Assembly: GCA_902783345.1 (NCBI GenBank)
Contig: CACZQI010000015.1
Location: 1 to 36,439, forward strand
Direction: 5' to 3'
DNA from: an uncultured Erysipelotrichaceae bacterium
Lineage (GTDB): Bacteria; Bacillota_I; Bacilli_A; RF39; UBA660
DNA length: 36,439 bases
The notes beneath the pieces were generated by a model, which saw nothing but the letters and a program-made list of their open reading frames with translations, searched no databases and was not told the origin of the DNA. Position numbers and translations under genes: made by a program. This document shows positions 1 to 36,439 of the stretch, one piece after another. The first letter of the stretch is position 1. The number at the start of each line of letters is the position of its first letter.

Positions 1-1
1 A

Positions 2-1693
2 TATGAAGTAGAAATAGAAAATGTAACAGGAGTATATTATTTACATTTAACTCCAGAAGTAAAAACAGCAAATGAGATAGAACTATCATCAAAAATAACA
101 GGGCCATATTATTTAGATAATACAGCACCAAGCGCACCAACCATGAGTTTTGTATATGGAGACTTTAGTAGTTATAATGGAGAGTGGACTAATCGAAATA
201 TATATGCTACGCAACCAGCAGGACTTATAGAAGGAACATGTACAACGCAAAAAGGAGGTCCCACAGGCGCTAATGATGCTCATAGTGGAATAGATAAATA
301 TCAAATATCAATAGATAATCAAACATGGGTAAACTATAATTATAATTGTAATAATGAATTATATAAAATAGAAGGAAATGGAGAGACAAGAAGATATTTT
401 AGAGCTTGTGATAGAGCTGGAAACTGTAGTGAAAGCATAAGTGTAGTAGCCAAAATAGATAAAGTAACGCCAACAGTAAGTATTAAAGCATTTAAAACAG
501 GAACAAATACCGAAGTTGTGGCTAATATATGGAGTAATACAGGATTAGATTTTAAAATAATTAAAGGTAGTGAAAATAATGTAAGTAATTATACAATTAA
601 ATATTGTAAAGATACTAATAATACATGTACACCAAATATAACAGCAACAAATAATCAAGTAATATCTGATTATAAAACAGTAACAGGAGAATACTATATA
701 AGATATCAAATAACAAGTGGAGCATTCACACCATCATCAATAGGAAGTTATCATGCGAAGATAGATAAAACTGGTCCTACAATAACATTTGGAACAAATG
801 GTAATAGTTCATATGCTGAAAGTGTATCAACTACAGTAACTGTTACAGATGCAAATAATACACCAGTCAAAAACTTAAAATATGCTTGGTCAACATCTAA
901 CACAACGGCACCTTCATTTAATTTAACTTTTACAAATGGTGGAACAATTAGTAAAAATAATACTGATGGTAGTACTAATTATTTATGGATTTATGCCGAA
1001 GATGCAATAGGAAATTCAACTACTACTCATTCTAATGGTTTCAAATTATATAAGAAATGTAATATAGTAAATTATACTCAAACTTCAGAATGTAGTAAAA
1101 CTTGTGGTGGTGGAACATATAAAAGAACTAAAACAGATAAATATACTGGAGAAAACTGTCCATCAGATTGGGGTGGAAGTGCGTGTAATACTGGTGCTTG
1201 TTGGGTTTATGCATATGGCAATATTACAAGTGCGAGTCAAGGTGTTTCTAATTGGAGGTCTTTAGGAACGGCTGTATTCATAAAATATAATGCTAATAAT
1301 TTAAATGAAAGGTATGTATGTACAATATTTAATTCAAGTACCCCTATATGTCTTTCCACAGGAGCATATAGAGAATATATTAATGCTGGTAATAAATCTA
1401 ATACTCAGTGGCAAAAAATTATAAATGCCTTTAATGATGGTAAAAGATATGAATGTAATTGCCCATCAGCCGCTGGTGGATATTGCAGATGTATTCACTA
1501 TGATATGTATACAACTGATTCTTTACCTAATTGCGGAGTTTATTCAGCCGGTTCTGCTCAATGTCTAAATTCAACACTCGTTTGTAGTGGAGCTGCTGGT
1601 CATATTACTAGATACTGGTGTACTATCAGTTCAAGTGAGACAAGATGTGTAACAAATAGTACTACAGCATATGAAATGCGAGAATGCCGTTAA
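2..1693 (+). CDS. Secreted Ig-repeat surface protein with TSP1-like module (5' end missing)
   Basis: The frame is open from base 2, so the gene starts outside the window; the first internal ATG (143) lies mid-domain and is not a credible start. Three repeat units begin with similar strings (TAPSAPTMSF, KVTPTVSI, KTGPTITF), about 100-120 residues apart, the usual pattern of bacterial Ig-like adhesin repeats. A Cys-rich segment follows (about 1066-1203) with CSKTCGGG and a downstream Arg, resembling a thrombospondin type-1 repeat. The last 160 residues hold many Cys (for example CNCPS and CRC) and match no family I recognise. There is no LPXTG motif and no C-terminal membrane segment, so cell attachment, if any, must come from the missing N-terminus or from non-covalent binding. 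Role in adhesion is inference. A bidirectional terminator follows. Confidence 0.75.
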   Translation, partial: YEVEIENVTGVYYLHLTPEVKTANEIELSSKITGPYYLDNTAPSAPTMSFVYGDFSSYNGEWTNRNIYATQPAGLIEGTCTTQKGGPTGANDAHSGIDKYQISIDNQTWVNYNYNCNNELYKIEGNGETRRYFRACDRAGNCSESISVVAKIDKVTPTVSIKAFKTGTNTEVVANIWSNTGLDFKIIKGSENNVSNYTIKYCKDTNNTCTPNITATNNQVISDYKTVTGEYYIRYQITSGAFTPSSIGSYHAKIDKTGPTITFGTNGNSSYAESVSTTVTVTDANNTPVKNLKYAWSTSNTTAPSFNLTFTNGGTISKNNTDGSTNYLWIYAEDAIGNSTTTHSNGFKLYKKCNIVNYTQTSECSKTCGGGTYKRTKTDKYTGENCPSDWGGSACNTGACWVYAYGNITSASQGVSNWRSLGTAVFIKYNANNLNERYVCTIFNSSTPICLSTGAYREYINAGNKSNTQWQKIINAFNDGKRYECNCPSAAGGYCRCIHYDMYTTDSLPNCGVYSAGSAQCLNSTLVCSGAAGHITRYWCTISSSETRCVTNSTTAYEMRECR

Positions 1694-1756
1694 TTTAAAT
1701 TAGACCCTCAATAACCCATCAATTTAGACATATAATCTAAAACATTATATTAAAAT

Positions 1757-1790
1757 AAAAATTCTGCATATCTTATTGCAGAATTTTTTA
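1757..1790. terminator. Bidirectional terminator between convergent genes
   Basis: The stem ATTCTGCA (1761-1768) pairs with TGCAGAAT (1777-1784) and is flanked by A4 and T-rich tracts. It ends the surface protein gene on the plus strand and the helical-paralogue operon on the minus strand, and overlaps the stop codon of the latter. Confidence 0.85.
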
Positions 1791-2726
1791 TTTGTGATAA
1801 CCTTTTTTATCTTGATTGTGCATATGTTTTAGTTTATCAACATTATTTAAATTATCTATTAATTCTAATTTAACATCATTATTTTGGAAATTAACATCAT
1901 TTATATAATTCTTTAATGTAGTTAACATATTTTCATCGATATAAAGAATATATGTTTTAAACCAAATAAGTTCTTCTAAAGCAATTTCTTTTTCTGTAAC
2001 ACTTGATAAAATAGTAACATTATTATATAAATTATTCATAACTTCAAAATTTATTAACTCTTGTTTTAATGAACTATCAACATTTATTGAAGATAAATCA
2101 TTATTTAAAGAAGCATTTAAATTATTATTTAAAACACTAATTTCAACGTCTTTACCTTTTTCAAGTAAAAATTCATATTTTAATTTAAGTAATTCTTTTT
2201 TATTATAATAATTTGTTTCATTTTTTATATCATTATTAAGAGTTAAAATAAAATGTTTTATTAAAGATTCATTTAATTTAGGAAGTACATTTTCAATTAA
2301 AACAATCATTTCTTCTTTTGTAAACTGACGAGTAATTGTAATGTAAGTTATAAATTCATTTATTAAATAATCATCTATAAACTCTTCATCTTGAATTTCT
2401 AAAGCTGTTTTTAATAATTTATTACTTAAATAATTTCTTAATCTATTTTTGCATAATCTAAAATCATCAGTGATAAAAATACTATCAAAATTATTTAAAT
2501 AATTTAAAGCATCCATTGCTTCATCACTATCAACTAAAAAATCAATTGTTGAATTTTCATAATCGAATAATTTTTTTAAGATAGTTAAAATATCATTTTT
2601 AGCTTCATTAAAACGTTCAATTTTACCATCAAGTAAGTCAATTGTCATAAGTTTATTATAAGCTTTTTTAATATTCAAATCTATTTTAAATATAGCTTCA
2701 ATTTCTTCTATTAATTCATCATTCAT
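1788..2726 (-). CDS. Unknown helical protein, third member of a paralogue operon
   Basis: A 312-residue, predicted all-helical, soluble protein rich in Leu, Asn, Lys and Glu. No signal peptide, membrane segment or catalytic motif is visible, and I do not recognise the family. Its C-terminal half follows the same pattern as the two upstream genes: a (K/N)YxFLxE-like helix, a long acidic linker, then a helix of the type ELIWFKTYILYIDENML that matches RTIFVAYMLHLDYLDL in the neighbour. Its ATG overlaps the upstream stop as ATGA, so translation is probably coupled. It is the last gene of the operon and ends at the bidirectional terminator. Confidence 0.75.
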   Translation of the reverse strand: MNDELIEEIEAIFKIDLNIKKAYNKLMTIDLLDGKIERFNEAKNDILTILKKLFDYENSTIDFLVDSDEAMDALNYLNNFDSIFITDDFRLCKNRLRNYLSNKLLKTALEIQDEEFIDDYLINEFITYITITRQFTKEEMIVLIENVLPKLNESLIKHFILTLNNDIKNETNYYNKKELLKLKYEFLLEKGKDVEISVLNNNLNASLNNDLSSINVDSSLKQELINFEVMNNLYNNVTILSSVTEKEIALEELIWFKTYILYIDENMLTTLKNYINDVNFQNNDVKLELIDNLNNVDKLKHMHNQDKKGYHK

Positions 2727-3661
2727 AATGTTTTACCTTCCTCATTTTTATTATATTTTCTACTATAAATAACTTTATTAATTTCTTCTAAAAGAACATT
2801 AGCATTAAAATTAAACATAATAGATAAACTACTAATTAAACCATAGTATGTTTGTAAATCCAAATAATCTAAATGAAGCATATAAGCTACAAAAATAGTA
2901 CGTAATTCATCTAATCTTTCTGGATCATCTTCATTCATAAAATCTGCAATAGTTTCTCTTACAGCAGGAGCAAGCATTAAAGATAATAATTTTTGTTTAG
3001 CACTATCGTCAATACTTAAGACATCTTTCATTTGATTTTTTAAATTGCTTTTCCATTTTTCAAAATTATTTTCAATTAAATCATCTTCAATTAAAGCACC
3101 TTTTTTAAAAGCTGTTAAATATTTCTTTTTAAGATAATTTATTTTAAAATTACTCTTTATAGTTTTATTATAATTATCATTTAAATTATAAATTGCGCCT
3201 GAAACAGATTCTTCAACAAAAGGAATAATTTCAAACATTACTTTTTTAGTTTCATCACTATCAAAACCAAGACTAGTTAAATGATTTTGTACTTCTAACT
3301 TTATAATATTATCTGGAAGCATTTCCATATTTTCAAGAAATAATTCATAGCTTATCATATTTAATGTCGTAAATACTCTTGAAATGCAATATAAATCTTT
3401 ATCTTCTAAACCACTTTTAAGATGATTTTCAATATGTGATAAAGTTTTAACTGTGTATGGTAAACTATTTCTAAATTCATAATATGCATTATTTTCTTCT
3501 TTTTTAAGTTCTTTTAAAGTTTTAATTTCTTTAGCAAGTTTATTTTTATAATCAAGATAATCTTTATTGCATTCTAAATAAATTAACTTTTCATAGCAAT
3601 TATATATTCGATATGTTATTTCTAAAATATTATCTATTAAACCCATTAATTCTAATTCCAT
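2723..3661 (-). CDS. Unknown helical protein, second member of a paralogue operon
   Basis: 312 residues, the same length as the downstream gene and similar in layout. It has an N-terminal helical pair (residues 1-75) with the pattern YxxYEKLIYLE, a middle part with LENMEMLP, then INYLKKKYLTAF and a C-terminal RTIFVAYMLHLDYLDL helix. The corresponding strings in the 655-residue upstream protein are IKYNLAFLDE and LQIISRTASLFIDDKYL. No enzyme motif, signal sequence or membrane segment is visible, so it is probably cytoplasmic. It lies 3 bp after the upstream stop, with GAGGT in front of the ATG, and overlaps the next gene by ATGA. Function unknown; I could not place it in a named family. Confidence 0.75.
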   Translation of the reverse strand: MELELMGLIDNILEITYRIYNCYEKLIYLECNKDYLDYKNKLAKEIKTLKELKKEENNAYYEFRNSLPYTVKTLSHIENHLKSGLEDKDLYCISRVFTTLNMISYELFLENMEMLPDNIIKLEVQNHLTSLGFDSDETKKVMFEIIPFVEESVSGAIYNLNDNYNKTIKSNFKINYLKKKYLTAFKKGALIEDDLIENNFEKWKSNLKNQMKDVLSIDDSAKQKLLSLMLAPAVRETIADFMNEDDPERLDELRTIFVAYMLHLDYLDLQTYYGLISSLSIMFNFNANVLLEEINKVIYSRKYNKNEEGKTL

Positions 3662-3664
3662 TTT

Positions 3665-5632
3665 TTACCTCTTATTCTTTTTAATATCACTATTTTTATT
3701 AACTTCTTGCCATAAAATTTTATAGTTATCAATTATTTCATTTATTTGTTTAAAAATAAGTGTGTGTCCTTCATGATATTGCATTTCTCTTTTTAATATT
3801 TCTTCTCTAATTTTTTCGATGCCTTTTTCATCTGCAAAAAGTAAGCAAGTTTTTAGTTCTGCAATTAAAATATTATAAAATAGTTTATCTTCATTAGAGT
3901 TTAATTCTTCATCTAATGTATCATCATCATTATCTATTTCTTCATCATTTTCAATATTTTCCATTTCTTCAATATCTTTTTCTTCATAATTATCTAAAGC
4001 TATATCATCAAAATTTATTTCACTTTCACCAAAAATATCTTCATCATCATAAGCAGGTATATCATCAATAAATAAAGATAGCATAGCAAGTGCATAATCA
4101 TTATTGACATTGGAAACTAATGAGTTTGAAACGTTAGGGTAAGAGTTTTTTACAAAATCGCTAAAGTCTAGTGGCATATTTACAAATGAATTATTAAGTA
4201 AACAGCCTTCAATGCAATTATTTAAAAAGGCTAAATTATATTTATAATAATAGTTATCATCAATTTCTTTTAAAGCAAATCTTAATACTTCACGGCTATA
4301 AATACTATCATAAGTTTTAATATTATACTTAATAAAAGCAAAATCTTCTTCAGTAGTAGCCATAGCTTCTTCATAAGTATCTGCAATTATGTCATGAAAG
4401 AAAATATCGTTATCTAAAGTTAAATTATATAACTTATTAGATATTCTAGCCATAATAAGTTCATCTTCATTATCTTTTAAAGCAATAGGGGTATCAGTTA
4501 AACGAAAGCCTTTTTTATTAATTAATTCTAAAACATAATTATAAGCAGGCACAATTTCACCATCAGCCATATTAAAGTATTCATATAAAGTTTTTTCTTC
4601 TTCTAAAGTAATTTTTAAATAATTTAACATACTTTGATAATGCTTACTATTAATGCCTTCTTTTTCTTCTAATGCTATAAGAGAATTATAAATATTTTTG
4701 ATACTACTAGATATTTCAATTATCTTTTTAATAATATCTAAAGTTTCTTTACATACTTCATTTTCAAATTTATTAGCAATTTCTAAATCTTTTTGACGAT
4801 TTTCTTTAATATATGATGATAAATTTGAATTTACCTTTTCTAAATTATTTAATCCTTCATATAAGTATTTATCATCAATAAATAAAGAAGCAGTACGACT
4901 TATAATTTGTAAATAGGTTTTAACTTTTTCATTTTTATTTTTGTTTTTAGCATATAAATTAACTGTTTTTTCTAAAAGAAGTATACCATAAACATTTCTA
5001 AATTTTTCTTTAACACCATCTTCTAAATAGAAAACAGTATCTGGATTAGTATTTTGTTCAAAAAGGTGAGGAACTTTTTCATAATATTCATCTTTTAAAA
5101 TATAGTCAGCATTTTCATCTAAAAAGGCTAAATTATATTTAATTTCTTTAAGGTTAGTTTCTTCTAACATTTCACATGTTCTTAAAATAGTTTCTAGTTT
5201 AAAATCAGGCAAAGTCATACATAAATAAGTATTATAATTAGGGTTTTCCTTTGCTTTTAGTTTAAAATAACCGGTTAAATTACTAATAAAACTTTTAGGG
5301 TCAGAGCTTTCTATTTTAACTAGAAAATCATAAATTCTTTTTAAAATTAAAGTTTTCTTACTAGCAAAAGCAAAGAATATATTTTCATTAATAATATTAG
5401 GATTCATTTGCTTTATTAATTCTTTAGCCCCATGGATAAATGAATGATTATTTTCATTTTCTTCAAGTAAAACATCTATTTCTTCAATAAGTAAATTACT
5501 ATCATTAATTAAGTCAAGTTGACTTGTACTTCCTTTTTCATCATCTAGTTTACTTAGTAGGGTATACATATCATAAAGTTTACTAGTTTTATCAATTAAA
5601 CTTTCAAATATTTTTAAATCTTTTTCATTCAT
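3665..5632 (-). CDS. Unknown 655-residue helical protein with internal duplication, first gene of a paralogue operon
   Basis: The protein appears to be two copies of a unit of about 300 residues. Residues 1-290 contain IKYNLAFLDE and TASLFIDDKYL; residues 295-655 contain YKYNLAFLNN and LAMLSLFIDDIPAY. The two following genes each look like one further copy, giving four units in the operon. A very acidic stretch (about residues 545-590, runs of Glu and Asp) interrupts the second unit. No signal peptide or membrane segment is present, so a cytosolic scaffold or regulatory role is possible but is only inference. The ATG at 5632 is preceded by a weak GGGTGA ribosome site. The gene follows rpsD but is separated from it by a terminator. 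I do not recognise the family. Confidence 0.75.
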   Translation of the reverse strand: MNEKDLKIFESLIDKTSKLYDMYTLLSKLDDEKGSTSQLDLINDSNLLIEEIDVLLEENENNHSFIHGAKELIKQMNPNIINENIFFAFASKKTLILKRIYDFLVKIESSDPKSFISNLTGYFKLKAKENPNYNTYLCMTLPDFKLETILRTCEMLEETNLKEIKYNLAFLDENADYILKDEYYEKVPHLFEQNTNPDTVFYLEDGVKEKFRNVYGILLLEKTVNLYAKNKNKNEKVKTYLQIISRTASLFIDDKYLYEGLNNLEKVNSNLSSYIKENRQKDLEIANKFENEVCKETLDIIKKIIEISSSIKNIYNSLIALEEKEGINSKHYQSMLNYLKITLEEEKTLYEYFNMADGEIVPAYNYVLELINKKGFRLTDTPIALKDNEDELIMARISNKLYNLTLDNDIFFHDIIADTYEEAMATTEEDFAFIKYNIKTYDSIYSREVLRFALKEIDDNYYYKYNLAFLNNCIEGCLLNNSFVNMPLDFSDFVKNSYPNVSNSLVSNVNNDYALAMLSLFIDDIPAYDDEDIFGESEINFDDIALDNYEEKDIEEMENIENDEEIDNDDDTLDEELNSNEDKLFYNILIAELKTCLLFADEKGIEKIREEILKREMQYHEGHTLIFKQINEIIDNYKILWQEVNKNSDIKKNKR

Positions 5633-5658
5633 CCAAAATCACCCACAAATTAAACTTT

Positions 5659-5664
5659 ATTATA
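5659..5664 (-). promoter_or_regulatory. Possible -10 element for the helical-paralogue operon
   Basis: TATAAT on the minus strand lies 27 bases before the start of the 655-residue gene. No good -35 hexamer is found 17 bases upstream, so this is a weak assignment. It is supported mainly by position, after the rpsD terminator. Confidence 0.3.
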
Positions 5665-5700
5665 TAAAATTTTAGTGATAAATACTAGAGTAAAATTAAA

Positions 5701-5738
5701 AATTTGCAAAAAAATAAAATGCCAATAAGGCATTTTAT
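5701..5738 (-). terminator. rpsD terminator
   Basis: ATAAAATGCC pairs with GGCATTTTAT (5729-5738 with 5714-5723, five-base loop), followed on the minus strand by a T-rich run. It overlaps the rpsD stop codon. Confidence 0.85.
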
Positions 5739-6337
5739 CTATTATAGTATTCAACTATTAATGATTCATTAATATCAGCATTAAGTTCGCTTCTTTCAGG
5801 TAATCTAATATAAGTACCTGTCATTTTCTTATCATCAAATTCTACAAATGCTGCGCGATTTAAAGTATTTTCTAATGATAATTTAATTGCTGGATGATTT
5901 AATGATTTTTCTTTTACTGAAATAGTGCTTCCTGGTTTAACAGTATATGATGGAATATCAACGCATTTACCATTAACTAAAATATGTCCATGGTTAACTA
6001 ATTGTCTAGCAGCACGTCTAGTACTTGCAAGTCCCATACGATATACAACATTATCTAATCTACTTTCTAAAAGTTTTAAGAAGTTTTCACCAGTAATACC
6101 TTTCATTTTAGAAGCTTTTTCAAAAGTTCTAGCAAATTGTTTTTCAGTTAAACCATACATAAATCTAACTTTATTTTTTTCATTTAACTGAACACCATAT
6201 TCACTTGATTTCTTTCTTCTACTTGTTCCATGAATTCCAGGTGCATAAGGTCTTCTTGCAAGTTCTTTACCATTTTCTAAAATAGAGAATTCATATCTTC
6301 TTGCTTTCTTATACACAGGACCAGTATATCTTGCCAT
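5735..6337 (-). CDS. rpsD: Small ribosomal subunit protein uS4
   Basis: 200 residues, the normal uS4 length. It starts [14 protein letters not shown] and contains the S4 RNA-binding domain (about residues 90-155, with [20 protein letters not shown], then [10 protein letters not shown]). uS4 is a primary 16S rRNA-binding protein that nucleates assembly of the 30S body. In many Firmicutes it also represses its own mRNA by binding a structured leader, and such a leader is present here (6338-6480). The ribosome site AAGGAG lies at normal spacing before the ATG. The gene is monocistronic, with its own TTGACA/TATAAT promoter and a terminator at its 3' end. The short [12 protein letters not shown] segment follows the Firmicute pattern. 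Confidence 0.97.
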
Positions 6338-6480
6338 AATTTTTCTCCTTTCTTAGCGAAAGAGTCATTCTATCACTTTATAGGGTGTTTATTATCTTTT
6401 TCCCTTAGGCAGTTTAAGTTACTAAAGTTATTTCAAATAAACACGTTATAAAGATTTTTAGAATCCTGCCTCATAAACGC
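6338..6480 (-). ncRNA. rpsD 5' leader, candidate S4 autoregulatory RNA with pseudoknot
   Basis: About 140 nt of leader separate the rpsD promoter from its ATG. In the transcript, GTGTTTATT pairs with AATAAACAC. AGGCAG, upstream of the first arm, pairs with CTGCCT, which lies inside the GTGTTTATT/AATAAACAC loop. The two helices interleave, so they form a pseudoknot. Firmicute rpsD genes are known to carry S4-binding leaders (an Rfam family exists). The assignment here rests on position and on these two complementary pairs, not on a covariance search. Confidence 0.7.
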
Positions 6481-6486
6481 ATTAGT

Positions 6487-6516
6487 ATTATATATTATAT
6501 GTACGCATTTTGTCAA
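6487..6516 (-). promoter_or_regulatory. rpsD promoter
   Basis: TTGACA (6511-6516 read on the minus strand) and TATAAT (6487-6492) with an 18-base spacer. The -35 touches the stop codon of the upstream hypothetical gene. Confidence 0.75.
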
Positions 6517-6921
6517 TTATTTACTATTAACTAAAATACTTTTTTCAATATTTTCATTTGCTAACAAATTAATTGTTTTGCTTATTTCAGCATTTCTATT
6601 TTTTAATTTAGTAATTTCTTCTTGATTTTTAAAAATTTCATCTGTTAAGCATACAATATGAAATTCTTTAGTACGAATATAATAATTAGTTAATACACTT
6701 GGATAACCAAAAACTGCGGAAATGAAAGTTCCATCTTCTTTAACAATTTTATATATTCTTCTTGAATATGGTGAACCATTTAATGCTAAATCATCACTTT
6801 CTGTACTAAAAACAACAATTCCTTTTTCATAAGTAGTATTATTATTTTGTAAACTTTCACAAATATCATAATAAGGGAATATTAAAACTTCAGTTCCATT
6901 TGAAATTATATCATCTATCAT
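6517..6921 (-). CDS. Hypothetical protein, 134 residues
   Basis: Not recognised. Residues 1-90 look like a small alpha/beta domain with several beta strands (for example EVLIFPYYDI and GIVVFST). The last 40 residues form a charged helix (KNQEEITKLKNRNAEISKTI) that may coil. No signal peptide or membrane segment is present. The ATG is preceded by an AAAGGGGGG ribosome site, and a near-perfect promoter (6950-6978) drives it, divergent from the GH31 gene. Its stop abuts the rpsD promoter, so some read-through into rpsD is possible. The good promoter and ribosome site argue that the gene is real. Confidence 0.65.
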   Translation of the reverse strand: MIDDIISNGTEVLIFPYYDICESLQNNNTTYEKGIVVFSTESDDLALNGSPYSRRIYKIVKEDGTFISAVFGYPSVLTNYYIRTKEFHIVCLTDEIFKNQEEITKLKNRNAEISKTINLLANENIEKSILVNSK

Positions 6922-6949
6922 GTATTTGCCCCCCTTTCACAAAGTTGTT

Positions 6950-6978
6950 ATTATACTGAACTTTATTCAAAATGTCAA
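6950..6978 (-). promoter_or_regulatory. Sigma-A promoter for the 134-residue hypothetical
   Basis: Consensus TTGACA (6973-6978, minus strand) and TATAAT (6950-6955) with a 17-base spacer. It is divergent from the GH31 promoter. Confidence 0.85.
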
Positions 6979-6990
6979 TTATTTTGCTTA

Positions 6991-7019
6991 TTGTTTAATG
7001 GTTTAATCTGTGTTATTAT
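6991..7019 (+). promoter_or_regulatory. Promoter of the GH31 gene
   Basis: TTGTTT (6991-6996) and TATTAT (7014-7019), 17-base spacer, 23 bases before the chosen start codon. Confidence 0.55.
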
Positions 7020-7041
7020 ATTAATAATAGGAGAGGGTAAT

Positions 7042-9468
7042 ATGGCTAGTTTAGAAGAACATTTTAAAGTAGATAATTATGAACAGGCTACATCGCTTTA
7101 TGATGCCATAATTACAGGTAAAAAATATCGTATTACGATTCTTAGTGATATATTAGTTAGACTAGAATATTCTCCTAATGGTGAATTTGAAGATAGACCA
7201 ACTGAACAAATAATATTTAGAAGATTCCCTGTTCCTAGATTTATTAAACAAGAAGATAATAATTTTTTAGTTATATCAACAAAATATTTTAAATTAGAAT
7301 ATCAAAAAGAAATGCCTTTTATGGGCTCTAAAGCAAGTCCAGATCAATATTTAAAAATATCACTTAATAATAGTGATAAATATTGGTATTTAGGTTCAAG
7401 TGAAGCAAGAAACTTTAAAGGAACAGCATATTCTTTAGATAATGCTGATGGAGAAGCTACATATCAAAAAGGGTTATATTCAACTGATGGATTTGTTTCA
7501 ATTGATGATGCTAAAAGTTTAATTTTAAATCCTGATGGTACTTATAGTAAAAGAAATGATAATCGAGTAGATACTTATGTATTTATGTATCGTAAAGATT
7601 TTGGTTTCTGTTTAAGAGATTATTTTAAACTTACTGGTAAACCAGCTTTAATACCTAGATTTGCTTTAGGCATATGGTGGAATAAAAATATTGAATATGA
7701 TAGTAAAAGTATAGAGACTTTAATTGCAGATTTTAAAAGAAATGATATTCCTTTATCAGTTTTTCTAATGGGACCACTTTGGCATTTAAAACATGAAGGG
7801 GTAAATAATGGTTTTACTTTTAACTATAAATTAATTGAAAATCCTAAAAATTTAATTGATTATTTGCATAATAATAATATTAAAATAGGTTTAAACATAA
7901 ATCCTTTAGAAGGTATTCATCCAGAAGAAATAGCATATAACCGTTTTAAAGAAGCAACAGGTTATACTTTTGATGAAAAGAAAAAGAGTAGTGGTATAAT
8001 TCCATTTAATGTCTTTAATAAAGATATGGTAACTGCTTATTTTAATGAATTTATTAAACCTTTAGATGATATGGGAACTGACTTTTTTTGGATAGATTAC
8101 AATAATCCTAAAGATTTATATACCCTTCGAGCACTTAATAGATATCATTTTGAAAATTATAAAAAATATGTTAATAAAAGAGGGATGATTTTATCTCGTA
8201 ATGGTGAAATTGCATCTCATAGATATCCATGTCTTTATAGTGGAGAAACAATTGTTAGTTGGAAAAACTTAAATATGCTACCAGAATTCAATTCACGGGG
8301 CTCTAATATTGGGCTTTCATGGTGGAGTCATGATATCGGTGGATTTAAAAGTGGAGTAGAAGATTCTGAACTTTATATGAGATTTTGCCAACTTGGAACT
8401 TATTCTCCAATTTTTAGATTATCATCTGATAGTTCGCATTATTATAAAAGAGAGCCTTGGCTTTGGGATGTTAAAACTTTTTCCGTTGTTAAAGAATACT
8501 TAAAACTAAGACATCAATTAATTCCTTATATATATACAGAAGGATATAAATATGCTAAAACTGGCCTTCCATTAATTCAACCAGTTTATTATCGATATCC
8601 TGAAATATATGATGAACCTTTATATAAAAATGAATATTATTTTGGAACAGAGTTATTTATCGCACCAATTACAACTAAAAAAGATTTGCTTATGAATCGT
8701 ACTGTTCATCGAATATTTTTACCTAATGGTATTTGGTATGATTTTAAAACGGGTAAGAAATATGTTGGTGGTAAAAGATATGTTACTTTCTTTAAAGATG
8801 AAGATTATCCTGTATTTGCTAAAAGAGGGACGATTATCCCACTTGCTGAATTAAGTGGTGATATAAATAATACTTCAGCACCTAAAGCCTTAGATATTCA
8901 TATATTCCCTGGTGCTAGTAATACTTATAAATTGTATGAAGATGATGGTATAAGTTCATTATATGAAGATGGATATTATGCCATAAGTGATATTGATTAT
9001 AATTATCAAGCCAATAATTTTACATGTATTATTCGTCTAGTTGAAGGTAAAAAAGAAGTTTTACCAGAAACAAGATCATATAAAGTTAGATTTAGAAATA
9101 CTAGAAAACCAACAGATGTATTAGTTTATGTTGGGGAAGAAAAAATAACTAACTTTAAATCTTATCCCGAAGCAAATGATTTTGTTGTTGAAGTAAATAA
9201 TATTCCATCAACTAAGCAATTGTCAATTAACTGTAGAGGTACTGATATTGAAATAGATGCTGAAAGAATTATTTCTGATGATATTGATTCAATCGTTAGT
9301 GATTTACAGATTAATACTGATTTAAAAGAACAAATAGCTAGTATCTTATTTAGTGATCTAGATATTAAACATAAAAGAGTAGGCATTCGTAAACTAAAAA
9401 GAAAAGGTTTACATCCAAAATATATTACTATGTTTATTAAATTATTAGAATATATTGCAGAACTATAG
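7042..9468 (+). CDS. GH31 family glycoside hydrolase (alpha-glucosidase-like)
   Basis: 808 residues. An in-frame TTG 17 codons upstream (6991) coincides with the -35 box, so I start at the ATG after AGGAGAGGG. Layout: N-terminal beta-sandwich (about 1-210), TIM barrel (about 215-560), then C-terminal beta domains and a helical tail of about 60 residues. GFDWID-type nucleophile region: FFWIDYNNP with D352. The WWSHDIGGF signature is present. The acid/base Asp of GH31 (the D of WGGD in YicI) aligns with E402 in YSGETIVSW, a D-to-E change. Family members hydrolyse alpha-glucosides or related alpha-linked sugars; the exact substrate cannot be read. There is no signal peptide, so it is cytosolic. 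It stands alone, with no transporter next to it. Confidence 0.88.
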   Translation: MASLEEHFKVDNYEQATSLYDAIITGKKYRITILSDILVRLEYSPNGEFEDRPTEQIIFRRFPVPRFIKQEDNNFLVISTKYFKLEYQKEMPFMGSKASPDQYLKISLNNSDKYWYLGSSEARNFKGTAYSLDNADGEATYQKGLYSTDGFVSIDDAKSLILNPDGTYSKRNDNRVDTYVFMYRKDFGFCLRDYFKLTGKPALIPRFALGIWWNKNIEYDSKSIETLIADFKRNDIPLSVFLMGPLWHLKHEGVNNGFTFNYKLIENPKNLIDYLHNNNIKIGLNINPLEGIHPEEIAYNRFKEATGYTFDEKKKSSGIIPFNVFNKDMVTAYFNEFIKPLDDMGTDFFWIDYNNPKDLYTLRALNRYHFENYKKYVNKRGMILSRNGEIASHRYPCLYSGETIVSWKNLNMLPEFNSRGSNIGLSWWSHDIGGFKSGVEDSELYMRFCQLGTYSPIFRLSSDSSHYYKREPWLWDVKTFSVVKEYLKLRHQLIPYIYTEGYKYAKTGLPLIQPVYYRYPEIYDEPLYKNEYYFGTELFIAPITTKKDLLMNRTVHRIFLPNGIWYDFKTGKKYVGGKRYVTFFKDEDYPVFAKRGTIIPLAELSGDINNTSAPKALDIHIFPGASNTYKLYEDDGISSLYEDGYYAISDIDYNYQANNFTCIIRLVEGKKEVLPETRSYKVRFRNTRKPTDVLVYVGEEKITNFKSYPEANDFVVEVNNIPSTKQLSINCRGTDIEIDAERIISDDIDSIVSDLQINTDLKEQIASILFSDLDIKHKRVGIRKLKRKGLHPKYITMFIKLLEYIAEL

Positions 9469-9471
9469 TAC

Positions 9472-9500
9472 TTGATTTATATATATACTTTTGATATAAT
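9472..9500 (+). promoter_or_regulatory. Promoter of the small antisense-type RNA
   Basis: TTGATT (9472-9477) and TATAAT (9495-9500) with a 17-base spacer. The -10 region lies in a 20-bp sequence repeated, inverted, at the opposing promoter. Confidence 0.7.
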
Positions 9501-9506
9501 GAATAT

Positions 9507-9612
9507 GCAAGTGAAATTTGCATAAAATAAAAAAGAGGAACATTCAATCTTGTAAGTGAATGTCAACCTCTAAAAATAGGGTGGCACTCTACTATAGAGT
9601 GTCTATTTTTTT
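9507..9612 (+). ncRNA. Candidate antitoxin small RNA (type I, convergent)
   Basis: An RNA of about 105 nt is predicted from the promoter at 9472-9500 to the terminator at 9572-9610. It folds a strong hairpin: GAGG (9535-9538) with CCTC (9567-9570) and ACATTCA (9540-9546) with TGAATGT (9557-9563). The peptide mRNA leader (9721-9748, minus) carries a related hairpin. The arms can exchange partners: GAGG..CAUUCA in this RNA pairs with UGAGUG..CCUC in the mRNA. The 3' ends overlap at the shared terminator. In fst/par-type systems, this arrangement lets the RNA block toxin translation. No ORF with a ribosome site is seen in the RNA. Confidence 0.6.
9572..9610. terminator. Shared bidirectional terminator of toxin mRNA and antisense-type RNA
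   Basis: CACTCTA (9585-9591) pairs with TAGAGTG (9595-9601). An outer arm AAAAATAG (9572-9579) pairs with CTATTTTT (9603-9610), giving U tracts on both strands. The peptide stop codon lies inside the hairpin. Confidence 0.85.
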
Positions 9613-9695
9613 ATTGCTAAAACTAATAAGGTAGATAACAATATAATTATAGCAATGAGCTTTAAAATTTTAATAATAAAATTTTTAGTTTTCAT
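9603..9695 (-). CDS. 30-residue hydrophobic peptide, candidate type I toxin
   Basis: ATG at 9695 follows a strong GAGGAGG ribosome site. The peptide begins MKTKNFIIKILK, runs through a hydrophobic stretch (LIAIIILLSTLLVLAI) and ends KK. A basic amphipathic N-terminus, one membrane span and a charged tail are the hallmarks of type I toxins such as Fst, TxpA and BsrG, although I see no clear sequence match to any of them. The promoter is TTGATA-17-TATAAT (9755-9783), giving a leader of about 53 nt with its own stem-loop. A small RNA is transcribed towards it from 9472 and shares its terminator. Membrane depolarisation as the toxic mechanism is inference from the class. It could instead be a harmless small membrane peptide with a regulatory RNA. 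Confidence 0.65.
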   Translation of the reverse strand: MKTKNFIIKILKLIAIIILLSTLLVLAIKK

Positions 9696-9754
9696 TATTC
9701 TACCTCCTCTCTGTATAATTGGAGGCTGACACTCACATCAAATGTTCCATATTC

Positions 9755-9783
9755 ATTATATCAAAAGAAAGTAATTGTATCAA
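9755..9783 (-). promoter_or_regulatory. Promoter of the toxin-like peptide mRNA
   Basis: TTGATA (9778-9783, minus) and TATAAT (9755-9760) with a 17-base spacer. Apart from this locus (9472-9783), the 423-base gap between the GH31 and RNase J-like genes holds only the downstream promoter. Confidence 0.75.
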
Positions 9784-9818
9784 TAAAATACTTTCTATTT
9801 AATTAATTTTAAAACTAT

Positions 9819-9847
9819 TTGCTAAAAGTCTAAAGATTTGCTATAAT
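9819..9847 (+). promoter_or_regulatory. Promoter of the RNase J-like gene
   Basis: TTGCTA (9819-9824) and TATAAT (9842-9847), 17-base spacer, 45 bases before the ATG. Confidence 0.65.
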
Positions 9848-9891
9848 TAGTAAGTCGATTGAGCTTTAATATATAAGAAAGAGGTTATAAA

Positions 9892-11526
9892 ATGAGTAAA
9901 ATTAAAATTTTTGGTTTGGGTGGATTAGATGAAAATGGTAAAAATACTTATGTTATAGATATAGATAACCGTTTATTTATCTTAGATGCTGGTTTAAAAT
10001 ATGCTAATGATTCTAATTTTGGAATCGATTATATAATTCCTGATTATTCATTTTTTAAAGAAAATCAAAATCGTATTGAAGGAGTATTTATTACGCATGC
10101 TCATCCTGAAAGTTATGGGGGAGTTGCTGATTTAATAAATATTATCCCAGATATTAAAATCTATGCTACTAAATATACTATAAATCAAATGCTTTTAGAT
10201 GGTATAAATGAAAAAAATTTACATTTAATTGAGCCACATAAAAAAGTTAATTTTGGTGATGTTAGTATCTTTCCAATTAATGTTAATCATTCTGTCCCTG
10301 ATAGTGTAATGTATGTTATAAATACACCTGATGGCGCAATTTGTTATACGGGAGACTTTATTATTGATCCATCAATGATGGGAGCATATCATATGGATTT
10401 AGGTAAAATTGCTTATGTCGGAAAACAAGGTGTTTTAGCGCTTTTATGTGAAGCATCATTTTCTGAAAATATTGGGCATACGTCACCTAATCATCATTTA
10501 GTATCATTTTTTAAAAATGTCATAAATAAAGCACCTGGTCGTATTATTTTTAGTGCCCTTCATGTTCATTTATATACAATTGAAGGAATATTAAATGCTG
10601 CTCGTAACTCTCATCGTAAAGTTATTGTTATGGGTAAAAAATTACAGAGTATTGTTAATATGGCAATAAATGAAAAATATATTGATATTCCTGATGATTT
10701 AATAGGGGATTTATCTAATATTAATGATAGTAATGCAATTTTATTAGTTTGTGATGATCGTGCTAAACCATATAATGCTATTGAAAAAATTTTAGCTGGT
10801 AATGATAAATATATTAAATTAGAAAATACTGATACAGTATGTTTTGCTGAACCAAAATATGATGAAAATGAAAAAGCTTTTGTTAAAATTCAAAATGAAT
10901 TAGCTATAATGGGTATTAATCAAATTGATATGCCAAAAGATAAAGGAATAAGCCTTCATGCTTCATCAGAAGATATTATGATTATGTTAGATTTAATTAA
11001 ACCTAAATATTTTATGCCAGTAAAGGCAGAATATCGTTTTATGGTAGGGGCTGCTGATTTAGCAAGTAATTTAGGTTATAAACCAGAAAACATTATCTTA
11101 AAACAAAATGGTGATATTGTAGAAATTGATGATAAAAAATTATTAGATACAAATGAACATATTTTTATTGATGATGTCTTAATTGATGGATCATCAAGTG
11201 AAGATGTAGGCGATTTAGTAATAAAAGATCGTGAAATGCTTTCTGAAAATGGTATTGTGTTAGTAAGTGCCACCTTATCTAAAAAAGATAAACATTTATT
11301 AGCTGGACCTGAAATTACTACTAGAGGATTTATTTATGTTAAAGATTCTAAAGAAATGATTGAAGAAATTAAAAAGATATCTTTAGAAGTAATTTATAAT
11401 AATACGAATAATAATTATGTTGATTTTAATAGTATTAAAACTGAAGTAAGAGAAAAATTAAGTAAATATTTTTATAATGAAACAGAATGTAAACCAATGA
11501 TTATTGCTGTTATTCAAGAAGTCTAA
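9892..11526 (+). CDS. RNase J-like metallo-beta-lactamase/beta-CASP protein with degenerate metal site
   Basis: 544 residues, close to the usual 555 of RNase J, with the same domain order: beta-lactamase core (1-200), beta-CASP (about 205-350), return to the core, then a C-terminal alpha/beta domain. RNase J cleaves RNA endo- and 5'-exonucleolytically using two metals held by an HxHxDH motif. Here motif I reads H69-A-H71-P-E73-S74, lacking the Asp and the last His. YTGDFIIDP (the later metal Asp) and NHSVPDS remain. Bacillus subtilis RNase J2, a weakly active partner of J1, also has a damaged motif, so this may be a J2-like partner subunit. An active J1 would then be expected elsewhere in the genome. 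GTTATAAAATG start with AAGAGG upstream; single gene with its own promoter and terminator. Confidence 0.85.
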   Translation: MSKIKIFGLGGLDENGKNTYVIDIDNRLFILDAGLKYANDSNFGIDYIIPDYSFFKENQNRIEGVFITHAHPESYGGVADLINIIPDIKIYATKYTINQMLLDGINEKNLHLIEPHKKVNFGDVSIFPINVNHSVPDSVMYVINTPDGAICYTGDFIIDPSMMGAYHMDLGKIAYVGKQGVLALLCEASFSENIGHTSPNHHLVSFFKNVINKAPGRIIFSALHVHLYTIEGILNAARNSHRKVIVMGKKLQSIVNMAINEKYIDIPDDLIGDLSNINDSNAILLVCDDRAKPYNAIEKILAGNDKYIKLENTDTVCFAEPKYDENEKAFVKIQNELAIMGINQIDMPKDKGISLHASSEDIMIMLDLIKPKYFMPVKAEYRFMVGAADLASNLGYKPENIILKQNGDIVEIDDKKLLDTNEHIFIDDVLIDGSSSEDVGDLVIKDREMLSENGIVLVSATLSKKDKHLLAGPEITTRGFIYVKDSKEMIEEIKKISLEVIYNNTNNNYVDFNSIKTEVREKLSKYFYNETECKPMIIAVIQEV

Positions 11527-11542
11527 AAAGGCTTCTTGTTTT
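11515..11542 (+). terminator. Terminator of the RNase J-like gene
   Basis: CAAGAAG (11515-11521) pairs with CTTCTTG (11532-11538), followed by TTTT. The hairpin includes the stop codon. Confidence 0.7.
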
Positions 11543-11581
11543 AATTCAACTTATATTTTAGTAAATTCAACTTTAGTTTTA

Positions 11582-11610
11582 TTGTCTTTGTTTATTTAAA
11601 AATATATAAT
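11582..11610 (+). promoter_or_regulatory. Promoter of the thioredoxin-like lipoprotein gene
   Basis: TTGTCT (11582-11587) and TATAAT (11605-11610), 17-base spacer. Confidence 0.65.
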
Positions 11611-11631
11611 GTTTTTAGAAAGAAGGATAAG

Positions 11632-12321
11632 ATGAAAAAAATATTTAGCATTTTACTAGTAGCGTTTTTAGTCTTAGGAATTTTTGGCTGCACAAAAAAA
11701 ACTAAGGAACCAACAGAAAGCTCATTGGCATTTAAAAATGAGTATGAAACATTAAATGGTAAAGAAAATGCATTTGGTAAACAACATCGCACAGTAAGTA
11801 TTCCGGAAGTTAATCCATTTGAAAAAATCACCCCAGAAGAGTTAGTTACAAAACTAGAAAATAAAGAAACATTTTATGTTTACTTTGGAGACCCATTATG
11901 CCCATGGTGTAGAAGTGTTATTGAAAAGGCTACTTTAGTAGCAAATAATAACAATATTGATAAGATTTATTACATTAAAATTTGGGATGATAATGGTAAT
12001 GAAGTATTAAGAAGTAAGTATAAATTAAATAAGAAAAATAAACCAGAATTAGTAACTCCAGCTGCTTCAACTTATTATACTATTATGGATCATATGAAAA
12101 ATTTACTTAAAGATTATTCTTTAGTAACTAGTGATAATAAGGAAGTAAAAATAGGGGAGAAAAGAATTTATGCACCAAACTTTGTTTATGTTGAAAATGG
12201 TGTTGGCATAAAATTAGTTACCGGAAATTCAACTAAACAAACTAATGCTTTTGATGAATTAACTACTGAAATGTTACAAGATGAAGAAAATATTTTTAAT
12301 GATTTCTTTACTACAAAATAA
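11632..12321 (+). CDS. Thioredoxin-like lipoprotein with CPWC motif
   Basis: 229 residues. A lipoprotein signal peptide ends at C20 (LGIFGC), so the protein should be lipid-anchored on the outer face of the membrane. A thioredoxin-type core follows, with strand FYVYFGDPLC and redox pair C90-P-W-C93. A CPWC pair with a preceding aromatic strand is typical of thiol-disulfide reductases or oxidases acting on exported proteins. The Cys-rich secreted protein at the start of the window is the sort of protein such an enzyme could act on, but that link is inference. RBS AGAAGGAT before the ATG; own promoter and terminator. The exact redox direction cannot be told from sequence. Confidence 0.75.
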   Translation: MKKIFSILLVAFLVLGIFGCTKKTKEPTESSLAFKNEYETLNGKENAFGKQHRTVSIPEVNPFEKITPEELVTKLENKETFYVYFGDPLCPWCRSVIEKATLVANNNNIDKIYYIKIWDDNGNEVLRSKYKLNKKNKPELVTPAASTYYTIMDHMKNLLKDYSLVTSDNKEVKIGEKRIYAPNFVYVENGVGIKLVTGNSTKQTNAFDELTTEMLQDEENIFNDFFTTK

Positions 12322-12348
12322 AAATTGCAATGTTCGTTGCAATTTTTT
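12321..12348 (+). terminator. Terminator of the thioredoxin-like lipoprotein gene
   Basis: AAAATTGCAA (12321-12330) pairs with TTGCAATTTT (12337-12346), loop TGTTCG, then T run. Confidence 0.9.
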
Positions 12349-12352
12349 CATG

Positions 12353-12376
12353 TAAAAAAACATCCGTAGATGTTTT
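12353..12376 (-). terminator. rpmB terminator
   Basis: On the minus strand AAAACATC (from 12376-12369) pairs with GATGTTTT (12364-12357) around a 4-base loop, followed by a T run. Confidence 0.85.
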
Positions 12377-12542
12377 ATGCTTCTTTTCTTAATGTTCTTG
12401 CTTGTCTGGCAGTTAATCTAACTTTAACTCCATTAATTTTATAGGTTTGTAAATTAGGATTTTGTCTACTGTTTGTTTTATTATTTGCGTGAGATGATAA
12501 CTTAACAAATAAAGGTTTAGCATTCATAATATTTTTTGCCAT
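12375..12542 (-). CDS. rpmB: Large ribosomal subunit protein bL28, short form
   Basis: 55 residues, starting MAKNIMNAKPLFVKL. The diagnostic bL28 core is present: SHANNKTNSRQNPNLQ, then VRLTARQARTLRK, corresponding to SHA.N.TKR...PNLQ and VRV.ARALRT in the family. bL28 binds 23S rRNA near the L1 stalk side of the 50S subunit. The family usually has about 62 residues and often a zinc-type Cys pair near the N-terminus (CxxTGK). Here that segment is replaced by NIMNAKPLF with no Cys. RBS AAGGAGG is strong, and the gene has its own promoter (TTGACA) and terminator. Confidence 0.88.
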   Translation of the reverse strand: MAKNIMNAKPLFVKLSSHANNKTNSRQNPNLQTYKINGVKVRLTARQARTLRKEA

Positions 12543-12573
12543 TTGTTTTCCTCCTTAATTAAAATTCTTACTG

Positions 12574-12603
12574 ATTTTATCATAGTTTATGCTTAATTGT
12601 CAA
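12574..12603 (-). promoter_or_regulatory. rpmB promoter
   Basis: TTGACA (12598-12603, minus) and TAAAAT (12574-12579), 18-base spacer, ending just beside the stop codon of the kinase-like gene. Confidence 0.65.
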
Positions 12604-12606
12604 CGA

Positions 12607-13458
12607 TTAATGCTTTAAAACTTTAATATATCCTTGGTTTTCTTCATTAAATGATATATTATCTAAAGATAAATAAGGATTAATATTGTTTTTACCATTT
12701 TCATAAAGACTAGCACATGCTTTTAATAAATCACTATTAATACCTAATTTATCTAATTTATCTAGATATTTTTTATAATCATCTAAAGATAAAGTATAAA
12801 TTTTTTCTCCTGATAAAACATTTAATATCATCATAATAAAGCAAAAGATATCGGTATTACTATCTGAATCAATTAAACCATAAATTCCAGTATGATATTT
12901 ATCTATTTTACTAATCCAAGGATTTTTATGTAAAAAATAATTTATTCTACCTTGATAGTTTTTAATAGTCATACTATCAGTATCTATTCCTATAACAGTA
13001 TTTTGTCTATCAATCATAAAGTTATCCGGATGAACATCAGAAAAAGATAAATTTAAATCTTTACCATTTTCTTTAATTCTTTGTAAAATACTACCGATTT
13101 GCTTTAAAATACCTAATTTGCTTTTTAAAGAAACAAAATTATCAGATAAAATAATGGATGAATTAATACCAGTTATTTTAGGTATTACAATTCCTTTGAA
13201 TTCATTATCTACATATAAAAGATCTTTGGGTAAATTAAGTTCTGGTACATTAATAATATTTTTAGCATTTATTATACTTAAGCAAGCATCTTTTTTATAT
13301 TCTAAATATTTCTTATCTAAAGTATCATATAGTTTTAATAATTCTTTTTTATTATAAGGGTTATAGTAGAAGGTACCTTCAGTACTTACAACATTTTCTT
13401 CTAAAATATAATACTTTAAATGTTTATATTTCCTTTTACTTATATTAATAGCTTCCAT
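12607..13458 (-). CDS. Kinase-like protein, second of a tandem pair
   Basis: 283 residues with the key elements of a protein-kinase/APH fold. A possible beta-3 Lys is in LLKLY (K42). A hinge-like strand FKGIVIPKITG (88-98) follows. The catalytic loop is SFSDVHPDNF, with D141 and N146 at the HRD-to-N spacing, and the metal Asp is in GIDTDS (D159). No Gly-rich loop is obvious and the HRD His is replaced. SNTDIFCFIMMILNVL resembles the D-x-(Y/F)-x-(F/L) helix F of kinases. It is cytosolic, with no transmembrane segment, so the fold is kinase-like but the substrate is unknown. The gene overlaps its upstream paralogue by 14 bp and probably shares its promoter. Confidence 0.7.
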   Translation of the reverse strand: MEAINISKRKYKHLKYYILEENVVSTEGTFYYNPYNKKELLKLYDTLDKKYLEYKKDACLSIINAKNIINVPELNLPKDLLYVDNEFKGIVIPKITGINSSIILSDNFVSLKSKLGILKQIGSILQRIKENGKDLNLSFSDVHPDNFMIDRQNTVIGIDTDSMTIKNYQGRINYFLHKNPWISKIDKYHTGIYGLIDSDSNTDIFCFIMMILNVLSGEKIYTLSLDDYKKYLDKLDKLGINSDLLKACASLYENGKNNINPYLSLDNISFNEENQGYIKVLKH

Positions 13459-14329
13459 TTTTACTCCTATAAACTTTATAATTTGCTTCTTTAGGTATTT
13501 CTTTAATATTATCTAAATATGGAAGAGGATTTATACTATCTTTATCTTCGCAAACACTACGAAGGGATTCTAATAACTTAGTATCCATACCTAATTTATC
13601 TAAATAATCTAAATACCAAAAGTAATCTTGTAAACTAATACTAAATATACAATTATTACTAGAAATAAGTTCTAAAATCATCATAGCAAAACAATAAATA
13701 TCCGTTTCACTACTTGGTTTCATCATAATTAAAGATGAATGCTCATATTTAGGTAAATCTAATTTACTATTAGTTATTAAATAAACATTAGATTGACCCG
13801 GATTATCTAGAACTTTCATTGATTCAGCATCAATACCAATTGTTTTAAAATCTAAATTATTTTTTTCTAAATCTAAGCTAGTGACCATAAAATTATCATT
13901 ATGAACATCGGCAAATGCTGCTCCATATTTACTAGGGGCATTTTTAATTATTTGTAAAATATTACCAATTTGTTTTAGTATTTCAATTTTAATGTTTAAA
14001 GGAACACTTTCATTTTCTAAATAGAAACTTGCATTTTTACCATAAATTCTAGGAAGTACTAGTCCTCTAAAGTTTTTACCAATATAAAAATATTTACTTG
14101 GTTTAAGTAGTTCAGGAATATCTTCATTATTAATAAATTCAAGGTAATTTTCAATTGTTTTAAGTCTTGCTTCTCTTGTTCCTGGCTTTTTAGTATTGTA
14201 ATAGCATTTAATTATTTCATCTTTATTAAAAGGTGAAAGATATAAATTTGATTCATTATGACATCTAAAATCTAATTTAAGCAAATTTAAATATTTTGCA
14301 TCACGCTCACTAATAACTAATTTTTCCAT
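13445..14329 (-). CDS. Kinase-like protein, first of a tandem pair
   Basis: 294 residues. An in-frame ATG 12 codons upstream lies in the promoter -10, so I start at MEKLVIS after AAGGGGG. The layout matches its downstream neighbour position for position: K41 in IIKCYY, hinge FRGLVLPRIYG, catalytic loop AFADVHNDNF with D141 and N146, and metal Asp D167 in GIDAESM. The ETDIYCFAMMILELI helix also matches. Retained catalytic residues in both copies argue for active phosphotransferases rather than pseudokinases. I cannot say whether they act on proteins or small molecules. A strong promoter (14356-14384) is divergent from dnaE. Confidence 0.7.
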   Translation of the reverse strand: MEKLVISERDAKYLNLLKLDFRCHNESNLYLSPFNKDEIIKCYYNTKKPGTREARLKTIENYLEFINNEDIPELLKPSKYFYIGKNFRGLVLPRIYGKNASFYLENESVPLNIKIEILKQIGNILQIIKNAPSKYGAAFADVHNDNFMVTSLDLEKNNLDFKTIGIDAESMKVLDNPGQSNVYLITNSKLDLPKYEHSSLIMMKPSSETDIYCFAMMILELISSNNCIFSISLQDYFWYLDYLDKLGMDTKLLESLRSVCEDKDSINPLPYLDNIKEIPKEANYKVYRSKNGSY

Positions 14330-14355
14330 AATAACCCCCTTAAAATATGCCCTAT

Positions 14356-14384
14356 ATAATAGCAAAAACTCTCTAAAAAGTCAA
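14356..14384 (-). promoter_or_regulatory. Promoter of the kinase-like pair
   Basis: TTGACT (14379-14384, minus) and TATTAT (14356-14361), 17-base spacer. Confidence 0.7.
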
Positions 14385-14437
14385 ATAAGGTATATTTCTA
14401 AAGATAAATATATTATAATATTTTTAAGGAGAAGCGT

Positions 14438-17293
14438 ATGAAAGAGTGTATTAGTATTAAAACTGATTATAGTTTGCTTTCTAGTATGATAAAAGTGCCA
14501 GAACTGCTTTTGTATGCTAAAAATAATAATATATCTTCATTAGGTGTTATCGATGATAATTTATCAGCAACTATTGAGTTTATTACCGAGTGCACTAAGA
14601 ATAATATTAAACCAATTATCGGTTTAAGTACCAAATTAAATGATAAAGATATTTATTTATACGCTAAAGATGAAAAAGGCCTAAAAGATTTATTTAAACT
14701 TAATACTTATCTATTGGATAATGAGCTAGATATTGTGGAACTTATTAAATATCTAAATGATTTAATCATTGTTTTACCAATAAAATCTAGTGATTTATTT
14801 AATGAATTTAATAACTTAACTAAAGTCTTTATTGGTTATCAAAACGAAGAAGAAAAAACTACTGCTTTATTAATAACTAAAGATATCGTTTATTTTAATA
14901 TCGCGCTAGCTATAACTAAGGAAGATACTAATTATTTAAATTATTTAAATATGATAAAAGATAATTTAACTATTAATGAATATACTAATCTTGATTATAG
15001 TGCTTCATACCTTAAATGTGCAGATTTATCTAATTTTACTAGTCTAATTGATTTAAAACTTACATCTAATAAAAATCTAATTCCTCATTATGATGAAAAT
15101 ATTGCTGATAGTTATAAATATTTAGAAAGTTTAGCTATTAAAGGATTAAATAAAAGACTTAATGGAAATATTCCTGATAACTATAAACAAAGATTATTAT
15201 ATGAACTTAAAGTTATTAAGAATATGAATTTTGTTGATTATTTTTTAATTGTTTATGATTATGTTAAATTTGCTAGAAAAAATAACATTTTAGTTGGACC
15301 AGGTAGGGGATCTGCTGCTGGATCGCTTGTTACTTATAGTTTAGGTATAACCATGGTTGATCCAATTAAATATAATCTTTTATTTGAACGCTTTTTAAAT
15401 CCTGAAAGAGTTACTATGCCGGATATTGATATTGACTTTGATGCTTTAAAAAGAGGAGAAGTTATCAATTATGTTAAAGAAAGATACGGCGAATTTAATG
15501 TTATGCCAATTATGACTTATGGTACTTTTGCATCTAAACAAGCTCTTTTATCAATATCTAAAATCCTAAATATTAATATAAATCCTTTAAATAAATATAT
15601 TGATCCGAAAAAAACTTTAAAAGAGAATTTAACTGATAATGTAATTAAAATCTTAAATAGTCATCATGATATTAAAAAAGTTATGTATGATGCCTTAAAG
15701 TTAGAAGGTATGAAAAAGCATATTAGTACTCATGCAGCAGGCGTTGTTATCTGCAAAGAAAGATTAGATAATATTATTCCTTTAACTAAAAGCGGTAATG
15801 TTTATTTAACTGGTTATACTATGAATTATTTAGAAAATTTAGGCCTTTTAAAAATGGACTTTTTAGCTATTAAAGATTTAACAACAATTGCAAGTATTTT
15901 AGATTCAATACCTGATAAAATTAATATTAACTCTATAGATTTAAATGAAAAAGATGTTTTAGATAATTTTACAATTGGTAGTACTACCGGTATTTTTCAA
16001 TTTGAAAGCGAAGGGATGAAAAACTTTTTAAGTAAGTTAAAACCAACTACTTTTAATGATTTAGTAGTTGCGCTTGCCCTTTATAGACCTGGTCCTATGG
16101 ATAATATTCCATCTTTTATAAAAAGAAAAGAAGGCAAAGAAAAAATAGATTATATTGTGCCAGAATTAGAGCCAATTTTAAAAGAAACATATGGTATTAT
16201 TGTTTATCAAGAACAAATAATGCAAATATTTACTAAAATAGCGGGTTATAGTGTTGGTGAAGCTGATATTATTAGAAGAGCGATTAGTAAAAAGAAAGAA
16301 AAAGTTATTTTAGAAGAAAAAGAAAAGTTTATTATTAGAGCTAAAGATAATGGTTATAATGAAGATGTAAGTGAAAAAATCTATAACTATATTATGAAAT
16401 TTGCTAATTATGGTTTTAATAAATCACATTCAGTTGCTTATGCAATAGTTGGTTATCAAATGATGTATTTAAAAGTTAAATATCCTGAGTATTTTTATGC
16501 ATCTCTTTTAAATATTAATATTAATTCTGTAAGTAAAACCAAAGAATATATTGATGAAGCTAAAAGCTTAAATATTAAAATAATTAAGCCTGATATTAAT
16601 ATTAGTAAAAATCAATATTATATTAATGATGGTATTATTATGCCAATATCAGTTATTAAAAATGTAGGTGAAGTAGCAACTAATGATATATATGAAGAGT
16701 TAAAAAATGGGAAATTCACAAGTTTTTTCGACTTTGTAGCTCGCACATATGGTAAAAGTGTTAATATTAAAACTATTCAAAATTTAATATATGCTGGAGC
16801 CTTAGATAGTTTTGGAGAAACTAGAAAAACTTTAAATGAAAATATTAAATCAGCAAATATTTATGCTGAACTTGTAAGTGGATTAGATTCCTCATTAGTA
16901 TCTCTTCCTACATTAGAGAAATATGAAGAGTATCCTTTAAATGAACTTATGGCTCATGAAGTAGACTTGTATGGATTTTATGTATCAAATCATCCAGCAA
17001 GTAAATATAACTGTCCTAAAATAAATGAAATAAAATCATATTTTGATAAAAATATTGTTTCTTATTATTTATTAGAATCATCTAAAATAATTAAAACTAA
17101 AAAAGGTGATACAATGGCATTTTTAAAACTATCTGATGAAACTGGTATAATTGATGGAACGATTTTTCCTAATCGTATTCATTATATTAACCATATTAAA
17201 AATGGAGATATTTTAAAGGTTTTTAGTCATGTTGAAAAAAGATTAGATAAATATCAATTAGTTATTAATAAAATCGAACTTATAAAAATATAA
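14438..17293 (+). CDS. dnaE: DNA polymerase III alpha subunit, DnaE type, with degenerate PHP domain
   Basis: 951 residues, somewhat short for DnaE (usually above 1,000). Order: PHP region (1-200), palm/fingers with GRGSAAGSLV (about 290) and the catalytic Asp triad motif PDIDIDF, the HISTHAAGVVI block, KSHSVAYAIVGYQMMYLK, helix-hairpin-helix, and a C-terminal OB fold (about 870-950). C-family polymerases elongate DNA; in Bacilli DnaE extends RNA primers before PolC takes over. The PHP metal motifs are lost: HxH is KTD in ISIKTDYSLL, so no PHP nuclease activity is expected. Losing this is common among DnaE proteins with a separate proofreader. RBS AAGGAG precedes the ATG; a TATAAT lies at 14414-14419 with a poor -35. 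Confidence 0.95.
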   Translation: MKECISIKTDYSLLSSMIKVPELLLYAKNNNISSLGVIDDNLSATIEFITECTKNNIKPIIGLSTKLNDKDIYLYAKDEKGLKDLFKLNTYLLDNELDIVELIKYLNDLIIVLPIKSSDLFNEFNNLTKVFIGYQNEEEKTTALLITKDIVYFNIALAITKEDTNYLNYLNMIKDNLTINEYTNLDYSASYLKCADLSNFTSLIDLKLTSNKNLIPHYDENIADSYKYLESLAIKGLNKRLNGNIPDNYKQRLLYELKVIKNMNFVDYFLIVYDYVKFARKNNILVGPGRGSAAGSLVTYSLGITMVDPIKYNLLFERFLNPERVTMPDIDIDFDALKRGEVINYVKERYGEFNVMPIMTYGTFASKQALLSISKILNININPLNKYIDPKKTLKENLTDNVIKILNSHHDIKKVMYDALKLEGMKKHISTHAAGVVICKERLDNIIPLTKSGNVYLTGYTMNYLENLGLLKMDFLAIKDLTTIASILDSIPDKININSIDLNEKDVLDNFTIGSTTGIFQFESEGMKNFLSKLKPTTFNDLVVALALYRPGPMDNIPSFIKRKEGKEKIDYIVPELEPILKETYGIIVYQEQIMQIFTKIAGYSVGEADIIRRAISKKKEKVILEEKEKFIIRAKDNGYNEDVSEKIYNYIMKFANYGFNKSHSVAYAIVGYQMMYLKVKYPEYFYASLLNININSVSKTKEYIDEAKSLNIKIIKPDINISKNQYYINDGIIMPISVIKNVGEVATNDIYEELKNGKFTSFFDFVARTYGKSVNIKTIQNLIYAGALDSFGETRKTLNENIKSANIYAELVSGLDSSLVSLPTLEKYEEYPLNELMAHEVDLYGFYVSNHPASKYNCPKINEIKSYFDKNIVSYYLLESSKIIKTKKGDTMAFLKLSDETGIIDGTIFPNRIHYINHIKNGDILKVFSHVEKRLDKYQLVINKIELIKI

Positions 17294-17329
17294 ATTTGAA
17301 ATATTTAATATGCTGCTCTTTACACAAAC

Positions 17330-17358
17330 TTGACATTTTTTGTAAAAAGTGGTATAAT
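17330..17358 (+). promoter_or_regulatory. Sigma-A promoter of the transglutaminase-like gene
   Basis: Consensus TTGACA (17330-17335) and TATAAT (17353-17358), 17-base spacer. Confidence 0.9.
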
Positions 17359-17387
17359 TTCTATATATCAAGCGGGGGTTGGTTGAT

Positions 17388-18287
17388 ATGAAAAAAAGTA
17401 TTATTTTAATTCTAATAGTTATAGATTTAATCTTATTTGGTATCGCTAGTTTAGTATATTCTGATAATAATAAGAAGAGTTTAACATCAAATATAAATAC
17501 TAATAATAATGAACTTGCATATTATAAGAATAATTATGCTAAAAATACTACTATTAATTATGTTCAAGATACCAATGTTAAAGTATTAAATAACAAACAA
17601 GATTTAATTAATGTTTTATATAAAATGCTTAATAATGGTTATGATTTTTACGATTTTAAATGTTCAAATACTTATGTAAGTTGTGCAAGTGATATTTTAG
17701 GTGTTTTAAATAATCGTATAACATTAAATGTTGTGAATAACTTAGTAAATTCATATAATAGTATTTATACTTATAATACCAAAATATCTTATTTACCAAA
17801 TGGTGATATAAGATTATACGTAACTAAAAAGTATTCTAATGAAGAAATAAATATTATAAATAATAGAATTAATTATGTTACTAATATGTTAATAAATGAT
17901 AAAATGACTGATAAAGAAAAGATTAAAAAAGTACATGATTATTTAGCAAACAATACTACTTATGGTTATGGTAATAAAGCAGATACTGCTTATGGTGCTT
18001 TGATTAATGGAGTTGCAATATGTGGTGGTTATGCTGATGCTTTTAGTTTATTTATGGATAAATTAAATATTCCAAATTATAAAGTTGTATCTAATACTCA
18101 TGTATGGAATGCAGTTTATATTAATAATAACTGGGAACATATTGATGTAACATATGATGACCCAAAAAATAATTATGAAACAAACGCTATTAGTTATGAT
18201 TACTTTTTAGTAAATACTAAAACAATAAAAAATAATGATATAAAAGAACATAACTTTGATAGTACTATATATGAAGAATTAGTATAA
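17388..18287 (+). CDS. Membrane-anchored transglutaminase-like protein
   Basis: 299 residues. I start at the ATG after GCGGGGG rather than an in-frame TTG 3 codons upstream. An N-terminal hydrophobic segment (about residues 3-25) acts as signal or anchor; the rest is extracellular. The C-terminal half is a transglutaminase-like core with the catalytic triad: C212 in AICGGYADAF, H238 in NTHVWNAV and D253 in HIDVTYDDP. Such domains in Firmicutes are usually proteases or cross-linking enzymes of the cell surface. MTDKEKIKKVHDYLANN before the Cys is typical of the family. Single gene with strong promoter and terminator. Confidence 0.85.
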   Translation: MKKSIILILIVIDLILFGIASLVYSDNNKKSLTSNINTNNNELAYYKNNYAKNTTINYVQDTNVKVLNNKQDLINVLYKMLNNGYDFYDFKCSNTYVSCASDILGVLNNRITLNVVNNLVNSYNSIYTYNTKISYLPNGDIRLYVTKKYSNEEINIINNRINYVTNMLINDKMTDKEKIKKVHDYLANNTTYGYGNKADTAYGALINGVAICGGYADAFSLFMDKLNIPNYKVVSNTHVWNAVYINNNWEHIDVTYDDPKNNYETNAISYDYFLVNTKTIKNNDIKEHNFDSTIYEELV

Positions 18288-18315
18288 AATGGTTAGGAAA
18301 CTAATCATTTTATTT
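18286..18315 (+). terminator. Terminator of the transglutaminase-like gene
   Basis: AAAATG..TTAG (18286-18296) pairs with CTAA..CATTTT (18301-18311) around a GAAA loop, followed by T-rich sequence. Confidence 0.8.
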
Positions 18316-18329
18316 TGATATACTTCTCT

Positions 18330-18358
18330 TTGCTTTATACAAACAAAAGTATTATAAT
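18330..18358 (+). promoter_or_regulatory. recX promoter placing the start at the ATG
   Basis: TTGCTT (18330-18335) and TATAAT (18353-18358), 17-base spacer. The expected transcription start, 7 bases after the -10, is at about 18365, the first base of the recX ATG. Confidence 0.6.
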
Positions 18359-18364
18359 TGAAGT

Positions 18365-19126
18365 ATGGAGATAGTTAAGTTTAAAAAAGGAAAAAGTAAT
18401 ATATATGAACTTGAACTTAGTAATGGACTTAAGTTTAAGCTTTTTGATGATGTCATAGTTAAATATAATTTACTAGTAAATAAAAGATTAGATAGTAAAA
18501 AATTTGAAGAAATAATTACTTATAATGATAATTTATCAGCTTATTATGAATCAATTAAAAGACTAAATAGTAAACTTCGTAGTGAAGTTGAAATTAGAGA
18601 GTTTTTAAAAAAGAAAAATTATAATAACGAAATAATTGAAAGTACAATTGATAAGTTAAAAAAGGATGGCTATTTAAATAGAGATATTTATATTAAAAGT
18701 TATATAAGTGATGCTTTTAGATTTAATAACGATGGTCCATATAAAATAAAAAGGAATTTAAATAAATTAGGTTTTAATGATACTGAAATAGATAAATATT
18801 TAACATATGATTTTAAAGATAAAGCTATTAAATTAATTGATAAAAAGGTTAAATTTAATAAAAAATATAGTGCTTATCTTTTAAAAGAACAAATAAATAA
18901 TTATTTAATTAATTTAGGCTATCCTAAAGAAATATATATTGATTATTTAGAAAATATTAAAGTTAGTAATCAAGATATAATTAAAAAAGATGTTAATAGT
19001 TTGATTAAAAAATATGGAAAAAAGTATCAAAACAATGATTTAAAGTATTTTATTAAAGACAAATTGTATAAAAAAGGTTATAATAGTGATGAAATAAGTG
19101 AGGTATTAAATGAAAGTTTATTATGA
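18365..19126 (+). CDS. recX: RecX family regulatory protein
   Basis: 253 residues, three-helix RecX repeats. It opens with the Firmicute RecX N-terminus (IVKFKKGKSNIYELEL, then DDVIVKYNLL), followed by LRSEVEIREFLKKKNY, a KDGYLN-containing turn and DGPYKIKRNLNKLGF. RecX binds RecA filaments and limits or modulates recombination. The conserved N-terminus fits the ATG at 18365, yet no ribosome site precedes it and the -10 box ends only 6 bases before it, so the mRNA is probably leaderless. The next gene overlaps its 3' end by 17 bases. Confidence 0.85.
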   Translation: MEIVKFKKGKSNIYELELSNGLKFKLFDDVIVKYNLLVNKRLDSKKFEEIITYNDNLSAYYESIKRLNSKLRSEVEIREFLKKKNYNNEIIESTIDKLKKDGYLNRDIYIKSYISDAFRFNNDGPYKIKRNLNKLGFNDTEIDKYLTYDFKDKAIKLIDKKVKFNKKYSAYLLKEQINNYLINLGYPKEIYIDYLENIKVSNQDIIKKDVNSLIKKYGKKYQNNDLKYFIKDKLYKKGYNSDEISEVLNESLL

Positions 19127-19409
19127 TAAGTTAAGTAAAGAAGAAAAAAAGAATACAAAAATAGAATTTATAAATGATGAAAACTATAAAATATATAAAA
19201 AATCTAATACAATTGTGATTTTTTGCATTTTTGGCTTAATTGTATCTATAGTATCAGTAATATTTGATTTTATTTATAAAACAGGTATTTTAAATTATGT
19301 AATTGATGGATTATTATTTGTATTTTCTTTAATAGTTTTATTTAGAATGCAAAGTATTAAAAAAAGATTACTTAATAATTATGCTTTAAAGAAAGATAAT
19401 AAAAAATAG
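19110..19409 (+). CDS. Small membrane protein, two transmembrane segments
   Basis: 99 residues, unrecognised. A charged N-terminus (1-30) is followed by two hydrophobic helices (about 33-55 and 62-80) and a basic C-terminal tail (KKRLLNNYALKKDNKK). It starts inside the 3' end of recX with GAGG upstream, so it is co-transcribed and probably translationally coupled with recX, and ends at a good terminator. No functional link to RecX is known to me. Confidence 0.7.
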   Translation: MKVYYDKLSKEEKKNTKIEFINDENYKIYKKSNTIVIFCIFGLIVSIVSVIFDFIYKTGILNYVIDGLLFVFSLIVLFRMQSIKKRLLNNYALKKDNKK

Positions 19410-19428
19410 GTCTTAACCTATTTTATTT
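19404..19428 (+). terminator. Terminator of the recX operon
   Basis: AAATAGGT (19404-19411) pairs with ACCTATTT (19416-19423), then T-rich run. Confidence 0.8.
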
Positions 19429-19438
19429 TGGTGGGTTT

Positions 19439-20341
19439 ATGTTAGGTTATTATTTTAGTTTATTAGGGGATATTCCTTTATTTTTAGAAAAGTATTTAAA
19501 AGTGCCTTCATTAGTTAGACTTAAAAGGGTAGGATATTTTTGTGGGATGGATTATGCATCGAAAGATATTTATGATTTTAAAGAAAAAATAACTAGGTAT
19601 GATCACTCACTTACAGTTGCACATCTTACTTATAGATTAACGAAAAGAAAAAAGGATACAATAGCCGCTTTATTTCATGATGTAGCAACACCTTGTTTTT
19701 CTCATGTTATAGATTATATGAATAAAGATTATGAAAAACAAGAAAGTACTGAAGAGTATACTGAGATGATTTTAAAAAATGATCAAGAACTTATTAAATG
19801 CTTAAAAAAAGATAATATTAAGATTGGAGATATTATAGATTTTAAAAAATATAGTATTGTTGATAATGAAAGGCCTAAATTATGTGCTGATAGATTAGAT
19901 GGTTTAATTCTAACTGGGATGGCTTGGACTGAAAATATAAGTAAAAGTACGATTATGTTAATTTTAAATGATATTAAAGTTATAAAAAATGAAGATAATA
20001 CAGATGAAATAGGTTTTAACACTTTAGAAGTAGCTAAAACTGTTAAAGAAATAAGTAAAAAAATAGATATTTATTGTCATTCTAGTGAAGATAATTATAT
20101 GATGGAACTCTTAGCTAAAATTACCAAATATGCAATAGATAAAAAATATATAACTTATAATGATTTATATTATTTAAATGAAGAAGAAGTGTTTGATATC
20201 TTTAATAAAATAAATGTTAAATCTTTTCAAAAATTATTAACAGAATTTAAAACTAAAAAGAAAAAAGGTATTCCTAATTTAGAAATACCTAATATTAAAA
20301 TTAGAAGCTTAAATCCTTTAGTAAATAATAAAAGAATTTAA
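19439..20341 (+). CDS. HD-domain phosphohydrolase (dGTPase-like subfamily)
   Basis: 300 residues. HD metal site: H56 in RYDHSLTVAHL, H80-D81 in ALFHDVATPCFSHV, and the distal Asp in CADRLDG. The FHDxxTPxFSH pattern resembles the SAMHD1/dGTPase branch of HD hydrolases (LLHDxGHxPFSH), which act on nucleotides. The substrate here is unknown. RBS GGTGGG precedes the ATG at 19439. The gene begins just after the recX-operon terminator with no clear promoter between them, so it may depend on read-through. It is convergent with prsA, with a shared terminator. Confidence 0.8.
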   Translation: MLGYYFSLLGDIPLFLEKYLKVPSLVRLKRVGYFCGMDYASKDIYDFKEKITRYDHSLTVAHLTYRLTKRKKDTIAALFHDVATPCFSHVIDYMNKDYEKQESTEEYTEMILKNDQELIKCLKKDNIKIGDIIDFKKYSIVDNERPKLCADRLDGLILTGMAWTENISKSTIMLILNDIKVIKNEDNTDEIGFNTLEVAKTVKEISKKIDIYCHSSEDNYMMELLAKITKYAIDKKYITYNDLYYLNEEEVFDIFNKINVKSFQKLLTEFKTKKKKGIPNLEIPNIKIRSLNPLVNNKRI

Positions 20342-20361
20342 AAAATCCCTTAGGGATTTTT
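20341..20361. terminator. Bidirectional terminator between HD hydrolase and prsA
   Basis: AAAAATCCC (20341-20349) pairs perfectly with GGGATTTTT (20353-20361) around TTA. A and T tracts allow use on both strands. Confidence 0.9.
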
Positions 20362-21377
20362 TATTGATTACTTGAATTTCTGGCTTGAAGTAATTGGTTA
20401 CTAATGTAATTATCATATTGTTTCTTTAATTCAGAATCTTCAATTTTCATACCATTATTTTTTCTTATTTCAACCATTGCTTCAATAGCATAAGCATTAT
20501 CTGCTTCTCTTGCATTTTTAGCAATTGTTTCTCTAATAGTTTCTTTTTGTGAATCTAAAGATGCTTTTTCTTTTTCACCAGTTTTTAAAATAATATGATA
20601 GCCAAATTTAGTTTTAACAGGTTCTTTAGTATAAGCATTTAATTTTAAAGCATATGCAGCTTTTTCAAATTCTTCAACCATAGCACCTTTGTTAAAGTAG
20701 CCTAAATCTCCACCTTTATCTTTATTAGATTCATCAGCAGAGTATTCTTTAGCTAGTTTATCAAAACTTTCACCATTATTTAGTTTCTTAATAACTTCTT
20801 TAGCAGTATTTAATGCTTTTTCTTCAGCAGCTTTCTTTTCTTCATCAGTCATATCATCTTTAACTTCAGGACTAATTAAGATATGTTTAGCGCTGATATC
20901 ACCAACAACTTCTTCATCATAATATTTTTTAATTTCTTTATCAGTTACTTTTTCTTTAGAATAATCAGTAACAGCTAAATCACGATAATATGATAATTTA
21001 AGCATTTCTTTAAATTCATTAAGAGTGCTGATACCATAATATGTTTTTAAAGCTTGAAGTAGGGTAGCTTCATCATATTTACCATTTTCATCAACATAAT
21101 ATTTTTTGATGTTTTCAATTTGACTTTCAGCATCTTTAGTAGCATCACTTTCTTTATCAGAATATTTTTCTACTAAAATTTTACTATCAATCATATCAAT
21201 TAATGAACTAAGAGCATATTTTACTTTAATTGTGTTATATAAATCTGTTGCACTTATTGCATTTTCTTCTTTTGTAAATGATACAACTGCTTCCTCTCCA
21301 TTAGCCATTTTTGGTACTTTGCCACATCCAGCACATACTCCTAAAATTAACAAACTTAATAATACTTTTTTCTTCAT
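20361..21377 (-). CDS. prsA: PrsA-type foldase lipoprotein (parvulin peptidyl-prolyl isomerase)
   Basis: 338 residues starting MKKKVLLSLLILGVCAGC; the ATG at 21377 follows GGAGG, and longer in-frame upstream starts are unsupported. The lipobox is CAGC (Cys at about 18), so it sits on the outer membrane leaflet. After an N-terminal helical domain comes a parvulin domain with SAKHILIS, ADESNKDKGGDLGYF and KTKFGYHIILKTGE, all diagnostic. PrsA helps secreted proteins fold after export; the Ig-repeat protein is a plausible client. It has a good promoter (21397-21425). A late spore-type gene pair is divergent upstream. Confidence 0.93.
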   Translation of the reverse strand: MKKKVLLSLLILGVCAGCGKVPKMANGEEAVVSFTKEENAISATDLYNTIKVKYALSSLIDMIDSKILVEKYSDKESDATKDAESQIENIKKYYVDENGKYDEATLLQALKTYYGISTLNEFKEMLKLSYYRDLAVTDYSKEKVTDKEIKKYYDEEVVGDISAKHILISPEVKDDMTDEEKKAAEEKALNTAKEVIKKLNNGESFDKLAKEYSADESNKDKGGDLGYFNKGAMVEEFEKAAYALKLNAYTKEPVKTKFGYHIILKTGEKEKASLDSQKETIRETIAKNAREADNAYAIEAMVEIRKNNGMKIEDSELKKQYDNYISNQLLQARNSSNQ

Positions 21378-21396
21378 TTTAACCTCCATGAAATTT

Positions 21397-21425
21397 ATTA
21401 TAACAATAATATAGGTAAAATACAA
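21397..21425 (-). promoter_or_regulatory. prsA promoter
   Basis: TTGTAT (21420-21425, minus) and TATAAT (21397-21402), 17-base spacer. Confidence 0.65.
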
Positions 21426-21426
21426 G

Positions 21427-21455
21427 AACACAATTGGTCTTTTTCGCGTACAATA
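21427..21455 (+). promoter_or_regulatory. Possible sigma-K-like promoter of the tiny membrane peptide pair
   Basis: AACA (21427-21430), 16 bases, then CGTACAATA (21447-21455), which differs from the sigma-K -10 CATAnnnTA by one base. It fits a late mother-cell gene, as expected for YjcZ-like peptides, but short motifs in AT-rich DNA are weak evidence. Confidence 0.3.
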
Positions 21456-21484
21456 AAATGAGTATACGAAAAGGAGGTTATGAC

Positions 21485-21586
21485 ATGCACGGTTGTGGAA
21501 ATACAAATAATGGTGTAAGTGGTGCTGCATTTATACTAGTATTATTTATTCTTTTAGTGATCATAGTTGGAGCTGCTATTATATAA
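21485..21586 (+). CDS. YjcZ-like tiny transmembrane peptide, 33 residues
   Basis: Starts MHGCGNTNNGVSG and ends with a hydrophobic span AAFILVLFILLVIIVGAAII. This matches the pattern of the YjcZ/tiny-TM family of Bacillus (GFALIVVLFILLIIVG), small peptides often linked to sporulation and spore integuments. A strong AAAGGAGG ribosome site precedes the ATG. It is the first gene of a two-gene unit. The function of the family is poorly known. Confidence 0.75.
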   Translation: MHGCGNTNNGVSGAAFILVLFILLVIIVGAAII

Positions 21587-21601
21587 AAAGGAGGTTAACC
21601 T

Positions 21602-21706
21602 ATGAATAATTTTGATTTTAAAGGCCAAGGCTTTAATAAAGAAGCATTTATTGTTCTAGTATTATTTATTTTACTAGCAATAATCATTGGTAATGTTTTA
21701 GTCTAA
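21602..21706 (+). CDS. YjcZ-like tiny transmembrane peptide, 34 residues
   Basis: Starts MNNFDFKGQGFNKE, then a hydrophobic span AFIVLVLFILLAIIIGNVLV, close to that of the peptide 15 bases upstream (both share an LVLFILL core), so the pair arose by tandem duplication. AAAGGAGG ribosome site; terminator directly after the stop. Probably a small membrane or spore-layer peptide; assignment rests on the tiny-TM pattern and tandem context. Confidence 0.7.
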   Translation: MNNFDFKGQGFNKEAFIVLVLFILLAIIIGNVLV

Positions 21707-21707
21707 T

Positions 21708-21728
21708 AAGAGGGTTTACCTCTTTTTT
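21708..21728 (+). terminator. Terminator of the tiny peptide pair
   Basis: AAGAGG (21708-21713) pairs with CCTCTT (21719-21724), followed by T run. Confidence 0.8.
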
Positions 21729-21765
21729 CTTTTGTGGTAAAATTTTACTAGAATAGGTGATATTA

Positions 21766-23532
21766 ATGTTTGGTAAAATACTTAGTATAGAAGAAAACTA
21801 TGTAAATTTAGAAAATGCTAATCATAAATTAGATGCAAACTATTTAAATTTTCATGTTATATTTCAAGAAAATAACCGTAGTGTTGTTGGTGAAATAGTT
21901 AGTATGAATGAAGAAATTATTAAAATATTTTTAGTAGGAGAAATTAAAAATAATAGATTTATTTCTGGAGTACTAAGAAAGCCTAACTTTAATACTACAC
22001 CAAGGCTTATTTATAAAAGTGAATTAGAACTTCTTTTAGGTAGTCAAGACATTGGTAGTCAAGATAATTTATATATTGGAAAATCATTAAATTATGAAGG
22101 ATATAGTATTAGTGCTGATATAAATGATTTTTTTGCTAATCACTTTGCGATAATTGGAAATACCGGTTCTGGTAAATCATGTGGTGTAGCAAGAATACTC
22201 CAAAATATTTTTTATCATAATGATACTTTAATGCCAACTAATGCTCATATTGTTTTATTTGATGTTTATGGTGAATATAATAGTGCCTTATCTAAAATAA
22301 ATGGATTACCAAATATGGGGTATAAATATTACACAACAAGCATGGAACATGATGATGGTGATATTATTAATATACCTGCTTATTTTCTAGAAGTAGATGA
22401 TCTAGCGCTTTTATTAAATGCTACATCAGCATCACAACTTCCTATATTAGAAAAAGCTTTAAAATTAGTTTATATTTTTAAAGGTCAAACAGTTTCAATG
22501 GCTAAATATAAAAATGATATTATTGCTGAAGCTTTATTAGAGTTTTTAACAAGTGGCCGTAATTCAACGCAAATAAGAGACCAAATTATAGCGATTTTAA
22601 CTAGATATAATACGAAAGACATTAATTTAAATACACCAATTGTTCAACCAGGATATATTAGAACTATAAGACAATGTTTAAATATTGATAATCAAGGTAA
22701 AATGAATGCAGTTCAATATTTAGTAGATTTTTTAGAACAATTTCAAAAACTAAATATTACCACAATTGATGTTGATAAAAATATTGTTTATAACCTAGAA
22801 GATTTATATTATGCCTTAGATTTTGCTTTAATTAGCGAAGGAACTTTGAAAAGTGAAAAAATATATGATGAATATAATCAACTTAAAATTAGATTGCAAC
22901 AAATTATTAATAGTGAAAATTTAAGATTTTTTGAGCCAGGAGATGCTAGAATTACTAAAGGTGATTACATAAGAAAAATGTTTACTAATACCAAAGGTAA
23001 AGTACAAATAATTAATATGAATTTAAATTATATAGATGATAGATTTGCTAAAGTACTTGCCAAAATATATACTAAAATGTTTTTTGATTATACAACTAAT
23101 TTAAATGAAAGAGGATCATTTCCTATCCATATAATTTTAGAAGAAGCTCATAGATATGTTCAAAATGATAGTGATGTAAATGTTTTAGGATATAATATCT
23201 TTGATCGAATTACTAAAGAAGGTCGTAAATATGGTATCTTACTAGGACTTATTACACAAAGACCATCTGAATTATCTAATACTGCTTTATCACAATGCTC
23301 AAACTTTATAGCATTTAGAATGTATCATCCAAATGATTTACAAATAATAAGTAGTATTTCAAGTAATGTAAGTACTGAAACTATAGAAAAATTAAAAAGT
23401 TTAACTAGTGGTACTGCTATGGTATTTGGATTATCATTTAAACTACCATTAATAGTAAAATTAGATTTGCCAGACCCAATGCCAAAATCAACTAGTTTAA
23501 ATGTTAAAAATGTATGGTATAGTGATAATTAA
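21766..23532 (+). CDS. HerA-like hexameric ATPase/translocase
   Basis: 588 residues; I start at ATG 21766 because the in-frame GTG at 21757 overlaps the ribosome site AGGTG. N-terminal beta-barrel (HAS-barrel-like, 1-110), then the RecA-like core: Walker A GNTGSGKS (about residue 135), Walker B IHIILEEAH, and the downstream GLITQRPSEL motif. HerA-family ATPases pump DNA, usually with the nuclease NurA in DNA-end resection, and in some bacteria with SIR2 or DUF4297 effectors in defence. No nurA, nuclease or effector is adjacent, so the role is open. Single gene; a weak TTTACC-17-TAAAAT is the best promoter candidate. Confidence 0.85.
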   Translation: MFGKILSIEENYVNLENANHKLDANYLNFHVIFQENNRSVVGEIVSMNEEIIKIFLVGEIKNNRFISGVLRKPNFNTTPRLIYKSELELLLGSQDIGSQDNLYIGKSLNYEGYSISADINDFFANHFAIIGNTGSGKSCGVARILQNIFYHNDTLMPTNAHIVLFDVYGEYNSALSKINGLPNMGYKYYTTSMEHDDGDIINIPAYFLEVDDLALLLNATSASQLPILEKALKLVYIFKGQTVSMAKYKNDIIAEALLEFLTSGRNSTQIRDQIIAILTRYNTKDINLNTPIVQPGYIRTIRQCLNIDNQGKMNAVQYLVDFLEQFQKLNITTIDVDKNIVYNLEDLYYALDFALISEGTLKSEKIYDEYNQLKIRLQQIINSENLRFFEPGDARITKGDYIRKMFTNTKGKVQIINMNLNYIDDRFAKVLAKIYTKMFFDYTTNLNERGSFPIHIILEEAHRYVQNDSDVNVLGYNIFDRITKEGRKYGILLGLITQRPSELSNTALSQCSNFIAFRMYHPNDLQIISSISSNVSTETIEKLKSLTSGTAMVFGLSFKLPLIVKLDLPDPMPKSTSLNVKNVWYSDN

Positions 23533-23593
23533 ACTACCACTGTCTATAAATTGTAATCTTTACGCAAATTCGACACTTGCGGGGGTAATTAAA

Positions 23594-23602
23594 TGATATA
23601 AT
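23594..23602 (+). promoter_or_regulatory. Extended -10 promoter candidate in front of the decayed small gene
   Basis: TGATATAAT fits the extended -10 TGnTATAAT; the -35 region is poor. The expected start lies within the following hairpin. Confidence 0.4.
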
Positions 23603-23625
23603 CACCTTAGAGTAGGTGATTTTTT
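23601..23625 (+). terminator. Terminator of the HerA-like gene
   Basis: ATCACCT (23601-23607) pairs with AGGTGAT (23614-23620), followed by TTTTT. The same AGGTGAT could serve as a ribosome site for the reading frame at 23627. Confidence 0.7.
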
Positions 23626-23626
23626 C

Positions 23627-23729
23627 ATGAATAAAAAAGTAACAATATTAATAGTATCTATCATAGGTTTTTTAGTTGCAATAGGCGGGTGATGGAACTA
23701 TAGATAATCCATACATTGTAAGCGTTTAA
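23627..23729 (+). pseudogene. Decayed small membrane or lipoprotein gene remnant
   Basis: The ATG at 23627 opens MNKKVTILIVSIIGFLVAIGG, a signal-peptide-like segment, then hits TGA at 23690. In another frame the sequence continues as GDGTIDNPYIVSV to TAA (23727-23729). One inserted base at the GGCGGGTGA run would join both parts, so this reads as a frameshifted remnant of a secreted protein gene. It could also be a genuine 21-residue membrane peptide. A possible promoter (23594) and ribosome site precede it. Confidence 0.35.
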
Positions 23730-23763
23730 TAAATGGTTTAATTTTATTTATATAGATTAAACT

Positions 23764-23823
23764 AGTTATGCAGTAAACTTATAATTTTTTGTCCATTATT
23801 AAAATTCTTAAGTTAGCATAACT
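23764..23823 (+). other. Intergenic 60-nt near-palindrome, candidate structured RNA
   Basis: AGTTATGC (23764-23771) pairs with GCATAACT (23816-23823). Inside it AACTTA..AATTTT can pair with AAAATT..TTAAGTT, leaving a loop of about 12 bases. An independent terminator follows one base later. Apart from this, the decayed gene and the terminators, I see nothing in the 359-base gap 23533-23891. Confidence 0.45.
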
Positions 23824-23824
23824 T

Positions 23825-23857
23825 GACTACTAAGTGAAAAACTTAGTAGTCTTTTTT
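23825..23857 (+). terminator. Strong terminator upstream of the cysteine desulfurase gene
   Basis: GACTACTAAG (23825-23834) pairs with CTTAGTAGTC (23842-23851) around TGAAAAA, then T6. It must end a transcript from the preceding 230 bases, which hold no intact gene. Confidence 0.9.
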
Positions 23858-23891
23858 GTAAAAATATATTATAATTAAAAAGGTGATTAAA

Positions 23892-25019
23892 GTGATATAT
23901 TTAGATTATTCAGCAACGACACCTGTTATAGATGAAGTATTAAATAGTTATAATAAAGTTACGAAAGAGTATTTTGGTAATCCTAATAGTATGCATAGTT
24001 TAGGTATTAAATCTAATGAACTACTTAAAAGTGCTACTAAACAAATTAGTGATATTTTTCATATTAAAGAAAGTGAAATTATATATACTAGTGGTTCAAC
24101 AGAATCCAATAATTTAGCCCTTATTGGAACTGCTTTATCGCGTGGTAAAAAGGGTAGTCATATTATTGTTTCTAAATTAGAGCATGAAAGTATTTATGGC
24201 ATCTGTAATTATTTAGCAGCTAATGGATTTATTATAGATTATGTCGATAATGATGCAAGTGGTGTAATAGATTTTGAAGATTTAAAAAGATTAATTACGA
24301 AAAATACGATTTTAGTTAGTATTTGTGCAGTTAATAGTGAACTTGGAATTCGTGAACCCCTTAAAACTATTAAACAAATAATTAATAAAGAAAATCCAAA
24401 TGTCTTATTTCATAGTGATATGACGCAGGCTATCGGTAAAATACCAGTTAATTTAGCTGATGTCGATTTAGCAAGTATGTCAGGTCATAAAATATATGGC
24501 CCTAAAGGAATTGGAATGCTTTATAAAAAATCATCTGTTAAAATTAAACCTATTTTATATGGTTCAAATGATGATTTAAGACCTGGAACTCCAGCTCTTC
24601 CTTTAATTGTTAGTTTTTCTAAAGCCTTACGCTTAGCAAGCACTGATTTAGATAAAAAGGAAGCTAAAATTAAAAAATTTAATAATCGTTTAACCGAGTT
24701 TTTTGAAAAATATCCTAATATTAAAATAAATAAAACTGATTATTCAATACCTAATATTTTAAATATTAGTTTAATGGATATTAAACCAGAAACATTTATT
24801 CATGCTTTAGAGAAAAATGATGTATATGTTTCATCTAATACAGCATGCTCTAGTGGTAAAATATCTAATGCAGTTTTAAGTATTTATAAAGATAAACAAA
24901 GGGCTTTAACTACTATAAGAATTAGTTTATCTTACCTTACAACTAATATTGAAGTAGAAGACTTTATGCATATATTTGCAAGTTGTTATAAAAAATTAGA
25001 AGGATTAGTTAATGAATAG
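23892..25019 (+). CDS. Cysteine desulfurase, IscS/NifS type
   Basis: 375 residues from a GTG start at 23892 (MIYLDYSATTP, the usual start of the family); an upstream GTG overlaps the AAGGTGA ribosome site. The PLP-binding Lys is in SGHKIYGPKGIGML and the active-site Cys in NTACSSGK, the short loop typical of class I desulfurases. The enzyme takes sulfur from cysteine as a persulfide for tRNA thiolation and Fe-S clusters. The next genes are a GNAT protein (8-base overlap) and thiI, so it probably feeds ThiI in making 4-thiouridine in tRNA, as the NifZ-ThiI pair of Bacillus does. Confidence 0.92.
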   Translation: MIYLDYSATTPVIDEVLNSYNKVTKEYFGNPNSMHSLGIKSNELLKSATKQISDIFHIKESEIIYTSGSTESNNLALIGTALSRGKKGSHIIVSKLEHESIYGICNYLAANGFIIDYVDNDASGVIDFEDLKRLITKNTILVSICAVNSELGIREPLKTIKQIINKENPNVLFHSDMTQAIGKIPVNLADVDLASMSGHKIYGPKGIGMLYKKSSVKIKPILYGSNDDLRPGTPALPLIVSFSKALRLASTDLDKKEAKIKKFNNRLTEFFEKYPNIKINKTDYSIPNILNISLMDIKPETFIHALEKNDVYVSSNTACSSGKISNAVLSIYKDKQRALTTIRISLSYLTTNIEVEDFMHIFASCYKKLEGLVNE

Positions 25020-25491
25020 TTTTGAAACATCTAATTTTAAATTTTTTACTTATGATTTTAATAATAAATTAGATGTAGAATTTATTAAAGAATTAATAGA
25101 AGATGAAGATACTGATAGATATTTAAAAAGTATTGTAGCCTTTATTAATAAAGATAGCTTTAATCCTTTAAAAACCGCTTATTTAGTAAGTAATAATGAT
25201 AATATTGTTGGTTATTTAAATTTATATGAGGAAAATAGAATAGTTGAATTAGATTTAGCTGTAGGGCCTAAACACAGAGGAATTAAAAATAATTCTAATG
25301 AAACAATTGGTTGTCAAATATTAAAAGAAGCATCTAATTATTTATTTGATAATTACATTTTTATTAGATATTTAAGAGGAATGATTGCCAAAAGTAATAT
25401 TAAAAGTATTAAAACTGCGCTAAATGCTGGTTTTGTTTATTATGGTAGTTATTCTGAAGGAGAAGAATATCGTAAATATAAAAGTAAATAA
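25012..25491 (+). CDS. GNAT-family N-acetyltransferase
   Basis: 159 residues. Has the GNAT layout: strand NIVGYLNLYEENRIVELDLAV, then an acetyl-CoA loop-like VGPKHRGIKNNSNETIG (Q/RxxGxG/A-like but divergent) followed by a helix, then AKSNIKSIKTALNAGFVYYG, the family's N-x-x-S-x-x-x-A-x-x-x-G-F pattern. The target is unknown. Its start overlaps the desulfurase by 8 bases, and a terminator separates it from thiI. Confidence 0.75.
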   Translation: MNSFETSNFKFFTYDFNNKLDVEFIKELIEDEDTDRYLKSIVAFINKDSFNPLKTAYLVSNNDNIVGYLNLYEENRIVELDLAVGPKHRGIKNNSNETIGCQILKEASNYLFDNYIFIRYLRGMIAKSNIKSIKTALNAGFVYYGSYSEGEEYRKYKSK

Positions 25492-25499
25492 TAATTATT

Positions 25500-25531
25500 A
25501 GAAAATTCCTGTATTATTGGAGTTTTCTTTT
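25500..25531 (+). terminator. Terminator of the desulfurase-GNAT unit
   Basis: AGAAAATTCC (25500-25509) pairs with GGAGTTTTCT (25519-25528) with one G-T pair, followed by T-rich sequence. Confidence 0.75.
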
Positions 25532-25537
25532 ATTTTA

Positions 25538-25546
25538 TGTTATAAT
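25538..25546 (+). promoter_or_regulatory. Extended -10 promoter of thiI
   Basis: TGTTATAAT fits TGnTATAAT. The -35 position falls in the preceding terminator and is poor. Ribosome site GAAAGGGG follows. Confidence 0.55.
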
Positions 25547-25573
25547 CGGGATGTTTATTGAAAGGGGAAACTC

Positions 25574-26755
25574 ATGAAAAAACTTATTATAATTAAATAT
25601 GGAGAACTTACTACTAAACATGATAATATTAATTTTTTTATTAAAACTCTAAAAGATAACATTGAATCATCTTTAGATAATATATCTCATAATATTGTAT
25701 ATGATGTAGGTCGAATGTATATTGAAACAGATGAATATGATTTAGTTGTAGCTAAACTATCTAATACATTTGGCATTCATGAAATAAATATTGGTTATGA
25801 ACTTGATACTGATGATTTTGATGTACTTTCAAATGAGCTTTTAAATTTAGTTAAAGAAAAAGAGTTTAAAACTTTTAAAGTAGTAACAAAAAGAAGTAAT
25901 AAAAAATATCCTTTAGATAGTATGGAAATATCTCGTAAATTAGGTGGAGTAATCCTTAAGAATATACCTAATATTAAAGTTGATGTAAATAATCCAGAAC
26001 TTTTAATAAATGTAGAAGTAAGATTTGGTAAAGTATATTTTTATTTTGAAAAAGTAAAAGGTATTGGTGGTTATCCAGTTGGAGTTGCAGGTAAAGGGTT
26101 ATTAATGCTTAGTGGTGGCATAGATAGTCCGATTGCCGGATATTTAGCAATGAAAAGAGGAGTAAGAATAGAATGCGTCTATTTTGATAGTCCTCCTCAT
26201 ACTAGTGAAAATGCTCTTATAAAAGTATTAGATTTAGCAAATGTATTATCTAATTATTCAGGTTATATAAAAGTTCATGTTATAAGATTTACGGATATTC
26301 AAGAAGCAATTTATAAAAATTGTCCTAAAGAATATATGATAACTATAATGCGTAGAATGATGTATCGTATTAGTGAAAATCTTGCACATAAAAATAATGC
26401 TAAAATTATTATTAATGGTGAATCTATTGGTCAAGTAGCTAGTCAGACATTAACTAGTATGGCTGTTATTAATGAAACAATAAAAATGCCAGTAATAAGA
26501 CCACTAGCATGTTTTGATAAATTAGAAATAATTGAACTAGCTAAAAAAATAGGGACTTATGATATAAGCATTAGACCATATGAAGATTGTTGCACAATAT
26601 TTGTACCAGAGCATCCAGTAATAAATCCTGTTTTAAATCTTGCTAAAGAGTATGAAAAATCTTTTGATTATGATTCTTTAATAAAAGAAGCTATTAAAAA
26701 TGAAAAAGTTATTAAAGTGCCAATTCAAAATAAAGAACATGAAGATTTATTATAA
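25574..26755 (+). CDS. thiI: tRNA 4-thiouridine synthase ThiI
   Basis: 393 residues. N-terminal ferredoxin-like and THUMP domains (1-165, with KTFKVVTKRSNKKYPLDSME), then a PP-loop ATPase domain starting at LLMLSGGIDSPIAGYLA. Later blocks GESIGQVASQTL and ISIRPYEDCCTIFVPEHP are typical of ThiI. It adenylates U8 of tRNA and transfers sulfur. No C-terminal rhodanese domain is present, which is normal in Bacilli, where sulfur is taken directly from a dedicated desulfurase; one is encoded two genes upstream. Own extended -10 promoter. Confidence 0.95.
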   Translation: MKKLIIIKYGELTTKHDNINFFIKTLKDNIESSLDNISHNIVYDVGRMYIETDEYDLVVAKLSNTFGIHEINIGYELDTDDFDVLSNELLNLVKEKEFKTFKVVTKRSNKKYPLDSMEISRKLGGVILKNIPNIKVDVNNPELLINVEVRFGKVYFYFEKVKGIGGYPVGVAGKGLLMLSGGIDSPIAGYLAMKRGVRIECVYFDSPPHTSENALIKVLDLANVLSNYSGYIKVHVIRFTDIQEAIYKNCPKEYMITIMRRMMYRISENLAHKNNAKIIINGESIGQVASQTLTSMAVINETIKMPVIRPLACFDKLEIIELAKKIGTYDISIRPYEDCCTIFVPEHPVINPVLNLAKEYEKSFDYDSLIKEAIKNEKVIKVPIQNKEHEDLL

Positions 26756-26778
26756 ATCCTAATAAATTACCCATAATA
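26750..26778 (+). promoter_or_regulatory. Possible forespore-type promoter (sigma-F/G-like) of the 55-residue gene
   Basis: TTATA (26750-26754), 17 bases, CATAATA (26772-26778), near the GnATR-17/18-CATnnTA pattern of sigma-F/G with the G missing. The 14-mer CCATAATAATAATG is identical to one before spoVAC. A palindrome ACCCAT/ATGGGT (26769-26787) covers the -10. Confidence 0.3.
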
Positions 26779-26793
26779 ATAATGGGTGAGAAT

Positions 26794-26961
26794 ATGAAGG
26801 GTTATACTTTAAATAATAATAACTTAGATAGAATAAAAAAAGAATATAATAATGAATATGGTTTAAATTATTATGAAAATAATGGTTATGATGATTACAA
26901 TCGTTTTTTTACAACAAAAAATAATTTAAATGCTCATAATAAAATATTAGTTAAGAAATAA
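26794..26961 (+). CDS. Small Asn/Tyr-rich protein, 55 residues
   Basis: Starts MKGYTLNNNNLDRIKKEY and ends NAHNKILVKK. Hydrophilic, rich in Asn and Tyr, without signal or membrane segment, not recognised. GGGTGAG lies just before the ATG, partly inside a small hairpin (26769-26787), and a clear terminator follows. Codon use is like its neighbours. The upstream element resembles that of spoVAC, so a spore-specific role is possible but speculative. Confidence 0.55.
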   Translation: MKGYTLNNNNLDRIKKEYNNEYGLNYYENNGYDDYNRFFTTKNNLNAHNKILVKK

Positions 26962-26982
26962 GCCTTATTTTTAGGCTTTTTT
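26960..26982 (+). terminator. Terminator of the 55-residue gene
   Basis: AAGCCT (26960-26965) pairs with AGGCTT (26973-26978), then T run. Nearly the same hairpin sequence ends the next gene (27574-27595). Confidence 0.85.
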
Positions 26983-26991
26983 AATTATTTA

Positions 26992-27000
26992 TGCTATAAT
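26992..27000 (+). promoter_or_regulatory. Extended -10 promoter of the 182-residue gene
   Basis: TGCTATAAT fits TGnTATAAT, 20 bases before the ATG; no good -35. Confidence 0.55.
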
Positions 27001-27020
27001 ATATAAACGAGGATTAGTTT

Positions 27021-27569
27021 ATGGAAGAATATAAAAAAGTATTAGTAACTGATTATGTTAAAGAAGGTCTATCAAATGGCACATTAATTCCAAAAGAAGC
27101 GCAAAAGATTGCTAGAATTATCGCAAGGCAAGGAAAACTAGGGGAAGTTGTTACATCTTGGAGTATTGATAATGATGGTAATGAAGTATGTGAAAAAGTT
27201 GCTGAAGTTAAAAAAGATAATATAACTGGAAAGTTAGATTGGATTGCTACTAAAGTAGATGAAAAAGGAAATATTATAATTGATAATAACAATCATGCTA
27301 ATATGTGGATAATATCTGACTCTAAATTTAAAAGTAAATATGAGATAGATCAAAATAATCCACTTTTATATAAACCTAAAGATGGAAAACAGATCTTTGT
27401 TCAAATACCTGATAATATTATTTTAAGTCAGTGGGGTTCAGATGTTAAAATAGCAGCTGGCGGATATATTAATATTACTAATTTTAATGATATGTATGGA
27501 ATAGCAAAAAGAGATTTTGAAGATACCTATCGTTTTACTAGTGAAATTAACGTCGTAAAACATAAATAG
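27021..27569 (+). CDS. Conserved-looking hypothetical protein, 182 residues
   Basis: Soluble alpha/beta protein with no signal peptide. Residues 1-40 look helical (KEGLSNGTLIPKEAQKIARI). A beta-rich core follows with GEVVTSWSIDNDGN, DWIATKVDEKGN and ANMWIISDSKFKSKY, and near the end AAGGYINITNFNDMYGIAKRDFEDTY. The Gly/Asp pattern is reminiscent of small PGDYG-type domains, but I cannot confirm that family. No catalytic residues can be named. Single gene with its own extended -10 promoter and terminator, GAGGATT ribosome site. Confidence 0.7.
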   Translation: MEEYKKVLVTDYVKEGLSNGTLIPKEAQKIARIIARQGKLGEVVTSWSIDNDGNEVCEKVAEVKKDNITGKLDWIATKVDEKGNIIIDNNNHANMWIISDSKFKSKYEIDQNNPLLYKPKDGKQIFVQIPDNIILSQWGSDVKIAAGGYINITNFNDMYGIAKRDFEDTYRFTSEINVVKHK

Positions 27570-27573
27570 CAAT

Positions 27574-27595
27574 GCCTTATTTTAGGCTTTTTTTT
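27574..27595 (+). terminator. Terminator of the 182-residue gene
   Basis: GCCT (27574-27577) pairs with AGGC (27584-27587), then T8. Confidence 0.8.
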
Positions 27596-27634
27596 AATAA
27601 GAAAATAGTTTATAATGTTAGTGGGTGAAGGAAA

Positions 27635-28813
27635 ATGAAAATATTAAGTGTAAATGCTGGTTCATCATCATTAAAGTTTACTTTATTTGAAATGCCAGAA
27701 GAAAAAGAATTGATTAGTGGGGTATTTGAAAAAATTGGTTTAAAAGATTCATTTTATACTGTTAAATTTGATGGAGAAAAAATTAAAAAAATAGTATCAT
27801 TACCAAGTCATAATGAAGCTTTTGAAATTTTAATGAAAGAACTTATCGAAAATAAAATAATCAAAGATTATAGTGAGATTAAAGGTATTGGACATCGTGT
27901 TGCTCAAGGTGGAGCATATTTTGATAAAAGCGTTTTAGCAACTGATGAAAATATTGATATTGTATCAAAATTATCTCAAATTGCGCCTTTACATAATCCA
28001 GCTGCTGTAATAGGTATTAAAGCAGCTAAAAAAGTTGTTCCAGAAGCAGTTCAAACTTTAGTGTTTGATACATCATTTCATCAAACTATTGAAGAAGAAA
28101 ATTATATGTATGCAGTACCATACGAATGGTATACTAAATATAATGTAAGAAAATATGGTTTTCATGGAACAAGTCATAAATATGTATCAATTAAAGCAAA
28201 TGAATTATTAGGTAAAACTGATACTAAATTAATTACTTGTCATATTGGAAATGGTGCTAGTATTTCTGCTGTTGCTGGTGGTAAATGTATTGATACTTCT
28301 ATGGGTCTTACTCCAAATGCTGGACTTATGATGGGAACTAGATGTGGTGATATTGATGCATCTATCGTATCTTATATTTCTGAATGTGAAAAATTAACTG
28401 CTACGGAAGTAAATAATAAACTAAATAAAGAATCAGGTTTACTTGGTATAAGTGGTGTATCATCAGATTCAAGAGATATTGAAGAAGGCATTAATAATGG
28501 TGATGAAAGATGTATTTTAGCACAAAAAATGTATGTTAAAAAAATTGTTGATTATATTGCTAGTTATTCTGTTGAACTTGGTGGATGTGATGCAATTATC
28601 TTTACAGCCGGAGTAGGAGAAAATAGTATTTCTACTAGAGCACAAATTTTAGAAAAGTTATCATGTTTAGGTGTTAAATTAGATAGCGAAAGAAATGATG
28701 TTAGAGGTAAAGTTCAATTAATTACAGCTGATAACTCTAAAATACCTGCTTATGTAATTCCAACTAATGAAGAATTAATGATAGCAACCGATACATATAA
28801 CTTAACTAAATAG
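27635..28813 (+). CDS. ackA: Acetate kinase
   Basis: 392 residues, normal length. Starts MKILSVNAGSSSLKFTLFEM, with the phosphate-loop signature NAGSSSLKF; contains FDTSFHQT, YGFHGTSHKYVS, THIGNG-like CHIGNGAS, DTSMGLTPNAGLMMGTRCGD and FTAGVGENS. It makes ATP and acetate from acetyl phosphate, the payoff step of fermentation. pta is not adjacent. A TATAAT (27611-27616) and GGGTGAAGG ribosome site precede the ATG. It is followed after 11 bases by nrnA, so the two are co-transcribed. Confidence 0.97.
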   Translation: MKILSVNAGSSSLKFTLFEMPEEKELISGVFEKIGLKDSFYTVKFDGEKIKKIVSLPSHNEAFEILMKELIENKIIKDYSEIKGIGHRVAQGGAYFDKSVLATDENIDIVSKLSQIAPLHNPAAVIGIKAAKKVVPEAVQTLVFDTSFHQTIEEENYMYAVPYEWYTKYNVRKYGFHGTSHKYVSIKANELLGKTDTKLITCHIGNGASISAVAGGKCIDTSMGLTPNAGLMMGTRCGDIDASIVSYISECEKLTATEVNNKLNKESGLLGISGVSSDSRDIEEGINNGDERCILAQKMYVKKIVDYIASYSVELGGCDAIIFTAGVGENSISTRAQILEKLSCLGVKLDSERNDVRGKVQLITADNSKIPAYVIPTNEELMIATDTYNLTK

Positions 28814-28824
28814 TTAGGATAAAT

Positions 28825-29787
28825 ATGGAGAAAAAGATTTATAATAAAATTAAAAAATATGACACTATTGTAATTGCTAGACATATTGGACCAGATCCTG
28901 ATGCTATAGCAAGTCAATTTGCATTAAAGGAATCAATAAAAATAACATTTCCAAATAAAAATGTTTATGCGGTAGGAATAGGGGCTCGTAAATATCGTTC
29001 ATATGGTGATTTAGATAAAACGCCTGATATTTCTAATGAAAAAGCTTTACTTATTGCAGTAGATGTACCTAATATTTCTAGATTAGATGGTGTAAATTTT
29101 AGTGATTTTAAAGAAGCAATTAAAATAGATCATCATCCCTTTGAAGATAAAATGGGAGAAATAGAAATAATTGATGAATCTGCATCAAGTGCTTGTGAAA
29201 TTATCGCAAGATTAATTTTTAATACTAAACTATTAATGAATAAAAATGTAGCCGAAAAGTTATTTTTAGGAATAGCATCTGATAGTGATAGATTTTTATT
29301 ACCAACCACTAGTCCTGATACATTTAAAATAGTTTCAAAGTTAATTAATGATTATGATTTAGATTTAAAAAAATTATATAATATTTTATATGAAAAACCT
29401 TTAAATGATTTTAAATTTCAATCTTTTATTGCTTTAAATATGACAGTTACGGAAAATGGTTTTGGGTATATGAAAGTTACTCCTGAAATGATAAAAGAAT
29501 ATGATGTTGATTCATCAACTGCCTCTAATTTAGTTAATAATTTTAATTATATAAAAGAACTTCTAGTTTGGGCATTTGTTTCCTATGATGAAAGACAAGA
29601 ATTATATAAAGTAAATATTCGTTCTAGAGGACCAGTTATTAATGATATCGCTATTAAATATAATGGTGGAGGTCATAAATATGCATCAGGAGCAAGAATA
29701 ACAGATATAAATTTAATTGATAAATTATTTGAAGAATTAGATAATGCCTGCAAAGAATATAAAGATAGTTTAGAAAAAGAAGAATAA
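28825..29787 (+). CDS. nrnA: NrnA-like DHH-family nanoRNase / pAp phosphatase
   Basis: 320 residues. DHH domain with ARHIGPDPDAIASQ (metal motif), DVPNISRLDG and the DHH signature in KIDHHPF; SDSDRFLLPTTSP is typical of NrnA. The C-terminal DHHA1 domain ends with GGGHKYASGARI. The enzyme degrades very short RNAs and, in many species, dephosphorylates pAp from sulfur metabolism. It follows ackA by 11 bases; this arrangement occurs in other low-GC Firmicutes. Ends at a good terminator. Confidence 0.9.
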   Translation: MEKKIYNKIKKYDTIVIARHIGPDPDAIASQFALKESIKITFPNKNVYAVGIGARKYRSYGDLDKTPDISNEKALLIAVDVPNISRLDGVNFSDFKEAIKIDHHPFEDKMGEIEIIDESASSACEIIARLIFNTKLLMNKNVAEKLFLGIASDSDRFLLPTTSPDTFKIVSKLINDYDLDLKKLYNILYEKPLNDFKFQSFIALNMTVTENGFGYMKVTPEMIKEYDVDSSTASNLVNNFNYIKELLVWAFVSYDERQELYKVNIRSRGPVINDIAIKYNGGGHKYASGARITDINLIDKLFEELDNACKEYKDSLEKEE

Positions 29788-29835
29788 AATTACTACAAAG
29801 ATTGTATAAGTATAATTTATAGTAATTTATTTAAT

Positions 29836-29859
29836 AAAAGGGATATAAGCCCTTTTTTT
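29836..29859 (+). terminator. Terminator of the ackA-nrnA operon
   Basis: AAAAGGG (29836-29842) pairs with CCCTTTT (29850-29856), then T run. Confidence 0.85.
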
Positions 29860-29930
29860 GTTTTATTTTTTGCAAAAATTAATTTCCCACTTTCGTTAAA
29901 TTCAAATTTGTAAAATTGCAAAAAAGTAGC

Positions 29931-29964
29931 AAGTTTTCCACAAAATGAAGAAGTTTTCCACAAA
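29931..29964. repeat. 14-bp direct repeat with DnaA-box-like cores upstream of the spoIIA-like operon
   Basis: AAGTTTTCCACAAA occurs at 29931-29944 and 29951-29964, exactly 20 bp (about two helix turns) apart. Each holds TTTTCCACA, one base from the DnaA box TTATCCACA. They sit about 74 and 54 bases before the expected start of the operon, where an activator or DnaA would bind. A different regulator could own these sites. Confidence 0.6.
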
Positions 29965-29977
29965 TTGCGTTTAAAAA

Positions 29978-30006
29978 AAAGGAAATTGGACTTCCACCGG
30001 TAATAT
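29978..30006 (+). promoter_or_regulatory. SigH-like promoter of the spoIIA-like operon
   Basis: AAAGGAAAT (29978-29986) fits the SigH -35 RnAGGAWWW. After 11 bases, CGGTAATAT (29998-30006) partly fits RnnGAATWW. Bacillus spoIIA is SigH-dependent. No sigma-A pair with normal spacing is present. The expected start at about 30012 would leave a very short leader containing AGGAGGTGAG. Confidence 0.45.
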
Positions 30007-30025
30007 ATATAGTAGGAGGTGAGAA

Positions 30026-31561
30026 ATGAAAAGAATTATTTTAGGCATTATTTGTATATTTTCCATAAATGTATATGCAGAAAACTTTTATACTGATTAT
30101 AAGTTAGATAAAGAAAATACAACTATATATTTTCCTGAATATGAAAATAATGAACTTAAAAAATATGAAAGTAGAGTTGTTTATAATAATTATAAAGAAA
30201 TTAAGTCAAGTGGTAATTATTATGAATTAGGCAAAAATCCAGTTAACTATCCATATTCTGATTTAGATGATTATATTGATAAAAATAGTTATGCTAAAAA
30301 GCCTTATAATACTGATGATGAACAATATAATACTCTTAGAATAAATAAATATTCTACTATTCGGATGATAAATCTTAGGTCATTTGTAAGTTCAGCTATA
30401 TTAAAAGAAATTATTATTAAATATAATGATGAAATAATAAATTATACCATTTATGAAACTAATTATAACTTTGATACTACTTTAAATAATAATCATTACA
30501 TAGTCCTTGATTTAGGTCAAAATTATGATTTAGACAAACTAACTATCAAACTAGTTTTTGAAGATAATACACGTAGTTATTTAGCCTTTATGTTAAATGT
30601 TTATAATGGCACATATTATATTGGAGCCCCATATGCTTATTATGATAATATTGTCTATCGTAATAATGATATAGAAACCTATAATATTAACTTTATATCT
30701 AATGATAGTTTTAATGAATTTTTACCTAAAATATCATGGATAAAATCTAGAAATTATGATAGTACTAATGCAGTTAATTATTATAAACAAACTAAAAGAT
30801 TATATAAGTATTTTACATATACTAAAGAATATTTAAGTGTTTTTACTGATGAGCCTTTAGAAGGATATAAACTTGATTATGATTATCCGGTAACGATATA
30901 TAATTATTATTCTAGAGATTATATCAGTGTTAATGATAATTTAGATAATTTAGAAGATTTAAATAAGATTATTGTATCTTCTTCTATTGATATAAATGAT
31001 ATTGATATTCAAAGTAAAATAATGGATGAATATATATTAGTTACAATTAGTTATGATAATAATACCTTTTTTAAAAAATATCCTTTAATAATTGATAATA
31101 CTAATAATGAAAATGAAGTTAGTTTAGAAAAAGAAGAAGAAAACATAATTGAAGAAATAATTCTAAATGAGCAAGAGGATACTTTTAATACTGTAGATAC
31201 TTTAAGTGAAGAAAATATTAAAGAAGATATTGCTCAAATAACTATAAACGATACAGTTAATGAAGAAAAACCAAAAGAAGATATAGATCAAAGTAAATTA
31301 GCTAAAGATAATAATCAAAATCGCGTTAAAGTTTATGTCCCAAAAAAGCCTTTAAAAAATAATGAAGAAGGAACTAAAGAAGAAATAATTGCTTTAGCTA
31401 ATAAAGAAAAAGCATCTACAAGTGAAGGGGTAGATACTTTATCTAAAAAAACAAATAAATGCTACTTATATCTGTTAATAATTTTAATTATTATATTAAT
31501 ATGTGTAAAGTTGTTGTCATTATACCTAAATAAAAAAAGAAGTTTTGTCGAACATGTTTAA
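30026..31561 (+). CDS. Unknown exported, membrane-anchored protein heading the spoIIA-like operon
   Basis: 511 residues. Signal peptide (1-18, ending NVYA), a Tyr/Asn/Asp-rich extracytoplasmic region (19-360) probably of beta strands, a long acidic linker (about 360-470, Glu/Lys/Asp-rich) and one transmembrane helix (about 480-502) with a basic tail KKRSFVEH. No family recognised and no catalytic motif seen. Strong AGGAGGTGAG ribosome site. It takes the place that dacF holds before spoIIAA in Bacillus, but there is no penicillin-binding motif. With no terminator before spoIIAA, 43 bases on, co-transcription and a sporulation role are likely but inferred. Confidence 0.75.
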   Translation: MKRIILGIICIFSINVYAENFYTDYKLDKENTTIYFPEYENNELKKYESRVVYNNYKEIKSSGNYYELGKNPVNYPYSDLDDYIDKNSYAKKPYNTDDEQYNTLRINKYSTIRMINLRSFVSSAILKEIIIKYNDEIINYTIYETNYNFDTTLNNNHYIVLDLGQNYDLDKLTIKLVFEDNTRSYLAFMLNVYNGTYYIGAPYAYYDNIVYRNNDIETYNINFISNDSFNEFLPKISWIKSRNYDSTNAVNYYKQTKRLYKYFTYTKEYLSVFTDEPLEGYKLDYDYPVTIYNYYSRDYISVNDNLDNLEDLNKIIVSSSIDINDIDIQSKIMDEYILVTISYDNNTFFKKYPLIIDNTNNENEVSLEKEEENIIEEIILNEQEDTFNTVDTLSEENIKEDIAQITINDTVNEEKPKEDIDQSKLAKDNNQNRVKVYVPKKPLKNNEEGTKEEIIALANKEKASTSEGVDTLSKKTNKCYLYLLIILIIILICVKLLSLYLNKKRSFVEHV

Positions 31562-31604
31562 AAACATATTAGTTTTACCTATATTAAAAGGGAAGGAGGA
31601 GAGT

Positions 31605-31922
31605 ATGTTAAAAATTAATATGGAATATCGTAAAGGTATTTTATTTGTTAGATTAAAAGGTGAACTAATTAGATATAGTTATCATGACTTAACTAAATAT
31701 ATTATCCCAATTATTGAAGAAAAAGGAATTAAATATATTGTCTTTAATTTAGATAATCTTACAGTAATTGATAATTATGGTAAAATGGCACTTAAAATGG
31801 TTTTAAATGTTTTAAAAGATAGGACTGGTAAAGGATTAATATGTACATCTAGTATACCATTTGATAATAGTGAAAGTGTAGTAAGTGATGAATTAAAAGC
31901 ATTTACATTATTAAAGGTCTAG
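31605..31922 (+). CDS. spoIIAA: SpoIIAA-like STAS protein lacking the phosphorylation-site serine
   Basis: 105 residues from the ATG after GGAAGGAGGA; an upstream in-frame start (31545) has no ribosome site and overlaps the previous gene. Aligns along its length with SpoIIAA: GILFVRLKGEL with VLCIRLTGEL, and YIVFNLDNLTVIDNYG with HIVLNLEDLSFMDSSG. SpoIIAA normally frees sigma-F by removing the anti-sigma kinase SpoIIAB, and is switched off by phosphorylation of Ser58. Here that residue is Asn (N57 in D-N-Y-G), so phosphorylation there is impossible. No spoIIAB follows. Function as a sigma-F regulator is therefore uncertain. Confidence 0.8.
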   Translation: MLKINMEYRKGILFVRLKGELIRYSYHDLTKYIIPIIEEKGIKYIVFNLDNLTVIDNYGKMALKMVLNVLKDRTGKGLICTSSIPFDNSESVVSDELKAFTLLKV

Positions 31923-31932
31923 GTGAATAAAG

Positions 31933-32586
31933 ATGGATTATGAAAATGAGCTTATAGAAAAATATGAAGGTTTAATATATAAAATAGCTAAACGGTTTTA
32001 TAATGTTGAACTTGCTGACCTTTATCAAGCAGGACGGCTGGGGCTTATAAAAGCGGCCCGTAAATATAAAAAAGAAATAGGAACACCTTTTAAAGATTTT
32101 GCTTACCTTGATATTTTTGGTGAAATGTATGAACTGGCTAATAAAAGTCGTGATATTAAATTAAGTAAATATTACCTTCAATTATATAAAAGAATTCAAA
32201 TTGCTAAAAGTGAACTAATTAATACCTTAAATAGAGAGCCTTCAATTTATGAATTATCACTTTATATGGAACTTGAAGAAAGTTTAATTGCTGAAGTTAT
32301 AACTTTAACAACATCAATGCTTAGTTTAGATGCTGAGTATGAAAAAGAAAACAGTACTAGTTCAATTATAGATACAGTAGGCATAGAGCCTAATTATGAT
32401 AATAAAATACTGATTGAAGAATCCTTAAAAAATTTAGAGCCTTTAGAACAAGATGTTATTAAAATTAGATATTTTAAAGATTATACTCAATCGGAAACAG
32501 CTGAAATTTTAGGTATTAGTCAAGTAAAGGTTTCTAGGCTAGAACAAAAAGGTAAACAAAAGATTAAAGAGTATATTGCATCCTAA
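31933..32586 (+). CDS. sigF: Sporulation sigma factor, SigF-like
   Basis: 217 residues, slightly short. Region 2.2 ADLYQAGRLGLIKAARKY, region 3 (AKSELINTLNREPSIYELS), and region 4 with FKDYTQSETAEILGISQVKVSRLEQK, nearly identical to sigma-F of Bacillus over TQSE.AE.LGISQV.VSRLE. Regions 2.3/2.4 (AYLDIFGEMYELANKSRD) lack the RFIRDDG stretch usual in SigF/SigG, so promoter recognition may differ. Its AGGTGA ribosome site overlaps the spoIIAA stop; spoVAC follows. Position between spoIIAA and spoVA makes SigF the best call; SigG is the alternative. Confidence 0.82.
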   Translation: MDYENELIEKYEGLIYKIAKRFYNVELADLYQAGRLGLIKAARKYKKEIGTPFKDFAYLDIFGEMYELANKSRDIKLSKYYLQLYKRIQIAKSELINTLNREPSIYELSLYMELEESLIAEVITLTTSMLSLDAEYEKENSTSSIIDTVGIEPNYDNKILIEESLKNLEPLEQDVIKIRYFKDYTQSETAEILGISQVKVSRLEQKGKQKIKEYIAS

Positions 32587-32599
32587 TTTTTCCATAATA
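32571..32599 (+). promoter_or_regulatory. Possible sigma-F/G promoter of the spoVA genes
   Basis: GTATA (32571-32575), 17 bases, CATAATA (32593-32599) match GnATR-17/18-CATnnTA, inside the 3' end of sigF. Bacillus spoVA is sigma-G-dependent. The expected start at about 32606 leaves only about 7 nt before the spoVAC ATG, and no good ribosome site is visible. Confidence 0.45.
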
Positions 32600-32612
32600 A
32601 TAATGTGATTGT

Positions 32613-33050
32613 ATGGAAAAAGAAGAATATTTAAAAATTGTTAAAGAATTAACCCCCAAAGATAATAAAGCGAAAAATTGTTTATACGCTTTTTTAATCG
32701 GGGGTTTAATTGGTTTTATTGGGGAAATAATTACCTTATTTATCTTAAATGTTTTTACTCTTACTTTAGAAGCTGCTTCGGCTTGGACTTGTTTTATAGT
32801 AATTTTTATATCATGTTTATTAACTAGTTTGGGATTTTTTGATAATTTAGTTAGTAAATATAAATGTGGACTTATTATTCCAACAACCGGTTTTGCTCAT
32901 TCAGTAATGAGCGCTAGTTTAGATTATAAAAAAGATGGATTAATAACTGGGCTTGGTTCTAACTTTTTTAAACTTGCTGGTAGCGTTATTTTATATGGAA
33001 TTATTAGTGGATTTATTATGGGGATAGTTAAGGTGATTATTAATGTTTAA
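32613..33050 (+). CDS. spoVAC: Stage V sporulation protein AC
   Basis: 145 residues, four predicted membrane helices. Contains the family block IIPTTGFAHSVMSASLDYKKDGLITGLGSNFFKLAGSV in outline (Gly-Phe-Ala-His-Ser and Phe-Lys-Leu-Ala-Gly). SpoVAC forms part of the inner-spore-membrane channel that loads dipicolinic acid into the forespore and releases it during germination. spoVAA and spoVAB are absent, as in clostridia. Ribosome site weak; spoVAD overlaps its end by 8 bases. Confidence 0.93.
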   Translation: MEKEEYLKIVKELTPKDNKAKNCLYAFLIGGLIGFIGEIITLFILNVFTLTLEAASAWTCFIVIFISCLLTSLGFFDNLVSKYKCGLIIPTTGFAHSVMSASLDYKKDGLITGLGSNFFKLAGSVILYGIISGFIMGIVKVIINV

Positions 33051-33990
33051 TTTTAAAGATGTTTATATTACAGATTATTTTTCGCTTGTAGGGCCAGTGG
33101 AAAATGAAAGTAATCTCAAAAACTATAATTTAGCAATGAATGATTATTATTATGGTGAAAAAACTTTTGAAAAAGCTGAAATAAAAATGCAAAATGTTGT
33201 TTTAAATAATTTATTAAAAAATCATACTCCTGATTTAGTATTAGGATCTGATTTAATGAATCAAATGATTATTGGTAATATGAGTTTAAATATGCGTAAT
33301 ATTCCTTATTTAGGTATTTATTCAGCTTGTGCTTCAAGTGTTGGTGGAATGCTTTGTTTAGCTAGTTTTATCGATAGTAAAAAAATTAAAGAAGGTTTAT
33401 ATATAACAAGTGCCCATAATTTAAATGCTGAAAAACAGTATCGTTTTCCGATTGAATATGGAGCACCTAAACCAATAAGAAGTACATTTACAACTACTGG
33501 GGCAGTAGGATTTACATTATCTAAAACGCCATCTAATATAAAAGTTGTTAGTGGTACATTTGGATGCGTAGTTGATTCATATGTTAAAGATGTTTTTAAT
33601 ATGGGAGCGGTTATGGCAAGAGGAGCAGTAGATACTTTTTTAAGACATTTAAAACTAACTAAAACAACTTCTCAAGATTATGATTTGATTTTAACTGGTG
33701 ATTTAGGAAAAGTTGGAGAAAATATATTTAAACGCTTACTTAAAAAAGAAGGAATTACTTTAAATAACTATAAAGATTCAGGGACTCTAATTTATGATAA
33801 CAAAGAATATTCTGGAGGTAGTGGGCCTGCTGTATTACCACTTGTCTTCTTTAATAAAATAATTCATAATAAAAAATATCGAAAAATACTTTTAATCGCT
33901 ACTGGTTCATTACATAGTCCTGTTTTAGTTAATCAAAAAAATACTATACCTACTATTAGCCATGCCGTAACAATTGAGGTGATAAGATGA
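33043..33990 (+). CDS. spoVAD: Stage V sporulation protein AD
   Basis: 315 residues, thiolase-like fold. Signatures: YLGIYSACASSVGGML (Cys site region), SAHNLNAEKQYRFPIEYGAPKP, TTTGAVGFTLS and SGGSGPAVLPL. SpoVAD is the soluble member of the SpoVA channel and binds dipicolinic acid. Start overlaps spoVAC by 8 bases and the end overlaps spoVAE by 4 (ATGA), so the three are translationally coupled. Confidence 0.95.
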   Translation: MFNFKDVYITDYFSLVGPVENESNLKNYNLAMNDYYYGEKTFEKAEIKMQNVVLNNLLKNHTPDLVLGSDLMNQMIIGNMSLNMRNIPYLGIYSACASSVGGMLCLASFIDSKKIKEGLYITSAHNLNAEKQYRFPIEYGAPKPIRSTFTTTGAVGFTLSKTPSNIKVVSGTFGCVVDSYVKDVFNMGAVMARGAVDTFLRHLKLTKTTSQDYDLILTGDLGKVGENIFKRLLKKEGITLNNYKDSGTLIYDNKEYSGGSGPAVLPLVFFNKIIHNKKYRKILLIATGSLHSPVLVNQKNTIPTISHAVTIEVIR

Positions 33991-34337
33991 CACTTATTTA
34001 TTCATTTCTATTTTGTGGTTTAGTTTGTTTAATTGCCGAGATTATCTTAGATAATACTAATTTAACACCTGGACATTTAACAAGTATCTTTACAGTAGCT
34101 GGATCAGTACTTGCTGCTTTTGGAATATATGAAAAAATCATTGAAAAAGTAGGTAGTGGAGCAAGTTTACTAATAATTAACTTTGGTAATAACTTAACTA
34201 ATTATGCATATTTAGGATATTTAAGAGAAGGTTTTCTAGGTATTTTTAAATATATTTTAGTAGGTTCATCACTTGCAATTAGTGCTACAATTATCATTTC
34301 AGCAATTTTAACTCTTTTTACGAAAGCAAAAGATTAA
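33987..34337 (+). CDS. spoVAE: Stage V sporulation protein AE
   Basis: 116 residues with about three membrane helices. Shows the SpoVAE pattern: FLFCGLVCLIAEIILDNTNLTPGHLTSIFTVAGSV in outline (Gly-Leu-x-Cys, then Leu-Thr-Pro-Gly-His). Membrane part of the dipicolinate channel with SpoVAC. Last gene of the spoIIA-spoVA string; no terminator is seen before the leuS T-box promoter. Confidence 0.93.
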   Translation: MTLIYSFLFCGLVCLIAEIILDNTNLTPGHLTSIFTVAGSVLAAFGIYEKIIEKVGSGASLLIINFGNNLTNYAYLGYLREGFLGIFKYILVGSSLAISATIIISAILTLFTKAKD

Positions 34338-34343
34338 TTTTAC

Positions 34344-34372
34344 TTGAAAAACAAAAAATAATTTTATATAAT
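34344..34372 (+). promoter_or_regulatory. Promoter of the leuS T-box operon
   Basis: TTGAAA (34344-34349) and TATAAT (34367-34372), 17-base spacer. Confidence 0.75.
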
Positions 34373-34378
34373 ACATTC

Positions 34379-34569
34379 GTAAGCAGAAGAAAAAAGAGTA
34401 GTAATAAAATTTATCTTTAATAGAAAGTTAGTGGTTGATGGAAACTAATAAATAAATTTTATGAACTTGCTTTTGGATGTGTTAGGAGAAGTCCTTTATA
34501 ACTTATAAGTATAAAATTAAGGTGGTACCACGGCTTTTCGTCCTTAGAAAAGTGCGTGGTTTTATTTTT
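34379..34569 (+). ncRNA. T-box leader (leucine)
   Basis: Contains the T-box sequence AAGGTGGTACCACGG (34519-34533) and a terminator: CCACG.CTTTT (34528-34538) pairs with AAAAG..CGTGG (34548-34559), then a T run. Stem I has a basal stem AAGCA/TGCTT (34381-34385 with 34468-34472) and a long ATAAAATTTAT/ATAAATTTTAT stem. The specifier region GAACTTGC holds CTT, a Leu codon, although its last base could instead pair in the basal stem. Uncharged tRNA-Leu would stabilise the antiterminator and switch on the operon. Confidence 0.92.
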
Positions 34570-34582
34570 AGAAAGGATGCTT

Positions 34583-34933
34583 ATGGAAGATTTATTTGTA
34601 TTTATGTTTTCTTTTATTATTATATTTATTGTTTATTTAATAATATATATAGTAAAAAGAAGAAATAAAACCTTAAAAAATATGAAAGAATTTGGTGTTT
34701 TAGCAAGTAGGTTTAACCTCTCAAGAAAAGAGATGAATTTTAATAAACTGGGGCTTATCTTTGCTTTAGTTAATAGTTTAATTATTTCAAGTGTTGGAAC
34801 TGTGTGCACCATGGTTGATACAAATATTATTTGGCAATTATTAATTGGCTTTGCTCTATTAATGGCACTTATTATTATAACTTATAGTATTATAGGATTT
34901 ATTCTAAAAAAGAAAGAGGGAAAAAGAAAATGA
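34583..34933 (+). CDS. Small membrane protein in the leuS T-box operon
   Basis: 116 residues from the ATG after GAAAGGATG; starts further upstream overlap the terminator or lack spacing. One N-terminal membrane helix (about 4-27), a basic cytosolic stretch (KRRNKTLKNMKEF), then two helices (about 57-77 and 83-108) and a basic tail. Family not recognised. It lies between the T-box and leuS and overlaps leuS as ATGA, so its expression is tied to leucine-tRNA charging. A link to amino acid uptake is tempting, but the protein is too small to be a normal transporter. Confidence 0.75.
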   Translation: MEDLFVFMFSFIIIFIVYLIIYIVKRRNKTLKNMKEFGVLASRFNLSRKEMNFNKLGLIFALVNSLIISSVGTVCTMVDTNIIWQLLIGFALLMALIIITYSIIGFILKKKEGKRK

Positions 34934-36439
34934 ATATTAAAGAAGTAGAAAAGAAATGGCAAAAAATATGGGAAGATAATCATGCTTTTGAAGCAAGTGA
35001 TGATTTTAGTAATAAAAAGAAATTTTATGGATTAGTAGAGTTTCCATATCCATCAGGAGCTGGTATGCATGTTGGACATGTTAAAGCTTATAGTGGACTT
35101 GAAGTTATTGCGCGTAAAAGAAGAATGGAAGGATATAATGTCTTATTTCCAATTGGTTTTGATGCATTTGGTTTGCCAACTGAAAACTATGCTATAAAAA
35201 CTAATACTCATCCAAGAATTGTAACTGATAATAATATTAAAAAGTTTACAGAACAACTTAAAAAAGTAGGTTTCTCATTTGACTTTACGAGAGCAGTAGA
35301 TACAACTGATGAAAATTATTATAAATGGACTCAATGGATTTTTATGAAAATGTTTGATCATGGTTTAGTATTTAGAGATACAGCTTATGTTAACTATTGC
35401 CCTAGTTGTAAAGTAGTACTTGCTAATGAAGATTCACAAGGTGGTAAATGTGATATTTGTCACTCAGAAGTAATCCAAAAAGAGAAAAAAGTTTGGTATT
35501 TAAGAATTACCGAATATGCTGATAAATTATTACAAGGTTTAGAAACTGTTGATTATTTACCAAATGTTAAATTACAACAACAAAATTGGATTGGTAAATC
35601 AACTGGTGCTTTTGTTGACTTTAAGATTAAAGATACTGATGAATCTTTGAGGGTTTATACAACTAGACCTGATACATTATTTGGAGTAACATTTATGGTT
35701 ATGGCTCCAGAGCATCCTTTAATTGATAAATATTCAGATAAAATATCTAATATGGATAAAATTGAAGGATATCGTGAGTTTGCTAAAAGAAAAACTGAAT
35801 TTGAAAGAACCCAAATTAATAAAGATAAAACTGGTGAAAAAATTGAAGGATTAACTGCTATAAATCCAGTTAATAATGAAGAAATACCTATTTATATTTC
35901 CGATTATGTTATGATGGGTTATGGTACTGGTGCGATTATGGCAGTTCCTGCTCATGATGAAAGAGACTATGAATTTGCGCATAAGTTTAATATTCCAATT
36001 ATCGAAGTAATTAAAGGTGGAGATATGTCTAAAGAAGCCTATACTGGTGATGGTGAAATGGTTAATAGTGGTTTCTTAAATGGCATTACTAATAAAAAAG
36101 AAGCAATTGAAAAAATGGCTGAATTTTTAGAAAAGAATCATGTTGGTGAAAAAGGCGTTCAATATAAAATGAAAGACTGGGCCTTTAATCGTCAAAGATA
36201 TTGGGGAGAACCTATTCCAATTATTCATTGTGAAACATGTGGAGATGTTTTAATTCCTTATGAAGAGTTACCTTTAAGACTTCCTAAACTATCTAATTTT
36301 GAACCAGGTACTGATGGTGAAAGTCCACTTGCTAAAATAGATGAATTTGTTAATTGCAAATGTCCAAAATGTGGTCATGATGCTAAAAGAGAAACTGATA
36401 CTATGCCACAGTGGGCAGGGTCATCATGGTATTTCTTAA
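34930..36439 (+). CDS. leuS: Leucyl-tRNA synthetase (3' end outside the window)
   Basis: The first 503 residues are present and the frame runs off the end of the window. Class I HIGH motif in PYPSGAGMHVGHVKAY; GFDAFGLPTENYAIK; zinc-type Cys clusters CPSCKVV..CDIC and later CETCG..CPKCG; the CP1 editing domain with TTRPDTLFGVTFMVMAPEHP and GTGAIMAVPAHDERD; then QRYWGEPIP. It charges tRNA-Leu and edits mischarged products. Controlled by the T-box at 34379-34569. Begins with an ATGA overlap on the small membrane protein gene. Confidence 0.97.
   Translation, partial: MNIKEVEKKWQKIWEDNHAFEASDDFSNKKKFYGLVEFPYPSGAGMHVGHVKAYSGLEVIARKRRMEGYNVLFPIGFDAFGLPTENYAIKTNTHPRIVTDNNIKKFTEQLKKVGFSFDFTRAVDTTDENYYKWTQWIFMKMFDHGLVFRDTAYVNYCPSCKVVLANEDSQGGKCDICHSEVIQKEKKVWYLRITEYADKLLQGLETVDYLPNVKLQQQNWIGKSTGAFVDFKIKDTDESLRVYTTRPDTLFGVTFMVMAPEHPLIDKYSDKISNMDKIEGYREFAKRKTEFERTQINKDKTGEKIEGLTAINPVNNEEIPIYISDYVMMGYGTGAIMAVPAHDERDYEFAHKFNIPIIEVIKGGDMSKEAYTGDGEMVNSGFLNGITNKKEAIEKMAEFLEKNHVGEKGVQYKMKDWAFNRQRYWGEPIPIIHCETCGDVLIPYEELPLRLPKLSNFEPGTDGESPLAKIDEFVNCKCPKCGHDAKRETDTMPQWAGSSWYFL

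Follow-up and report, generated by a model that had tools for sequence, protein, structure and literature searches.

In the SpoIIA partner switch of Bacillus and Clostridium, SpoIIAB is both the kinase and the anti-sigma factor, and the SpoIIAB-SpoIIE switch serves as a model for two daughter cells taking different fates. The genes spoIIAA, spoIIAB, sigF and spoIIE are listed, in an excerpt of PMC3533761, among those of all spore-forming bacilli and clostridia. The locus described here resembles this switch in its SpoIIAA-type STAS fold, in its spoIIAA-sigF-spoVA gene order and in the presence of Spo0A, SpoIIR, SpoIIGA and SigG in the same genomes as the module. Unlike the classical system, it has no SpoIIAB over cut-off, the SpoIIE domain is absent from 50/50 genomes, the phosphosite and the contact residues are lost, sigF is shortened and diverged, and SpoIIAA covaries with SigF itself. 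As the defining tests (SpoIIAB, SpoIIE and the Ser) gave negative answers, the module, which operates at the SpoIIA switch's position, is not to be filed as a SpoIIA switch.

The RsbV-RsbW-RsbU sigma-B switch has the same single-domain STAS antagonist fold (6m36 is among the structural matches). In our case, by contrast, the HATPase_c_2 kinase is over cut-off in 0/50 genomes, there is no Ser in the window (the whole 36,439-nucleotide stretch of DNA analysed here), and the locus is a sporulation one. SypA of Vibrio fischeri is also a canonical-looking STAS protein with its own downstream role, thought to act through a non-kinase partner, but it retains Ser56 and the kinase/phosphatase SypE and lies in no sigma-factor locus, according to passages of PMC10120452. 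For RF39 itself, Field, Bowerman and Hugenholtz (2024) compiled an inventory of sporulation genes, an excerpt of which describes both spoIIAB and spoIIE as absent or reduced and predicts that regulation differs (PMC10868615); the terms spoIIAA and sigF gave no match in its main text. In the open-licence literature, phrases on absent SpoIIAB returned no paper, and no description of a remodelled spoIIAA-sigF pair was found by title or abstract start. The loss of spoIIAB and spoIIE is partly in print, and the remodelling of SpoIIAA, with its likely re-wiring, was not found in print by these searches.

The spoIIAA-sigF pair in the window and in RF39

In the window, the genes follow one another on the plus strand in the order orphan membrane protein gene, spoIIAA, sigF, spoVAC, spoVAD and spoVAE (Table 1). 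No terminator-like site lies between the genes from 30026 to 34337; the two such patterns detected are inside spoVAC and spoVAD. The spoIIAA start codon is preceded by a strong ribosome-binding site, ggaaggaggagagtATG, and the ORF list holds a longer alternative with a TTG start at 31545. Two claims of an earlier note on this DNA stand: spoIIAA and sigF are separated by exactly 10 bases when counted, with no spoIIAB between them or elsewhere in the locus, and the spoVA order downstream is kept, each of the three genes being identified by Pfam or NCBIfam matches. Further downstream, positions 34344-34570 hold a promoter-like site together with a GGTGGTACCACG motif, followed by a small ORF and a gene reading as leucyl-tRNA synthetase. 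This arrangement resembles a T-box leader; an Rfam search at gathering score gave no match.

Table 1 Positions of the features of the spoIIAA-sigF region in the window
Feature	Position	Strand	Details
Orphan protein gene	30026..31561	+	511 aa; first gene of putative operon
spoIIAA-like STAS protein, remodelled	31605..31922	+	105 aa; ATG 31605, stop ends 31922
Codon 57 of spoIIAA, AAT = Asn, at the classical phosphoserine site	31773..31775	+	sequence, alignment
spoIIAA-sigF gap, place of spoIIAB in the classical operon	31923..31932	+	10 bases
sigF, diverged, N-terminus shortened	31933..32586	+	217 aa; ATG 31933, stop ends 32586
spoVAC	32613..33050	+	PF03862 97.9 bits, TIGR02838 142.6 bits
spoVAD	33043..33990	+	PF07451 288.8 bits
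spoVAE (SpoVAEB type)	33987..34337	+	PF03862 62.5 bits, TIGR02839 89.6 bits

The pairing extends across RF39, the order of UBA660. The start of sigF lies at most 100 bases from spoIIAA in 160 of 162 distinct loci, window included, which is far beyond chance, and with longest-ORF starts the two genes overlap in 57 of them. Both exceptions involve an insert reading as metK (S-adenosylmethionine synthetase): in L029 it separates spoIIAA from sigF (L029:10557-11723), and in L040 the same metK-like insert follows spoIIAA and reaches the contig end (L040:7177-8223). A metK-like relative also lies just upstream of spoIIAA in L056. Downstream, spoVAD is present in 61/81 clustered loci; contig ends cut some of the others.

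Loci were gathered from several sources. Protein database searches returned 110 proteins with the window SpoIIAA (own cluster counted) and 777 with the window SigF, 120 of them listed. A species-genome scan with the motif E[YF][RK]KG[IV]LF[VI] gave 136 confirmed loci, 80 of which were taken (L001-L080). The source organisms of these 80 are uncultured, and almost every entry is titled MAG, under labels such as Bacilli, Mollicutes, Erysipelotrichales, Tenericutes and similar, with one Clostridia; Bacillales bacterium UBA660 is among the sources. By SigF, the window is closest to L001 and L004 (isolates RUG12877 and RUG11168), which we take to be rumen MAGs. Next come L003, L005, L007, L010 and L011, in genomes (G003, G005, G007, G010, G011) that fall within the same order as the UBA660 genome; UBA660 is given as a family within order RF39 in an excerpt of PMC13155120, which would place the window in RF39. 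Within the order, a SpoIIAA-profile match was obtained in 296/385 genomes, and none at E 1e-6 in 89/385. Further order loci (n=110, as 30 + 80) were drawn from the best-scoring part of the SpoIIAA-profile matches listed. The 162 loci correspond to 191 inputs minus L206 (no ORF match), after merging of identical SpoIIAA sequences.

A second SpoIIAA-profile match occurs in 13 of the 296 matching genomes (e.g. G041, G024, G034, G210), and L024, L036, L043 and L073 carry a divergent second sigma-factor-like ORF of about 231-235 aa on the opposite strand near the module.

SpoIIAB, SpoIIE and the surrounding sporulation pathway

None of the 385 sampled genomes of the order has a match over cut-off to TIGR01925, the model for SpoIIAB; the best score is 47.1 bits against a cut-off of 135. 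Weak matches (E 1e-4 or better) are found in 337/385, those shown lying in frames of 191-757 aa. In the class sample, the same model is over cut-off in 58/296 genomes, 29 of which measure 1.3-1.8 Mb, showing that it works on small genomes. The HATPase_c_2, first SpoIIE-domain and pathway-gene searches were made in 50 of the 80 scan genomes, picked for spread, and a further one in the same 50 plus G141, where SpoIIAA sits on a 1.04 Mb contig; no SpoIIAB match was obtained in G141. Across the 50 genomes, HATPase_c_2 (PF13581) was never over cut-off, with weak matches in 40/50 in frames of 247-777 aa, and the SpoIIE phosphatase domain PF07228 was over cut-off in 0/50, with one weak match.

A PP2C (SpoIIE-domain) match is over cut-off in 10/385 order genomes, and six of these are strong. 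Two of the strong matches were scanned and prove to be fusion proteins (629 and 669 aa) that join PP2C to HATPase_c_2, and a third reads alike; the scanned fusions would belong to a separate switch rather than represent SpoIIE. In three of the six strong-PP2C genomes, site 57 of SpoIIAA is Y, M and C. The genomes with strong SpoIIE-domain matches include G315, G357 and G210 (L258, L259 and L260).

In the same 50 genomes, Spo0A is over cut-off in 48, and SpoIVA, SpoIIGA and SpoIIR in 45 each. A SigG-model match of at least 290 bits is present in 43/50, the model's own cut-off of 457 being reached in 0/50. With matches in 43-48/50, the cascade around sigma-F is kept and its switch is not.

Remodelling of SpoIIAA and SigF

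The window SpoIIAA matches the STAS domain with 37.9 bits, over the Pfam cut-off, and the SpoIIAA equivalog TIGR02886 with 29.4 bits, below its cut-off of 114.75. Its predicted fold is still that of a SpoIIAA-like STAS protein, with SpoIIAA as the nearest solved structures. A different STAS paralogue, which the earlier note had named as a finding that would overturn its reading, is disfavoured by locus position, fold and sequence profile. Codons 56-59 (31770-31781) read D-N-Y-G, and profile alignment to solved SpoIIAA (1th8_B, 1auz_A) places position 57 on the phosphoserine of D-S-S-G.

For comparison we used SpoIIAB holders (59 genomes with matches, 58 over cut-off), of which 30 loci were fetched. 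In 24 of these 30, SpoIIAA was found by profile, and these 24 served for residue and covariation counts; of the remaining six, four have D-S-S-G in the gene that precedes SpoIIAB, and the other two are truncated. Ser57 is present in 28/28 readable SpoIIAB holders versus 16/162 clade loci (Ser or Thr, 20/162). Site 57 takes 17 different residues in the clade (E 38, N 24, I 22, S 16, M 15, D 10, L 9, Q 6, T 4 and eight others); the Asp before it is kept in 158/162 and the Gly two places after it in 159/162.

The losses reach beyond the phosphosite. D22, F54, S57, G61 and R66 are each found in 24/24 aligned SpoIIAB holders versus 19, 5, 16, 0 and 1 of the 162 clade loci, respectively. D22, S57 and R66 occur jointly in 24/24 SpoIIAB holders versus 0/162 clade loci, which indicates that the interface is lost in Ser carriers too. 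In B. subtilis numbering, carried over to the clade alignment in this analysis, the SpoIIAB/SpoIIE contacts E21 (E or D), D23, F55 and R67 are retained in 39, 19, 5 and 1 of 162 loci versus 24/24 each. Equivalents of the two acidic residues, the Phe and the Ser take part in kinase binding or phosphorylation according to passages of PMC10120452, and R67 belongs to both the SpoIIAB and the SpoIIE interfaces according to an excerpt of PMC11418112.

Other positions have become fixed. R16, N48, G75 and E96 are present in 162/162 loci each versus 11, 17, 21 and 15 of the 24 SpoIIAB holders. Because the scan motif covers E7, K10 and G11, their conservation in L001-L080 is partly a product of selection of the loci; recounted in 81 loci chosen without the motif, G11 is found in 80/81, E7 in 74/81 and K10 in 59/81, versus 1, 1 and 3 of 24 SpoIIAB holders. 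Some of the newly fixed residues may be structural, for instance where strand 2 touches the last helix. With a median dN/dS of 0.107 over 117 of 122 close pairs, which are not independent, SpoIIAA is under purifying selection; the median for SigF is 0.169.

SigF has diverged as well. The window protein scores 129.5 bits with the SigF model TIGR02885 (cut-off 321.45) versus 74.1 with the SigG model TIGR02850, and its best-scoring solved chain is sigma-F 1l0o_C. It is therefore closer to sigma-F than to sigma-G, and the separate SigG-model match noted above is present in 43/50 relatives. Two relatives score 126.8 and 192.7 bits on TIGR02885, both below cut-off, and the SigF of one SpoIIAB holder, at 235.1 bits, is likewise under it. 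In the genome of the 192.7-bit SigF (G034, L043 and L113), the SigE and SigG encoded next to SpoIIGA reach 317.4 and 335.2 with their own models. Clade SigF proteins are without 17 columns near the N-terminus that are present in most SpoIIAB holders.

We consider these genomic and residue-level facts to be firm, with very little doubt. Regarding what the earlier note had read from the window, the replacement of the classical phosphorylated Ser by Asn is borne out by the AAT codon and the profile alignment, and the alignment of the clade at position 57 that it proposed shows Ser in only 16/162 loci versus 28/28 SpoIIAB holders. It had also stated that a spoIIAB elsewhere in the genome, together with relatives keeping Ser, would speak against it; in the relatives, which are what was searched, TIGR01925 is over cut-off in 0/385, HATPase_c_2 in 0/50, and Ser57 is found in 16/162, so that this check did not overturn the note's reading. 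The spoIIE search it suggested, run in relatives, gave the domain over cut-off in 0/50. This loss of the SpoIIE domain and the loss of contact residues besides the Ser both go beyond that note.

Possible modes of sigma-F control

We correlated pairwise protein divergences with the other proteins held fixed (partial r), using for the clade the 59-60 loci with readable SpoVA genes. In 59 loci, SpoIIAA and SigF covary with a partial r of 0.58 (bootstrap 0.48-0.66; 0.47 on log distances), while SpoIIAA gives 0.13, 0.07 and -0.11 versus SpoVAC, SpoVAD and SpoVAE. In 24 loci of SpoIIAB holders, values are 0.54 for SpoIIAA-SpoIIAB, 0.76 for SpoIIAB-SigF and 0.03 for SpoIIAA-SigF (bootstrap -0.09 to 0.19), so that this control recovers the known contacts and none for SpoIIAA-SigF. 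The go-between was held fixed in the SpoIIAB holders, whereas an unseen one in the clade could not be, and the covariation could pass through such a third protein. Taken as a signal in rates of divergence, the SpoIIAA-SigF covariation fits a direct or complex-mediated link. It also lends support to the earlier note's proposal of a new mode of control, in which SpoIIAA would act on sigma-F or on another partner.

The explanation we favour, with about even confidence, is a remodelled sigma-F module across the order, in which the phosphorylation switch would have been dismantled and SpoIIAA re-purposed, most likely for action on sigma-F itself or within a shared complex. It draws together SpoIIAB in 0/385, the SpoIIE domain in very few genomes, adjacency in 160/162, the kept pathway, the residues lost and gained, dN/dS and the covariation. 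The kinase and the phosphatase would have been lost first. SpoIIAA would then have turned from a SpoIIAB antagonist into a regulator acting on sigma-F itself, either by direct binding or within one complex. It would probably inhibit sigma-F or hold it until septation, and the adjacent genes suggest that SpoIIAA and SigF may be produced jointly. A candidate for the trigger of release in the forespore would be the membrane protein whose gene precedes spoIIAA in roughly one third of loci. Counting against this re-purposing of SpoIIAA are four observations: residue-level SpoIIAA-SigF coupling is not above permuted pairings; where the upstream membrane protein is present (36 loci), the SpoIIAA-SigF value drops to 0.21 and matches that of SpoIIAA-SpoVAD, with SigF-SpoVAD at 0.30; SigF and SpoVAD covary at 0.22 in the 59 loci, though no contact is expected; and PP2C is over cut-off in 10/385 genomes. 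The narrower form, in which SpoIIAA itself would be the direct controller of sigma-F across the order (an anti-sigma factor or holdase) without protein phosphorylation, kinase or PP2C phosphatase, is put forward tentatively, as it seems to us somewhat short of an even chance.

Less probable is that SpoIIAA works via a third protein that holds sigma-F as a stand-in for SpoIIAB, the first candidate being the upstream orphan membrane protein where present. This family, defined by clustering and HMM, lies directly upstream of spoIIAA in 57/162 loci and on the same strand in 44/44 clustered loci. In the 36 loci, the rate of this protein covaries with those of SpoIIAA (0.35) and SigF (0.37, or 0.25 when log distances are used) but not with those of SpoVAC and SpoVAD (0.04 and 0.04), which mirrors the hub position of SpoIIAB. 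From these data, the orphan protein may be a partner of the module where it is present. On the other hand, it was not found directly upstream in 105/162 loci, and 150/162 loci have at least 1000 bases upstream; the SpoIIAA-SigF covariation is stronger (0.77) in the 24 loci where it was not counted; and the family is fast evolving and so poorly alignable (19% mean column identity) that its distances are rough.

The orphan protein of the window had no Pfam or NCBIfam match at E 0.001. Its AlphaFold model has a mean pLDDT of 74 and a pTM of 0.48, with a helix at 477-504, and no convincing PDB fold was found for it; the protein is probably secreted, with one C-terminal membrane span. Members in L029 and L031 show apparent long coiled coils. 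Seven other loci (L046, L052, L063, L065, L069, L070 and L077) have a protein of 85-92 aa, of one family, directly upstream of spoIIAA; the one that was scanned had no family over cut-off.

Control of sigma-F by transcription alone (Spo0A and others), with SpoIIAA drifted to another or minor role and kept by operon structure, is unlikely. The loss of the known contact residues and the 17 different residues at position 57 speak for it, but purifying selection, the new invariant residues, the covariation of SpoIIAA with SigF and the retention of a SpoIIAA-profile match in 296/385 genomes argue against it.

We find it quite improbable that the order is losing sporulation, with the module as a disappearing relic. 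Genomes are small (0.6-1.9 Mb among those listed), 89/385 are without a SpoIIAA-profile match at E 1e-6, and a machine-learning tool gives cattle RF39 MAGs a sporulation probability of 0%, the same tool reporting spoIIAB in all its predicted spore formers (passages of PMC12536801). Against this stand Spo0A, SpoIIGA, SpoIIR, SpoIVA and SigG in 43-48/50 genomes, a dN/dS near 0.1, and the finding, in a transfer study of spore formers, of RF39 among the taxa that passed over on eggs (excerpt of PMC7028958), a hint of a resistant form in the order.

That SpoIIAB and SpoIIE are present but were missed, through incomplete genomes or divergence, is the least probable reading: the genomes are drafts, mostly MAGs with no completeness figure, weak SpoIIAB-model matches are found in 337/385, and absence rests on relatives rather than on the window's own genome, but those matches stay at or below 47.1 bits versus 135, in frames of 191-757 aa where shown, with the model over cut-off in 58/296 class genomes, other sporulation genes detected in 43-48/50, contact residues gone from SpoIIAA, and no SpoIIAB match in G141 despite its 1.04 Mb contig with SpoIIAA.

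Overall, a large group of uncultured gut bacteria probably takes the first cell-fate decision of sporulation in another way than the textbook one. By keeping sigma-F and the downstream cascade without the switch, the order offers a natural experiment for asking which parts are indispensable, and the SpoIIAA-SigF pair, with two proteins, is small enough for in vitro work. There is also a bearing on annotation: the tool described in passages of PMC12536801, which reports spoIIAB in all its predicted spore formers, may misjudge RF39, a common gut lineage, with its 0% score for the cattle MAGs.
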